Source: Entomoplasma ellychniae (lineage in GTDB: Bacteria; Bacillota_I; Bacilli_A; Mycoplasmatales; Mycoplasmataceae). Taken from it: a stretch of 64,000 nucleotides of DNA. Where the stretch lies: positions 496,001-560,000 of the forward strand of contig NZ_PHND01000001.1 of assembly GCF_002930155.1 (NCBI RefSeq), written 5' to 3'. Within the stretch, counting starts at the first letter, position 1, and every line of letters starts with the position of its first letter. Below, piece by piece: positions 1 to 64,000 of the stretch. The translations under genes and the position numbers were made by a program. The notes beneath the pieces were generated by a model. The model ran no database searches. It was not told the DNA's origin and saw only the letters and a program-made list of their open reading frames with translations.

Positions 1-290
1 AACCAATGCTGTGCCGATGGTCCATGTGGTAAAGATGGTTGTGATAATAGTGGAACAGCTGGTTTTCCAACAGCTATTGTAAAACTCATTAATAAAAAAA
101 TAACTAAAAGACTAAAACATGTAATAAATAAATAACTTGAAAAAGCTTTTTTAAAAACAGTTTTTCAGTAACTATAAGGCTTAGTATAAATGTGCTCTGC
201 TTGTTTTACATCATCACCAACCCATTCAAATAAGTTGGAGTCAATATTGTAAATATCTAAATTAAATTTTTTGGATTTTATATATTCCAT
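1..290 (-). CDS. oppC: Oligopeptide ABC transporter permease OppC (N-terminal part)
   Basis: This is the first 96 or so residues of a gene that runs off the left edge. It starts at an ATG preceded by an AAAGAGGTTAATATG ribosome site, 13 bases after the oppB stop. The visible protein has a hydrophilic cytoplasmic N-terminus and then a hydrophobic segment near residues 60-80 (containing FITCFSLLVIFLLMSFTIAV), as expected for the first membrane helix of an OppC/DppC permease. UGA is read as Trp once. The assignment to oppC rests mainly on its position directly after a clear OppB; the conserved EAA loop lies outside the window. With OppB it would form the membrane channel for oligopeptide import. 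Confidence 0.75.
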
Positions 291-303
291 ATTAACCTCT
301 TTC

Positions 304-1509
304 TTAACTTAATTTAACTCTTGGATCTAGAATCGCTAAAAGTAAATCTCCAATAAGGTTAGCAAAAATACCAAGAAAAGATGAAATAACGACAAATCCC
401 ATAACTGTAAATAAATCTTTACTTCCCATCGCGCCTATTACAAAGTAAGTCATTCCCTGAATATTTCAAGTTCTTTCAATCAATAAACTAGTTCCAAAAA
501 TTGTAAAAATAAAAGCTCCAGGCATTCCCCTTACCATTCTAATAAATGAATTTCTAAAAACATGTACAAAAAATACATATTTTTCTCCCATTCCTTTAGC
601 TGTCGCAAATCTAGTATAATCAGCATTCATTTCATCAACAACATATCTTCTTGTCATAAAAGCTACACCAGGAACCATTAATAAAATAATGGCTAAAATT
701 GGGAACATTCGCGTATAAAGACCACCAGTTGTTCAAGAAGTGTGTGAGCCCAAACCCATTGATATTTCATAAAATACTTTAATAGTAACAAGTGTTGGCA
801 AAGCAAACATAATCAAACTATATCAATTAATAACATTGTCAGCTGTTTTGTCTTTTTTTATTGCAGCATATACCCCCAGCGGAATACCAAGGATGTAACC
901 AAATGATGTACCTATGAATCCTACAACAAAAGATATTTTCATCCCACTAGAAAATATTTCCGAGACTGGAGTAAATATTGGTTTGTTGGTAGGTTTTAAA
1001 GCTAAACCTAAATAAAATCACTTAACAACAGGTGTTGTTTCAATGTTTCCTGTTATGTCATTTAATATTGGACTAGTTTGAACAGTTTTAGGGAAAAGTG
1101 GTGTTACATTTTTTAAGTAATTTAATATTTGATATATTAATGGGCCACTTACGCCTAAAGCTTCTTTTCTATTTTCTAAAATTTTATTGTATCGAGTATC
1201 TCCTCGTTCAATCCCCATTTTAGCAAACTTACTAGATAGGTCCGCAATTAAGACCTCATCTTTTACTACAAAAGAAATCATTCAGAACACAACTATAATA
1301 GCCAAATAAATAGTTATAAGAGCAAAAAATATTCTTTTTAAAGAATAAGTCAATAATGAATGCTTTTTGCAAAATTCATCCAAAATTAAAACAGATTCTT
1401 GAAAACCATGATTTATTTGATATAATATTTTATGGCTTGATTTTTTATTTAAAGGGTTGTCGCTAACTTTTTCGATTAAATTTTCAAGCTCTTCTTTTAT
1501 TATTTCCAT
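304..1509 (-). CDS. oppB: Oligopeptide ABC transporter permease OppB
   Basis: A 401-residue inner-membrane permease of the OppB/DppB family. A hydrophilic stretch precedes the first membrane helix (about residues 58-81). A long extracytoplasmic region follows, as in mycoplasma OppB, then the five-helix transport domain. The C-terminus ends in the family motif LLLAILDPRVKLS. Several TGA codons read as Trp. The start chosen is the ATG that follows AGAAAGGATAAAA; an upstream in-frame ATG lacks a ribosome site. OppB pairs with OppC to import peptides, a main amino-acid source for mollicutes. A terminator-like hairpin 43 bases upstream of the start suggests expression is controlled by attenuation. 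Confidence 0.92.
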
Positions 1510-1552
1510 TTTTATCCTTTCTAATAAATGAAAAATAAATTGCAGATTAAAC

Positions 1553-1575
1553 AAAAAAAACTTAGTCTTACTAAG
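1553..1575 (-). terminator. Intrinsic terminator/attenuator just before oppB
   Basis: Read on the minus strand this is CTTAGT-AAG-ACTAAG followed by eight T, a short but canonical intrinsic terminator. It lies between the 47-codon leader ORF and oppB. The 5' half of its stem (CTTAGTAA) can instead pair with TTACTAAG at 1647-1654 further upstream in the transcript, which would disrupt the terminator. The arrangement is that of an attenuator; function is inferred. Confidence 0.7.
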
Positions 1576-1590
1576 TTAAATGATTTTATA

Positions 1591-1637
1591 ATTTTTCTTT
1601 ATATATAAATATTATGGAATTATATATAAAGAAAAAT
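1591..1637. repeat. Perfect 18-bp inverted repeat in the opp leader region
   Basis: Positions 1591-1608 and 1620-1637 are perfect inverted copies (18 bp, 11-base loop). The hairpin sits between the candidate anti-terminator strand (1647-1654) and the terminator (1553-1575), so it would bring those two elements together in the RNA. Confidence 0.85.
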
Positions 1638-1654
1638 AAATATTTTCTTAGTAA

Positions 1655-1670
1655 TGTATTTTAAAATACA
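1655..1670. promoter_or_regulatory. 16-bp perfect palindrome TGTATTTTAAAATACA
   Basis: A perfect 16-bp palindrome lies between the stop of the leader ORF and the anti-terminator strand. It could be a protein-binding operator or simply another RNA hairpin. No regulator is identified. Confidence 0.45.
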
Positions 1671-1684
1671 ACTACACTGATTCA

Positions 1685-1828
1685 TTAGCTAAAAGATGTA
1701 GTTATTGTTTGATTAATAACGGTCTGTTTTAATTGCTTATTTAAAAAAATACTTTTCATAGACAACGGAGTATCTATAAAAAAAGTTAAATCTAACTTAA
1801 TATTCAAATTATTTTTATATTTTTTCAT
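1685..1828 (-). CDS. 47-residue leader peptide upstream of opp
   Basis: An open frame of 47 codons begins at an ATG with a strong ribosome site (CAAAGGAG, five bases before the ATG). A good sigma-A promoter lies immediately upstream. The peptide starts MKKYKNNLNIKLDLTFF and ends TITTSFS. It has no signal peptide or clear membrane segment. It has many Asn, Lys, Leu, Ile and Thr codons but no long run of one amino acid. It is followed by a hairpin array and a terminator before oppB, so it may be a leader whose translation sets opp transcription. It could instead be a stand-alone small protein. I recognise no family. Confidence 0.6.
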   Translation of the reverse strand: MKKYKNNLNIKLDLTFFIDTPLSMKSIFLNKQLKQTVINQTITTSFS

Positions 1829-1852
1829 AAAAACTCCTTTGTCTTATTTCAA

Positions 1853-1880
1853 ATCATAACAAAAAAAAAATAAAAAGCAA
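1853..1880 (-). promoter_or_regulatory. Sigma-A promoter for the opp leader
   Basis: On the minus strand: TTGCTT, a 16-base spacer that is nearly all T, then TATGAT, about 25 bases upstream of the leader ATG. The palindrome AAGCGCTT (1879-1886) overlaps the -35 element and could be an operator. Confidence 0.7.
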
Positions 1881-1948
1881 GCGCTTTTAAAGTTCTTGCA
1901 TTTTTAATTATATTCAATTAACATATTACAGAAATATTAAACTAAAAA

Positions 1949-2473
1949 TTAGCTTATTATTTTTTCAATTATTTGTAATAAATTAATATGTTTATTAAAA
2001 GCCAATAAAAAATTTTTATCTTTGTAGTAAAAATTTAAAAACTCTTTAAGGGTTTTACATTGATTTTTTAAAGACTGCTTTTCAAAGTATTCTAGGTTTT
2101 TAAAAACTAGAATAATTGGCTTGTTAGAAGATACTATTAAATCTTTATTTTCGTTTAAAATAGTTATGTAGAAACTGTAAATTGCTTTATTAACTGTTTC
2201 AGCAAAACTTGACTTTGTATAAAGTTCTAAAAGAACATTTAACAAAAATATTAAAATAAGTTTTCTATTGTTTAATTCTAATTCAAAACTTGAGTCATTA
2301 ACTAAAGTTGTTTTGTTTAAAATAGCAATAGTTTCTTTTAACTGAGCTATATTTGTAATTAAGTTATTTTTTTTAATAAAATCACAAATTTCATAATCAT
2401 AATTAGAAATTAAAAAATAGCTTTTGATTATTAAGTACTGATCATTGACATAATCATAAATTTTTTTAACCAT
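1949..2473 (-). CDS. Uncharacterised protein (174 residues)
   Basis: I do not recognise this protein. It is 174 residues, mostly predicted alpha-helical, rich in Leu, Ile, Lys and Asn, with no Trp and no signal peptide. A hydrophobic stretch (RKLILIFLLNVLLELY) lies mid-protein and could be a buried helix rather than a membrane span. It starts 10 bases after the cls stop, so it is probably the last gene of the long minus-strand operon. A segment weakly resembles part of the 232-residue unknown on the other side of cls. Confidence 0.75.
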   Translation of the reverse strand: MVKKIYDYVNDQYLIIKSYFLISNYDYEICDFIKKNNLITNIAQLKETIAILNKTTLVNDSSFELELNNRKLILIFLLNVLLELYTKSSFAETVNKAIYSFYITILNENKDLIVSSNKPIILVFKNLEYFEKQSLKNQCKTLKEFLNFYYKDKNFLLAFNKHINLLQIIEKIIS

Positions 2474-2482
2474 AAATCCTCC

Positions 2483-4030
2483 TTAAAGAATTGGTGCTAT
2501 CGCATTAAAAATTTTAATAATTAATCTTTTAAGTGGTTTGGCATGTTTTAATGGCACCTTAGAGTATTTGTATGCGATATTAAAATCATGTTCCATTTTA
2601 TTTTTTAATTTTTTATTTAGCTCTTCTGATTTAACTAAAACCATTGTTTGTTGATCTGAAAAAAGTGCTCTATAATCTAAATTTGTAGTTCCAACAAAAC
2701 TAATTGAATCATCAAAAATAAAAGTTTTTTCATGTAGAAAAGTATTATTTAAAGAATAAATTTTACCTTTACTCTCAAACAATTTTTTAGTTCTATTTTT
2801 AGATACATCTAAAATCATAAACTTATCAGTCTTTCCAGGAATCATTAACCTAACATCCAAACCAGAATTAGCAGCTAAACAAAGTGCATCTAATAATTCT
2901 GGGGGTGGAATAAAATATGGTGTTTTTATTCATATAGATTTTTGAGCTGAATTTATCAATGAAAGCAAAACATCTAAATGAGTAGATCGAGGGTGATTTG
3001 GTCCATTAGCAACAACTTGAATAAATTCTTTTGGATTATTTTCAATTTTTTCATGAAAAATTGTTTTTAAAAAAAGATTGTCAATTTTCTTTTTGCTGTA
3101 AAAATTTCAGTCACGAATAAATATATTTTCTATTTCTTTAACTACTTCTCCACTAATTTTGTAAGCTGAATCGTTTCAGTATCCAAATTTAGATCCTATA
3201 TTACAATAACCATCTCCAATGTTAATTCCACCAACAAAACCATAAAAACCATCAATGACAATGTCTTTTCTGTGATTTCTATAATTTGCTTTTCAAACAA
3301 TAAAAGGGAAATGCACAGGTGAATATCCCAACATTTTTGCTCCAGCTAATTTAAGTTTTTTCTTTGTATTTCTAAATTGATTATAACATCCTAAGAAATC
3401 ATAAATAATATAAACTTCAACACCCTCTTTAAGTTTTTTAATCAGTATCTCTGAAACACGATCCAAAAATTCGCTTTCTTCGATTATAAACATATTTATC
3501 AATATATATCTTTTAGCCTTTTTAAGTTCAGATAATAAAGTTTGAACATAATCATTTCCATTTTTTAAAAAATCAACTTTAAAATTTTTGTAAATATTTT
3601 GATTTTGTTGCTTAAGCGATGATATAAATGCTCTTTTAAATTGAGGGCTTTGTTTAGTTAAATCAGATAAATTTTCAAGAGAATTTTGTATATCCATAAA
3701 ATTAGAATGCTTATCATTTTTGTATTTGTAAAGTTTATTTTTTTTATATTTGTAAGGTCTACCAAAAAATAAATATGAAACAATACCAAAAAAGGGCACA
3801 AGACATATATAAATTGTTCACCTTATTCTTGTTTCAATTCTTCTTTTTTTATTACCTAAAATCACAAAACTTCACAATATAGCTAAAATGTGGGTAGAAA
3901 CCAAAACAGAAATAAGTGTAATGGGTGTTTTAAAAAGAAATGTTAAACCTACATTCAAGCCTAAATATAGTAAAAAAGCAGTTAAGAATATGCAAATTAG
4001 TGATGATGTTACTACTATTGGTTTTTTCAT
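2483..4030 (-). CDS. cls: Cardiolipin synthase
   Basis: A 515-residue phospholipase-D-family enzyme that joins two phosphatidylglycerols into cardiolipin at the membrane. Two hydrophobic N-terminal helices (about residues 3-30 and 36-55) are followed by two catalytic HKD motifs. The first is H253-x-K255-x4-D260 (HRKDIVID) and the second is H433-x-K435-x4-D440 (HEKTFIFD). The substrate-side enzyme PgsA is also in this window. Several TGA codons encode Trp. The start is the ATG just after the upstream gene, with AAAGGATAATATT before it. It sits between two unknown genes in a close-packed operon. Confidence 0.93.
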
Positions 4031-4034
4031 AATA

Positions 4035-4733
4035 TTATCCTTTGCTAATAATTTTGTCTAACTTAATTTTTTCTAATCAATGATTTGTTTTCAATATTAA
4101 ATGATTGAATTGCATTGGTGATAATTTCATTGTAGCTTCATTTAACTTAGTATTTGCATTAAGTTTATAAATGTATAAATTTTCAGAGTTTTCTATGTTT
4201 ATTTTTTTATACTGAAAAGAAATAAAAATAAACAATGACACTAAATATCCATAGTTATAAAGTTCTTGATTTTTTTCTAAACTAATGGATGCGAATATGT
4301 TTCCACATAGTTTAAATCAATTATGTTTATTAAGAATATCATTATGTGATTTTTTTAAATCTTCAGTATCATAACTTTTTAAAATTTCTTCTTCTAAATT
4401 TAAATCACTACTTATAGTTAAATTATTTAAAAATTTTTTTAACTTTACTTGAAAATTAAATTGATCTTGATTTTTTTTATATTCAAAATCGTTGTCAATA
4501 AATCAAAATATTATTAATAAAAAGACTGCTTCATTATAAAAACTGCTTAAGTGTTTTTTTTCAATTGTTATGACATTTAAAAAAAGTCTCAAAATAATAT
4601 TTTTTTGAGATAGTTTAAATATTTTTTTAACTTGTGAATTATCAAAGCCTACATCAAAAACAATTTTTTGAAAAATTTTTTTGTGATTTTTAATCAATAT
4701 TTTGTAAGACTTTATTTTTTTGTGATTTTTCAT
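4035..4733 (-). CDS. Uncharacterised protein (232 residues)
   Basis: Not recognised. It begins MKNHKKIKSYKILIKNH, is strongly basic at the N-terminus, and has a hydrophobic helix around residues 64-79 (NEAVFLLIIF plus Trp from UGA). A second hydrophobic patch is near the middle of the C-terminal half. An AAAAGG ribosome site precedes the ATG. Its stop lies five bases before the cls start, so translation may be coupled to cls. It has no catalytic motif that I can name. Confidence 0.75.
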
Positions 4734-4743
4734 AATTACCTTT

Positions 4744-5661
4744 TTATTTTTGTCTAGATAAAATTGGGAATATTATTTTGCTGTCACTAATATTTGTTGT
4801 AATTTCTTTTGTTCAAAGAGTCGATTTAATTTTGTTTTCAGAACTTCTAACAAAAATGTCTGTATTAGCTATGTGTAAACCTTCTTTTAAATCTGGAATA
4901 AAACCAAAGTCTACTCTTTTAATATGTTTTGGTACAATAATTTTTAGTAAGTATTCAATATCTACTTTATCATGCGCAAAAATCGAAATAAGATCAAAAA
5001 CATCTTTATTATATTTATAACAAACAACAACATCTAAACTTGGTATATGATATGTATCATTTGAGAAATATTTTAAAATATTAAAAGTTTTAATAGAACT
5101 ATCAAACTTAGAATCTAAATGTGAAGATTGTTTAGTTGAGTGTTTGATTTTCTCAGTCATAATTTCAAAGTCTTGTAGTAAATCTAAATCAAGTTTTTTA
5201 ATTTTATTTCTAACAGTGTCTTCATTGTGTTTTCAATTTAAAAAATAAAGGTATTCTTTAGTTTTTTTAAACTTAGTTTGTTCATAAATATGCTCATCAA
5301 TATCATTTGAAAATGAAATAATAATGTCTACTACATTTGAGTATTTATCTATTGCTGCATTAATTAATTCAACTTCAAGATTTTCATGTTTATGAGCTTC
5401 TTTCAAAAATAAGTTACCTAATTGAATTGCTGTGCATTTTTCATCACCAATAAAAATTTCAAATTTTGTAATTCCTAAAGCTGCAATAATTTCGTTTTTT
5501 TCATTAATAATTGTAACTGGTAAAAAGTTGTTTAAATTTTTATTTTTGAAAATTCACTTTTCGAAATTTTCATTATTAGATTTTCTTATTAGGCCATTTA
5601 AATCTTGGTTGAAATGTTTATTGTCCTTATAATCAAAAATTATGTCGTATTCTTTTTTCAT
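4744..5661 (-). CDS. GNAT-like acyltransferase domain protein
   Basis: A 305-residue soluble protein with a good AAGGAG ribosome site. The N-terminal half reads like a divergent GNAT fold: an ENEIIAALGITKFEIFIG strand pair followed by KCTAIQLGNLFLKEAHK. That is roughly where the acetyl-CoA loop of Eis-like enzymes falls, and a helix and a conserved-looking F-K-K-T-K-E-Y follow. The canonical R/Q-x-x-G-x-G/A loop is not intact, so the call is tentative. The C-terminal half has alternating strands, as in two-domain GNAT proteins. Substrate unknown. It lies in the tsaC-cls operon. Confidence 0.6.
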
Positions 5662-5720
5662 TGTTCTCCTTGTAAATATAACTTAATTAATTATACCTTT
5701 TAACCTTTAAAAAACCTAAT

Positions 5721-6371
5721 CTAAATTTTACAGATAGCTTGCTCAGACATTATGTTTAAAAGTATTGTTTCTTTTATTTTAATATTAAATAACTCACTAA
5801 TAGTATTATTAATAAGTTCTGATTCATATTTATATTTATCAATATATGGGGATTTAGAAAACTTTAATAATAATATAAAGTATTCTTTTCCATTTGTACA
5901 AATTATTTCTATGTTACTTATATAAGGTGTTATTTTATTATTGTTAATTAAAACAACATCAGTTCAAAATTTATTTATTTTATTTTTATAAATAAAATTA
6001 TTTAAGTTTTTAATAAGTGTTTTAGCATATGTTGCAATCTTTTTATTATCATAACTTTCATCTGGAAATCTTATTTCACTAGAACTTCTTTGTTTAATAG
6101 AAATTTTTACAATTTGTTTAATCAGTTCATTTCTTTGTGATATATCGAATAAAATTTGATCATTTAATTGATTTACAAAAGGGTACTTTTGAATAATAAA
6201 ATTAGCGTCATTCTTTATGTTTAAAATGTTCTTGTTTAAGTATTTTGTGTACTGAGGAAAACAAAGGTGAAACTGTTGCAATTTTTTTGGATCAACTTTT
6301 GCTAAGTTATCTTCAAACACTAATCATTCTGCTAAATTTAAACTATCTATCATTTTATTTATCTTACTCAT
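5721..6371 (-). CDS. Uncharacterised protein overlapping tsaC
   Basis: An unrecognised protein of 216 residues if it starts at 6371 (MSKINK...), overlapping the tsaC end by 13 bases. A start at the internal ATG at 6353 gives 210 residues with no overlap. Neither ATG has a strong ribosome site. The sequence is hydrophilic, with the segment RSSSEIRFPDES and a C-terminal region of alternating strands (KEYFILLLKFSKSPYID). No signal peptide or membrane span. Position next to tsaC suggests co-expression only. Confidence 0.7.
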
Positions 6372-6850
6372 AATTTTGTAATTGTATTATAAATTTTAGA
6401 TGGGTGTATGTCATCTGGTTCTTTATCAAAAAAAACTTGAATGTTTTTATTAAATCCAATTAATTCCTTTTCTGTATTTATAGTTTCTTTGCCATGAAAG
6501 TTTACACTTGTTGATATTATTGGTCCTACTGAATCAACTATTTTTTTTATATCTTTTCTTTTAATCATTCTTATTGCAAGAGTAGTTTTATTTTTTGTTT
6601 CAACAATATATGTTATTTTTTCTTGTAATAATAGTTTTTCATGAATACCTAATTTTTCAAGCTGTGAAGTACAACTTATTAAAACAATAAGAGGTTTGGA
6701 TATTTTTGCTTTTTTAATTTTATTAATTTTATTGATGTTAGAACTTGAATAAATAGCTGAAATTCCAAAAATTGTATCAGTTGGAATAATAACTAATTCT
6801 TGATTTAAAAGTCTATTTATTGCATCACTTATTTGTAAGTTATTTAACAT
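6359..6850 (-). CDS. tsaC: Threonylcarbamoyl-AMP synthase (TsaC/Sua5/YrdC family)
   Basis: A 163-residue enzyme that makes threonylcarbamoyl-AMP from Thr, bicarbonate and ATP for t6A37 modification of ANN-reading tRNAs. Family motifs are present: PTDTIFGISA near residue 23, the KISKPLIVLI strand, and STSVNFHGK (family STSAN) near residue 114. It is the short, YrdC-only form without the Sua5 C-terminal domain. The final residues LWVR are read through a TGA, so the true stop is TAA at 6359. In Bacillus the orthologue (ywlC) lies downstream of prfA-prmC, as here with one membrane-protein gene between. Confidence 0.9.
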
Positions 6851-6851
6851 A

Positions 6852-8300
6852 CTATTTATTTCTCGCTTGTGTTAGTTTAGATTTTAGATTATTTTTAAAA
6901 TTAGATTTATCATAAATGTTTTTTCCAACAATAGCAAAACTTGTTATAAGAGTTGATGTCAAAACAATAAATTGTGAAAAAATGTTAATTGGGCTAACAA
7001 TTTTAAAAATTACTGGCTTATAAAATTTATCAATATTGAAATGATTGTTAATTTGTTCTCAATTGTCTCCAGTTACTACCTTAACTTTATTTAAATAATT
7101 GATTCCGATTGTTGAGTTATCTTTATTTTCATTTCATGTGCTTAATAATGAACTAATTTCTATTTCTGAATAAAATATAACACCCAGAACTAACAACAAC
7201 ATAACACCTGTTAAACCATATTGAAAAATAAATATTTGTTGAGAATTACTATTACCTCTTGTTAAAACAGAAACAAAATAAACTAATATTGAAAGAGCTA
7301 TGCCAATTATAATCACAGGCAATGAAGAATATGCAAAATACTTATTACTAAATATTATTAAATTTTCATATCCATTGACTAGTTGGTTTGAAGTGTCAAA
7401 TTGTCTAGCAAAATTAGGGAATGAATCAATAAAAGAGGATAGTTTTGCTATATTTGTTGAATTAAAAGATGTTAAAAAAATATAAGTTAAAGAAGGTATT
7501 AAAATACAAAAAGCTGTGATTATTGTTCAAGCCGCTAAGGTTCTATCAGAATTATTAAACACTTTTGAAAAAATTTCTTTAATTCTAGAAGATGTTATTT
7601 TTTTTTGTTTTTTATTGATGTAAGTAATGTAGTTATCAATATTTAGTTGGTCAACATCTAGAACTATCGAGTTTTGAATACTTAAAGACATCATAAAAAC
7701 TACAGCGAATTGTAAAAAAAGAAATCACCATAACAAATCAGTTGTTACCCACTTATAAGAATTTTGTTTATGTTTTGCAAAGAACGTTGTAACATCTTTA
7801 AAAATTTCATTACCTAATTCATCTGGAGCTAATAATGGTTGAAAATCAAAAAAGTTTTGATATTGATTGTGCGAATATTGTGATATAGCTGCTAATAAAA
7901 ATACTGTAATTTCAAATAATAAAAGAATAACTCAATACAAATTTTTATATCCGTTGCTTATTGTTTTTGATGTTATAACTGGTTTTAAAAACAAAATAAG
8001 CATTAAGCAAAAAGTAATAAAAACTCACGATATTGCTAATGGGGTTAGAATCGTTTGTTTTGAAGGTAAATCTACAATTATTGACAGTTCTTTATAATGA
8101 TCGAAATAGAATTTTAAATTGACATCTACAAAAAAAGTAATACTGAAAACTATTATTGGAATTATAGTTAAACAAAAAATAATTATATTAAAAAATGATA
8201 CTTTATATAAGTATGCATTAAATTTTTGGAAATCTTCATTTGTGTCTTTAATCCTAAAATTTAACATTTTAGATTTTAAAGCTATTTTTTGTTTTTGCAT
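6852..8300 (-). CDS. Polytopic membrane protein, unknown function
   Basis: A 482-residue protein with a strong AGGAGATAT ribosome site. I count about eight hydrophobic spans: near residues 33-58, 90-108, 118-136, 177-197, 230-252, 325-347, 360-378 and 440-460. Cytoplasmic linkers are basic. There are many Trp codons written TGA. I recognise no transporter signature. It lies between prmC (7 bases upstream) and tsaC (1 base downstream), so it is co-transcribed with translation-related genes. Confidence 0.8.
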
Positions 8301-8307
8301 ATATCTC

Positions 8308-9162
8308 CTACTTATTACTTATTATAAGATTTCTTCAAAGTTTTGAAAAGTCTTGTTTAAACTCGTATTTTATATTTGGATTTAATGATATCAATTTTTC
8401 TAATTTTTCTTTTTGATCTCAACCAATTTCAAAAATTATATTAAATGGTTTAGATATGTCTACTAATTTTTCTATATTAGCAAACATTTTCTTGTAAAAA
8501 TACAAACCTTCTTCTTTTGCAAATAAAGATTTATGTGGTTCATACTTAAAAACGCTATCAGAAATATTTAAATCTCCATACTTTATATACGGGGGATTAC
8601 ATAAAATTAAATCAAATTTTTCTTTATTAATAAAAGGGTCTAAAAAATCACCTTTTATAAATTTAACATTATTTTTTAGATTTAATAACTTATGATTTTG
8701 TTTTGTTATTTTTAAAGCAGCTTTTGAAATATCTGTAAAAGTTATTTTATTAATACTTTTTCAATTTAAATAAACAGTGCTTATTCCAATACAACCGCTT
8801 CCACAACATAGATCTAATACTTTAATATTTTTTTTGTTTTTTAAAAAGTTACAAGCATACTGAACAATTAATTCACTTTCATTTCTTGGAATTAAAACTT
8901 TGTTATTTATCTTAAAATTTAAACCACAAAACATTTTATTTTTAGTTATGTAAGCTATCGGCACACCCTTTTTAAGTTTTACTTTTATTTTTAAATATTT
9001 ACGAAAAAAATTTACTTGTAAATCTTCATTAGGATTTAAAACCAAAAGATCATATTTTTTTTTAGAAATATGTTCAATTAACTCATAAGCATCAGACTTT
9101 GAAAAAATAGTAAAATCATTCTTAATTAACTCATAAGCTTGAATTGCACTTTTAATTATCAT
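8308..9162 (-). CDS. prmC: Release factor glutamine methyltransferase PrmC
   Basis: A 284-residue SAM-dependent enzyme that methylates the Gln of the GGQ motif in RF1. The helical N-terminal domain is followed by the SAM-binding [12 protein letters not shown] motif and the catalytic NPPY motif in the context [13 protein letters not shown]. The C-terminal Trp residues are encoded by TGA. The start overlaps the last 11 bases of prfA, so the methyltransferase is translationally coupled to its own substrate, the usual prfA-prmC pairing. Confidence 0.93.
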
Positions 9163-10246
9163 TTTGCTTTAATTGTTCTTCAACTATTGCTCTTTGTTCC
9201 TCGTTAACTAAAGCAATAATAAATTCTTCAATATTTCCTTCCATAACTTGATTTAGTTTATTAAGTGTTAATCCTATTCTATGATCTGTTACTCTATTTT
9301 GAGGGTAATTATAAGTTCTAATTTTTTCACTTCTAGCCCCAGTTCCAACGGCGTTTTTTCTAGTTGCGTCAGCTTGGGCTTGTTGTTTTTCAACTTCAGC
9401 TTCATAAACTCTTGCTCGAAGCATAGCCATAGCTAAATCTTTATTTGCATATTGACTTCTTTCATCTTGTGAAGCTGCTACAATTCCTGTTGGAATATGA
9501 GTAACTCTAACAGCTGAATCTGTTGTATTAACACTTTGCCCACCTGCTCCAGATGATCTATAAGTATCAATTCTAAGGTCTGAGTTTTTAATTTCAATTT
9601 CTACTTCATCAATTTCAGGTAAAACAGCAACTGTAGCAGTTGATGTTTGTATTCTTCCTTTAGTGTCTGTTTTTGGTATTCTTTGTACTCGATGCGCACC
9701 TGACTCAAATTTAAGTTTAGAATAAACTTTTTCACCTTTAACCATAAATGAAATTTGTGAAAAACCACCAGCTTCAGAAGAAGATGACTCTAGTATATTT
9801 ATTTTTCAATTTTGTTTTTCAGAATAAATTCTATACATTCTCATTAAGTCACCAGCAAAGATATTAGCTTCATCTCCACCAGCTGCTCCTCTAATTTCAA
9901 TAATTACATTTTTGTCATCATTCGGGTTTTTAGGAAGCAGCATTTCTTCAATTATTGCAACTATTTTTCTTTCAATTTTTTCGTTTTCACTTAATTCCAT
10001 TTTTGCTAACTCTAGCATTTCTGGATCTTTTTCTTCACTAATTATTTGTTTAGCTTCTTCAATATTCTTTATTACTTCATTGTATTTAATATACTCATCA
10101 ACAACTTCAATTAAAGATGCTCTTTCTTTATTTAAGGGTGTAAATTTTTTAACATCCGAAATAACTTCTGAAGATTGTAAACTCTCATCTATTTGATGAA
10201 CTCTTTTTTGCATTGCTTCCAATGCTTCTAATGTTTTAGGGTTCAT
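9152..10246 (-). CDS. prfA: Peptide chain release factor 1
   Basis: A 364-residue class I release factor. It has the catalytic GGQ motif in [17 protein letters not shown], and the domain 2 region preceding it holds [15 protein letters not shown]1 recognises UAA and UAG. RF2 is normally missing from mollicutes that read UGA as Trp, and this gene itself contains TGA at a Trp position, which fits. It follows tdk by one base and overlaps prmC by 11 bases. Confidence 0.96.
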
Positions 10247-10247
10247 T

Positions 10248-10865
10248 TTATTTCTCCTTGTTTAAAATATAACAATTTCTACATCTTGCTTCATAGCTGT
10301 CGTTCCCATCAACTAATATTAAAGGAGACGACCATTTAGCTGGTTTTCCATCTATAATTCTTTGTGTTCGGTTTGCAAAGTTTCCACACTTTACACAAAT
10401 CGCTGTCAACTTATCAACCATTTCAGCTAATGGTAGTAATCTATCAACATTTTTGAAAGGGACACATTTAAAATCTTTGTCTAGTCCAGTAACTATAACA
10501 ATTATTCCACTATCTGCTAATTCATTAACATAATCAACTATTGCTTCGTCAAAGAATTGAACTTCATCAATACCAACAACATCAATAGGATTAATGGCAT
10601 TTTGTTTAGCAAAAATTTTTTTTAATTCATTTGTATCTTTAACAGGACTAGATATTAGTTTAGTTCCAGAATGAGAAGCAACATTTTCTTTTGAATATCT
10701 ATCATCAATTATTGGTTTAAAAGTTATAATATTCTTTTTCGCATATGCATGTCTATTTAACCTTTTTATAAACTCTTCTGTCTTACCAGCAAACATACAT
10801 CCAGTTATTAGTTCTATTCAACCTAAATTGTTTTTAGGTATATTAAATTCATTTTTAGGTATCAT
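10248..10865 (-). CDS. tdk: Thymidine kinase
   Basis: A 205-residue type II thymidine kinase that phosphorylates salvaged thymidine to dTMP. P-loop GCMFAGKTEEF at about residues 22-32, then the DEVQFF Walker-B-like strand, and C-terminal zinc Cys pairs (CVKCGNFA and CRNCY). The true start is the ATG at 10865, upstream of an internal Met, because the P-loop glycine must be included. An AGAAGGAAAT ribosome site precedes it. The start codon overlaps the stop of the DHH gene by one base. With Tmk elsewhere in this window it completes thymidine to dTDP. Confidence 0.95.
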
Positions 10866-11797
10866 TACTTATTTCCTTCTTTAATAACTTTTTTAAGATC
10901 AATTACAAGTTTTTTGTAATCTTCTATTTTATTTAGTTTACATCCACTAGCAAGTTTATGACCACCACCACTATATTTGTTTGCTACTTTATCAATTTCA
11001 AAATCTCTACTTCTTAATGAAACTTTTATTTCATCTTCTAGTTCAATGATTAATGCTCAAATTTTAATTTCATTTAAGCCACTCATTGTTCCTAAAGCAG
11101 ATTTATAGTCTTCATAATTATAATTTCAGAGTTTTTGATCTGCTTTATTTATTATAATTCAACCAACACCTTCTTTTGTAACTTCAAGTTTTGAGAAAGC
11201 ATAATTTAAGTACTGTTTTTTCTTTAAGTCAGAAACATATAAACTATCATGAATTTTTTTTAAGTTAGTACCATTTTCTAATAGTATTCTTGCAGCTTCA
11301 AAAGTTGAAGCTTTAGTATTAGGAAATAAAAATCTACCACTATCTGTTAAAAGTCCTTTGTAAAGATTATTAGCAGCTTCTGCACATCATTTAAGTTTCA
11401 TTTTATTAGCTCACAAAGTTATAACTTGAGTACAAGCAATTGCATTCTCATCAACTATTTCAAAATCAGCATATGAGTCAATATTAATGTGATGATCAAT
11501 TTTAAATGTTTCTTTTGCTAAGTCAAACTTATTAAAGTCAATCCTCTCTTTAACTGCTGTATCAACAGTTATAACTAAAGATACTTTAATTATTTCATCT
11601 GTAAGTTCATTAGCTAAAAAATCTTTATTATCATCTAATCTATCACCAGGAATATATATTTGTTTTTCTGGAAAGTTCTGTTGAATTAAATAGGCTAATC
11701 CCATTGAACTACCTTGCGCATCTCAATCTGGCTTAACATGTTTAGCAATTATTATAGATTTATATTTTTTAATTTTATTTATTAATAACTTATGCAT
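10865..11797 (-). CDS. DHH/DHHA1 phosphoesterase (NrnA-like)
   Basis: A 310-residue protein with the DHH motif set. HVKPDWDAQGSS near the N-terminus matches the H-x2-P-D-x-D-A-x-G-S metal motif. Motif III is KIDHHINID, and the C-terminal DHHA1 substrate region contains NKYSGGGHKLASG. The family degrades nanoRNA oligomers and/or pAp. The start has a strong AAGGAGGAAG ribosome site and overlaps the end of the upstream gene by 8 bases. Exact substrate cannot be read from sequence. Confidence 0.88.
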
Positions 11798-13691
11798 TAT
11801 CTTCCTCCTTGTTTATAATTGAAATCACTGATTGGTTTTTTAAATAAATCGTCAATTTTTGGTCTTTTTCATAACTTTTTTTATTTTCGTAAAAAAATAT
11901 CCTTGCTTTATTTGTGGTAATTCCACAATAAATATTTTTGTCATTAAATCTTGAATTTTTAATTATTTTTATGTTTAAAGGAAGTGATTTATCTTCTATA
12001 AAATCTGTTTCTACTTCAAATGGGTTTATTAATAAATATCCATTTTTAATTTTACTTGATACTTTTATATTTCATAACCTATTTTCAATTTTAATAAGTT
12101 GATCATTACTTTTTGTAAATTCTAATTTGTTTGATGAAAATAGTTCACCATCAAATATTTCTTGATACTTTTCATTTAATAAATCTAAAACATTAGTTCT
12201 TTTCATCTCGTTTTTAATTGTTGCATATATTAAAGTTTTGGGGTGAAGATCTTGCAATGTTTTTAATTTAGAATGTAGAATAGTTATTGATACATCTGGA
12301 TAAAACTCATTTATTTTTTCAATAGACTTCATTAAAGTTTTGAAATCGTTATTTGTTAGTAAGTGAAGAAAGTCAGAAAATATAATATTTTTTTTACCCA
12401 TATTAATTGCTTTTAAAATTTTTGCATAAATTATGTTTAAAGAAGAAATTTTAAAACTACTTTTCAATCATCATTCAAAATTAAGGTCTAATCTTTTAGT
12501 TGTTTTATTAATTATATTTATTGATTGTATAAAAATAGATTTAACCTTTTTTTTATAATGTTTTTTAAGTGCAGCAAATTCGTTTTTATTACCATATTCT
12601 ATTTCAACAGTAAATATTAATTTATGATAATCATTATGTATTTTATTTACAACGTATTCTCTTAATCTTTTTGTTTCTTCTTTAACAAAATCCAAAATAA
12701 AAATGTTTTCCACTTTTGAGTTTTCAAAAAATAAATCTTCTATAATTTTTTGTCAGTTATTCATTTCAAATGATACTTTTTGACTCATTTCTTTTGAAAC
12801 ATTAAATGTTTTGTAGAACTTACTTAATTCAAATTTTAATTGTTTTTTTAATTCTCTTTTTTGAAAAGTTGCTTTTATAGTTTTTAATCTAGTATCGTTT
12901 ATGTTTATTGCTATAAACTTTGCTTGTTTAGTTACTATGTACTTTGTTTGAGCAAATTTAAAAAGGTGAGATTTTTTTCTTAAAAGTTTATTTTTAGATC
13001 TTTTCGCATTATATTCACAAGGACATGCGTCTCTTATGTCATTTATAGAGTTTATTTTATCAAACAAAACTTGATTAAACTTTAATAACTTTTTATTAAA
13101 TAGTATTTCAAATTCATTATCATAAATAGCTTTTGCTATAACTTTTATTTGTGGTGGAAATTCTTCAAAAATAGCTTCTGATTTTTTTTCATTTATATTT
13201 GAAATTTGATTTAACAAATTTTTGTTTAACTTTTTATGGTTATCAGCAACAGATTTTAAATATTTTTCAATTGCTTTATTTACTTCATTTCTTACTTTTA
13301 AATCACTTACATCATTTTTAGAATCTACTAAAGATAAATATTCATACTTTTTATCGGTATGATTTATTCTGGCTTTTTTTAAGAAATTAAGATCAAAAAA
13401 CAAAGAAAAAACTAATATGACTCTAATCGGTACAAAACGATTAACTCATTTGTCAGGTGTTATGAATTCAACTTTGCGCTTAACAAAGCTTTTATTAATA
13501 ACATCAATTTCATCAATTCTAAATCTGCCTGACTTATTTTTAATTTTTCCTAATAATATTTTTTTTAAAGCTTTATCTTCTGATTCAGATAAGTAAATAT
13601 TTGTAGTTTCCCCACTTATATTAGAAAAGTTAACTTTTTTTATACTATCAATTTTTAAAATAGGGGCAAAATCCTTAACTTTGTATGACAT
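11790..13691 (-). CDS. Degenerate ABC-type ATPase-like protein
   Basis: A 633-residue protein that keeps the spacing of an ABC ATPase but not its catalytic residues. Residues 27-64 follow the pattern G-E...K40...ILLGKIKNKSG...IDEIDV, where the P-loop GPSGSGKST is replaced by LSESEDKAL with only the lysine kept. An insertion of about 300 charged residues follows. Then ISSLNIIYAKILKAI stands in for LSGGQ plus its helix. IIFSDFLHLL takes the Walker B/D-loop position, and TILHS keeps the H-loop histidine (residue 473). ATP hydrolysis seems unlikely; a structural or regulatory role is inferred. It follows rpmE, and an inverted repeat covers its ribosome site. Confidence 0.75.
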
Positions 13692-13694
13692 AAA

Positions 13695-13748
13695 ATACCC
13701 CTTTCTAAATGACTTATAACTATTTTTAATTTTAAAACAAAAGGGTAT
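13695..13748. repeat. Inverted repeat pairing with the ribosome site of the pseudo-ABC gene
   Basis: On the transcript, AUACCCUUUU (13748-13739) can pair with AAAGGGGUAU (13704-13695) with one bulged G. The second arm is the ribosome binding site of the gene starting at 13691. The loop is about 34 bases of AT. Folding would hide the ribosome site. Confidence 0.5.
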
Positions 13749-13770
13749 TATTTTAAAGTGTTATAAAACA

Positions 13771-13792
13771 AAAAAGCCATTGCTGACTTTTT
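13771..13792 (-). terminator. Terminator after rpmE
   Basis: On the minus strand AAAAAGTC-AGCAAT-GGCTTTTTT followed by GTTTT, abutting the rpmE stop. Confidence 0.65.
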
Positions 13793-14077
13793 CTATTTTT
13801 TGTCTTTTGATTTATTTTCTTGTTTTTGCTTTTTAGATGCTTCCTGAACAGATGTATTAATTTCGTCTTTTCTTGCAAATTTAGATTTAAATTGTTCAAC
13901 ACGCCCTGTTGTGTTAGCAAAGTTTGTAGCTCCTGAATAGAATGGGTGACAGTTTGAACAAACGTCAACCCTTACCTCTTCTTTTCTAGTTGTTCCACAA
14001 ATAAATTTATTTGAACAAGTTGTACAAGTAAATTTTGCTTCTTCAAAGTATTTTGGTTGAATATCCTTTTTTGGCAT
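13793..14077 (-). CDS. rpmE: Ribosomal protein L31
   Basis: A 94-residue L31, a component of the 50S subunit near the central protuberance. It carries the zinc-binding Cys pairs CTTC and CSNC, i.e. the C+ zinc form. The motif HPFYSGATNF is close to the family HPFYTG. A Lys-rich tail of about 20 residues extends the usual 70-85 residue length. AAAGGAGATACATT precedes the ATG. In Bacillus rpmE also lies just ahead of tdk-prfA-prmC. Confidence 0.96.
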   Translation of the reverse strand: MPKKDIQPKYFEEAKFTCTTCSNKFICGTTRKEEVRVDVCSNCHPFYSGATNFANTTGRVEQFKSKFARKDEINTSVQEASKKQKQENKSKDKK

Positions 14078-14159
14078 AATGTATCTCCTTTCACACTATG
14101 TTATCATTTTAGATAATTTCAGTACATTTATAAGTATATAACAATTATTTAAAAAGAAA

Positions 14160-14184
14160 TGAAAAATACAGCATTTTTTGCTGC
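14160..14184 (-). terminator. Terminator after fba
   Basis: Minus strand GCAGC-AAAAAAT-GCTGT followed by ATTTTTC, 14 bases after the fba stop. Confidence 0.7.
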
Positions 14185-14197
14185 ATTAAAACTTTTA

Positions 14198-15088
14198 TTA
14201 AGCTTTACCTTGGCACCCAAATCAACCAGTTAATTCATTAAAAGTTTCTTTTAACGCTTGGTAACCTGGATTTAATAATTTTCTTGGGTCAAATCCTTTT
14301 GATGCATCATCAAGATCTTTTCCAGCTTCAATATATTTTCTTGTAGCATCTCTAAAAGCTAATTGCAATTCAGTATTAACATTGATTTTTGAGATTCCTA
14401 ATGAAATAGCTTTAATAACTTGATCTTGAGGAATTCCACTTCCACCATGTAACACCATAGGCATGTTACATGCTGCTTGTAAATCTTTTAAAGTATCAAA
14501 TGATAACCCTGTTCATCATTCTGGGTATTTACCATGAATGTTTCCAATTCCGGCTGCTAACATTGCAATTCCTGTTTTAGAAATTTCTGCTGCTTGTATT
14601 GGATCACCAAGTTCACCATTACCAACAACTCCATCCTCTTCCCCACCAATTGAACCAATTTCTGCTTCAACTGAAACTTCGTGTTCATTAGCAAAAATTA
14701 AAATTTCTTTTGTTTTAGCTAGATTTTCTTCATAAGGTAAATGAGATCCATCGAACATAATTGATGAATAACCAGCTAAAATACATTTTTTAGCCATTTC
14801 AATTGATTGACCATGGTCTAAGTGTAAAGCAACTGGAACTGATATATTTAATTCTTCTAACAGTCCATTAACCATTCCTACAACTGTAATTGGGCCACCC
14901 ATATATTTAATAGCACCTTCACTTGTCCCTAATATTACTGGTGTGTTTGAAACTTGAGCAGCTTCTAAAATAGCTTTAGTTCATTCTAAGTTATTGATAT
15001 TGAAGTGTCCAATTGCATATTTATTTTCATGAGCTGCTTTAACCATAGCAGTAGCATTAACTAATCTTTTACTATAAATTCTTGTCAT
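14198..15088 (-). CDS. fba: Class II fructose-bisphosphate aldolase
   Basis: A 296-residue zinc-dependent aldolase that cleaves fructose-1,6-bisphosphate in glycolysis, the main ATP route in these organisms. Zinc and catalytic motifs are visible: HLDHGQS, VEAEIGSIGGEED, GIGNIHGKYPE and LHGGSGIP. The C-terminus ends WFGCQGKA. An AGAGGATAAA ribosome site lies ahead of the ATG. It is flanked by its own terminator and is separate from the ABC-2 exporter genes upstream. Confidence 0.96.
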
Positions 15089-15151
15089 TTTATCCTCTTT
15101 TTCTTTTATTCATTATGATTATACAACTTTTAAAAGTTTTTTAAAAAATAA

Positions 15152-16012
15152 TTATCTTTTTGCAGTTCATTTAAATGTTTTAATTGTAATTATAAATAAT
15201 AATATTAATGCTGATATTGATCCTATTATTGGTTGTCAAGAATGTGTAAAACTATTATATGCACCTTGAAATGACATTGGATTTTGAGTAGGCATGATTT
15301 TCACTATATCTTTTCAACCCCCAGGATTCATTGCATGCAAATATAAAAATACACAATATTTATGAGGAATAAGATATGTAGCAATAACTAAAACTTTACT
15401 TGAATATATTAATTGTGGGGGTAACATCACACCAGATAAAAACATTGTAATAAAATAAACTATCATTACAATACCCTGTATTGCTCCTGGAGCATTAGCT
15501 AATCCTCCAAGAAACGTTGCAATTGCAATTGAAGTTATACAAACTAAAAATATTGACAAAACTAAATATCCATATTTTATAGTTGAAAACATATGCTGAA
15601 ATTCTATAAAATCTTTCCCTTTTAAAGAAACTGAAGCCAATATTAATCCATAAACTAAAATTATCAGATAACAAACTATACCAGCCAACAAGTATACAAA
15701 TCAAACTGAAGCAATAAACATACTTTTTTTTACTCCAGTAATATCTATTCTTTTTAAAAATACTGAATTTTTTCATTCAACTATTGAAGGTGTCAAAGAT
15801 GTTATGATTGTTAAGCAAGGCAATAATGCATAACTAAAAACTGTTGCCCCTCTTTTATCAAAAACATAAAAAAATATTGTTGTTAAAAATATTGGCATAA
15901 TTATCATGAATACATAATTCCTTGAGTCTTTTATAAAAGATTTAAAAACAAGTAGATTTAAGTTTTTAAAAATACTACTTTGGTTTTTAAAATTTAAATT
16001 ATTTAATTTCAT
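15152..16012 (-). CDS. ABC-2 type transporter permease
   Basis: A 286-residue membrane protein with six hydrophobic spans, in the ABC-2 permease pattern: one near residues 34-52, then pairs near 62-80, 98-125, 145-170, 175-200 and a C-terminal one. The LSGVMLPPQLIY segment before the fifth span is typical of ABC-2 permeases. It overlaps the upstream ATPase gene by 14 bases, so the two form an exporter pair. The substrate (lipid, drug or peptide) cannot be told. Confidence 0.88.
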
Positions 16013-16715
16013 TTTTCAATTCTCCTTTAAAAAATAAATTCATTACAGATCTTAAGGAACCATACTTTTTCATAACATCTTTTATTTTTTCATCAAAAAA
16101 TATTTTTTGCTCAGCTATAATTATAATTCTGTTGCACAAAATTTCTGCTTCTTCAGGATGGTGAGAAACTAATAATAGTGTTTGTTTAAGTTCAGTTAAT
16201 TTTTTGCTGAAAAAATCTATTATTTTATTTTGTAACTCCATATCCAATCCAGTAGTTAATTCATCAAGTATGACTATTTGAGGATTATTCATAACAGATA
16301 TCATCGCATTGAACCTTTGTCTTTGACCACCTGATAACTTTTTTAATGGTGTTTTTATAAAATCTTGAATATCAAAAACAGTGGAAATTTCTTTTTCTCA
16401 CTCTGGTGTGAATTTTGGATAAACGCTTCTATAAAAAATTAGCATATCTTGTGGAGTGACTCCAGATGGTCACTCACCAGTTTGAAGTTGAATGCCTATT
16501 TCATTTTTAAAATTTCCTTGAATGTTTATTTTTATTTCTCCGCTAGTAGGTTTATCAAATTGTGCAATCATTTCGACTAAAGTCGTTTTACCACACCCAT
16601 TAGAACCCATAATAGCTACTTTTTCACCTTTTTTAATATTAAGGTTTAAATTTTTAAAAACAATTTTTTCTTTAAATTTTTTTTCTAGATCTTTTATTTC
16701 AATAATATTTGACAT
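15999..16715 (-). CDS. ABC transporter ATP-binding protein (ABC-2 exporter partner)
   Basis: A 238-residue ATPase with all motifs. Walker A is GSNGCGKTT, the Q-loop is in GIQLQTGEWPSGVT, and the signature is LSGGQRQR. Walker B/D-loop is VILDELTTGLD and the H-loop is LVSHHPEEAE. The start has a consensus AGGAGGT ribosome site. Its stop lies inside the permease gene, giving translational coupling. The short length and Q-loop region match drug- or lipid-exporter ATPases of the CcmA/NatA type. Confidence 0.92.
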
Positions 16716-16778
16716 AATACCTCCTGCTTTATAACTAAATAGATTATAATCTTAATATAAAATTTAATAAAGAGAAGT

Positions 16779-17288
16779 ATGAGAATAAAAATAGTAAAAC
16801 CACAAATTAAATACTTAAATCAATTAGAAGAATTAAAAAATGATTTTATTTTTTCTGGCGAATCAGTTGATGGGGTCCAAGGTTCAGCTGATTTATTAGA
16901 TTTTAAAAATACTATTGACTGAATTGATTTTGTAAATAAAGGTGTTGGTAAAAATAATTGAGTGTCTTTTAGACAGTTTTTAGCAGTTGATGAAACAGAT
17001 AGTTTGTTAGGTTTAATAAATTTGCGACTTTCTCTTAATGACTATCTTTTAAATTATGGTGGGCATATTGGTTATGCTGTTTCTCCCAAACATAGGAATA
17101 AAGGTGTTGCAAGCAAAATGCTTTTTCAAGTATTGCAAATTTGCAAAAAAGAAAAAATTGATCAAGTTTTAATTACTTGCTTAGATACAAATTTAGCATC
17201 AGAAAAAGTTATTATTAAAAATGGTGGGGTTTTAGAAGATGTTCGCAGTAATGGAAAACACAATTATAAAAGATTTTGAATAAAATAA
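16779..17288 (+). CDS. GNAT family N-acetyltransferase
   Basis: A 169-residue acetyltransferase. The acetyl-CoA loop is clear: HIGYAVSPKHRNKGVASKML contains the R/Q-x-x-G-x-G/A motif as R-N-K-G-V-A. A C-terminal VLITCLDTNLASEKVIIKNGG segment matches the RimJ/YjgM-like family. Trp is encoded by TGA four times. A TATAAT at 16745-16750 lies about 30 bases upstream, divergent from the ABC pair. The substrate is unknown. It is an isolated plus-strand gene among minus-strand genes. Confidence 0.9.
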
Positions 17289-17314
17289 AAAAATCTCAAG
17301 CGAGATTTTTTTTT
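17287..17314. terminator. Bidirectional terminator between GNAT gene and pyrG
   Basis: A-rich run, AATCTC-AAGC-GAGATT, then T-rich run; serves the convergent genes on both strands. Confidence 0.85.
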
Positions 17315-18905
17315 ATTCTTTAACAATTGCTTCTACAAAACCTCTAAACAATGGGTTTGGTTTATTGGGTCTTGAAGTAAATTCAGGGTGGAACTGACAA
17401 CCTATATAAAATTTATGATTTGGTAGTTCAACAACCTCGACTAAATTAAGTTCTTTGTAAATTCCAGAAAACACTAATCCAGCTTGTTCAAGTTTTGTTT
17501 TGAACTCATTATTAAATTCGTATCTATGACGATGACGTTCTGAAAAATTTAATTTTTCATAAAGTTTTTCTAATAGAGTATTTTTTTTAACTTGAGTTTC
17601 ATAAAGACCTAATCTTAAAGTTCCTCCAAGATTTTCTATATCAATACCTTTTATAAAATCAAAAACAGGTTGTTTTGTGTGTTGATCAAATTCAGTTGAG
17701 TGTGCAGATTTTAATCCAGCAACATCTCTTGCATAAGATATTGTAGCAATTTGCATGCCTAAACATATACCTAAATATGGAATGTTATTTTCTCTTGCAT
17801 ACTTAGCAGCAAGAATCATCCCTTCAATCCCTCTGTCTCCAAATCCTCCTGGTACTAAAATACCTTTTGAAGATTTTAAAATTTCTTCATAGTTTTCTTG
17901 AGTCATATTATCAGCTTGAATTCAATTAATTTTCAGTTTCCTATTATATTCATAACCAGCAATTTTTAGTGATTCAATAACAGAAAGATAAGCATCTTGT
18001 AATTCAATGTACTTACCAACAAAAGTAACTTCAAATTCTTCAGAAGATTTTTTTATTTTTTCAACAAAATTAACTCATGGTTGAAGATTTGTTTTTGTTG
18101 TTTTTAAGTTTAATTGTTTTATTACTATTTCATGAAGATTTTGATCAAACATGTCAATTGGAACTTCATATATAGAACTTCTGTCAACCGCATCAATTAC
18201 ATGTGATGATGGTATATTACAAAATAACGAAATTTTATTTTTTATATCACCTGATGAAGGTTTATCAGTTCTTTGAACAACAATATCTGGTTGAATACCT
18301 AATGACAATAACTCTTTTACTGACATTTGAATTGGTTTAGTTTTATATTCTTTTGAAGTTTGTAAATAAACAAGTAAAGCAACATGAATAAAAATTACGT
18401 TTTCTTTTCCCTCTTCCATTCTTATTTGTCTAATAGCCTCAATAAAGGGTTGTGATTCAATATCACCAACAGTTCCACCGATTTCAGTTATAACCACATC
18501 AGCACCACTTGTTTTAGCTGCTTGATAAACTTTGTTTTTAATTGAATTAGTGATGTGTGGTACAACTTGTATTGTTTGGCCACCTCAATCCCCTCTTCTT
18601 TCAGCATTAATAGCATCTTTATATATTCTACCAGCTGAGTTGGATGAAAATTTAGATAAATTTACATCAATAAATCTTTCATAGTGCCCTAAATCTAAAT
18701 CAGTTTCTCCACCATCTTCAGTCACAAAAACCTCACCATGTTGGTATGGACTCATTGTTCCTGGATCAACATTTAAATATGGGTCAAATTTTTGCATATA
18801 AACTTTAACTCCACTTGCTTTTAAAATAGTCCCTAAAGAAGATGCTGTAATTCCTTTTCCAAGACCAGAAACAACTCCTCCTGTAATAAAAATATATTTT
18901 GCCAT
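17313..18905 (-). CDS. pyrG: CTP synthase
   Basis: A 530-residue two-domain enzyme that aminates UTP to CTP using glutamine. The N-terminal synthetase domain has [17 protein letters not shown] and the metal/ATP motif [13 protein letters not shown]. The glutaminase domain has PGGFGDRG, the nucleophile Cys in GICLGMQ, and the His-Glu pair in [10 protein letters not shown]. Full family length. TGA encodes Trp at least twice. It lies downstream of rpoE, as in Bacillus, separated by a terminator hairpin. Confidence 0.97.
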
Positions 18906-18921
18906 AATATCCTTTCAAAAT

Positions 18922-18957
18922 AAAAAGTTGTTAAAACATAAAAGTCAACAACTTTTT
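18922..18957 (-). terminator. Terminator after rpoE
   Basis: Perfect 11-bp stem AAAAAGTTGTT/AACAACTTTTT around a 14-base loop; the T-run follows on the minus strand. It separates rpoE from pyrG. Confidence 0.8.
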
Positions 18958-18967
18958 TAATTATATA

Positions 18968-19357
18968 TTAATCTTCGTCTTCGTTATAAAAAACTTGAAT
19001 AGTTTCTTCTTCCTCTTCTTCAACAAAAAGTTCATCATAGACTTCTAAGTCCTCGTCTTCATCATCAATAGAGTCTTCTTCTGATTTATCTTTTGGTTTT
19101 TTAGGGGTTATTTTTAATTCTGTTTTGATGTTTTCAACTTTTTTACCATCAGCAACAGTTCAACCTTGCGTTTTACTTAAAGCAAATCTACTATCTAAAA
19201 TCATTTCGCTATATAAATCAGCAATTGTTTCGTTTTCATCTGATTTGTTGTTAATAACCTGAGCTTTAATTCCTTCTCAAACTTCCAATAATTTACATGG
19301 ACCCTTTGCTTTTTTTAAAAAATCGTACGCTAAATCAATATTTTGTTTATTTGTCAT
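18968..19357 (-). CDS. rpoE: RNA polymerase delta subunit
   Basis: A 129-residue delta factor of Firmicutes-type RNA polymerase. The first 70 residues form the winged-helix HARE-HTH domain (LAYDFLKKAKGPCKLLEVWE). The C-terminal 45 residues are an extremely acidic Asp/Glu tail that helps recycle the polymerase and displace nucleic acid. An AGGAGGTTCAAA ribosome site follows the stop of the HD gene. It is adjacent to pyrG as in Bacillus. Confidence 0.93.
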
Positions 19358-19380
19358 TTTGAACCTCCTAAATGTATATT

Positions 19381-20589
19381 CTAAACCATTTCTTTTGGAA
19401 ACAAGTATTTTTTTGCAATTTTTTCATGCTCTATTTCTTTTATTGTATTTGCTAATAAGCTAAATTCATTAAAAGATTTTATTTTACCATTTCAATCTTG
19501 AATGTAAATACTTTGATCTTTACCATCAATTACTCCGTCTTTATATATTAAAGTTTTTTTAGGTTTAAATTCTATAAAGTAGTATTTTAAATCCAAACCT
19601 TTTGCTTTAAGTTTATTTTTTATTTCTTTTGCTTTAAATTCATCAGCAACTTTAAAATTAAAAAATTGTCTATTTAAAATTCTATTTGCTAAGTCTGAAA
19701 GAATTTCATCATTCTCTTTAACAAGATTTTTAATAATATCAATTGTTGTCATATCATCTAATTCTAAATATAGATCTACTGGTATTTCTCCACGATCAAA
19801 CATTGAATAAAAGTATTTACTAATTCTTTTTTCTTTAAATTTAAAATTTAGATCATATAAATCTTTTAACCTTAAAAATAAGGTTCTGAAATGTGTGTCA
19901 AAAGCTATTGATGCTTTGTGTTCATAAACTTGTTTGTACATGTGATATCTTCCCAATAAATAAGATTCAATTGCATAAACAGTTTTAATGGGATAGACAA
20001 TTTTATCATCTATAAGTTTTGCATTGCGAATTAAAAAACTAGTATCTAAAGAAGCATAGTTCACTCCACAATTATAAGAGTCACGCTTTAAATAATCAAT
20101 TCTGTCTGCGTCTAGTTGACTACTTATTAATAAATTTAATTGTTTTTTAGGGTGTTTACCTTTAAGAATGGAAATAACCTCATCAGGATTTATTTGGTAT
20201 TTTTCTAATATTGGTCGTATGTTTCCTTTCTTGTTTGAAATTATTTCTGCGCTATATTCTTCGTGACTTTTATTTGAAACTTTTTCAAATGTGTGAGAAA
20301 AGGGACCATGACCAATATCATGCATTAAACCAGCTAACTTAATCAAGTCTTTTTCTTTTTCATCTATAGAATTGAATTGAGAAAGATTTATAAATTGGTT
20401 TACAACTTCATAAACACCTATACAATGCATAAATCTTGTGTGTGTAGCACTCGAAAAAGCAAATTGTGAACCACCTAGTTGAAAAATTCTTCTAAGTCTT
20501 TGCATTTCAGGTGTATTTAATATTTCGACAAACATATCTTTTTCAAAAAATATATCTCCATGTACACTATCTCTAAAAACTTTTTGCAT
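19381..20589 (-). CDS. HD-domain phosphohydrolase (dNTPase-like)
   Basis: A 402-residue HD-superfamily enzyme of the YwfO/dGTPase-like group. Metal ligands are visible in HTRFMHCIGVYE, LMHDIGHGPFSHTFE and SSQLDADRIDYLKRD. The N-terminal FRDSVHGDI is typical of this group, which hydrolyses dNTPs or related nucleotides. The last 37 residues follow a TGA read as Trp, ending FPKEMV. It sits five bases downstream of gltX and 24 bases upstream of rpoE. Confidence 0.92.
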
Positions 20590-20594
20590 TTTAC

Positions 20595-22253
<1,659 letters not shown>

Positions 22254-24227
22254 ATGTCAAATATATTAGTCTTATTAGAATCACCATCAAAAATAGATAA
22301 AATAAAGCATTTTTTAGAAGATAACTTTCCTGAAAATAATTATGAAGTCATGGCTAGTGGGGGGCACATCAACAGAATATCTGATTCTGGGCCTTGAGCA
22401 CTTGGTATTGACTTTGAAACAGTAACTCCAAAATTTACTGTTGACAAATTAAAAAAGAAAAACGTTGCTGAAATTGTTAAGGCTGGTAAAAATGCAGACG
22501 AAATAATATTGGCTTCTGATCCTGATAGAGAAGGTGAAGCAATTGCATGACATCTTTCTAACTTATTTATCAAAGATAAAAAAGTAATTAAAAGAGCAAC
22601 ATTTAATGAAATCACCGAAGCAGCTGTTGTTAAAGCATTCCGTGAAATGAGAGATATTGATCAAAATTTAGTTAACGCACAACTTTCAAGACAAATGTTG
22701 GACAAAATTATTGGGTATTTGGTTTCTAATTCCTTACAAAAAGGCACTGGATTATTAAGCGCTGGTCGCGTTCAAACTCCTGCACTTAATATTTTAGTTC
22801 AAAGAGATAAAATTATTAAAGCTTTTAAAGAAATAATTTATAAAAAAATATTTGTTATTGATTCAAAAAGAAATATTAATTTAACCTTACACCGAGATGA
22901 TAACAACTTAATTGTCAATACAGAAAAAACTTATTTTGTTTCTGAAGAACAAGCCAACAACATTTTAAAAAATTTAAGCTCAACATTTAAATGCGAGTCA
23001 TATAAATCAAAACCTTTTGAAGTTAGAAGTTTTAAACCTTTTTCAACAGCTAGTTTACTTCAAGATGGATTTAGTAAGTTAAGAATGAGTGCTGCTCAAA
23101 TCACTGTTGCTTCACAAAAACTATATGAAGCAGGTCTTATAACTTATATAAGAACTGACTCAAATAAATTTTCAACAGAATTTACTGCTGAAGCAAAAGA
23201 CTTTATTAATAAAAATTTTAAAAATGGCTTATTTAAAGATGCAGTTCCAGTTAAAACACAAGCAAATGCACAAGAAGCTCATGAGGCAATAAGACCAACA
23301 AATTTAGATCAAAGACCCGATAACATCGAGACAATAGTTGATGATAAGAATGCAGCAAGACTTTACAACTTAATTTGGTGAAATACCATCAAATCATTAA
23401 TGAAAGGACCAAGTGGTTATTATCATAATTGAACTTTTTGAAATAATGGGTATGAATTTAAACAATCTTGAAAAGAAACTTTAGATCAAGGTTATAATGG
23501 TTTAAAAGCTAACGATACTGATGAAAATATTGAATTAGACGAAAATGGTGATGAAATCCAAGAAATTGATATTGATAAACCTGCTTTTGAAATGAATGCA
23601 GACTTTTCAATAGACATATCAAAAGACTTAATAATTATGGAAGAAGCTAAAACTTCTCCTCCCAGAATGTTTAATCAAGCAAGTTTAATAAAAGAACTTA
23701 AAGAACTTGGAATTGGAAGACCTTCAACATATTCTCCAACTTTAACAAAGTTAAAAGAAAGAGAATATGCCATACCACATAGAGGAAAACCATTTGAAGT
23801 TACCGAAAAAGGATATGAAGCTGAAAGATTTTTATATGATAAATACTTAGAATTTTTTAACTTAAATTATACTGCTAATATGGAAGAAAAACTTGATGAA
23901 ATTGCTGAAGGAAAATTCGATTATAAACATTGATTAAGTGAATTATATAAAGAATTATCAGAATCAGTAAAACAAGTTATTCAAAATTCTAAAACAAGTG
24001 ATATACCTTGCCCAAGATGTGGTGAAGGCAGTCTTGTGTTTATTAAATCTAAATTTAATAGGGGTCGTGGGTGCTCAAATTTTACTATAACTAAGTGTGG
24101 TTATAGAGAATACGAGCAACCAGATGGAACTTGAAAAGAATATGTTTCTGTTGTAAAAGAAGATAGCGTTGAAAAAAAGGAATTTAAAAATTCAAAAAAA
24201 CGCAATAATGTTAAAGCAAAAAAATAA
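22254..24227 (+). CDS. topA: DNA topoisomerase I
   Basis: A 657-residue type IA topoisomerase that relaxes negative supercoils. The Toprim domain begins ILVLLESPSKIDKIK, with acidic DPDREGEAIAWH. Then QLSRQMLDKIIGY, LLSAGRVQTPAL, and the catalytic Tyr in GLITYIRTDS. One complete C-terminal Cys4 zinc module remains (CPRC...GCSNF...KC); longer forms have two or three. A Lys-rich tail ends the protein. It is on the plus strand, unlike the surrounding genes, with its own terminator. Confidence 0.96.
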
Positions 24228-24263
24228 AATCTGTTATCACACTGACAACAGATTTTATTTTTT
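24226..24263. terminator. Terminator after topA
   Basis: Perfect stem AAAATCTGTT/AACAGATTTT overlapping the topA stop, followed by ATTTTTTT. The downstream gene ends on the other strand in the T-run, so the element may serve both. Confidence 0.85.
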
Positions 24264-25015
24264 TAGGAATTTTGGAGCATAGCAATAAAATTTTCAACTA
24301 AAAGTGATTTTAAATCTTTTATACTTATTTCTTGATTATCGGTTTTAATTTTTATTGAATCTATTTGTTTTGTTTGACTAATAAAATAAGCATTAATTCT
24401 TAGATATTTTAAAAACAATTTGAATTGTTTATAGTAATCATTTTTTAAATTAGAAGCTTTTAGTTTTTTTTGAAATCTTCTTTGTTGAAATTGAATTCGT
24501 CAATTGTGGAATGAAAATTTTTCATTTCATTCATTATATAAAGTAAATTGTTTGTATTCCGATGTTGTTTCATGCTTTTTAATTTCATTTTTAAAATATT
24601 CAATAATATATTTTTTTGAATACAGCTTCAATAATTTTAACTTCTTATTAACTCGATAAATAAAAAAACTAACAAGAATCAGAGCTAATAAAAGAGAAAT
24701 TGACATAGCTATAATATAAAATTTAAAGACGCTAGAATCACTTGGTATAAAAAATAAAAAACCAACATATGTTATAATTGATAATAAAATCGTTCAAAAA
24801 TAAAAGGTTAATAATTTTTCCTTGTCTCCTTTTAAAATTATTGGAAAATTATCTAAATCAAATTTTGAACTAATGAAAGTTCCGACCAATTTATACTTAA
24901 CTTTTAAATCTACGCTAACTGCTCAGTGCATCAAAGGAAATATAACTAATAATGCTGAAATGTATATCGCTACCAACATAATTGCTAATTCTATTAAGTC
25001 TTTAGTTGAAATCAT
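24263..25015 (-). CDS. Membrane protein of unknown function
   Basis: A 250-residue protein with four hydrophobic spans: about residues 8-30, 66-84, 92-116, and a possible short one at the C-terminus. A basic cytoplasmic helix-rich domain (Lys/Arg/Gln-rich, residues 120-210) follows. The AGAAAGGAATATAAT ribosome site overlaps the end of the upstream secreted-protein gene (one base between stop and start), so the two are co-translated. I recognise no family. Confidence 0.75.
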
Positions 25016-25016
25016 A

Positions 25017-25691
25017 TTATATTCCTTTCTTACTTGCATCTATTCAAGCATTAATTGCTGTAGAGGTAGCAATTAATGCAAGAACTGCTGGAAAAGCCCA
25101 AGATAATGGAGCGGCAGTAGTAGTTAAAGTTAATAAAATAGCTTTTGCTGTTTTGCCTAGAGAGTGACCTAATGTTATAGTTGCTGATAATGTTGAAAAA
25201 CCTTTATTTATTTTACTCATTTCTTTATCATAATTTGTTAATGCCAGCGAAAGACCTGCTGCTGCAGTTGAAGCAATAACACTAATTGCAGTACAAGTAA
25301 CAGCCCAAGGTAATAAAACACCAGTTGCATAAAAGCCAGCAGCAGCAATAGCAGCAGTCGCTGCTATTGTAGTAATTGAAGCTTTAGATGTTCTTAACTT
25401 TTCTACTAACTCCCGATTTTTTTGTAGACTTTCTGTATTTGTATAAGTATGGGTGAAATGTCCTCCTCCTCCCAATGACATACGGCTACTAAGATTTCTT
25501 TGAAAAGCAACTTCATTTAATTTATGGTTTGCAGACACATTAACACCTGCACCATCATTTAAATATAGATTATATGTTTTTCCAAAATCAGGAACTGTTC
25601 TTTGTAAAAAATTAATAAGACTTGAAAAACTTATGTTTTCTTTTTCGAAAGAATCAAGAATTTTTTGAGACTCATTTTTTGCATATTCCAT
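25017..25691 (-). CDS. C-terminal part of a split secreted protein (Gly/Ala-rich)
   Basis: A 224-residue frame if begun at the ATG at 25691. It has no good ribosome site of its own and is in the same frame as the upstream signal-peptide ORF, from which it is separated by one TAA and 12 sense codons. Features: LNDGAGVNVS, a SLGGGGHFTHTYTNT loop, and two long Ala/Gly/Thr/Leu-rich hydrophobic hairpins (residues about 108-150 and 170-215) that could insert into a membrane. The layout is reminiscent of pore-forming or bacteriocin-like proteins, but I find no family motif. Either it is a separate gene or the 3' part of a nonsense-interrupted gene. Confidence 0.6.
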
Positions 25692-25727
25692 AATGTAATT
25701 ATTTTCAATTTTTCCAGAAGTACTTTT

Positions 25728-26018
25728 TTATTTATTTTGAAAAAAACTATAAAATAAGCTGTCTAATTCTCTCCTAACATCTACTTTTTCTAATTTTAAT
25801 TCTTGATTATTAAGAAACAAAATTTGTTCAAAATTTTCATCATTGTTGTGTTTTTGTGAGTTGATTATCTGATTACTTATAACTTTATTAAAAGATTTTA
25901 TTTCATCATTTGGTTTTCTTGATGAAATTTTAGTTACAAAAGAAGTTGCTGCTGTTAATGCCAAAGTTCCGCTAACAGTTATTAAAATAGTTGAACTAAT
26001 TGCTAATATTTTTTTCAT
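25728..26018 (-). CDS. N-terminal part of a split secreted protein
   Basis: A 96-residue protein starting MKKILAISSTILITVSG with a clear N-terminal export signal and no lipobox cysteine. The rest is hydrophilic. The start is the ATG after AGAAAGGAAAACATT; an upstream ATG would place charged residues before the signal. The frame ends at TAA (25728-25730) but continues open in the same phase into the next ORF. The original gene may therefore have been 26018-25017 (about 333 residues). Confidence 0.65.
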   Translation of the reverse strand: MKKILAISSTILITVSGTLALTAATSFVTKISSRKPNDEIKSFNKVISNQIINSQKHNNDENFEQILFLNNQELKLEKVDVRRELDSLFYSFFQNK

Positions 26019-26093
26019 AATGTTTTCCTTTCTACAGTCAAACATTTATTTTATATTTTAGCAAAGTTTTGTTTTCCTGTATATCTAAATAAT

Positions 26094-26144
26094 AGCACTT
26101 AGCCTTCAAAAAGATGCCATTTAGTATAAAAACAAATAAGTGCT
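26094..26144. repeat. Inverted repeat upstream of the split secreted gene
   Basis: AGCACTTA (26094-26101) and TAAGTGCT (26137-26144) are inverted copies 35 bases apart, in the region between uraA and the secreted-protein gene. Purpose unknown; it could be an operator pair or an RNA stem. Confidence 0.4.
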
Positions 26145-26162
26145 TCAAATAAAATGTTAAAA

Positions 26163-26202
26163 ATATAATCTACACTTCTGAAAAAGAGGGAGTAGATTAT
26201 AT
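26163..26202 (-). terminator. Terminator after uraA
   Basis: Perfect 11-bp stem ATATAATCTAC/GTAGATTATAT around an 18-base loop, followed on the minus strand by TTTTT. Confidence 0.8.
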
Positions 26203-26208
26203 GTTTTT

Positions 26209-27618
26209 TTATTTACTTTTTTTTGATTTTTTTCTATTAAAGATTGAAAAATAAAGCATGCCTTGATGCATTTTTTCTGGTAATAGTAAATTTAATAATA
26301 TTCCAGCAAATGCAGCAATGCCAATCCCAGGCAAACCAAATATAGAATCTCCAATAATACTTAGTACTATTCCAAGAACAAGAATAGTTGAAGTTACAAA
26401 AATGTTTTTCATATTCAAAAAATCTACATCACTTGTTGCTAGTATTCTAATTCCATTTATACTTATAAATCCAAACATAACCATTCCAATACCCCCCATC
26501 ACAGGTGCTGGAATCATTGATATTGTTTGATTGACCGGTGCTATAAATGCTAAAATCATTGCTATAACAGCTGCAAATCCAGTAACTCAAACTGATGCAA
26601 TTCTTGTTATACCTACAACCGCTGTGTTTTCTCCATAAGTTGTATTGGGTGGTCCACCAATAAATCCGTCAACAATGATTGAAACTCCATCAGCTATAAG
26701 TGTGCGGTGCAAACCAGGATCTTTAACAAAATCTTTATTTGTTATCATTCCAATGCTTATATGGTCACCAATGTGTTCAGACATACCAACAATAGCTAAT
26801 GGTGCAATTGCTATAATAGAAAGACCTATTTTTTTAACTGTAATATCTTTTCAAAATGGTTGAAATGAAGGGTATCATTCTCATTTTGAAACATCAGTTA
26901 TTTTGGATGTGTCTATTAGACCTCAACTTGGTTTACAAATGTGAATAATGATAGCTGTCAAAAAACCTACAGCAATACCGATTATTACTGGAATTATTTT
27001 TGATATCCCTTTTGCTTTAATTGTTATTATAACAATAGCTATAAACGTTATAAAAGCTATTAAAAACGCAATTCATTGAGGATAATTAACATTTCCAACC
27101 TCAGATCAATCTTTACCAGTAATTCCTGAATTCACTAGTGATGCTGGAGCTGCACTCAATCCTATTATTACAATTAGTGGTCCAACAACAATTGGGGGGA
27201 ATATTTTTTTAACAAATCCACTTCCTAAGAAATAAATTGTTATGCCGAATAATATATATATTAAACCGACAAACATTATAGCAAAAAATACTGAGTTACC
27301 ATAATTTTTATATGATGTACCAACAGCAATCATATAAGCAAAAGAACTACCTAAGTAAACTGGTACTTTTGCTTTTGTTAAAGCTATATATATTAAAGTA
27401 CCTAACCCTGATGCAAACAAAGCCATTGATGGATTCATTAAGTGAAAATTGCCCGAAGGACAAATTGTACTATTTATTATCATAGGAACTAATACATTTG
27501 AACCAAACATAGCAAATACGTGTTGTAATGACAAAATTGTTCATTGCAATTTTGATCTTGGTTTTTCATGAACATCAAGTGCTAAAGCAACTTTATCTTT
27601 ATCTAAAATAGTTTCCAT
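26209..27618 (-). CDS. uraA: Uracil permease (NCS2 family)
   Basis: A 469-residue nucleobase:cation symporter with about 12-14 hydrophobic spans. UraA signatures: LQHVFAMFGSNVLVPMI near residue 30, the conserved His/Glu loop IVGMSEHIGDH, and GGPPNTTYGENTAVVGITR, which binds substrate in UraA. It imports uracil for the salvage pathway, feeding PyrG via UTP. Translation starts at an ATG after AAAAGGAGAAAAATA. A 22-codon leader ORF and terminator lie directly upstream. Confidence 0.95.
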
Positions 27619-27650
27619 TATTTTTCTCCTTTTATATTTTTTCAAAAAAA

Positions 27651-27675
27651 ATAGTCACCAAACAATGGTGACTAT
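27651..27675 (-). terminator. Attenuator-like terminator ahead of uraA
   Basis: A perfect 10-bp stem ATAGTCACCA/TGGTGACTAT with a 5-base loop, then eight T on the minus strand, 33 bases before the uraA start. The TAG stop of the 22-codon leader ORF is part of the upstream arm (27672-27674). A ribosome finishing the leader would therefore prevent the stem from forming. Confidence 0.85.
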
Positions 27676-27740
27676 GAAAGAATGAAAAAAATTATTTGTG
27701 ATAACGGTAAATGAACAGTTTTAATAAATAAACTTTTCAT
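27672..27740 (-). CDS. 22-residue leader peptide upstream of uraA
   Basis: A short frame MKSLFIKTVHLPLSQIIFF followed by ILS and TAG. It has a near-perfect ribosome site (TTAGGAGGTTATT) seven bases before the ATG. The coding RNA contains U-rich stretches (AUAAUUUUUUUCAUUC) just before the terminator stem that holds its stop codon. This is the geometry of the UTP-sensitive pyrBI leader of enteric bacteria. The peptide itself is probably unimportant. Inference: uracil import is raised when UTP is scarce. Confidence 0.65.
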   Translation of the reverse strand: MKSLFIKTVHLPLSQIIFFILS

Positions 27741-27793
27741 AATAACCTCCTAATCACTTAAGAAATATAATAACATTTTAAAAATGCTTTGTG

Positions 27794-28486
27794 TTAAACA
27801 CCAGTAGAATTTAATGTTTTTCGAATCTCACGATATTTAGGTGAATATTGTTCTACAAAGTTTCAAAACTCTTTTGAGTGATTTGCGTGAAGAATATGTG
27901 CAAGTTCATGAATAATTACATAACTTATATGTTCATCATCAAAATGTAGTAACTTTGTATTATAAGAAATTTTTGATTCTTTTGGTAAACAATAACCTCA
28001 CTTAGCTTTCATAAGTTTAACAGATACGTTTTTAAATGGGATATTCATTTTAACACTTCAATCTATTGTTCTACTTATAAATCAGTTTTTAAATTCTTTT
28101 GCTATCAAGCTATAAATTTTTTTAATTTGAATTTCTTGGTCATAATAATTTTTAATTTTAATTGTTTTATCAACTATTTTTGCTCTAGTAATTTCTTCAT
28201 TTATTTCAATTTGATATTTTTCTCCCATGATTTTAATCCATGGCTGCGACGCATTTAAATCATAAACAGAAGTAACAATGTGGTTACTTTGAACAGACAA
28301 TATTTTTGTAATATTTTTATAAAGTATTCTTTCTATTTCTCATAATTCAGCAAAGTGGGGCGCACTAACTTTTATTTCACCAGCAACAACTTTTAAAATA
28401 ATGTGTTTTTGGTCTTTGTAACTCAATGTATATTTTATATCATGTCCTTGATATAAAAGATTTTTAAAGGTTTTGTAATTAGACAT
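27794..28486 (-). CDS. YgjP-like zinc metallopeptidase (DUF45)
   Basis: A 230-residue putative metal-dependent hydrolase. The HExxH motif is in VIIHELAHILHANHSKEFW, with the third ligand in the following helix, as in the YgjP/DUF45 group. The N-terminal IKYTLSYKDQKHIILKV strands fit that family too. The start codon overlaps the last 8 bases of ychF. Function in vivo is unsettled. Confidence 0.85.
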
Positions 28487-29573
28487 TAAATTTAAAGAAG
28501 CATACATCACCATCTTGCATGATATAACTTTTTCCTTCTAATCGCATTTTTCCAGATTCTTTGACTTTTTTTTCATCTCCACATACCATTAAATCTTCAA
28601 CATTGTATATGTCAGCTTTAATAAAACCTTTTTCGAAATCTGTATGAATTACCCGGGCACATTGAGGTGCTGTTCACCCTCTTTTAAATTGCCAACTTCT
28701 TGCTTCTTGAGGTCCGGCTGTAAAATAAGTTTGCAAACCAAGAGCATCATATGCTGCTTTAATAAGTTGTTCTAAACCTGAGAACTCAACACCTAAATCA
28801 GATAGGAATTCTTTTTTTTCTTCTTCAGATGCATCTGAAAGATCTTCTTCAATCTTCGCACAAATTTTAACAACTGACGAATTAGTTTGTTTTGCAAATT
28901 CTTTCACTTTAAGAACATACTCATTATCAAATGACAACTCATTATCATTTACATTACATAAATATATAAAAGTTTTTGCTGTCAAAAACTGAAAATGTGA
29001 AAATATTTTTCTTTCTTCTTCGTTAAGTTCTAATGTATTTAAAAGTTTATTATTTTGAAGACAAGCTTCAGCTTTTGTTAATAATTCCAATTCAGCATTT
29101 AAAACTTTATCTCCACCCCTTACTTTGGGTGTAATTCTTTCAATTCTTTTTTTAATAGAAGCTTCATCAGAAAGCATTAATTCTAAATTAATAATTTCAA
29201 TATCTCTAATTGGGTCAACATTTCCTTCAACATGAGTAATATCCTTATTATCAAAACATCTAACTACTTCACAAATCGCATCAGTTTCTCTAATGTTTGC
29301 TAGAAATGCATTTCCTAAACCTTCTCCTTTAGAAGCCCCAGCAATTAAACCAGCTATATCAACAAATTCAATGGTTGTTGATATTTTTTTCTTTGATGAA
29401 AATATTTTATAAATGTTTTCAAGTCTTAAATCAGGCACTTCAACAACACCTACATTTGGTTCAATTGTTGCAAAAGGATAATTAGCTGCTTCAACTCTTG
29501 AATTTGTGATTGCATTAAATAATGTTGATTTACCTACATTTGGTAAACCTACTATACCAACTTTTAAACTCAT
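28479..29573 (-). CDS. ychF: Redox-regulated ATPase YchF (OLA1)
   Basis: A 364-residue Obg-family ATPase that binds ribosomes. G1 is GLPNVGKSTLFN at residue 8, the switch region is NYPFATIEPNVG, and G3 is VDIAGLIAG. The NVNDNE motif replaces the GTPase NKxD, which gives ATP specificity. The C-terminal TGS-like domain ends DGDVCFFKFNV. Two Trp near the C-terminal domain are encoded by TGA. It follows a DUF951 gene, as in many Firmicutes, and overlaps the ygjP-like gene. Confidence 0.96.
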
Positions 29574-29574
29574 T

Positions 29575-29769
29575 TTAATTCTCCTTCTTTTCTATATATT
29601 TAATTGTTTTATCCATAGTTGGCCTATCCAACTCTATAAAAAGATTATATAATTCAAAGCTTTGAAATTTATAATTGGCTCCAATTTTAATTAACTTTCA
29701 CTTTTTTGTTTTACTTGGGTGAGATTTTTTTAAAATGACATAGTCACCAATTTCTAAATCCTTATGCAT
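29575..29769 (-). CDS. DUF951 small protein
   Basis: A 64-residue protein of the DUF951 family, with DLEIGDYVILKKSHPSKTKK and KLIKIGANYKFQSFE. The usual family reads HPCG and has a CxxC later; here the Cys residues are absent (HPSK), so any metal site is lost. Its 3' end carries the GAAGGAGAATT ribosome site of ychF, one base before the ychF start. Its start overlaps rsmG by 8 bases. This DUF951-ychF pairing is common in Firmicutes. Confidence 0.8.
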
Positions 29770-30472
29770 TGTTTTTTGTGCTTTCTTTTACTATTTTTGC
29801 ATATTCTCTTGGGTATAGTTCAGGAGTTTCTTTCACTTTTGTGAAAAACACATTAATTCTTTTACCTATTTCACTGTGATAAAAATGTGAAACATCATCT
29901 AATTTTAAATTTAATTTTGGTGCTAATTTAACTTGTGAAGCAAGTTCTTGTTCACCTCTTGGCCCCTTTAGAAGTATTATTTTGCCATTTTTTTTAGCAA
30001 ACCTAACACTTAACTCAAGAATTACATCAAGATATGCTACAGCTCTAGAAATAACAATATCGTATTCTTCATTTTCAATTCGTGATAATGCTTCTGCTCT
30101 TTCATGAACTGCTCTTATATTCACTAACTTTAAATCATTAATAACTTTATTTAAAAAACTGATTTTTTTATTATTTGAATCTAATAGTGTTATTTTTGTA
30201 TTTGGGAAAATTATTTTTAATACTATTCCAGGAAAGCCAGCTCCAGAACCAATATCTATAATTTTTTGGTCATTCAATTTAATATTTTGGGTAAACACTA
30301 AACAATCTAAAAAATGTTTATAAAATACCTCTTCAAAATTAATAACTCTTGTTAAATTATGTTTTTTATTTTCTTGTTTTAGTATTTCATAAAAATTAAG
30401 CAATTGTTCTTGTTGGCTACTATTAATATCAATATTAAGTATCGATTTAAAAACTGATCAATTTATTGGCAT
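29762..30472 (-). CDS. rsmG: 16S rRNA (guanine527-N7)-methyltransferase RsmG
   Basis: A 236-residue GidB-type SAM methyltransferase. The SAM motif is IIDIGSGAGFPGIVLKI, followed by ERAEALS and the SRAVAYLD motif. Start chosen at the ATG at 30472 with an AAAGGAGACTA ribosome site. A TTG downstream would remove the N-terminal helix, and the first Trp is a TGA. The stop overlaps the DUF951 start. Confidence 0.94.
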
Positions 30473-30503
30473 TAGTCTCCTTTGATTTAATAAACAATTT
30501 ATC

Positions 30504-31130
30504 TTAAAAAAGTTGTGACTTTGCTTTTATAAAGTAAGTAACTCCACTAATTAAACTAAATGCAGTTGCTATATACATCGGAATTAAAATAACTTGTTTA
30601 ATTATTATATCTTTTGTTTCAATGTCATTTGTTTCAATACCTTGAAAATTTACAAAGTATGCTAGAAAAAACAATATTGATAAGCCAACCATTTGAAATA
30701 CAGTTTTTAATTTACCTAGTATTCCTGCAGATAATGTTATTTGTTTAGAACTCAAAATCATTCTTATAAAATCAACAACAGTATCTCTTAATATTAAAAT
30801 TAATGTTATTCAAAAAGGGATTAATCCTAAAGGAATAAATAAAATTAATGTTGCATTAATTAGTACTTTATCTGCAATTGGGTCAAAAAATTTTCCAAAT
30901 TCAGAAACATAACTATATTTTCTTGCTATGTATCCGTCTAAAAAATCAGTGACACTGGCTGCTATAAACACAATTCCAGCAGCTAGTAAAAAGTGATCAA
31001 TCTTGAATGAACCGCGACTTTCTACATCTTTTTTAAAGATTATTAAAATTGATAATAAAATAATTACAACTAATCCTAAAAAAATCCTTAACATAGTTAA
31101 AAAATTTGGTATATTACTTTTTTTAAACAT
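30504..31130 (-). CDS. pgsA: CDP-diacylglycerol-glycerol-3-phosphate 3-phosphatidyltransferase
   Basis: A 208-residue membrane enzyme that makes phosphatidylglycerol-phosphate, precursor of the cardiolipin made by Cls (2483-4030). The CDP-alcohol phosphatidyltransferase motif is complete in DGYIARKYSYVSEFGKFFDP followed by IADK. About six membrane helices. TGA encodes Trp once. It lies between an amino-acid permease and rsmG, with short gaps. Confidence 0.94.
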
Positions 31131-31138
31131 ATTTGCTC

Positions 31139-32671
31139 CTAATTTTCTCAGTTATTAACTTTCATGTTTTTGTCAACCAAGTCTTCAAAACTATTTTTAA
31201 AAGGTTTAATTTTGAAAATTTCTTCTTGCACTAATCACATTATAACAACAAATAAGATTGAAGTTATAAATATCATTGTGAATATTAAACCACCAGACTC
31301 AACTCAATTAGTCTTAAGCTCTCGAGATTTTATTAAATCCGGAACAAGAAAAACAAGTAATCCAAAAATATCAACAATTGTAAAAGCAATTAAACTTATT
31401 ATAGAACATGGTCAAAATCCTTTTTGTTTTTCTAAATCAATTTTTTTAGTAAATCTATTTACCATCGCAGCAACTATTAAAGATGTTAAAAGCCAAAATT
31501 GAAGAACTACAGCAACTGAAGCCATTTGTCCAATATAAGTCATAGCTAGGGAATTATTTGCAGTTTTGCTTGTTATTCCTTGGTAATCCCCATTACTGAC
31601 CAAAACAGCGCAGATTACAAGTGCTGCAAAGAACAAATATGAAACAGTTGATTGAAATATAGCTGCAAATTTAATTTTATTTTTAACATTTGGCATATAA
31701 ACTAATTTCATATTATGATCAGATACCATGCTTGTTATTCCAAAATGAGTAAACATATTAACGTTTAATAAATAAATTGTTGTCATTATCCCTAAAGTAA
31801 TAACTGTAGCAACTTTTGTCGCTGCGCTATCTTTTTTTGGTTCTCCCAATGAAATTACTCTAATTAAAACAGATTGTATACTTCCATCACCACCCATAAA
31901 AAGTGATATTGCCATTAAAAAGTAAAAAATTGAAATAAAAATTAAACCCATGATTATTGCTTTTCCAACTACTTCTTTATTTTTAATATTTTTTTGTTTA
32001 TTAGCTGCAAATGTATATCCATCAAATGAGAATAAAATTGCTCCAAAACCAGCAAACATATTTCATGTTGTTGCATCACCAGTAGAATTTAAATTTCAAT
32101 TATTTTTACTAAAAATCGCTAGAATAAAACCAGCAAAAAAAGCTACTATAAGTGGTATGTATCTTATTAGTAAGCTTCAAAGTTGAAGTGATTTTGAAAA
32201 CTTACTTGCTTTCAAATTTAATATAACACCCATGATATATAGACTTGCACCAATTATCAAAAATATTAATAATAATTGATATGGCAGTAATTTAGCTCCC
32301 ACCATTTCTAAAAAATATGTTATCGTTGCTGCTACAAATATTGCTTGATATGAAGGCATATATATAAATATATAAAATATTGAATACAAAGATGCAACTT
32401 TTCTACTTATAAAAATTCTAGATCAATTACTTGTTGTTCCGTTTCCACCGTCTATAGTAGATCTAGCAATTTCTATAAATGTTACAAATGATATAACACA
32501 AATAAAACCTATTACTAGTCATAAAATAACTGATATTAATGGGTTTTTTGTCTGTTCTATTAATTCTTTATTTTTAAGGTAAATACCACTCCCTACGCAA
32601 ATTCCTATTATTAATAAGAATAAACTTCAAAATTCATAACATTTAGAATTTTTGTCAACTTTTTTAAACAT
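31139..32671 (-). CDS. APC-family amino acid permease
   Basis: A 510-residue transporter with about 12 hydrophobic spans. The first span carries the APC glycine motif IIGICVGSGIYLKNKE. A second typical segment is GAILFSFDGYTFAANKQKNIKNKE, the TM6 region of APC carriers. The specificity cannot be read from sequence. The start has AGAGAAGAGAAAAAA ahead of ATG. It follows the terminator of the HU-domain gene and runs into pgsA. Confidence 0.9.
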
Positions 32672-32705
32672 TTTTTTCTCTTCTCTATAATAATTACCAT
32701 AAAAT

Positions 32706-32728
32706 AAAAAGCCTTATTGGGGCTTTTT
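32706..32728 (-). terminator. Terminator after the HU-domain membrane protein gene
   Basis: Stem AAAAAGCC/GGCTTTTT with a 7-base loop. On the minus strand it is followed by ATTTTATG. Confidence 0.7.
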
Positions 32729-32753
32729 ATTTATTCAAGATTTATCTCAAAAA

Positions 32754-34172
32754 TTATTTTGAAAGTTCTTGTTTAACTTTGTGCATATAAACAATTATTT
32801 CTTTTTTAGTCATGTCGCGCAAGTTAATATCACTTAAACTTTTTTTTAAGTTTTTTTCAGTTGCAATTTTTCTAATTGAATTTGCGTGTTTTTGTAATTC
32901 AGATCTGGTTTCTTCAATTGAATCAGATCCATCTAATTTAGCTCTTTCTTGTGTTGACATTTTTGAATTTAATTGACTAGGTTTTTTTTCTTTTAAATTT
33001 TTTTCATATTTTTTTAGTAACTCTTCTGCTGATTGCTGATTTTTTTCAACTTTAGGTTTAGATGTTGATTTTGTTTTTTCTTCAATTATAAAATCATTAA
33101 CTTTTTCATCAACTATAGTTTTATCCATTTCAACTTGTTTATTTACAAAATATAAACCTGTTCAAGTTTGTTTTGTCATTTCATCTTTAAGGTGTTTTGC
33201 TGCTTTAAACTTAATTGTGTTTGACGCTTCTATATCAAGCTGTTGTCCTGTTAAAGGATTAATTCCTTGTCTTGCATCTTTATGTTGAGAAATAAACTTT
33301 CCGAAATTGTTAATAATAACTTCTTCTCTTAAGTTTATTTTATCTCCAATAATTTTAAAAATTACTTCAATAGTATTTTTCATATATGATTTTTTCTCAT
33401 TAGGGAAAACTTCATATAGTTTTTTTAAAATATCTGCTTTTGAAACTTGTTCATAATGTTTTTTTGTAACTTGAACTGTTTCAAAAGATGTTTTAGCTGA
33501 TGAATTTGAAATTGGTTTAACATTAGCTTCTTTTGTTAATTTTTCAGACTTTATTTTTGCTGGTTTAGCAGAAACTTGTTTTTCAACTTTTTGTTTTTTT
33601 GGATTAGCTATAAGTGTATCTTCTTGTTTAACTTCTTGGACAATAACTGGTTTTTCAACTTTTTGTTTTTTTGTCTTTAGTTTAACTGGTTTTTCTTCAA
33701 CTAAAGGTTCTTGTTTAACTTCTTGGACAATAACTGGTTTTTCAACTTTTTGTTTAACTTCAATTAATTCAAAATCCTCATCTTTTTCACTAATGATTCT
33801 GTTAAATCTATTTTCCCTTCTAATTGAGAAAAATATTAATTGAATGTACAAAATTAAAAACAAAACTGTTGCTCAATTTAAAATCATATCAAACAATACT
33901 GGTAATGCAACCTCAGTACCAAATACTGATTTGAATTGTATAAAAGATTTAAAACCAATTGGTCCTACAATTGATTGCAATATGTTAAAACCATTAAATC
34001 ATTTTTCATTAGTTCCTATGATTAGTTGATTGATTTTTTCTAATCATTCTTGATTTCCTAAGGTAAGTTGATTAGTTACTTTAAAAACTATGATAATTAA
34101 AATTATAACTATTAATTGAAAGAATAAACTTCATGAGTTCTTGTGTTTTTGATTACTTTTTACGAATGACAT
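32754..34172 (-). CDS. Membrane-anchored HU/IHF-like DNA-binding protein
   Basis: A 472-residue protein made of: an N-terminal membrane helix (residues about 15-31), an outside loop, a second helix (about 93-116), and a basic cytoplasmic linker. The linker has an imperfect repeat (KQKVEKPVIVQEVKQE at 140-155 and 169-184, a third partial copy near 193). Then comes an HU-like domain at about 243-335 with the signatures NNFGKF and INPLTGQQLDIEASNTIKFK. A Lys/Glu-rich tail ends it. HU domains bind DNA, so the protein likely tethers the nucleoid to the membrane. AAAAGGAGACACAT precedes the ATG. Two in-frame TGA codons encode Trp near the middle. Confidence 0.85.
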
Positions 34173-34220
34173 ATGTGTCTCCTTTTGTATTATATTATAA
34201 AATATAAACTTATAAATGTG

Positions 34221-36092
34221 TTAGTTTGAATAGTTATTTTTTAAGTAAAATAGTAACATTTGTATATCTGAAGGGTTAACACCAGTAATTCTTGATGCTT
34301 GACCAATATTTATGGGTTTTACTTTTATTAATTTTTGCCTAGCCTCTGTAGCTAGATTTTCAACTAAATCATACTTAAGATCATCAGGAATTTGCTTTTT
34401 TTCTAACTTTATTAATCTTTCAACAACTTTTTTTTCTGTGTTAATATATCCTTCAAATCTTGTTTCTATAACAAGCGATTGAAGTTGCAATTCACTTAAT
34501 TTTTTAAGTGAATCAAAATATGGTACTAACTCTTTTACGTTAACTGTTGGTATTTTAACTAGTTCTAATCCACTATATCCATGATTAATATTTGCTTGAT
34601 TTAACTCTCCAAGTCTAATTGCTAAATCTGATTTGGGTGTAAATCGCGTTACTTTTAACTCGTCAATTGCAGCTTTTATTTCTTTTTCAAAAATCAAAAA
34701 ATTATTATATTCATCATCATTGATTAATCCAATATCATACCCAATTTTTTTAAGTCTGTTTTCAGCATTATCATTTCTTAATAATAATCTATGTTCAGCT
34801 CTACTTGTTAATAATCTGTACGGTTCTCAAACACCTTTATTAATTAAATCATCTATCATAACCCCAATGTAGGCTTGATCTCTTCTTAAAATTAAAGGTT
34901 CGCTTTTATTAATTTTTCTAACTGCATTGATACCAGCCATTAATCCTTGCCCTGCCGCTTCTTCATATCCACTTGTTCCATTTATTTGCCCGGCGGTGAA
35001 AAGATTTGAAATGTTTTTTAGTTCTAATGTTGGTTTTAGTTGCATAGGATTTATACAATCATACTCAATAGCATAAGCTCAACTTTTAACTTCTGCTTTT
35101 TCAAAACCAGGTAAAGATCTAATCATTAATAATTGAACATCAATTGGCATTGATGTTGAAAATCCTTGAATATATCAAGCATCACCCAATTTTGATTCTG
35201 GTTCAATAAAAATTTGATGTGTTTCTTTAGTTGAAAACCTTACTATCTTATCTTCAAAACTCGGGCAATATCTTGGGCCAATAGATTCTATAACCCCTGA
35301 ATACATAGCTGACCTGTGAAGATTGTCTTCTATTATTTTTTTTGTTTTTTTTGTTGAATGAATTAAATAACATAATTCTTGGTCTTCAATTTTTGTAAAA
35401 TTTTTAGTTGAAAAGCTAAATGCTAATTCTTTTGATGTTCCCGGTTCTTTTTGTGCTTTTGATACATCTACAGAATTTTTATAAACTCTTGCAGGTGTTC
35501 CTGTTTTAAATCTAAACAACTCAATATCATGAGCTTTCAAAGATTCAGAAATGCCATTAGTAGTAATTTCATCATTTGGTCCAGAAGAATATTTATCTTC
35601 CCCTTTTAATATTTCTGATTTTAAATATGTTCCTGTTGTTAAAATAACAACATCAGATTCAATTAATTTTTTATTTGTTAAATAAACCCCTTTTACGGTG
35701 TTATCTTCTATTTTTAAATCAATAACAACTTCAGATATTAAATCAAGATTTTCTTGGTTCTTAATGATTTTTAACATATATTTAGAATATTCATCTTTAT
35801 CAGATTGAACTCTTATTGCTCAAACACCAGGCCCTCTTGATGAATTAAGCAACTTCGTTTGAAGGGCTGTTGCATCTGCTGCTTTAGCCATCTCACCACC
35901 AAGAGCATCAATTTCTCGAACCACTATTCCTTTTGCCGGTCCACCAACACTTGGATTACATGGCATTGCTGCTATTTTATTTTCGTAAAGATTAATTAAA
36001 GCTGTTTTTTTATTTAGTCGTGCACAAGCTAATGCTGCTTCAACACCTGCATGCCCACCACCAACAACAATAATGTCATATTTATTTTCCAT
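34221..36092 (-). CDS. mnmG: tRNA uridine 5-carboxymethylaminomethyl modification enzyme MnmG
   Basis: A 623-residue FAD-dependent enzyme that with MnmE modifies U34 of tRNAs reading split codon boxes. FAD motif [13 protein letters not shown] at the N-terminus, then the GidA motifs [14 protein letters not shown] and [14 protein letters not shown]. The C-terminal helical domain ends [20 protein letters not shown]. The ATG follows AAAGGTATTAATGCT. Its partner MnmE is at 57257-58615 on the other side of the origin. Confidence 0.97.
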
Positions 36093-36150
36093 AGCATTAA
36101 TACCTTTCTAATTTGTATTTATATTTTACACTTTTTATTAAATAAAAATA

Positions 36151-36184
36151 AAAAATATCTAACCATGTGGTTAAGATATTTTTG
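36151..36184 (-). terminator. Terminator after ftsH
   Basis: Stem AAAAATATCT-AACC/GGTT-AAGATATTTTT with one bulge and ATGT loop, followed by T on the minus strand. Confidence 0.8.
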
Positions 36185-36186
36185 TT

Positions 36187-38160
36187 TTATTCAGCATCTT
36201 CTTTAGATTCTTCAACTTTAATTTCTAAAACAGGTTCTTCAGGAGTAAGTTTTGCTTTTTGCTCAACAACTTCTGGAGGTAATTTTTTATTTTTGTGAAT
36301 GTAATCAATTTGTTCTGCAGTTATTGTTTCAAGAACTCTTAATGATTCAGCAAGTAATTCTAAAGTATCCATGTTTTCTTTGATAACTTTTAAAGATATT
36401 ATGTATGACTCTTCTAAAATTTTAGAAATTTCAGCATCAATTCTAGCCGCAGTTTCATCTGAATATGTTCCTTCAATCTTACCATATGACTCTTCAGCCA
36501 TTGTCAAGAATTTAGTCATACCCAATGAAGACATACCAAATTGAACAACCATTCTTCTTGCAATGTTTGTAGCTTTATCTAAATCATCATGAGCACCTGT
36601 TGTTACATTGTCTTTACCAAACTTAATTTCTTCAGCAGCGCGACCACCAAGATACCCAGCAATATTTGCTAATAAATCTTTTTTAGATGAAAATACTGTT
36701 TCATCTTTTGGAGTCATAATTGTATACCCACCAGCATTACCACGTGGAATGATAGTTACCTTTTGCACCTTAGATGCACTATCTAATTTTAAACCAATTA
36801 ATGCATGCCCAGATTCGTGATAAGAAACAATATCTTTATCAAGTTTTGTCATGGCTCTTGATTTTTTAGCCGGTCCACCAACTACACGATCAATGGCTTC
36901 ATCAATTTCAACAATACTAATAATGTTTTTGTTTTCTCTAACCATTAATATTGCTGCTTCATTTAAAACGTTTTCAAGTTGTGCCCCAGAAAACCCAGGA
37001 GTTCTTTCAGCAACTCTATATCAATCAACTGTTTTGTCAATTTTTTTGCCTTTTGCATGCAATTCTAAAATTGATTTACGTTCTTTAATATCTGGTAAAG
37101 TAACTTGAATAACTCTATCAAAACGACCTGGCCTTAATAATGCTGGATCTAATACGTCTGCACGGTTTGTTGCAGCCATAACAATAATTCCTGAGTTAGT
37201 TCCAAAACCATCCATTTCAACTAATAGTTGGTTAAGAGTTTGTTCACTTCCAGCACCACCGATATTTCCATTTCTTTTTCTACCAACAGCATCAATTTCA
37301 TCAATAAAAATAATGGCAGGTGCGGTTTTTTTTGCATCACTAAACATTTCACGAACACGACTTGCTCCAACTCCAACAAACATTTCTTCAAATTCTGAAC
37401 CAGCTATTGAAAAGAAGGAAACTCCAGCTTCACCAGCAACAGCTTTAGCTAAAAGTGTTTTACCAGTTCCTGGTGGACCTTCCATAAGAACACCTTTTGG
37501 GGCTCTTGCTCCAGCTTCTTCATATTTTGTTGGATTTTTTAAGTAATCAACTAATTCAATTAACTCGGATTTATCTTCTTCTATTCCAGCAACATCTGAA
37601 AATTTAACTAATGATTTTTCAGCACGAGCTCTGTTTTTTCCCATACCAAATATACCACCCGATGCAGAACCTGCTCCAGCAGAGCTTTTCATCATAAAGT
37701 AAATTAAACTACCACAAACAACTATCATTAATAACATTGGCAATAATGAAGATAACAATGCTACTCAAGTTTGTCCTGTGTATTGCAAAGCCTCTCATAT
37801 TTTACCAACAGTAACAGTTGTTCCGGCATCAGTTTTTATTTCTAATGAAATGTTACTTGTTTGTATATATGCTTTAAATTTAACATATCTAGCAACACCA
37901 TCTTCTCCTGTTATTTGATGAAGACCAGTAACAATTGAAGTATTGTATGCATTATTATAAACAATAACATTTGCTCAAACTGGGTTATCTTTAGGGTTAG
38001 GCGTTGGAGCAGAAGCTATGATTCATTTTTCTAATTGCGCTCAATTTATTTTTTCTGTTGTTCCTTCACTTGAAACAGCCACTATTGCAGATATTATTAA
38101 TATTGCTGCGATAATTATAATTCATGCTCACAGTGTTGATTTTGATTTTTTGTTAGTCAT
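36187..38160 (-). CDS. ftsH: ATP-dependent zinc metalloprotease FtsH
   Basis: A 657-residue membrane protease that degrades misassembled membrane and regulatory proteins. Membrane helices lie at about residues 10-28 and 132-157. The AAA module has Walker A GPPGTGKT at 228, [12 protein letters not shown], and [23 protein letters not shown]. The zinc motif HESGH is at 448. The C-terminal tail is Glu/Lys-rich. TGA encodes several Trp in the N-terminal part. Ribosome site AAGGAAGTTCTA. It is next to tilS, as in Bacillus. Confidence 0.97.
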
Positions 38161-38215
38161 TAGAACTTCCTTTCGGTTTTCGTTAAATATATAATAACAT
38201 TTTTATAACATATAA

Positions 38216-39403
38216 CTACTTAATTTTATTTAAGATTTTGTAATCTTTTGTACTAAAAACAACTGCTTTTGCTATTCTGTTGTAATTATTAATTTTTTTA
38301 TCAATAAAAAATCTATTTGTTTTTTTATTTCCAACTTTAGTTCTTGTCTTATAGTAATTATAATCGTTTGTAACAACATATGGAAACAACAAACCATCTC
38401 TTTTTATCACACCCACAATTTCTTTATAGTTTATAAAAAAAATTATTTTTTTAAAATCTTCTTCACTATTTATTTTAACTGTTTTTTTTGTTTTTAAATT
38501 TTTGTTTATTATTTTTAATTTATTATAGTCTTTAAAAATAATAAAATTTTCTATTTGTATTTCTCAAAAAGCTTTATTTGATAATTTTATTTTTTTAGCA
38601 ATTTCATTTAAAGTTTTGTTTGATCTATTGTAGATTAAAAAATCTTTTTTTATTCTTTTTAATCACTCAAAAATACATCTTTGAATAAAATCTAATTCGC
38701 TTGTTTGTAAATTTTGATTTAAGTTGAGACTTTCTTTGTCAATATTACTTTTAATAAATGAATCAACTTTATTCATAATTTTATTTAGTTCTAAATTTTT
38801 AAAATTAATTTCATTTACAATTAATTCAAAATCGTTTTCATTTAAAGATTTTCTAATTTTGTTTCTTTTGTATTTTTCATCATTATTTGTATCATCTAAA
38901 GCATACTTGATTTTATTTTCATTCAAAAATTTTAGTATTTCACTTTTTTTTACATTTAATAAAGGTCTATATACATCAAGAATTTTATTTTTTGATATTT
39001 TTTTTATTCCAAAAAATGAAACAAGATTGTTTCTTTGTTTTTGCATTATAAATGTTTCTATTGAATCATTTAAATTGTGACCCAACAACAAATTTTCAAA
39101 ATTATTTTCTTTTGCTATTTTTAAAAAAAAGTTATACCTTACTTCTCTTGCTCAAGATTCAAAATTGCTATTTAACTTTTTGTAATCTTGATCTACGTTT
39201 AAAACTTTTAACTTTAAATCATTTATAGCACAGTAGTCTTCTACAATTTTTTGATCATAATTTGATTCTTTACGATAATGATAATTAACGTGACAAACTA
39301 TTACATTTTTTATTTGTTCTTTTTTTAAAAATTCTAAAAGATACATGCTATCAGGGCCACCAGAAACACCAATAATATATTTTTTATTTTTATCTAATTT
39401 CAT
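38216..39403 (-). CDS. tilS: tRNA(Ile)-lysidine synthetase
   Basis: A 395-residue N-type ATP pyrophosphatase that changes C34 of tRNA-Ile(CAU) to lysidine so that it reads AUA. AUA codons are common here. The PP-loop is GVSGGPDSMYLLEFL at residue 12, then HVNYHYRKES and GHNLNDSIETF. The C-terminal part is Lys/Asn-rich and poorly conserved. TGA encodes Trp in the middle. The start is two bases after the TrmN6-like gene. Confidence 0.92.
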
Positions 39404-39404
39404 A

Positions 39405-40127
39405 TTAATCCTTAAACAACTTTAGTAACTGGTTCGTATAAGACTCATCATCATTGTGTGAAATTATTGGTTCAAGTATCTCCATACCTTCATTACCCTC
39501 TAAAATAGCATCAATTAACATTGTTTTAGCCACTCCATTCTTTTTAGAATAAACAAATTGCATTCTTTTTGGAAAAAATGAGTATTTATATAATAAATTA
39601 ATTATTTCACCAGTTCTTTCTGGCCTGTGAACCAGTGTTAAAGATCCACCATTTTTTAAAATGAGTTTAGCACTTTGAATAATTTCTTCAAGTGTTATTA
39701 GTGTTTCATGACGAGCATTAACAACTTCCTGACTAATTTTTTTAGTTTTTGATTCTTCATGTTTTTTAAAAAATGGAGGGTTGCAAATAACCATATCAAA
39801 TTGATTTGCGTTTTCTTTTGCAAAAACCTTAATATCTTTATTAATTATTTTAATTTGATTTTTTAAACTATTAATTGTTATATTTTCTTCTGCAATCCTT
39901 GCAGCAACACTTTGAATCTCTACTCCATAAATTTTAGCATCAGTATATTTACTTATTATTAAAGGAATAACAGCGTTGTTAGTTCCAAAGTCTACTATTT
40001 TCTTTCTTTTATTATTTAGTTTTATAAATCTTGATATCAAAACACTATCAAGAGTAAAATTAAACATTTCAGTATCTTGAAAAATTTTTCTGTTTTTGTA
40101 ATCTAATAAATTATTTAAAACCTTCAC
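39405..40127 (-). CDS. tRNA1(Val) N6-methyltransferase family protein (TrmN6/YabB)
   Basis: A 240-residue SAM-dependent methyltransferase. The SAM motif is VDFGTNNAVIPLII and the adenine-N6 catalytic motif is VICNPPFFKK. Family members methylate A37 of tRNA1-Val. It starts with GTG, chosen because AGAGGTGATCTAA sits just before it; an internal ATG at residue 21 would delete the first helix. The start abuts the stop of the delta-prime gene. The dnaX-recR-tmk-holB-yabB order matches Bacillus. Confidence 0.88.
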   Translation of the reverse strand: MKVLNNLLDYKNRKIFQDTEMFNFTLDSVLISRFIKLNNKRKKIVDFGTNNAVIPLIISKYTDAKIYGVEIQSVAARIAEENITINSLKNQIKIINKDIKVFAKENANQFDMVICNPPFFKKHEESKTKKISQEVVNARHETLITLEEIIQSAKLILKNGGSLTLVHRPERTGEIINLLYKYSFFPKRMQFVYSKKNGVAKTMLIDAILEGNEGMEILEPIISHNDDESYTNQLLKLFKD

Positions 40128-40873
40128 TTAGATCACCTCTGTAACATTTATTAACCAATTATCTATGCTTATATTTTTTGAAATAGAAAATTTTAAATCC
40201 AAAATAAACTCTAATCAAACTTCAAATAAATTTGTGTTTAAAGGAAATTTTTCTTTTATTATTTCATAAGCGTCTTCTGATAGTTTAATTAGTTCGCTTT
40301 TTTCAATTTTCTTAATATCAATATTAGATATTAGTATATCTTCTTTATTTTTATAAAGCATATCTACTAATATATTGTTTTTACAATCTATTATCTTTTC
40401 GTTTTCTACATTTATGAGATTACATCTAGATCTTATTGTTGGCAAAATATCTGTTTTATTTTTTGTTAGCAATATTGAAAATGTGTTTTTTGGTGGTTCT
40501 TCTAAAAATTTAAGTAAAGAGTTAGCAGCATCATTTTTAAGGTTTTCAGCACAATCAATAACATAAACTTTTTTATTAAATTTTTCAACTGAAGTAAGCG
40601 AAAATCTTGAAATAATTTCTTGTACTTGCACTTTTGTAATTGGTAAATTACCATCACCTATTTTTAAATAATCAATTATATTATTTGATAAAAATCTTTT
40701 GCAAGCATTGCACTTATCATTATCAATGTTTGTTTTTTCACAAAAAAACATTCTTGCCAGATCATTAGAGACTGTTATAACTTCAGCATAATTTTTTCCT
40801 GACAAAATTATAGAATGAAACATTCTGTTTTCTTTTATTAATTTTGCTAAGTTGTTTTTAATCTCTATTTTTT

Positions 40874-40877
<4 letters not shown>
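40128..40877 (-). CDS. holB: DNA polymerase III delta-prime subunit
   Basis: A 249-residue clamp-loader subunit. It has no Walker A, as expected for delta-prime, but keeps DCAENLKNDAANSLLKFLEEPP and the SRC motif (TIRSRC). Only three of four zinc cysteines are seen (C...CNAC, next would-be Cys is Phe). The C-terminal domain is short compared with the usual 300-plus residues. The 3' end after residue 221 was read through TGA. It overlaps tmk by four bases (ATGA). Confidence 0.88.
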
Positions 40878-42083
<1,206 letters not shown>

Positions 42084-42087
42084 TTAT

Positions 42088-44076
42088 TTATTCCACTTCC
42101 ATATCTTCTATATTAAATAATTCAGAAGCAGCTTTTAAAGTCTTTTCATCAACACTACTTGATAAAAGTGATTTTCTTTTTTCTTCATAATATTCGTTAA
42201 AACTTCTGGGAATATATTCGGGTAAAGTGTTATTTTCTTTTAATTGTTTATATTCAATTTTAATATCATTTCATAATGTTTCTGATATAGGAATGATGAT
42301 TCTTCCCTTAAAAATAGTTTTAATTTTTTCTAAAAAGGATTCTTCTAAAAGTGAGTAGCAAAGATATTTAACATTTTTAAAATTATCGTGTCTTAATAAT
42401 ATTTGGTTTTCTGAGCTAGCTATTATTTTAAAACCTATAAGCGGCGATAATTCATTAGCTAATTCTTTATTAACAAATTTTCCTTCATGATCAACATTAA
42501 ATATATTGCCTAAAATTATTTGGTTTTCCTCTCTTGTATCTTTGTTTGCTTTTAATAATAAATTTATTACTTCTATTATTGAAACTAGAAATGATTTTTT
42601 GTTTTCATTTTCAAATATTTTTTGTTTTACATCAAAAATAATTGAATCAACTGTTTCAAATAATACTTGTTTTTGATCAACAATAATTTCTTGTGATATT
42701 TTTTCTTGTTTGTTTGTTTCCATAATCTCTTCTGATTTATTAAATGTGAATTCAAGAGTTTTATTTGTTTGATTTTGATTTGAAAAAAGATTATGTTCAA
42801 CGTTTTTAATTTCTTCTTGTTTTATTTCTTCCTTTGCTTTTTCATTAAATTCGCTCATAAAATCTTTTGAAGCAGCATAAGTTAAAGGTTTAGTGGTTTG
42901 TATTGTTTCTTCAGCTTCACTTGGTTTAAAAACTAGAGAATTTATTTTATGATTAGCGATGTTTTTATTTACTATTTCATCTTTTATTGTAAAACCTATG
43001 CTTTTATCAAGAAGTTTTAAAATACTAATTAAAAGATAATTGAAATTGATGTTTGTACCTTTTGTTTTTGCATAAACTTCACTTAGGTTGTCTGCTATTT
43101 TGAATAATTCTTTTATTTCAACTTCATTAAAATTGTTTAAATCTTCTTGATCTAAAACTGATAAGTAACTTTCTAATTTTAAAAATTTAAACTCTATAAT
43201 TTCTTTTAATATTTCAATTAAACTTAATGTTAAGACATCAAAATCCATACCTTGATTATCAGCATCTTCAAAATACTTAATAATATTTTGAGGATTATTT
43301 TGAATTATATTTAGAATTAATTCTATTTTTTCTTGTTTTGGTGCAACATAAAAAATTGACTTTAAATCATTCATTGAAATTTGTATGCTTGATATATTTA
43401 TTAATTGTTCAATTATATTAGAAGCATCCCTTAGCGAACCATCACAAAGAATTGCTATTTCTGTTAGAACTTCTTCTTCGACTTTAAATCCTTCATTATC
43501 AATAATAAATTTTACTCTAGCTTTAATTGCACTTTTATCTATTTTTTTAAAATTAAATATTTGACATCTTGAAATAATAGTCGCAGGTATTCTTGAATAC
43601 TCAGTTGTAGCTAAAATAAATATTGCATGTTTTGGTGGTTCTTCAAGGGTTTTTAAAAGAGCATTAAAAGCTGCTTTCGTGAGCATGTGAACTTCATCAA
43701 TAATGTATACCTTATATTTACCAATTAAAGGCAATGTTGATACGTTGTTTTTTATATCTCTAATTTCATCAACCCCGTTATTTGAAGCTGCATCCATTTC
43801 TATAATGTCTGGGTTTTTTTGTTCATTAGAAGACACACAATTTTTACAGGTTTCACATGAAAGACCTTCAATTAGATTTTCACAATTAACACTTTTAGCT
43901 AGTATTCTTGCTATAGATGTTTTACCAGTACCTCTTTGTCCTGCAAATAGAAATGATTGAGCAATTTTATTTGTTTGAAGTTGTTTTTTTAATATTTCTA
44001 CTACATTTTTGTGACCTGCAACAGAATTAAAATTACTTGGTCTATACTTACGATAAATTGTTGTGTTATTATTCAT
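42088..44076 (-). CDS. dnaX: DNA polymerase III gamma/tau subunit
   Basis: A 662-residue clamp-loader ATPase. Walker A is GQRGTGKTS at about residue 46, a zinc cluster C...CETCKNC follows, and Walker B is VYIIDEVHMLT. The SRC motif is SRCQIFNFKK. The region after residue 370 is a long, variable tau-like tail rich in Glu/Lys/Gln. The last 60 residues follow a TGA read as Trp, ending NIEDMEVE. No internal frameshift signal for a separate gamma form was recognised. Confidence 0.95.
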
Positions 44077-44154
44077 TCTGATGATCTCACTTTCCTTTAT
44101 TTATTTTATCATTTTAAAAGGTTAAAAGAATTTATTTTATTTTTCGGATGTTTT

Positions 44155-44186
44155 AAATAAAAAACGCATTTCTGCGTTTTTTATTT
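44155..44186 (-). terminator. Terminator after gyrA
   Basis: Perfect 14-bp stem AAATAAAAAACGCA/TGCGTTTTTTATTT with TTTC loop, just after the gyrA stop on the minus strand. Confidence 0.9.
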
Positions 44187-44191
44187 AATTA

Positions 44192-46672
44192 TTAATCTTC
44201 TTCAAAATCAATGTTTTCTTCACCGTGTTTACGGTATTGAAGAAGAACTGATTTAATTTTATTTTTTTCAGATAGTTTAATTCCTCTAACCCCACTAGCT
44301 GATCTACCCAACACAGGTATATCAGAAACTTTAGTTTTAATTAAATTACCATCTGTTGAAATAATACAAATTAAATCTGTTTCTCTTGCGGCAATGATTG
44401 ATTTAAATTCACCAGTTTTTACATTTATATTCATAACCTTAACACCTTTACCGTTACGCCCAGAAATTCTGTACTCTTCGATTTTTGTTTTTTTAAAGCT
44501 TCCTTTTGCAGAAATTGTTGTTATGTTTTCAACACCAAATGAACTTACCGCTCCAACAACAACATCTTCTTTATCAAGTTTAATTACTTTAACACCAGAA
44601 GCTGTTCTTGATAAAGGTCTAACTATTTTTTCTTGGATTCTTATAACTTTTCCTGATTTGTTTGCAACAAAAACTGTATCTTCACCAGTTGTTGCAAAAA
44701 CAGTTACTAGTTGATCTTGTTCTTTTAAGTTAATTGCAATTTTTCCGTTTTTGTTTATGCTATCAAATAATTTAATATCGGTTTTTTTAATCATTCCTTT
44801 TTCAGTTATAAATGTTAAGTACTTCATTTTTTCTTTAACATTCCTTAATGGTAATATTGCAGTTATTTTATCTTCATTAGTCAACCCATTCAAGAAGTTG
44901 ATGATTGGTAATCCTCTTGCTGTTCTTGAGTACTGTCTAATATTGTAAGCTTTAGTTCTAAATACTTTACCTGAATTAGTAAAAAACAAAACTCAATCTC
45001 TCATTTTGCCCATTTCAGAAATTACAATTGGATCATCATTATTTGAATTAACACTAACACCACGCCCACCACGTTTTTGAATTCTAAATTCTTCAGGATC
45101 AACTCTTCTTATATAACCTTCTTGACTTAAAAGAATCATAGTTTTGACATCCGGAATTAACTCTTCATCTTCAATATCCATCAACCCTTCATCAATGATT
45201 TCAGATCTTCTGTCATCACCGAATTTTAGAGATATTTCATTTAACTGATTTTTAAGAACATCGTTTTGTTCATCATTATTTGAAATTAATTTTTCTAGAT
45301 AATTAATTCTTTCTTTAATTTGTTGCATTTCGGTTTGAATTTTGCTTCTTTCAAGACCAACTAAACGTTGTAAACGCATTTCTAAAATAGCTTTGTTTTG
45401 TTCTTCATCAAAACCAAATTTTTCAGTTAATTTACTTTTAGCTTCACTTGATTCAGGCGAACTTCTAAGTATTTTAACAATTTCATCAATATTATCCAAA
45501 GCTCTATTTAAAGCGTCAAGAATGTGATGGCGTTTTTCGATTTTTTCTTTTTCAAAAACAGATCTTTTAATAATAACATTAATTTGAAATTCAACATAAT
45601 TTTTAATAATTGTTTTCAAATCCAACAGCATTGGGATATTGTTGTGTAATGAAAGTAAATTTAATGAATAAGATGTTTGCAGATTAGTAAATTTATATAA
45701 TTTTGATAATACAACATCTGGGTTTGAATCTCTTTTTAATTCAATAACAACTCTAATTCCTTCATAGTTAGATTCATCTCTAATATCTGATATTCCATCT
45801 AATTGTTTAGTTTTAACTAATTCAGCAATTCTTTCAATTAATTTTGATTTATTTGTTTGATAAGGTATTTCAGTAATAATAAATCTTGCATGTCTGTCTG
45901 ATTCTTCAAGTGCTATTTTTGCACGAATAATAACAGCACCACGGCCTGTTTTATAACCTTCACGCATTCTAATTCCGTTAGTCATTAATGCCCCAGTAGG
46001 AAAATCAGGGCCTAATATGTGATTATCTAATATTTCATCAATCGTTATTTCTTTATTACTAATATAAGCAGAAATAGCAGAAATTACTTCCCTTAAATTA
46101 TGTGGTGGGATGCTTGTAGCCATACCAACAGCAATACCCATTGCTCCATTAGCTAAAAGATTTGGAAAATAACCAGTTAAATATGATGGCTCAATTTCAC
46201 TAGCATCATAGTTATCTGCAAAAGGCACAGTGTTCATGTCAATATCTTTTATTAAATAATTAGCAACTTTTGATAACCTTGCTTCTGTATAACGCATAGC
46301 AGCAGCTCCATCACCGTCGATTGAACCAAAGTTACCATGTCCATCTACTAAAGGATATCTGTAAGAAAAGTCTTGAGCCATTCTAACCATTGACTCATAA
46401 ACAGCTGTATCACCATGAGGGTGATACTTACCAATAACTTCCCCAACAATACGCGCAGATTTTTTATGAGGTTTGTCAGAAGTAATTCCAAGATCATTCA
46501 TAGCATATATAATACGTCTGTGAACTGGTTTTAAACCATCTTTTAAATCTGGAAGAGCACGACTAACAATTACAGACATTGAGTATTCTAAGAAATCTTT
46601 TCTAACTTCAGCCGCAATATCAATATGTTTTATTGTCCCATGATTATGTTCTAGTTTTTTATCTTCATTCAT
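44192..46672 (-). CDS. gyrA: DNA gyrase subunit A
   Basis: An 826-residue gyrase A subunit, which cuts and rejoins DNA to add negative supercoils. Catalytic Tyr in [11 protein letters not shown]. The quinolone-resistance region reads [15 protein letters not shown], so the residue matching E. coli Ser83 is Thr. The GyrA box is QKRGGRG, which is needed for wrapping. The six C-terminal beta-pinwheel blades follow. TGA encodes the Trp after residue 560. It is 17 bases downstream of gyrB. Confidence 0.97.
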
Positions 46673-46689
46673 ATTCTCTACCTACCCTA

Positions 46690-48766
<2,077 letters not shown>

Positions 48767-49579
48767 TTATAATTTGTTTTTAGTAAAAATGTTAAAAATG
48801 TCGATAAATTGATCCAAACTTATTACTTCGGGTCTAAGATTTTCATTAATTTTTGCTTCTTTCAAAATTATTTTTGATAGTTCTTTATCATTAGTTATGT
48901 TAGAAAGATTATTTAAAATAGTTTTTCTTTTATTGTTAAATATTTTTCTGACAAAAACTAAAAAATACTCTTGATCTTTAACTAAGTGTGTTTTATTACT
49001 ATTGAAAGTTAATGAGATTATTGATGAATCAACTTTTGGAACAGGTGAAAACATTTGTTTTTTTACTGTAAACTCATATTTTTTTTCAGCAAAAAAACTA
49101 CAAGCCACAGAAAGGTTGTTGTAATTATTTTCACCTTGGTTTGCACAAACTCTTTGTGCTACTTCTTTTTGCATCATAAAAACAGCCTTATTTAAATTAT
49201 TAGAGTTTTGTAGTGTTTTAAATAAAATTTCACTTGTTATGTAATATGGCATATTGGAAATTATTGATATTTTACTAAAGGTTTTTTTGGCATCATTAAT
49301 TAACGTTTTGAAATCAACTTTTAAAACATCTTGAATTAATATTTCTAAATTGGGTGATTGTATTTCTGATTTTAAAATTAATTCCATGTCTCTATCTATT
49401 TCAATAACTAGTACTTTTTTAAATTTTTCAACAAGTTTTTTTGTAAGCGCCCCAGTTCCTGGACCAATTTCAATTATAAGTTGATTTTTATCTTCTCCTA
49501 AAATACTAATTATTTTTGTTATGAGATTTTTATCACTTATAAAATTTTGCCCAAACTTTTTTTTAGCTACCACTTTCAT
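48767..49579 (-). CDS. rsmA: 16S rRNA (adenine1518/1519-N6)-dimethyltransferase (KsgA)
   Basis: A 270-residue SAM enzyme that dimethylates two adenines in helix 45 of 16S rRNA. KKKFGQNFISDKNL at the N-terminus, SAM motif IEIGPGTGALT, and catalytic ISNMPYYITSEIL. Start at the ATG after TTGGAGGAATAAA; a longer N-terminal frame exists but lacks a ribosome site and is absent from the family. It overlaps the region just after the rnmV stop (two bases from stop to ATG). Confidence 0.96.
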   Translation of the reverse strand: MKVVAKKKFGQNFISDKNLITKIISILGEDKNQLIIEIGPGTGALTKKLVEKFKKVLVIEIDRDMELILKSEIQSPNLEILIQDVLKVDFKTLINDAKKTFSKISIISNMPYYITSEILFKTLQNSNNLNKAVFMMQKEVAQRVCANQGENNYNNLSVACSFFAEKKYEFTVKKQMFSPVPKVDSSIISLTFNSNKTHLVKDQEYFLVFVRKIFNNKRKTILNNLSNITNDKELSKIILKEAKINENLRPEVISLDQFIDIFNIFTKNKL

Positions 49580-49580
49580 T

Positions 49581-50108
49581 TTATTCCTCCAATATTTTTC
49601 TAATGCTATTAACATCTAAGTTCATTCAATTAAGTCATTTAAAGAGAGATTTTGAAGATAGCTCTAAATTAATTTCTAGTTTTTTAGATATCTTATTTCT
49701 ATTTGATTTTAAATAAATATCATTTTGTTTATACTCTATTCAAGAAATCGATTCGTTATTTACATTATATTCAATAAAGTTATTAAGAGCTTTCTTAATT
49801 TCTTCTTCGTTAGCTTCAGCAACTCCAATTTTTTTGTCTTGAGAAGTAAAGTTTTTTTTGTTTATAAAAGCATTATAAACGTTTTTATTTACTTCTTTAA
49901 TTATAGTTTCTCTTATTTTTTTACCTGGCCCATCAGGGTCAGTAAAAATAATAATTTCGTTGTTTTCACTTAGTTTTTTAATTGAATCTATTGTTTTTTG
50001 ATTTAATGCTAATCCATTTGTTTCAAGTGTTTGAAGTTTATCTCCGAATATTTTTTTAAGTTTTTGAGAATCAGTTTTACCCTCAACAACAACTATTTGA
50101 TTCAACAT
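49581..50108 (-). CDS. rnmV: Ribonuclease M5
   Basis: A 175-residue Toprim nuclease that matures the 5S rRNA. The Toprim domain has VVVEGKTDSQKL at residue 6 and IIIFTDPDGPGKKIR. The C-terminal tail, after a TGA-encoded Trp, supplies the rRNA-binding part. rnmV-rsmA linkage is conserved in Firmicutes. It is divergent from the MreB-like gene across 72 bases. Confidence 0.92.
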
Positions 50109-50180
50109 GTTTAACCCACCTATTATTAATTTAAAATTAATTATATATTATAATATAGTGAATAGAATAGAATGATAAGT
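50109..50180. promoter_or_regulatory. Divergent promoter region rnmV / MreB-like
   Basis: 72 bases of AT-rich DNA with a TATAAT near 50148-50153 on the plus strand and a mirrored AT-rich block for the minus strand. Promoters for both directions must lie here. Confidence 0.5.
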
Positions 50181-51146
50181 ATGAAAAATAAAAAAGTTGG
50201 TATAGTTTTAGAAGAAAATTATACAAGAATTATTTCATCAATTAGCGGTAAAGTTTATGACAACTCATCAGTTGTTTGTTGAAATAACTTAACAAGAGAA
50301 ATTGTTTTAGTTGGTAAAGATGTAGAAAATGCAATTGGTAGATTAGATGATCCGTTAGTTGTTATTAGGTTACTAAAAAATTATGCAGTTCAAGATTTTG
50401 AAGTTTTTAAAGCTTATTTAAAAATTCTTGTTGAGGATTTTTTTAATGTTTTTAAAAATGCTGAAGTTGTAGTTTCTTCTCCGAGTTCTGATTTAGATTT
50501 TATTAGAGATTTTATATATAACATTTTAAAAGTTGAGGGTGGGGCTTCATCTGTTGAGTTTGTATCAAAAACACTCTTATCAGCAATAGGTTCAAATGCT
50601 AATGTAAATGATGAGTATGGGGTTTTAATATTAGACATTGGATACTCATGTTCAAAAGTTGCATTAATCATTAACGGTAAAATTGAAAAAAGTGGGGTAA
50701 CAATTGCTGGGGAAAAAGAACTTGATGATAACATAATTCAATTTATAAAGGAACAATATCAATTAGTTATTAATGATGAAACAGTTGAAAAGATTAAGTG
50801 ATCAATTGGAACAATTATTAAATTAAGAGACGAATTAGAATTAAGCATTTTTGGTAGAGACTTAATAACAAATGATCGCAGAGTTATTGTTTGTGCTAGT
50901 GCTGAAATTAAAAAACTATTTATCAGATTATTTACAAATTATAAAACACTTATAACAAACGTTCTTGAATCGTCATCTCCAATTATTAGAAGTAGTGTTA
51001 TTAAAAATGGTTTATTTGTTTCTGGTGATTTAGCTGGAATTATTGGTGTTAAAGATTTCTTTGAAGATTTTTTTAATTTCCCAGTAACAATTTCTAAGAA
51101 AAAAGGTTATTCAGCAATTGAAGGTGCAATAAAATATAATAAATAA
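50181..51146 (+). CDS. MreB/actin-like protein with degenerate nucleotide site
   Basis: A 321-residue (324 if started at 50172) MreB homologue. Diagnostic stretches align along the whole length: SSVVCWNNLTREIVLVGKDV, AIGR, IRLLKNYAVQDFEV, SGVTIAGEKELDDNIIQFI, the IGTI helix, IFGRDLIT and the final glycine-rich block GLFVSGDLAGIIGV. The ATP-binding motifs are lost. Phosphate-1 DLGTANT is replaced by LEENYT (about 10-15), phosphate-2 DIGGGT is DIGYSC (152-157), and the catalytic Glu of IEEPFAAAIG is not kept (SKTLLSAIG, 129-137). It probably does not hydrolyse ATP. Plus-strand gene inside a minus-strand block, with its own terminator. Confidence 0.8.
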
Positions 51147-51173
51147 AAGACCTTCCATTTTGAAAGGTCTTTT
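51145..51173. terminator. Bidirectional terminator between MreB-like gene and dnaN
   Basis: Stem AAAAGACCTT/AAGGTCTTTT with a 9-base loop, ending both convergent genes. Confidence 0.85.
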
Positions 51174-52281
51174 ATGCTCTTGGTAAAATGATTTGTTTTA
51201 ATTTTGGTTCTTCTTCAGAAGAAATAACAGCCATTCTTGAAGGTAATGAAAATTTAATTTCTAAATCTTCACAATCAAATGTTTTAATTGCTTCTAAAAT
51301 AAATCTTGTATTAAATTTAACTTCTTCAATTTCTTCACCGCCAAACTCAAAATCATTAAAAGTTTCTTCATATTTAACTGAATCAACTGTTGTTTTAAGT
51401 GTTATCTCATTTTTTTTAATGTTTAAATTTATTGTGGGGTCTGATGATTCAAAAGGTAATTCAAATCTGTTTAGCAACTTTAATATTTTTTTTGTTTTGA
51501 CTTTTATTGATGTTCCAAAAACAGATGGGAAAGCAGACTCAACATCAGGGTAATTACCATCGACTAAAATTGATTGAAAAGTTTTGTTATCAAAAACAAA
51601 AGTTGTGTAGTTATCAAAAACAACAATTTTTAATTTTTTTACATTCTCAATCAACTTTATTAATTCTGTTAATGTTTTGTGGGGAATTATTATATTTATT
51701 TTTTCACCCTGAGTATTGATTGGTATTTTCTTTAAAGATATTTTAAATAAATCTGTTGCAGAAAAAACAATTGAATCTTCTTTTGTCTTTAAATTTAAAC
51801 CAGTTAGTACAGTTCTTTCTTTATAAGGGTTTATTGAATTAATTAATTGATTAATTGTGTTTTTAAACTCTACTGGTGAAAGTGTTATTTCAAGTCCGTT
51901 TTCAACAAAACCAAGTAATGGAAAGTCTTCTGGATCTAGTAAACCAATTTTTAAAGATGACTTTTCTGTAATTATTTCTAATTCACTTTCTTCAAAAACA
52001 CTCAATTTAATAAATTGATTTTCAAGTTTTCTCAAAGTATCAATTATAAATTTTGGCTTGACCAATATAGTTCCAGGGGTTATAATTTCAAGATCTGAAT
52101 TTTGTTTATATAATTCAACTTTAAAACTTGTTGAATTATTTGTCGAAATAATTGTTAGTTTATCTACACCAACTTCTATTAAAACACCCGTTGTAGCTGG
52201 AGACAAACTTTTTGGATCAATAATTTTACTAGCACTGTTAATACCATCTAAAAAAGCTTGTCTGTTAATTTTAATATTCAT
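51172..52281 (-). CDS. dnaN: DNA polymerase III beta sliding clamp
   Basis: A 369-residue clamp of the three-domain DnaN family. Typical stretches: FLDGINSASKIIDPKSLSP, the domain 2 NPYKERTVLTGLNL (usual form E-x-R-x-x-L-x-G-V), and ESAFPSVFG. The C-terminal KLKQIILPRA matches the family ending (MPMRL/LPVR type) that lines the peptide pocket. It follows dnaA by about 200 bases and is transcribed in the same direction. Confidence 0.96.
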   Translation of the reverse strand: MNIKINRQAFLDGINSASKIIDPKSLSPATTGVLIEVGVDKLTIISTNNSTSFKVELYKQNSDLEIITPGTILVKPKFIIDTLRKLENQFIKLSVFEESELEIITEKSSLKIGLLDPEDFPLLGFVENGLEITLSPVEFKNTINQLINSINPYKERTVLTGLNLKTKEDSIVFSATDLFKISLKKIPINTQGEKINIIIPHKTLTELIKLIENVKKLKIVVFDNYTTFVFDNKTFQSILVDGNYPDVESAFPSVFGTSIKVKTKKILKLLNRFELPFESSDPTINLNIKKNEITLKTTVDSVKYEETFNDFEFGGEEIEEVKFNTRFILEAIKTFDCEDLEIKFSLPSRMAVISSEEEPKLKQIILPRA

Positions 52282-52480
52282 AAATATCTCCCAATCTAAA
52301 ACTTTTATTATTATCTCACATAAATGAGATTAATCACACATGTATTATTTCTATTTACTTAATTACTGATTTCTAAATATTTTTATTATGCTGTTGTTTT
52401 GTGGAAAAGTTTTAAAAACTTAAATATAAGAAGTCAATTTAGAAAAATAATAAACAAAAACATTTCCAATAAAACCCACA
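52282..52480. other. dnaA-dnaN intergenic region with a DnaA box
   Basis: 199 bases with no open frame. Holds TGTGGAAAA at 52400-52408 (minus-strand box TTTTCCACA) and a 6-bp hairpin ATCTCA/TGAGAT at 52313-52330. A second origin-proximal box cluster downstream of dnaA is usual in Firmicutes. Confidence 0.55.
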
Positions 52481-53803
52481 CTATTTCATTATTTCATTTT
52501 TTCAAGTATCAATTAATTTTTTAAACTTTTTGTCTTCGTAAATGTTTTTTTCAATCTTTGATATAGCACTTAACACTGTGCTATGATCTCTACCACCAAA
52601 TTCCGAACCAATTTGAGTAGAAGTGTGATTTAATAGTATTTTAACAAAGAACATAGCTACATGTCTTGCGTCCTTAATAGCGGTCGTTCTAGCTTTTCCA
52701 TCAATTGCTTTAACACTTACACCAAACTTGTCACCAATAACCTCTTTTATTCTTTTAACATTTAATTTACCCAAATTCGATGAAGGAATGTCTCTAAAAA
52801 AATCAACAACTTCATCCAATGTTATTTTACTATCAACAGGATTACTCATAACTAATAATTCTAATCTGTTAACTAAACTTTTCAACTTCCTTGCATCTCC
52901 ACCGAAATTATTGGCCAAAAATTTAATAGCAGCAGGCTCAACACCTCTTTTTAATCTGAATTCGCCAATTCTAAGTTTTAAAATATCTTCAGCAGTTTGA
53001 GGATCTAAAGTTTCAACACAAACTGACAAACCAGAATTAAATCTAGTTATCATCCTTCTTTCAAAACCATTTAAAGATTCAGGGTTCTTATCACTAGAAA
53101 AAGCTAGCTTTTTCCCGTTTTCCAAAAAATTGTTAATTATAAAAAACAAAAACTCATTAGTTTTATCTCTTTTTGTTAAGAAGTGAACATCATCAATAAT
53201 AAAAACATCATTTTTTAAAATGTCATTTTTAAACTTTTCAATATCTACATCTCCACTATTCAAAACACTTACAACCTGAGAAGTAAACTCATCAGCTTTT
53301 AAATATAAAACTTTATTATTTGTAGATTTGTCTTTAATAAAATTAGTTATTGATTCTAATAAGTGTGTTTTACCCAAACCAGAATCTCCATAAATGAACA
53401 ATGGGTTAAAAACAGAATTATCTACACTTTCAGAAAAATATTTAGCAGCAATAAAAGCTTGTTGATTGCTTTTACCAATAACAAAATTTTCAAATAATTG
53501 ACCACTTTTAATAAAAGATAAATCATTTTGTGCTTCGTGTTCAATTTTTGGTAAATTCTTTGTAGAAAAAAACAACAACTCAAAATCACCATTTATATAT
53601 GTGGATAAAAAAGTTTTTATTTGACCACTTATTTGATTTAAAAAAGATAAAGCTAAAGTAGATTTTGCTTCAATTATAAATTCTTTGGAATTTTTTTTAT
53701 AAAGGTTAGTAAATGGCAAAAACTCATTTTTAATTTCTTGATCAACAGTTTTATCTAAATACAACTCTGACAATACTTTTTGTCAAACAACACTCAATTC
53801 CAT
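52481..53803 (-). CDS. dnaA: Chromosomal replication initiator DnaA
   Basis: A 440-residue AAA+ initiator. Domain I is followed by Walker A GDSGLGKTHLLE near residue 139 and Walker B FIIDDVHFLT near 201. The DNA-binding domain IV has the signature DARHVAMFFVK and GGRDHSTVLSAISKIE. The start MELSVVWQKV was chosen because the Trp is TGA and the ATG follows AAAGGTTTGTTTTT. The last six residues (WKNEIMK) lie beyond another TGA. A perfect DnaA box on the minus strand lies inside the gene (53600-53608). Confidence 0.97.
53600..53608 (-). promoter_or_regulatory. Perfect DnaA box inside dnaA
   Basis: TGTGGATAA on the plus strand is TTATCCACA on the minus strand, an exact match to the consensus. It lies within the dnaA coding region. 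Confidence 0.55.
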
Positions 53804-54104
53804 AAAAACAAACCTTTCAATTTCATATATGATTTAAACACAAAAAAATAATAGTTATCAACAATAAAAATAAAAAATAACCTTACTTAAATAAACCCAC
53901 ATATAAAATGATTACACAAATGCTTAAAACATAATGCAAAAGGTTTTTTTCCACTTTTCCACAATAAATAAAAAATATTTAATTTATAAAAAAATAGGTA
54001 CGCTAATAAATAAAAAAATACAAATAAAAGCAACATTTTTGTAAAACTTCATATTATAATTATTTAAGTTATCCAAGAAAAAGAGCAGAAGGGGGTTTGT
54101 GAAT
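53804..54104. other. Replication origin region (oriC) between dnaA and rpmH
   Basis: 301 bases of extremely AT-rich non-coding DNA between divergent dnaA and rpmH, the classic mollicute oriC location. DnaA-box-like sites: TTATCAACA (53855-53863), TTTTCCACT (53947-53955), TTTTCCACA (53955-53963) and TTATCCAAG (54069-54077). Homopolymeric A/T blocks between them could serve as the unwinding element. A TATAAT at 54055-54060 probably drives rpmH. Confidence 0.85.
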
Positions 54105-54239
54105 ATGAAAAGAACTTGACAACCATCAAAAATCAAACACTCACGTGTACATGGTTTTAGAGCAAGAATGGCAACAAAAAACGGTAGAAAAATTATAAAA
54201 GCACGTAGAGCAAAAGGTAGAGCGAAATTAACAGCTTAG
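54105..54239 (+). CDS. rpmH: Ribosomal protein L34
   Basis: A 44-residue basic protein, [19 protein letters not shown] at the N-terminus, [16 protein letters not shown] at the C-terminus, an exact L34 pattern. The Trp is TGA. A ribosome site AGAAGGGGGTTTGTGAAT precedes the ATG. First gene of the rpmH-rnpA-yidC operon next to the origin. Confidence 0.97.
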
Positions 54240-54267
54240 TTTCCGCTTTATTTTTTATTTAATAAAT

Positions 54268-54597
54268 ATGAAAAACAAAAAAATAATAAAAAAAAATCAT
54301 GAATTTCAAACCATTATTGGTAAAAATAAATCATTTAAAAATTCTACATTTGTAATTTATTATTCTAAAAATAAAGAATTAAATTTTAGGTATGGAATAA
54401 GCGTTGGAACTAAAATAGGTAACGCAGTGCTTAGAAATAAAATAAAAAGAAAAATTAGGTCAATAGTGTTTGATATAATTAAAAACGATTTTAATGCTCC
54501 TTTTGATATAATTATAATAGCTAGAAAAAACTTACTTTATAAAACTTTTGAAGAAGTTTCTAAAGATCTTACAAATCTTATAAAATCAGTTAAATAG
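54268..54597 (+). CDS. rnpA: Ribonuclease P protein component
   Basis: A 109-residue basic protein that assists RNase P RNA in tRNA 5' maturation. The family motif is RNKIKRKIRSIVFD, and the N-terminal beta-sheet has FRYGISVGTKIGNAVLRN. No clear ribosome site precedes the ATG, so translation may be coupled to rpmH. Standard position between rpmH and yidC. Confidence 0.95.
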   Translation: MKNKKIIKKNHEFQTIIGKNKSFKNSTFVIYYSKNKELNFRYGISVGTKIGNAVLRNKIKRKIRSIVFDIIKNDFNAPFDIIIIARKNLLYKTFEEVSKDLTNLIKSVK

Positions 54598-54619
54598 AAA
54601 TCATACAGGGGGTTCTATC

Positions 54620-55870
54620 ATGTATAATAATGAACAGTTTATGCTTTTTGCAAAAGATGCAAGAGTTTTATCTTATTTGAGTAAAAATCAAACATTAAAT
54701 ACAAAAAGAACTTTTTCTGAAAAAATGAAAGACCCTGATTATAGAAAAAGATGAATTAAATTAATATGGAGATGAGTTAAAATATTAACATTTTTATTTA
54801 TCATTGTATCAATGCTTTGAGGTTGTGTGCAAATGTATCAGTCACCATATGCAATTCAAGACGTTACAGATTTAACAGGTAGAAAAGTTTTTTCTGCTGG
54901 TATTTCTTTTGAAATAGTAACATCAATTTTTGGCGAACACACGTCACAAAACTGGTGAAACATAATTACTGGTAATATGGACGGACAACAATATGCATAC
55001 AACGTCATAGGAAGTTGAGGAGAAGCTTTCTCAAAAACTAAATCACCATTTTATGGTTTCTTTGTATACCCTATTGCATTATTGCTTAATTCTTTAATTT
55101 ATATGATGTCTAGTTCGCTTAATCCAGAATTAAATGAAACACGTTATGGTATTGCTGTTATATTTGCAATGTTATTCACTGTTATAATAATTAAATCTTT
55201 TACACTTATATTCACTTGAAAATCTCAAGTTAATCAAGATTTACAACAAAGAGTACAACTTAAAACAGCAGATATTACAGCAAAGTATAAGGGTGACAAA
55301 TCTCAAGAAGCTAAACAAAAACAACAAAGAGAAATAAATGCAATTTATAAAAAAGAGGGTTTTTCCCCTTTTAGTGCAATGGCTGGTGCTGTTATAACGA
55401 TGCCATTCTTATTTGCCACATATGCGATTGTTAGATCTACAAGATCTTTAAAAGTTGCATCAGTTGGTTTAATATCTCTTATTGATAAACCTTGATCACA
55501 AATTCAACAAGGTGAGTATATTTATATTTTAATAATTGCAATATATTTACCTTTACAAATTTTTTCAATGTTGCTACCATTAATTTTACAATCAATAAAA
55601 CAACCTTCTTCAACATTGACAGTAGCACAAAAAAAATCTAGAAAAAAACAATATTTAATTCAAGGTGTTTTTGCTTTAACATTTATTATAATTATTATTT
55701 CTGTAGCATCTGGTGTTGCAATTTATTGAATATTCTCATCAACATTCCAAATTTGTCAAACACTAGGATTCTTTTTTTATAATAAAAAGAAAGCAAATAA
55801 TTCTAGTCAAGAAATAAATAGAAGAAGAAAACAACAAAAAAATAGGAAAATTAAAACAAACAACATTTAA
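54620..55870 (+). CDS. yidC: Membrane protein insertase YidC/OxaA
   Basis: A 416-residue insertase. An N-terminal span near residues 54-73 contains SMLWGC, which could be a lipoprotein-type site. The conserved core has FTWKSQVNQD, INAIYKKEGFSPFSAMAGAV and ITMPFLFATYAIVR, followed by the last spans and a Lys/Arg/Gln-rich tail. It works with the SRP RNA encoded just downstream. Many Trp are TGA, and one TGG occurs. Confidence 0.95.
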
Positions 55871-55881
55871 TATAAATGTTA

Positions 55882-55887
55882 TATAAT
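55882..55887 (+). promoter_or_regulatory. -10 box for the SRP RNA gene
   Basis: TATAAT six to ten bases before the predicted 5' end of the SRP RNA. The -35 box is not clear. Confidence 0.55.
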
Positions 55888-55893
55888 TAAATA

Positions 55894-55975
55894 TGCCATG
55901 ATAAAGATAACGCTTGAATGAGTCAGGACCGGAAGGTAGCAGCTATAAGAGAATGTGTCTTGTATCATGGTTTTT
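55894..55975 (+). ncRNA. ffs: Signal recognition particle RNA (4.5S-type)
   Basis: A short SRP RNA of about 80 bases. The conserved Ffh-binding loop is present (GTCAGGACCGGAAGGTAGCAGC, split here as GTCAGGACC and GGAAGGTAGCAGC, starting near 55922). The ends pair as CCATGATA (55896-55903) with TATCATGG (55963-55970), followed by TTTTTATTTT as terminator. It lacks the Alu domain, as in mollicutes. It lies directly ahead of tadA and after yidC. Confidence 0.93.
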
Positions 55976-55992
55976 ATTTTGAAAGGATTAAT

Positions 55993-56430
55993 ATGTTTAA
56001 AGATTCAATATTAAAAACTCAAATATGTTTACTAACTAATGATGTACCAGTTTATTCTTGTATATTTGAAAATAACACAATAATAAGTGAAGGGGTAAAT
56101 AACAAAGAGAAAGAATTAAAAGTGTCAGGGCATGCAGAAATTAATGCAATAAATAAAGCTTTTAAATTACTTAAAACAACGAACCTTAAAAAATATAATC
56201 TTTATACAACTTTAGAACCTTGTGAGATGTGTTATCAAGCTATTAAACAGGCCAAAATAAATAAAGTTTATTATTTACTAGAAAACGAAAAGTTTGGTTA
56301 TAAATCTAAATTGTCAATTAACGAAAAGTTGTTAAATTTAATTAAAATTGAAAATGAATTTCAAAAAGAAACTTACTCCAAAATACTAAATAATTTTTTT
56401 CAAAAAAATAGACAAAAAAATAACAATTAA
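55993..56430 (+). CDS. tadA: tRNA adenosine(34) deaminase
   Basis: A 145-residue deaminase that makes inosine at position 34 of tRNA-Arg(ACG). Zinc ligands are visible in GHAEINAI and LEPCEMCYQAI. The start is the ATG after GAAAGGATTAAT; a frame that extends upstream enters the SRP RNA and is rejected. The C-terminus is Asn/Lys-rich. Confidence 0.9.
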   Translation: MFKDSILKTQICLLTNDVPVYSCIFENNTIISEGVNNKEKELKVSGHAEINAINKAFKLLKTTNLKKYNLYTTLEPCEMCYQAIKQAKINKVYYLLENEKFGYKSKLSINEKLLNLIKIENEFQKETYSKILNNFFQKNRQKNNN

Positions 56431-56438
56431 AATTGTTA
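56421..56438. terminator. Hairpin between tadA and the next convergent gene
   Basis: TAACAATT-AA-AATTGTTA, with T-run on the plus strand further on; ends tadA and possibly the minus-strand gene. Confidence 0.55.
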
Positions 56439-56441
56439 AAA

Positions 56442-57206
56442 TTAATTTTTTTTAAACTTTTTAAAAGCTCTTTTGTTCACTATTAATGAATTTTTAAAAC
56501 TTAAATATTCAAATAAACCGCTAAATAGATAAGTTGCAAAAATAGCAGCAAGCATTAAACCATACATTTGAATAAAACTTGTTTTATAAGGATCCATTTG
56601 CTCATACGGAAAAGGTCTAAGTGATGTATTATAATCCATGTATTTTTTAATGTAAATCACTCTTATTATTAAATATGCACCATAAAACAGTTCTAAAATG
56701 TTGTTTTTTCAAGCGTGATTTACCATGTAATTTCTCAAACTTAAATCAGGTCTTTGTTCTCTAAAACAAAAATAATAGATTATTATAATAAATGGACAAA
56801 TTCAATGTTCTACAACAGACTTAGTAGTGTTATATCAATTTGTAAAACCAACAATAGTATCTCTTGCTATAAACATTGTTCCTGTAAATATTATCATTGA
56901 AACAAAATTGTAAGTTAAGACCATTGTTTCAGTATTTTTAGATTCAGCTCAAGATACTTTTTTATCAGTTTTTATGTAATTAATTAATTTAATAAACCCT
57001 CAAGAAGATGTAACTAAAGCAGATCAAACAGAAAAGTAAATTGTTTGTTCACAAACTGTTCCAATAAAACCAACTTTTTGGGGTTCAAATTCTTGTTTTA
57101 ATTGAATCCCATAGATTGTATTCATAATGACATCTAATAATATACAAGAAATTGGAGTTATTGCAAGAAATAAAATTATTGAAAACTTTATTTTGTTTAT
57201 TTTCAT
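56442..57206 (-). CDS. Polytopic membrane protein, unknown function
   Basis: A 254-residue protein with about six hydrophobic spans, near residues 8-25, 50-70, 90-110, 133-150, 165-180 and 208-228. A short HWICPFIIIIYYFCFREQRPD segment follows the fourth span. The layout recalls the YwaF/TP0381 integral membrane family, but I could not confirm it. Many Trp are TGA. It starts 51 bases after the mnmE stop, in the same direction. Confidence 0.75.
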
Positions 57207-57256
57207 TTAAACCTCTTCTTTATTTTTTTTCATTTAATAAAATTATATCAATTTTA

Positions 57257-58615
57257 TTATTTACCCAAACAATATTTTTTGAAAATATTGTCAATTATTT
57301 CTTCGTCATATTGTTCACCAACAAGTTCATTTAATAAATTTCAAGCAACATTTAAATCAACATTAACTATATCTATTGGCATACCCTCAAGAATAGAGTT
57401 TAAAGACTTAAGCAATTTATCTTTTATTTGTTCAACCAAATTTATTTGTTCAATATTTATTAAAACTAAATTTTCATTTTTTAATAGTTCTTCATTTAAA
57501 AACATTTTTTCAATGCAATTTATTAAATCATCAACATCATAATTTAATGCATTTGTAAAAATAACATTATTAAATTTTTTTGAAATTTCTGTAATATCTT
57601 TTTTTAAAATTAAATCTTTTTTATTAACAACAATTAAATGTTTTTTATCACCTATTTTTGAAATTAAATCCTTATTGTCTTGGTCATGAATGTTTTCAGC
57701 ATTTACAACTAACAAAATAAAATCAGAATCACTAATAACATTTAAAGACTTTTCAATACCTATTTTTTCAACAATGTCGTTTGTTTTTCTTATACCCGCA
57801 GTGTCTATAAGATCAAGTGTTAAATTTTGAAAATTTATTTGGCCAGTAACAATATCTCTTGTGGTTCCTTCAATGTCTGTAACAATAGCTCTTTCTTCTT
57901 GAATTAAGGCATTTAACAACGAAGATTTTCCAACATTTGTCTTACCAACAATAGCTGTTTTAATTCCATTTGTAATTGAATTAGCTAATTTTGATCTTTT
58001 TAATAATTTATCTACAAATCCATTTATTTTTTTTAAAGAAAGGGTTAATTCATCTATGGAACTTCCCTCAACATCATCATAATCAGGATAATCAATAGAA
58101 ACTTGTATTCTTGAAATAACATCTAATAGTTGGTTTTTAATTTCTAAAACCCCATTATTATAAATGCCCCCCATATTGTTAACACCAATTTTAAGTGCCA
58201 TTTCATTTTTAGCAAAGATTAAATCATTAATGCCTTCTGCTTGAATCAAATCTATTTTGTTATTTAAAAAAGCTCTTTGACTAAATTCACCTTTATTTGC
58301 CATTCTTGCACCCTTCTTAATAATTAATTTAATAATCCTTTGTGTATTTAAAATACCTCCATGACAAGCAATTTCAATAACATCTTCTCCCGTAAAAGAA
58401 TTAGGCGCAACAAAAGAAGTGATGATAACTTCATCAACTAAATCTTTTTCATCATATAACTTTTTAAATAAAACATTTTTTGTTTTATCTATTGGATATT
58501 TTATTAATTTGTTAATTATATCAAATGCTTCATCCCCACTAATTCTAATTAATGCAATGGCTTGATTAGTTAAACTAGTTGTTGGGGCAACTATTGTTTG
58601 GTTTATATTTTTCAT
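57257..58615 (-). CDS. mnmE: tRNA modification GTPase MnmE
   Basis: A 452-residue GTPase that with MnmG modifies U34 of tRNAs. The N-terminal folate domain is followed by the G domain: G1 [14 protein letters not shown] near residue 226, G2 GTTRDIV, G3 DTAGIR, G4 NKKD. The C-terminal catalytic motif CLGK (C-x-G-K) ends the protein, reached only by reading TGA as Trp, so the stop is at 57257. Near the origin, as usual for mnmE, but here transcribed towards it. Confidence 0.96.
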
Positions 58616-58630
58616 AAATCACTTACCTAA

Positions 58631-59896
<1,266 letters not shown>

Positions 59897-59937
59897 AATA
59901 ACCCTTTCTTGCTTTCATTTAAGTATTTTTAAGTTAT

Positions 59938-59943
59938 TATAAT
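59938..59943 (+). promoter_or_regulatory. Likely -10 box for hslO
   Basis: TATAAT with TTCATT 18 bases upstream, in the 79-base divergent serS/hslO gap; 33 bases before the hslO ATG. Confidence 0.55.
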
Positions 59944-59975
59944 ATTACATTAAAAATAATATAAAAAGGGCAAAC

Positions 59976-60833
59976 ATGGATTTACAAATTAGAGCGATAA
60001 GCAACAAACACAACGCAAAAATATCAATAGTAGATATTTCAGATTCAATTAATAAAATTTGTGATTTACAACAATCTTCACCAATAGTAAATATTTGTTT
60101 AGCAAAATTTACCATTAATAATACACTGGTTGCTATAGATAATAAAGATAATAACAAAATATCAACAGCATATTCTACTGATGAGGGTGTTATTAAAAGA
60201 ATGATTACAGAGTTTGAAGATAACAAAATAAGATCAACAAGTAAAGTAAAACACTTTGAAATGTGTGAAACTACTGAGGACATAAATCCCTTGGATTTAA
60301 TGCTAGGTAAAACTGGAGAAATTTATTACTCAAGAGATATGGGTTTAAAAGCACCATATATTTCATCAATTAAAACAAAAGGTTCAAATATGGATTCTAT
60401 TTTTATGCAGTTTTTGAAAAAAAGTAGTCAAATAACTTCTTTGATAGCCACAGATGTTACTTTTAATAATAGTTTTAAAATCGATAAAGCTGTAGGTATT
60501 TTAATTCAGTTGTTACCTGAACACACTCAAGAAAATATTGAAATGTTAGAAAATAAAATTGGTAATACAAAATATTTAACTGATGTTTTAGTTAAATCAA
60601 CAAATTATTATGAAGTTATAAAAGACATTTTTGAAGATGCTCAAGTTTTGTCAACAAGTCAAATAATTTTTGAGTGTAATTGCAATTATGAAAAAATTTT
60701 TAATCTAGCAAAACTCTTAGAAAAAAAAGAATTATTAGAGTTAATTAATAACAAAGAAAATGTTTATATTAATTGTGATTTTTGCAATAAAGACTACACT
60801 ATAAAGTACACAGAATTAAACAAATTGATTTAA
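59976..60833 (+). CDS. hslO: Redox-regulated chaperone Hsp33
   Basis: A 285-residue holdase activated by oxidation. The zinc-thiolate switch is present: ECNCNYEK and INCDFCNKDY near the C-terminus (C-x-C and C-x2-C). The N-terminal domain has the family sequence GLKAPYISSI and VGILIQLLPE. A ribosome site AAAAAGGGCAAAC precedes the ATG. Its presence suggests the organism faces oxidative stress. Divergent from serS. Confidence 0.95.
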   Translation: MDLQIRAISNKHNAKISIVDISDSINKICDLQQSSPIVNICLAKFTINNTLVAIDNKDNNKISTAYSTDEGVIKRMITEFEDNKIRSTSKVKHFEMCETTEDINPLDLMLGKTGEIYYSRDMGLKAPYISSIKTKGSNMDSIFMQFLKKSSQITSLIATDVTFNNSFKIDKAVGILIQLLPEHTQENIEMLENKIGNTKYLTDVLVKSTNYYEVIKDIFEDAQVLSTSQIIFECNCNYEKIFNLAKLLEKKELLELINNKENVYINCDFCNKDYTIKYTELNKLI

Positions 60834-60849
60834 TACAAAAATGCTATGA

Positions 60850-60855
60850 TATAAT
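60850..60855 (+). promoter_or_regulatory. Likely -10 box for the ABC ATPase gene
   Basis: TATAAT with TTGATT upstream at 60825-60830; the spacing (19) is long, so the pair is only tentative. Confidence 0.4.
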
Positions 60856-60913
60856 TTTATTGATATTGTTTTAACTAAAGTAATTAATATGACTTGAAAG
60901 AAAAGAGAAAATT

Positions 60914-62383
60914 ATGAGTAAAGACGTAAACAAAAAACTGCCTTCTAAAGAAGAAGTTCTTAGTCAATATAAAGATGTTTTAGAAAGAAATAAAGCACAT
61001 GCTCGCGGTGAAAAGTCTAAGGGTGAAATTGAAGCTAATGAGCAAGCTCTTGCTAAACAAAAAGCTAAAGAAGATGCTAGATTAGCAAAAAAGACAAAAA
61101 AAGCTAAAAGAAAAGAGGAGACTCTTATTACAAACACACTAGACCAATCTGCTGGTGAAAAACTAAGTGTTATTGAAGAAAAACCTTTGACAAGAAAACA
61201 AATCAAAAAAGCTCAAAAAGAAGAACTTAAAGCTCAAAAAGAGACTCAAAAAGAAGATGCTCTTATTAAAAACACACTAGACCAATCTGTTGGTGAAAAA
61301 CTAAGTGTTATTGAAGAAAAACCTTTGTCAAGAAAACAAATTAAAAAAGCTCAAAAAGAAGAACTTAAACATGTTAAAGAAGAAACAATAATGACTTCTC
61401 CTTTTGTGGACGGTGAGGTGGAAAGCAATCGCACTATTATTGCTTCAATTGAAAAAATAAATTATGATAATGAAAGTGAAACTTTTGAAGAATTTAAATC
61501 AGAAGATAGAAAATATACTTCTATTGATAACACACCAGGTTTTGATAAAGGTGTTAAAGGTTTAAAACAAAAACAAAAATTCCAATATCAGCTAACTAAC
61601 AAGTATTCAAAAAGAATTTTATCTGATGGTGAAATAGTTTTTACAAAAGATCATAAACCAAATACGGAAAAACACATAATTGAATTAAAAGACGTCAGAA
61701 AATCATACCAAACTGGTGATTTAGAAACTCCAATTTTAAAAGGAATTGATATTAAACTTGATAAAGGTGATTTTATTGTTATTCTTGGGCCTTCTGGTTC
61801 TGGAAAAACAACTTTCTTAAATGTTATATCAGGTTTAGATAAAACAACTGAAGGAGATGTATTTGTATTAGGTTCAAACCTTTCGTTATTAAAAGATTCG
61901 CATCTAACTAAATTTAGAAGAAAAAATGTAGGATTTATTTTCCAGCAATACAACCTTTTAACTAATCTTACTTCAAAAGAAAATGCTGAAGTTGGACAAA
62001 ACTTAGCAAACAAAAAGAAAAAAGGTATGACAATTGAAGAAATTTTTGAAACAATTGGTATGAAAGAACAAATTAATAAATATCCTCACCAAATGTCTGG
62101 TGGACAACAGCAAAGGGTTTCTATTGCAAGAGCATTAGCTAAAAACCCCGAAATTTTATTTGCTGATGAGCCAACAGGTGCGTTAGACGAAGAAATGGGT
62201 CGTAAAGTTCTTGAAATCTTAGTTAAAGTTAACCGTGAACAAAAAACAACGATCGTTGTAGTTACTCACAACCCTAACATCGCTAAAATTGCTAACACAG
62301 TTATTCATATTAAAAATGGATTGATTGACAGTTTAGAAAAAAACTCAAACCCAGCAGATCCTCAATCAATTGATTGATCATAA
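60914..62383 (+). CDS. ABC transporter ATP-binding protein with repeat-bearing N-terminal extension
   Basis: A 489-residue protein. Residues 1-250 are a highly charged, coil-like extension. It contains a nearly perfect 46-residue tandem repeat (71-116 and 117-160, with LDQS-GEKLSVIEEKPL in both). Residues 255-475 are a complete MacB/LolD-type ATPase: Walker A LGPSGSGKTT at 291-300, Q-loop in FQQYNLL, signature MSGGQQQR at 394-401, Walker B FADEPTGALD, H-loop VVTHN. Partner permease is not in the window. The last Trp (TGA) is just before TAA. Likely a lipoprotein-release or export system; the substrate is not shown. Confidence 0.9.
61124..61380 (+). repeat. 138-bp tandem repeat inside the ABC ATPase gene
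   Basis: The unit begins CTTATTA at 61124 and again at 61262, an offset of 138 bases (46 codons). The two copies differ at only a few positions over the first 110 bases and diverge at the end. High identity at silent sites points to a recent duplication. Confidence 0.85.
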
Positions 62384-62384
62384 C

Positions 62385-62409
62385 AAAAAAATGGGTCTCC
62401 CATTTTTTT
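62385..62409 (+). terminator. Terminator after the ABC ATPase gene
   Basis: Perfect 11-bp stem AAAAAAATGGG/CCCATTTTTTT with TCT loop, just after the stop. Confidence 0.85.
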
Positions 62410-62492
62410 AATTTATAAAACCCCCCTTTTTGTAAATTAAATATATAAAATAAAAATAACAACTTAATATAAAAATTATACAAGATAACATA

Positions 62493-62606
62493 ATGGGTTA
62501 TCGACCTGCTTTAGACCAATCTAAAACTATAATTAAAAAAGATAGAAAGGTCAGCTGGTTTGTATTGCGTTGATTTTTTATCTTTTTTATATTAGTTGCT
62601 AAATAA
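62493..62606 (+). CDS. Possible 37-residue small membrane peptide
   Basis: A short open frame that begins MGYRPALDQSKTIIKK and ends in a hydrophobic run (VSWFVLRWFFIFFILVAK) that could span the membrane once. There is only a weak ribosome site. The predicted promoter of the lipoprotein gene lies inside it, so it may be chance. Reported as uncertain. Confidence 0.25.
62565..62593 (+). promoter_or_regulatory. Promoter of the lipoprotein gene
   Basis: TTGCGT, 17 bases of T-rich spacer, TATATT. The predicted start of transcription is about 40 bases before the ATG at 62641. Confidence 0.65.
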
Positions 62607-62640
62607 TTTTAAATTTCATAAATAAAACCTAAGGAGAAAA

Positions 62641-64000
62641 ATGAAAAAATTATTATCAATCTTTACTGCAACAACGTTAACTGTTCCTGCTTCATTAACT
62701 GCTGTATCTTGTGGGGGTGTTAAACCAGAAAAAAATGCAATATTTTTAATGCCACAAGAAACAATAGGCACTACATCAAAAGATAAACAACAAGGTTATT
62801 CAGACCTAATTGATGAATTTAATGAAACCTATGCTGAACAAATTAATTCTGGTGAAATGGCTAAAATTGAAGCTAGGTGAGAAAAATCTGGAAACATTTC
62901 AAAAAACATAGCTGCAAAAGGTAATTTACCAGACTTATATGTATTTTATGGTGATGCTGTTTCACAATTTACATACTCTAATGCAAAAGACAAAGTTAGA
63001 GATATGAAGAGTTCTTATGGTAGTGAAGATGAGTATTCAAAATTCAATGATTCCTTAATTACTGAAACATATTTAAAAGAAGGTGAATATCAAAGTAAAC
63101 AAATAGTACTTCCCTTTGGAAAATCAGTAGATTATTCAATAATTAATGTTAGACTTTTAGCTGATTTACAAGAAACACTGATTGAAGGACAAGAAACAAA
63201 TAAAGGAACTATAAGAAACATTCTTAACGAATACAATAATACAGAAAGAAAACTTTCTCTTGGAAGTAGACCAAAAGCAAATGAAGGAAGTTATTTTAAT
63301 AAAGAAATAGCTAATAATACATACAATACATTACCAGAATCAGATAGAAATAGTTTTGAGTCAATACTTAGCGGTGTAACTAATATTCAAGAAATAAAAA
63401 ATATTTTTAAAGATTCAAAAAACATCATGACAATAGCAAAAGTGATTAAAGCAATATATCAAACTAATGGTGCTATAGATTATAACGAAACAGCATTTGG
63501 AAAAAGTATATTAGTTACACAAGACCAAACTGAAATTCAAAAATTAACAGATTTAAATAACTCTAATTCCCATTATGCATTTTCTATTGATTCTATAGAA
63601 AATAAATTTTTTATGGATTGAGCAGCAGAAAACCCAGAAAAAAACGGATCTTTAGATATTACTGATAGCAAAAATAATTTCCTTTATAATTCTCAAACAA
63701 ATGTTAATGCAAAAAATAAAGTTACTGGGACAGATTTTCAAATAGATAAAAATTCAAAGTCATTTTTAAAAACAACTGCTTTATTAGATGATCTTAAAAA
63801 TTTGGTTGATGACAAATTAGATGGTCAAAAGCTTGATGCATGAAAAGGTGTTTTTATGAGTAAATATTCAACAACTGGTGGTGCAGTTTACACAAGTAAA
63901 TCTTTTGTAAATGGGACAACACTTGTTGGGTCTGGATCATCTGCGGGTGCTTATAACTATACATCTGCAACACTAAGATATGAAACAAAAGATGCTAATG
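62641..64000 (+). CDS. Solute-binding-like lipoprotein (runs off the right edge)
   Basis: At least 453 residues. The N-terminus is a lipoprotein signal, MKKLLSIFTATTLTVPASL with lipobox AVSCGG and the lipid-bearing Cys at 24. After that, IFLMPQETIGTTSKDKQ and LPDLYVFYGDAVSQF resemble the start of family 1 extracellular solute-binding proteins (bound sugar or glycerol-phosphate type). A ribosome site CCTAAGGAGAAAA precedes the ATG. Trp is TGA in several places. The C-terminus lies outside the window. The substrate is unknown; permease genes are probably downstream. Confidence 0.8.

Follow-up and report, generated by a model that had tools for sequence, protein, structure and literature searches.

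A conserved leader ORF upstream of the oligopeptide importer genes of Entomoplasma ellychniae as a candidate transcription attenuator

The closest described systems are the trp, his and ilv leaders and the his leader peptides of Firmicutes (PMC2965389), which have in common with the locus described here a short ORF that is translated, an antiterminator hairpin in competition with a terminator hairpin, and a ribosome position that is predicted to choose between them. In contrast to those leaders, the present one stands before a peptide importer in Mollicutes and contains no clear run of one regulatory codon; its predicted sign also differs, since a ribosome reaching the stop would mask the antiterminator, and the ribosome site of the leader lies buried in a pairing with codons of its own ORF. 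Leaders of the ermC/tna type respond when translation slows in general or stalls. The likeness to these is that no amino-acid specificity is needed and that conserved residues lie within the leader peptide, whereas stalling is hypothetical here and part, at least, of the core's conservation is at the RNA level. ermC is also named among the leader systems in PMC2965389. No such system in Mollicutes was found in the open literature, which is weak evidence, with most subscription papers outside its scope. The region before oppB is very probably a conserved regulatory leader and a real switch for peptide uptake, and we consider it reasonably likely that it works as a leader-ORF-coupled transcription attenuator of the opp operon.

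Layout and folding of the leader

The window is the whole stretch of 64,000 nucleotides of E. ellychniae that was analysed, and it was translated with code 4. A first-pass annotation of this DNA had listed an ORF of 47 codons with a promoter and a strong ribosome site, an 18-bp hairpin, a palindrome and a terminator before oppB; all of these are present on the minus strand, in the following arrangement (window coordinates).

1861–1890, minus strand: intrinsic terminator of the upstream gene, AAAAGC GCTT GCTTTT plus a T tract (sequence)
1853–1861, minus strand: extended −10 promoter TGTTATGAT, with a start predicted at about 1847–1844 (sequence)
1840–1834, minus strand: leader ribosome site AAAGGAG (sequence)
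1833–1843, minus strand: 5′ arm of helix P1, GACAAAGGAGT, which includes the leader ribosome site (folding, inverted-repeat search)
1761–1771, minus strand: 3′ arm of helix P1, ACTCCGTTGTC, equal to leader ORF codons 19–23; a homologous helix occurs in relatives
1685–1828, minus strand: leader ORF MKKYKNNLNIKLDLTFFIDTPLSMKSIFLNKQLKQTVINQTITTSFS, 47 codons, stop TAA at 1687–1685
1620–1685, minus strand: candidate for a second small ORF, whose start lies in the stop/start overlap TAATG (sequence)
1655–1670, minus strand: palindrome TGTATTTTAAAATACA (sequence, fold)
1647–1654, minus strand: candidate antiterminator 5′ strand TTACTAAG (sequence; taken alone not beyond chance)
1591–1637, minus strand: perfect 18-bp hairpin, arms 1637–1620 and 1608–1591, bridging both antiterminator strands (inverted repeat, folds)
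1568–1575, minus strand: candidate antiterminator 3′ strand CTTAGTAA, which shares bases with the 5′ arm of the terminator
1553–1577, minus strand: leader terminator, 8-bp stem AACTTAGT/ACTAAGTT (1577–1570/1566–1559) and T8 (1560–1553)
304–1509, minus strand: oppB, permease, ATG at 1509 (Pfam BPD_transp_1, 6.5e-26)

The promoter TGTTATGAT thus comes directly after the upstream gene's own terminator (1890–1861), and the distance from the leader terminator to oppB is 43 nt. The genes oppC, oppA, oppD and oppF come after oppB, below window coordinate 1 (Pfam BPD_transp_1, SBP_bac_5, ABC_tran and oligo_HPY).

The leader RNA folds at −75.2 kcal/mol, compared with −49.2 ± 4.5 kcal/mol for dinucleotide shuffles (z −5.9), and the segment 1690–1545 folded alone still gives z −3.6. 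Two features absent from the first-pass annotation involve the leader ribosome site. An inverted repeat with 39-nt arms (1844–1806/1798–1760, minus strand) buries it, and the strongest pairing in the window leader is P1, GACAAAGGAGT (1843–1833) with ACTCCGTTGTC (1771–1761). In a set of 77 real genes carrying a ribosome site, taken from these genomes, 76 fall short of its duplex energy of −17.5 kcal/mol, and the energy of the P1 region is reached by 0.5% of shuffles. In an RNA thermometer of the fourU type, a ribosome site paired with a U run melts with temperature; in the sister genus (g11) P1 pairs AGGAGA with UUUUCU, while the window pairing, GGAGU:ACUCC, is more stable.

The pairing of TTACTAAG with CTTAGTAA, proposed in the first-pass annotation as the antiterminator, is a different matter. 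The complementary octamers do exist, but their 8-bp duplex (RNAduplex −8.6 against −7.2 ± 2.1 in shuffles, p 0.195) is not beyond chance for DNA of such AT-richness; the second opp copy of this genome and the relative G034 gave no significant antiterminator either when duplexes were compared with shuffles. In the modelled folds, a hairpin around the palindrome TGTATTTTAAAATACA competes with the antiterminator strand. Of the switch elements in the window, P1, the pairing of the ribosome site with the ORF's own codons, has the better support.

Relatives of the leader ORF and the gene order around it

Relatives of the leader ORF occur in 18 other genomes, every one of them upstream of an oppB. 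A profile finds the ORF in G034 (g4), in G016 (g9), in the window genome and in 16 g11 genomes, two of which (G033 and G081) joined the set through the profile search itself. Across 198 genomes of the order, every match at E 5e-24 to 4e-7 is placed before an oppB, in g1, g4, g9 and g11, and no match outside this family is better than 2.4e-4. The oppB upstream regions of the family share a good ribosome site and an ORF core of roughly FFxxxxLSxKNxFF(N/K). When the profile was built without the window ORF, this ORF was still the best of 4,614 frames of the window (E 0.029; next 0.44), and a profile from g11 only gave it E 0.38; the window leader peptide as sole query returned only noise, and the leader peptide had no match in Pfam or NCBIfam. 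As judged from these comparisons, the homology of the window ORF is not carried by peptide similarity to g11 alone; it rests on the position at oppB, the promoter and 5′ end, the intermediates (G034, G016 and the second own copy) and P1.

The aligned relatives keep a promoter, TTTGnTAnTAT, at a similar distance, followed by AGGCGATGGAGG or AAGAYAAGGAG, and this promoter fits the pattern described for M. florum, TGN plus TAWAAT without a clear −35 (PMC7745072). An intrinsic terminator follows the leader ORF in the window (1577–1553), in the second own copy, in G034 and in 16/16 g11 leaders; no clear one was seen after the ORF of G016. In the second own copy the leader ORF is frameshifted, yet its oppB is intact, which weighs against the attenuator reading.

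Several individual leaders are worth describing. The frameshift in the second copy (L045:4745–4930) comes from T6 where G016 has T7, and the downstream frame is still G016-like (FGDMQ). In G031 (L043:5750–5870) the leader copy is decayed, with its core deleted, and the adjoining oppB has an internal TAA, so that leader and importer seem to decay together. Within the leader ORF of G034 (L042:5803–5846) lies a hairpin of 19 pairs that is nearly perfect (−23.3 kcal/mol). This leader is missing from two g11 genomes (L031:1319–1384, L032:1290–1418); immediately before oppB they carry a different small ORF that has a good ribosome site and begins MPFIYN... or MPFCIF..., perhaps another leader type.

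Among close g11 relatives, synonymous differences are about 12 times fewer in the ORF core (pS 0.029) than in its flanks (0.34), and pN/pS outside the core is 0.35–0.54. For the whole ORF, considered in g11 only, pN/pS is 0.43, compared with 0.82 ± 0.32 for permuted columns (p 0.025), and the gaps there are multiples of three. The low pS in the core together with the pN/pS of the ORF points, on modest evidence from sequence comparison, to an ORF that is probably translated and whose core probably carries an extra constraint at the RNA level.

The distance between leader and importer is not the same everywhere. It is short from terminator to oppB in the window, G034, G031 and the second own copy, and about 190 nt in G076, a genome without the convergent gene that most g11 genomes have between leader terminator and oppB; in those the leader stop lies 570–820 nt before oppB. 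Leader control of oppB is not certain in the g11 genomes with the convergent gene, where a separate promoter may serve oppB. Since hardly more than a −10 element is required of a promoter in Mollicutes, one may also lie downstream of the terminator. The g11 convergent gene encodes a membrane protein homologous, at 41% identity, to the product of a gene that the window genome carries between oppA and oppD. This small gene, with the motif SKKLRWYDYL, sits nested in antisense orientation within the opp locus (L046:6757–7197, below window coordinate 1); it is the same gene in a different position, oppA–oppD here and leader–oppB in g11 (L018/L028), and no Pfam family matched it above cut-off.

This gene order, in which most g11 units end in a strong terminator well before oppB, and the peptide constraint outside the core would both fit a free-standing small gene, whose RNA of about 300 nt makes a small peptide or a trans-acting small RNA acting on the importer, with the terminator as an ordinary unit end and oppB under its own promoter. 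We regard this as unlikely, because it leaves unexplained both the co-varying antiterminator at the stop codon, described below, and the short distance from terminator to oppB in the four loci just named.

If the unit is an attenuator, the FF...FF of the core suggests a special case, classical amino-acid-specific attenuation with Phe codons as the sensor. Most relatives do have 5–9 Phe in 45–71 codons, about a twofold enrichment and often as FF pairs; the window ORF, however, has 4 Phe in 47 codons, a number matched by 31% of same-length stretches of window proteins, and the conservation of FF may stem from the RNA pairing of the core. We rate Phe sensing as distinctly unlikely.

Compensatory changes in P1 and the antiterminator

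Alignment of the relatives, in which a lack of covariation had been named in advance as grounds against the switch, revealed covariation in the sister genus, and the antiterminator tested in this way is that of g11. There, the stop codon and the next bases, TAATTGTTTATAAA, pair with the terminator 5′ arm, TTTATAAACAGTTA. Across the 16 leaders 88.3% of the cells are paired, compared with 33–54% for slid versions; 6/14 pairs show change on both sides, and double-change cells number 13 against 5.5 ± 1.7 when shuffled (0/500), counted, here as for P1, as sequences and not as events. A partner swap was run as a check: in 8 divergent genomes the true partners pair at −20.8 kcal/mol and swapped ones at −11.6 kcal/mol (permutation p 0.0001). 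In P1 of g11, GGCGATGAAGGAGA with TTTTCTACATTGTC, 93.7% of the cells are paired in the 16 leaders (slid 43–70%); its double-change cells number 6, where shuffles give 1.6 ± 1.0, and its partner-swap p is 0.0018 in 11 genomes including the window. RNAalifold on the alignment recovered P1 and the terminator base only. In g11 a hairpin inside the ORF core, CATTGTCATTTAAAAA/TTTTTAAAGACAATG, uses bases that P1 needs as well and so competes with it; this hairpin reaches significance in most relatives, but not in the window.

The central claim of the first-pass annotation, a leader ORF joined to a terminator/antiterminator unit for opp, has thereby gained strong comparative support, from the ORF at oppB in several genera and from the g11 covariation. 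Mutual exclusion of the two folds is likewise borne out by covariation in the 16 relatives; for the window's own leader it is a candidate feature, the pairing there standing at p 0.195. Such a value would also fit an ordinary 5′ leader whose terminator is leaky and whose AT-rich surroundings fold by chance; since P1 and the leader are kept with compensating changes, and the antiterminator co-varies in relatives, we find such an account very unlikely. A T-box or a ligand-binding riboswitch, such as those known for amino-acid transport genes, would also be a bistable RNA with a terminator/antiterminator before a transporter gene, but is highly improbable here, where no such Rfam family was matched at E ⩽ 5 in window positions 1–6000 or at E ⩽ 1 in 8 relatives, and where the switch overlaps an ORF, probably translated, that contains the conserved core.

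Ribosome position and the proposed switch

Folding of g11 leader RNAs ending at the terminator apex indicated that the antiterminator is less occupied once a ribosome masks the stop codon, in 14/14 leaders tested and by half or more in 11/14 (from 0.69–0.86 to 0.06–0.36). With full-length g11 RNA at equilibrium, ribosome masks produced no switching, the terminator being favoured in nearly all leaders. Since the equilibrium favours the terminator whatever the ribosome position, any switch must be kinetic. In the window, equilibrium folds do shift with ribosome position, but not in a simple way. The TTACTAAG strand there lies 30 nt downstream of the stop, out of reach of a ribosome that simply terminates, and the stop mask is without effect. 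Direct action of such a ribosome on this strand is not supported, and neither is selection of the fold by a ligand or peptide.

The attenuator model that we favour builds on the conserved ORF and its opp location, the compensatory changes of both pairings in relatives, P1 of the window and the RNA-level constraint on the core, all of which the analysis showed. Transcription would start just ahead of the leader ORF's ribosome site. In the nascent RNA this site would fold onto codons 19–23 of the same ORF (P1), so that translation of the leader is itself restricted. The terminator 5′ arm may then pair either with its own 3′ arm, giving termination, or with the upstream antiterminator strand, giving read-through into oppB; the latter strand lies at the ORF stop codon in relatives and after it in the window. 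In the relatives, a ribosome at the stop codon would cover the antiterminator strand and favour termination, while an untranslated leader, or a ribosome held inside the ORF, would leave the strand free and allow opp expression. The predicted sign is therefore that a completed leader turns opp off and a blocked or stalled one turns it on. Ribosome position would set the fold, a shortage of amino acids or peptides may be the signal, and the same logic may hold in the window, where the TAATG stop/start overlap may carry ribosomes over the antiterminator strand.

A more elaborate version, which we put forward only tentatively, is a two-level leader switch new to Mollicutes. Here the core codons would have alternative partners, the leader ribosome site and, in relatives, the strand of a neighbouring hairpin, and the leader would in this way gate its own translation; this would feed a co-varying terminator/antiterminator for peptide uptake, and in the sister genus read-through would cross the nested convergent gene, making opp a non-contiguous operon.

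Mollicutes have few regulators, depend on imported peptides for amino acids, and are thought to have little gene regulation. The attenuator offers a testable model that relates leader translation to opp read-through. If it is true, the leader-ORF switch would show how near-minimal cells can match peptide uptake to need without a dedicated protein.

Follow-up and report, generated by a model that had tools for sequence, protein, structure and literature searches.

A membrane-anchored HU protein of Entomoplasma ellychniae as a candidate DNA-membrane tether, with a C-terminal module shared by ribosomal and membrane proteins

HU proteins are normally soluble and about 90 residues long, and they bind DNA without sequence specificity. 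A 64,000-nucleotide stretch of the Entomoplasma ellychniae genome, here called the window, contains a gene that was predicted from its sequence to encode an HU domain fused to a pair of membrane helices, which raises the question of what an HU domain would do at the membrane. The window protein was compared with profile, sequence, and structure databases and with related genomes of the Mycoplasmatales. Judged from these comparisons, DNA-membrane tethering would be its likeliest role.

Gene structure and genomic context

The gene is located on the minus strand at positions 32754 to 34172. When TGA is read as tryptophan, the open reading frame is uninterrupted over 472 residues and includes five internal TGA codons; under translation table 11 the same frame is fragmented, leaving no full-length frame. 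An AAGGAG ribosome-binding site immediately precedes the ATG. The upstream neighbors are mnmG (34221-36092), directly downstream of which the gene lies, and ftsH (36187-38160); on the other side, an amino-acid permease gene (31139-32671) follows after a short gap. The features assigned to the protein are as follows.

32754..34172, minus strand: whole gene, encoding under genetic code 4 the membrane-anchored HU protein of 472 aa
34074..34139, minus strand: membrane helix 1, residues about 12-33 (hydropathy peak 2.66)
33912..34073, minus strand: predicted extracytoplasmic loop, residues 34-87 (alignments; topology from the positive-inside rule)
33825..33911, minus strand: membrane helix 2, residues about 88-116 (hydropathy, alignment)
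33447..33824, minus strand: flexible linker rich in K, E, V, and P with KQKVEKPVIVQEVKQE repeats, residues 117-242 (sequence, repeat search)
33168..33446, minus strand: HU domain, residues 243-335 (Pfam, PDB sequences, AF2, Foldseek)
33222..33263, minus strand: HU beta-arm INPLTGQQLDIEAS with conserved N-P, residues 304-317 (sequence, alignment)
33033..33167, minus strand: second linker, residues 336-380 (sequence)
32985..33032, minus strand: tail motif A, a short helix SAEELLKKYEKNLKEK that precedes most tail copies, residues 381-396 (alignments, model)
32757..32960, minus strand: tail motif B, a conserved helical module, residues 405-472 (searches, alignments, model)

The original prediction had also placed the gene about 20 kb from oriC. 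With dnaN at 51172-52281 and dnaA at 52481-53803 of the 64-kb window, the expected origin is about 18 to 20 kb away, and the distance therefore stands. The special link to the origin that it had suggested does not, because conserved mnmG synteny accounts for the position, HU reads no sequence, and paralogues lie far from this locus. The accompanying remark on a cell poor in segregation genes holds only in part, as SMC is present in the genome.

An intact HU domain

Residues 244 to 332 match the Pfam family PF00216 (E = 5.5e-18; score of 65.4 bits, cut-off 22.4), and a search of PDB sequences with the window protein returned HU and IHF only. The AlphaFold (AF2) model of residues 226 to 347, for which the underlying alignment consisted of phage HU sequences from a profile search, displays the HU fold, with two helices, a three-stranded sheet bearing a long arm, and a helix at the C terminus, and has pLDDT values above 90 in the core; when viral contigs were searched with the HU part as a single sequence, no match was obtained. 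Foldseek gave 38 PDB matches to the HU model at E ≤ 0.001, with HU/IHF-type folds on top. The best match was HU of Spiroplasma melliferum (5l8z; E = 1.7e-7), and TM-scores to IHF chains reached 0.86. The presence of an HU domain within the protein, as originally proposed, is thus borne out by both profile and structure comparison. More specialized profiles were not matched: the protein scored 52.6 bits against a cut-off of 111 for the NCBIfam equivalogs of IHF alpha and beta, and 12.3 bits against 26 for the CCDC81-type HU profile PF18174.

The domain retains the N-P tip, the FG.F core, and the KFK strand of HU proteins, and the tip of the arm keeps the intercalating proline (N305-P306). It has GINP and FKAAK where the soluble HU of the same genome reads GINPLT and FKPAK; the isoleucine in GINP and the alanine in FKAAK are not signs of decay, since they are typical of HU in this family, with the soluble HU of the genome as one example. 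Some arginines of the arm have been lost (HKDARQG against ERAAREG). The genome contains exactly two HU genes, one for the membrane HU and a separate one for the soluble HU, and hence a pairing partner for the membrane HU exists. The window protein itself is not a free HU, being 472 residues long and having two membrane helices, compared with about 90 residues for a stand-alone soluble HU.

Membrane helices, loop, and linkers

Hydropathy analysis agrees with the two predicted membrane helices, with segments at about residues 12-33 and 88-116. In the alignment, helix 2 begins with a conserved PV/IFWDLLINW motif (FDMILNW in the window protein), and the loop between the helices features the conserved motifs G..EW, WF, and GPIGFKSF.QF. 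Conservation of this loop is strong: ten aligned sequences share W58, F59, G70, P71, G73, S76, P91, D95, N99, and W100 as invariant residues. Basic residues precede helix 1 and follow helix 2, so that, according to the positive-inside rule, the N- and C-terminal ends are both predicted to be cytoplasmic.

The first linker contains a 24-nt unit in three copies (at 33573, 33645, and 33732) that are 96% identical. Of its earlier description as a repeat-bearing basic linker, the repeats are therefore well founded, whereas the basic character is weak, with a net charge of +6 over residues 131-242.

Conservation of the domain order

The order two helices-linker-HU was found in 12/12 examined genomes from three genera, comprising every Mesoplasma genome (seven) and every genome from the M. 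photuris/A. multilocale genus (four), together with that of E. ellychniae. Because the order recurs in all of them and the gene adjoins mnmG where this was checked, the architecture is not a chance fusion. Specifically, the orthologues at L111, L112, L113, and L117 (Mesoplasma and M. photuris) are located immediately 3' of mnmG. The survey of orthologues that the original prediction had called for thus shows that the fusion of helices and HU is old and has been retained. When 60 genomes of the family were searched, strong matches to the modelled helix domain came from these three genera only. Mesoplasma genomes have several diverged paralogues at other loci, and genome G008 has two membrane HU copies, one with a broken helix region and the other intact. 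Most membrane HU orthologues have no tail, so the tail is dispensable for the HU-membrane function; in G021 a membrane HU is present and bS6 is tailed.

Two other arrangements were observed. Membrane proteins at L039, L043, L045, L046, L078, L079, and L097 are ordered helices-tail-HU; where their HU arms were read, the N-P tip is lost (NIKTG, DIKTG, or DLKTG), and as a result their HU domains may no longer kink DNA. In the tail-less relative G009 (L030), the near-neighbor genes 1114-1854 and 2137-2823 encode proteins of 246 and 228 aa in which HU stands behind non-membrane N-terminal regions.

A conserved helical module at the C terminus

When the window protein was compared with 60 relatives, three parts matched independently, namely, the helices, the HU domain, and the last 100 residues, the latter with approximately 45 to 58% identity to many other proteins. 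The description of the C terminus as a charged tail thus falls short: residues 381-472 hold a conserved helical module of about 70 residues that is common to ribosomal and other proteins. In the 68-residue tail core, 13 positions are invariant across 18 diverse copies and 21 across a set of 10 sequences, while the linkers diverge. Among the conserved positions, the polar ones (R, K, D-G-S, E, R, Q-K, N-L-R-D, and T-K-K-E) look like a putative interaction surface. The net charge of the core is +4 over 68 residues. No tail member exceeded a Pfam cut-off, and NCBIfam and PHROG gave no match to the tail of the window protein. The model of the tail is all-helical at moderate confidence (pLDDT of 74), and Foldseek found no significant match to it in the PDB and no Rho-like fold.

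Tails were found in 17 of 298 Mycoplasmatales genomes, all from one family and five genera, i.e., the genus of E. ellychniae, Mesoplasma, Williamsoniiplasma, the M. photuris/A. multilocale genus, and Spiroplasma sp. TIUS-1; weak matches in G035 and G068, covering 22 residues in a transposase-like frame, were discarded. E values between hosts mostly range from 1e-14 to 1e-34. As identified by reading the proteins and by Pfam, the hosts are bS6, bL20, uS5, bS16, PTS EIIC, FtsH, and soluble HU; further hosts are two-helix membrane proteins lacking HU and membrane proteins in which the tail precedes a diverged HU. Each of the 17 genomes has at least one tailed ribosomal protein (bS6 in 11, bL20 in 7, bS16 in 3, and uS5 in 1). 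With bL20 as a control, open frames measure 279 to 390 aa with the tail and 117 to 131 aa without it. At least one tailed membrane protein is present in 12/17 genomes, and the remaining five (G008, G016, G017, G021, and G031) have ribosomal hosts only. In nearly all hosts the tail is in frame, C-terminal or nearly so, and placed behind a long flexible linker. The tail hosts of E. ellychniae are the window protein, bS6 (269 aa; L031, C1:616500-620500, 1444-2253), and bL20 (285 aa; L032, C1:738500-742500, 1307-2164).

Several single cases were recorded in addition. In Williamsoniiplasma, an FtsH protease of 737 aa (L092 1249-3462) has a diverged tail, which the FtsH of the window lacks, and a soluble HU of 215 aa (L099 1092-1739) is tailed and has no membrane helices. 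In Acholeplasma multilocale (L081 3500-4204), the reading frame shifts in the linker between bS16 and its tail, which reflects an assembly error or else a gene that is broken or recoded. An amino-acid permease of M. photuris (L103 1374-3188) has a degenerate tail-like end (E = 7e-4). Two further ideas about the tail were set aside. Loss of the MreB cytoskeleton does not hold strictly as its cause: tails occur in Spiroplasma TIUS-1 along with five full MreB genes, although no strong MreB was seen in the other four tail-bearing genera. A role as a protease tag is disfavored by the tail on FtsH (L092) itself.

Exchange of the tail between host proteins

In a tree of the tails, built from only 70 columns and with many forks unresolved, copies from one genus group together whatever their host protein, much more than expected by chance (9 changes compared with 23.0 after shuffling, with 0 of 200 shuffles as low). 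Sister tails are often on unlike hosts, such as Mesoplasma bS6 and two-helix anchors, or the bS6 and bL20 of E. ellychniae. The tail is therefore passed on from one host protein to another within a lineage. In Spiroplasma sp. TIUS-1, linker and tail of uS5 (L015 1495-2895) and bL20 (L063 1495-2664) are 95% identical over 241 aa, the result of recent copying between two ribosomal protein genes. Copying within a lineage is expected either if all copies must fit one partner or if the copies are recent. At two Williamsoniiplasma loci (L047 2619-4803 and L048 1380-3472), a tailed two-helix anchor lies immediately 3' of a tailed bL20, and this adjacency is a possible route for passage of the tail between the two.

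Proposed function and alternative interpretations

We lean, by a modest degree, toward a DNA-membrane tether whose tail serves for docking within a tethering arrangement shared by ribosomes, membrane, and nucleoid. The two helices would fix the protein in the membrane and leave its N and C termini in the cytoplasm, as suggested by the charge distribution. The HU domain would sit on a flexible linker of about 125 residues and could form a dimer with itself or with the soluble HU. Going by the anatomy of the protein and the established biochemistry of HU, this dimer would clamp chromosomal DNA without sequence specificity and thereby keep nearby DNA at the membrane. The second flexible linker would carry the small helical docking module, and self-association of this module or a common partner could bring ribosomes, membrane proteins, and nucleoid together. 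The chromosome-membrane tether of the original prediction is supported by the anatomy (an HU with an N305-P306 arm, two helices, and an order kept in all 12 genomes) and stays the favored guess; the origin link that went with it is unsupported. Points that weigh against the overall reading are the lost arginines of the HU arm, the missing N-P motif of the tail-in-middle relatives, the lack of a tail in most orthologues, the five genomes with ribosomal hosts only, and a tail model of moderate confidence that matched no known fold.

For the membrane-bound HU, two other functions were considered. A signalling or gene-regulatory protein, in which the loop senses and HU alters local DNA structure or transcription in place of holding the chromosome mechanically, would explain why the residues that are invariant in and around the loop exceed the needs of a pure anchor and why each Mesoplasma genome has several diverged paralogues. 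However, HU binding is not sequence-specific, and neither Pfam nor NCBIfam revealed a catalytic or known sensor domain in the window protein, which makes such a role improbable. Even less probable is an HU segment that chiefly provides a dimerization platform, with the soluble HU or among paralogues, and binds little DNA of its own: arm residues have drifted, and the N-P tip is gone from the related tail-in-middle proteins L039, L043, L045, and L046, but the window HU retains tip, core, and strand in an intact fold.

The tail is best read as a putative docking domain, because its hosts belong to large or fixed structures (ribosome, membrane, and nucleoid) and the module is held at a distance on a flexible linker. 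As ribosomal proteins, here bS6 and bL20, end in the same module, the window protein probably joins a shared arrangement. A direct tail-to-tail bridge between ribosome and membrane is not general, since five genomes have no tailed membrane protein; a tail-less common partner or nucleic-acid binding would be more general. We put forward only tentatively a single network in which the module links ribosomes (bS6, bL20, bS16, and uS5), membrane proteins (PTS EIIC, FtsH, and two-helix anchors), and the nucleoid (HU), with the window protein as a three-way node of membrane, DNA, and module. Rather unlikely, in our estimate, is a nucleic-acid-binding tail of the helix-extension-helix type, like the N-terminal domain of Rho, with which the protein would grip DNA or RNA at the membrane through two sites and from which other tailed hosts would simply gain affinity for RNA or DNA. 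Sub-threshold Rho_N matches (E = 0.0022 for the PTS tail and 5.4e-5 for the best of 18 members) point in this direction, as do the three best places of a Rho_N search of 60 genomes, all of them tail modules, and the presence of HU and ribosomal proteins among the hosts. On the other hand, no tail in these 60 genomes exceeded the PF07498 cut-off (best, 23 bits against 24.9), just 2 of 18 members matched, Foldseek retrieved no Rho-like fold with the tail model of moderate confidence, and the tail is just mildly basic. A mobile or neutral coding cassette, spread without function by recombination between gene ends, would agree with the grouping by genus across unrelated hosts and with the clearly mobile copies in TIUS-1. 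We give it very little weight, given a core that is strongly conserved next to diverging linkers, its retention in frame on essential ribosomal proteins in 17/17 genomes, at or near the C terminus in nearly all hosts, and its occurrence on proteins from three cell compartments.

If tethering is its role, the membrane HU of three genera is a concrete candidate for how wall-less bacteria hold and divide their chromosome. Within one lineage, a single module is carried by four different ribosomal proteins as well as by a sugar transporter, a protease, an HU, and membrane anchors; this looks like an organizing principle, which would connect translation, nucleoid, and membrane.

Comparison with known systems

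With the HU/IHF superfamily (PF00216), the window protein shares the fold, the N-P tip of the beta-arm, and the FG.F core; it differs in that HU forms part of a larger membrane protein (472 aa) and that the arm arginines are partly replaced. The CCDC81-type HU proteins of Bacteroidetes (PF18174) contain a membrane helix and a SPOR domain in addition to HU, and a link between nucleoid and envelope has been proposed for them. They resemble the window protein in that the HU fold is part of a membrane protein, whereas the window protein has a classical PF00216 HU, two N-terminal helices, and no SPOR domain and belongs to wall-less cells. The EAGR-box of the mycoplasma terminal organelle is a short module found in several unlike structural proteins of one mollicute lineage. 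The tail resembles it in being a short module spread across unlike proteins; the EAGR sequence is unrelated and is not known from ribosomal proteins. Rho_N (PF07498) has a weak profile likeness to some tails over their final 40 residues, below the cut-off everywhere.

The literature search, which covered sources outside subscription, yielded no paper that describes either a mollicute membrane HU or the shared tail. The nearest report concerns Mycoplasma pneumoniae, in which ribosomal proteins including S6 carry long, mostly disordered extensions whose disruption affects fitness (PMC9534751). These are likewise long additions to mollicute ribosomal proteins, S6 among them; unlike the tail described here, the main text of that report presents no module common to ribosomal proteins, HU, and membrane proteins. 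What is new about the window protein as an HU protein is that a classical HU fold is carried by a two-helix anchor. The shared tail, a previously unnamed module for which no described counterpart was found, is its most unusual part.

Follow-up and report, generated by a model that had tools for sequence, protein, structure and literature searches.

Background

The nearest described relatives of the protein treated here are the MreB proteins of Spiroplasma (SMreBs), MreB3 in particular. In S. citri the genes are given in the order mreB2, mreB3, a hypothetical gene, mreB4 and mreB5 in an excerpt of PMC9663586. Excerpts of two further papers report that Pi release by SMreB3 is under detection and that reconstituted swimming does not require SMreB3 (PMC13310574, PMC9597168), findings that fit the direction of the ATP-independent reading proposed below. 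In crystals of S. eriocheiris MreB3 (SpeMreB3) residues E285 and D289 touch the next subunit, and in the nucleotide-free form protofilaments persist in the crystal with only the IIA-IIB' contact kept (PMC9597168).

For the non-helical relatives of Spiroplasma the record is sparse. Among open-licence papers that treat MreB together with Mesoplasma, Entomoplasma or Entomoplasmataceae, none was found that describes the present gene. Mollicutes have no peptidoglycan for MreB to steer. An excerpt of Lo et al. (2018) counts fib and mreB among the genes that the Mycoides-Entomoplasmataceae ancestor lost, and ties this loss to coccoid shape (PMC6117150). Mesoplasma florum, stated to lack pathogenic potential, serves as a near-minimal model cell and is credited with two 'cytoskeleton proteins', given there no names, in an excerpt of PMC7745072; a database annotation of the present gene in M. 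florum may exist. The data presented here contradict the loss account of Lo et al. (2018) for one mreB paralogue, which was kept. Round, wall-less insect bacteria that were thought to be free of MreB retain one copy under selection and without an ATP site, and this MreB probably does a different, ATP-independent job.

Identification and genomic context

The window analysed is a stretch of 64,000 nucleotides from Entomoplasma ellychniae. Its forward strand carries at 50181-51146 an ORF of 321 amino acids, read under genetic code 4 with two TGA codons as Trp, whose product was identified from the ORF, profile, structure and trees as an MreB (SMreB3) descendant without nucleotide motifs. An alternative in-frame ATG is present at 50172, and the alignment of orthologues favours the start at 50181. 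The Pfam MreB_Mbl profile (PF06723) matched residues 4-319 with an E value of 4.6e-53 (180.6 bits against a gathering score of 27), and the NCBIfam MreB models scored far under their curated cut-offs (149.5 of 515, 146.9 of 293 and 119.3 of 365.75 bits). The nearest solved relatives by sequence were SpeMreB3 (7e1c, E 1.6e-43), S. citri MreB5 and Thermotoga MreB.

An AlphaFold2 model with the 14 orthologues described below as input had a mean pLDDT of 84.9 and a pTM of 0.83. SpeMreB3, the top PDB match by sequence, was also the top match by fold (7e1g_A: Z 31.9, rmsd 3.3, 319 residues aligned, 27% identity; Foldseek: 7e1g_B, E 6.5e-29). The earlier note on this DNA had described an end-to-end alignment with MreB, which the extent of the Pfam match and the predicted fold bear out. 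MreB of the walled cells Thermotoga, Caulobacter and Geobacillus has the same full-length fold (Z 27-30), but the window protein lacks its DLGT, GGGT and catalytic Glu. An N-terminal amphipathic helix, credited to SMreB3 in an excerpt of a review, is absent from the window protein, which begins at the first strand. No second MreB, intact or otherwise, was found in the genome, where the second PF06723 match is DnaK; the same note had asked for this search. An identity of the ORF with FtsA was rejected, as the FtsA model gave an E value of 7.3e-6, far under the cut-off, and a distinct FtsA-like gene is present upstream of ftsZ.

The gene lies head-on between rnmV (RNase M5; 49581-50108, reverse strand), its constant divergent neighbour, and the convergent dnaN (51172-52281, reverse strand), as previously claimed. 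A promoter and terminator of its own had also been claimed. The terminator stands, as a hairpin at 51143-51175 between the gene and dnaN (one found against a mean of 0.2 in shuffled sequence), and it is common to dnaN as well. The promoter is weaker: promoter-like matches were not in excess (7 against 9.1 in shuffles), and a TATAAT-like box in the 72 bp divergent spacer common to the gene and rnmV (50109-50180) is kept in all six relatives of one genus whose gene is intact, as well as in the pseudogene described below. The divergent layout of mreB and rnmV about this spacer has been retained between Spiroplasma and Mesoplasma, suggesting a common promoter region.

Distribution and selection

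The sample comprised 60 genomes of the family, within which the mycoides cluster was not recognised. Sixteen of these, in genera g1, g2, g4 and g9, carry at most one MreB copy each. Fourteen of the 16, which are of Mesoplasma and Williamsoniiplasma types, have the gene intact (G000; G042, G021, G041, G003, G014 and G040; G016, G008, G073 and G023; G020, G074 and G012). In G043 it is a pseudogene with stops and several frameshifts, and in G001 it is absent and dnaN adjoins rnmV; this loss or decay in two of the 16 genomes indicates that the gene is dispensable in some. The remaining 42 genomes, taken to be Spiroplasma-like from the number of paralogues and the PDB matches, gave three to eight MreB matches each. 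The suggestion that a divergent MreB relative occurs in non-helical relatives of Spiroplasma is upheld by this distribution.

Genus g3 is represented by two genomes, which differ from each other: G013 has no MreB and G002 has a different MreB with its motifs intact. This protein (L067:3667-4797) and one from another family of the order (L027, G028) have DLGT intact and a phosphate-2 motif of the form Asp-x-Gly.

Ratios of dN/dS (Nei-Gojobori) for 15 pairs of one genus lay between 0.041 and 0.097, compared with 0.035-0.146 for dnaN and 0.085-0.263 for rnmV. The pair G016 and G008 gave 0.039 (dnaN 0.050, rnmV 0.121). Comparisons with the window genome gave 0.30-0.41 (dnaN similar, 0.35-0.41) at dS values of 0.84-1.33, near saturation; with dS this high beyond close groups, the ratio is informative only within them. 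The gene is under strong purifying selection and is not decaying. Random decay, the alternative against which selection was to be checked, is not the pattern observed, as the motif losses are common to the orthologues and stops or frameshifts occur in only one of the 16 clade genomes.

Loss of nucleotide-binding motifs

All four nucleotide sites of the window protein, encoded on the forward strand, are altered. The phosphate-1 site (50205-50222, residues 9-14) reads VLEENY in place of DLGTAN, with V9-L10-E11-E12 where other SMreBs have D-L-G-T. At the catalytic-Glu site (50562-50573, residues 128-131, VSKT) the Glu pair is replaced by S129-K130, position 130 being the catalytic column. The phosphate-2 site (50634-50657, residues 152-159) reads DIGYSCSK in place of DIGGGTTD, so that D152 and G154 remain and Y155, S156, C157 and S158 follow. 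The adenosine-motif site (51024-51038, residues 282-286) reads GDLAG in place of GGGAL, the GGG having become G282-D283-L284. The E203 and K206 of the A-E-x-x-K stretch are retained.

The residues D9, T12, E129, E130, G155, G156, T157, T158, G283 and G284 each occur in none of the 14 orthologues, whereas each is present in at least 95% of 40 SMreBs of other classes. The loss of phosphate-1, phosphate-2 and the catalytic Glu, first noticed in the window protein, is thus common to all 14 orthologues and is not a random change in one strain; orthologues with intact motifs were looked for, and none of the 14 keeps the key residues. Retained among the orthologues are K206 (14/14), E203 (12/14) and D152 (12/14), and the sequence of phosphate-2 varies between their genera.

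The reduced catalytic motif is a feature in which the orthologues and SMreB3 are alike, as is the gene cluster beside rnmV. The phosphate-1 Asp is present in seven of seven readable SMreB3 sequences (the row of an eighth, L073_G024_2050, was cut at its first ATG and does not cover the phosphate-1 site) but D9 in none of the orthologues; G154 is found in 8/8 SMreB3 sequences compared with 2/14 orthologues, and G156 in 8/8 compared with 0/14. The signature Asp of SMreB3 at the catalytic-Glu column is replaced in the orthologues by Arg (8), Lys (4) or Ser (2), and its signature Lys at the Thr column occurs in only four of the 14. Residues E178, K190, F247 and Y254 are invariant in all 14 orthologues, while at least 95% of the sequences of the other classes have a different residue at each position. 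From the alignment, these four positions suggest a new constraint.

Conservation of the pocket and of the longitudinal interface

Among the orthologues the pocket sites had a conservation of 0.697 compared with 0.684 elsewhere, a value equalled by 40% of random site sets. The corresponding values were 0.948 and 0.694 in the other SMreBs (none of 20,000 random sets) and 0.709 and 0.597 in SMreB3 (1% of random sets). A pocket no better conserved than the remainder of the protein argues for a vestigial pocket and not for a new ligand, and the use of another ligand, one of the roles offered in the earlier note, is accordingly disfavoured.

The domain IIA loop of the MreB longitudinal interface is encoded at 50982-50996 (forward strand, residues 268-272), where the Glu and Asp of SMreBs are replaced by I268 and S272. 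These two acids, equivalent to SpeMreB3 E285 and D289, occur in 48 of 48 SMreBs and in none of the 14 orthologues, which have Leu, Tyr, Ile, Phe or Gln at the first position and Gly or Ser at the second. As both acids are kept in 8/8 SMreB3 sequences, loss of catalysis came before loss of the interface, which took place only on the stem of the orthologue clade. The equivalent of SpeMreB3 K70 is Arg in 11 orthologues and Lys in three. The interface loop differs between orthologue genera, and domain IIA as a whole is well conserved, with 19 invariant of 68 sites. A simple role as a filament cap, which had been put forward, is disfavoured, since the interface acids are replaced and the genome holds no other MreB to cap.

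Phylogeny and history of the locus

The comparison with Spiroplasma MreBs that had been called for was made in three trees, in all of which the orthologues fell with SMreB3. The 14 orthologues formed one clade (100/100). In a tree of 35 of the 63 rows of the largest tree they were joined with SMreB3 and separated from SMreB1, 2, 4 and 5 with support of 100/100. Support was 99/98 in a 30-row tree with outgroup rows (8 of the 14 orthologues and 5 of 8 SMreB3 sequences), in which the three outgroup rows (among them L026, a fragment of 282 aa) were not on one side of a branch. The nearest sequences within SMreB3 (100/98) were those of what we take to be the Apis clade of Spiroplasma. Branches among close species are short; the stem of the orthologue clade is long (about 2 changes per site), so that its exact point of attachment is less secure. 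The 63-row tree contains several long branches, and the placement there of L067_G002_3667 near the SMreB5 class, on a branch of 2.96, is not trusted.

Two SMreB3 sequences, L079:433-1428 (G004) and L081:1574-2608 (G005), lie on very long branches and have partly eroded phosphate-1, phosphate-2 or GGG motifs. They may represent intermediate stages on the same route.

The gene is divergent from rnmV in 14/14 orthologue loci, with a spacer of 47-77 bp. The convergent dnaN is present in 12 of these, up to about 3 kb away; the DNA examined around the G012 and G074 loci did not show it. In Spiroplasma, the mreB cluster begins with a gene divergent from rnmV in 8/8 genomes examined, and the 63-row tree assigns these eight leading genes to a single class. 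In five of the eight (G006, G011, G024, G063 and G045) the next mreB is SMreB3; in G007 a duplicate comes before it, in G004 it is more distant, and in G017 no copy was found. If the other paralogues were lost, mreB3 would be left beside rnmV, which matches the layout observed.

Several mreB genes are present in L075 and L085 (G017 and G009; Spiroplasma-like g10), none of those examined being of the SMreB3 class. SMreB3 seems to have been lost independently in g10.

All eight Spiroplasma genome starts examined (G006, G011, G024, G063, G045, G017, G068 and G057) have dnaN followed by gyrB, and the rnmV block therefore came between these two genes in the present clade. The position of the gene near the origin is inherited or a by-product of the move of the rnmV block. 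The head-on, origin-proximal position is no hint of partition; it is the ancestral site of the mreB cluster, and a role in chromosome partition argued from proximity to the origin was dropped.

Proposed role and alternatives

The gene is all that survives of the Spiroplasma mreB cluster, an SMreB3 orthologue at the ancestral site beside rnmV, and we consider it rather probable that its product acts as an ATP-independent scaffold or adaptor and not as an ATP-cycling filament. The carriers are non-helical, Entomoplasmataceae-type bacteria. ATP catalysis was already gone in SMreB3; rapid change on the stem of the clade then removed the entire nucleotide pocket together with the acidic longitudinal contacts, and the protein has since come under strong purifying selection. 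Its actin fold, presumably neither binding nucleotide nor cycling ATP and forming no canonical protofilament, could keep its partners in set positions relative to one another, possibly on the membrane or together with FtsZ. Among the functions listed in the earlier note, scaffold or regulator is the best remaining reading of the sequence. Eukaryotic Arp-family proteins include nucleotide-independent actin folds that serve as structural subunits and not as ATP-cycling polymers. An Arp4-actin entry was among the structural matches of the model; the likeness is one of analogy only, with kinship no closer than the actin superfamily.

The main rival is a static filament, polymerising without nucleotide through remodelled longitudinal contacts in the manner of fibril or an intermediate filament. 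The behaviour of nucleotide-free SpeMreB3 in crystals, the presence of empty CcMreB filament entries of the PDB among the matches, the intact fold of the model and the conservation of domain IIA all agree with it, and filaments built on altered contacts are possible by this analogy; however, replacement of the E285 and D289 equivalents in 14/14 orthologues and a loop that varies between genera make it unlikely. Less probable again is a pseudo-actin with a rebuilt pocket that still binds nucleotide or another small ligand. E203, K206 and in most cases D152 are kept, so that weak or unusual binding of a nucleoside is possible, and the orthologues show fair conservation of the phosphate-1 hairpin (0.73), but the pocket as a set is no more conserved than the remainder and phosphate-2 differs between genera. 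A decaying leftover heading for loss would account for the pseudogene of G043 and the clean absence in G001. It is highly improbable and was rejected on dN/dS values as low as those of dnaN and on the open gene in 14 of 16 clade genomes, to which the lineage-specific invariant residues may be added.

To a broader formulation of the scaffold or adaptor reading we give slightly less than even weight: that the protein is a bacterial pseudo-actin which lost catalysis, then pocket and polymer interface, and became a conserved non-polymerising adaptor in a clade reported to be free of MreB, near-minimal Mesoplasma included. ATPase MreB, catalysis-poor SMreB3 and this nucleotide-motif-free descendant form a natural series in which the use of an actin fold without ATP can be asked about. 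If the pseudo-actin formulation is true, these cells, with their eroded FtsA, would be without a nucleotide-driven cytoskeleton protein of the actin family.

The FtsA-like protein of the same genome (L101:210-1514) is encoded immediately upstream of ftsZ, placed as are the FtsA-model matches in Spiroplasma. It had no Pfam match above cut-off, canonical actin phosphate motifs were not seen in it by eye, and this second actin-family protein of the cell may also be without nucleotide binding. The FtsA-like proteins of Spiroplasma-like g11 and g12 resemble it.
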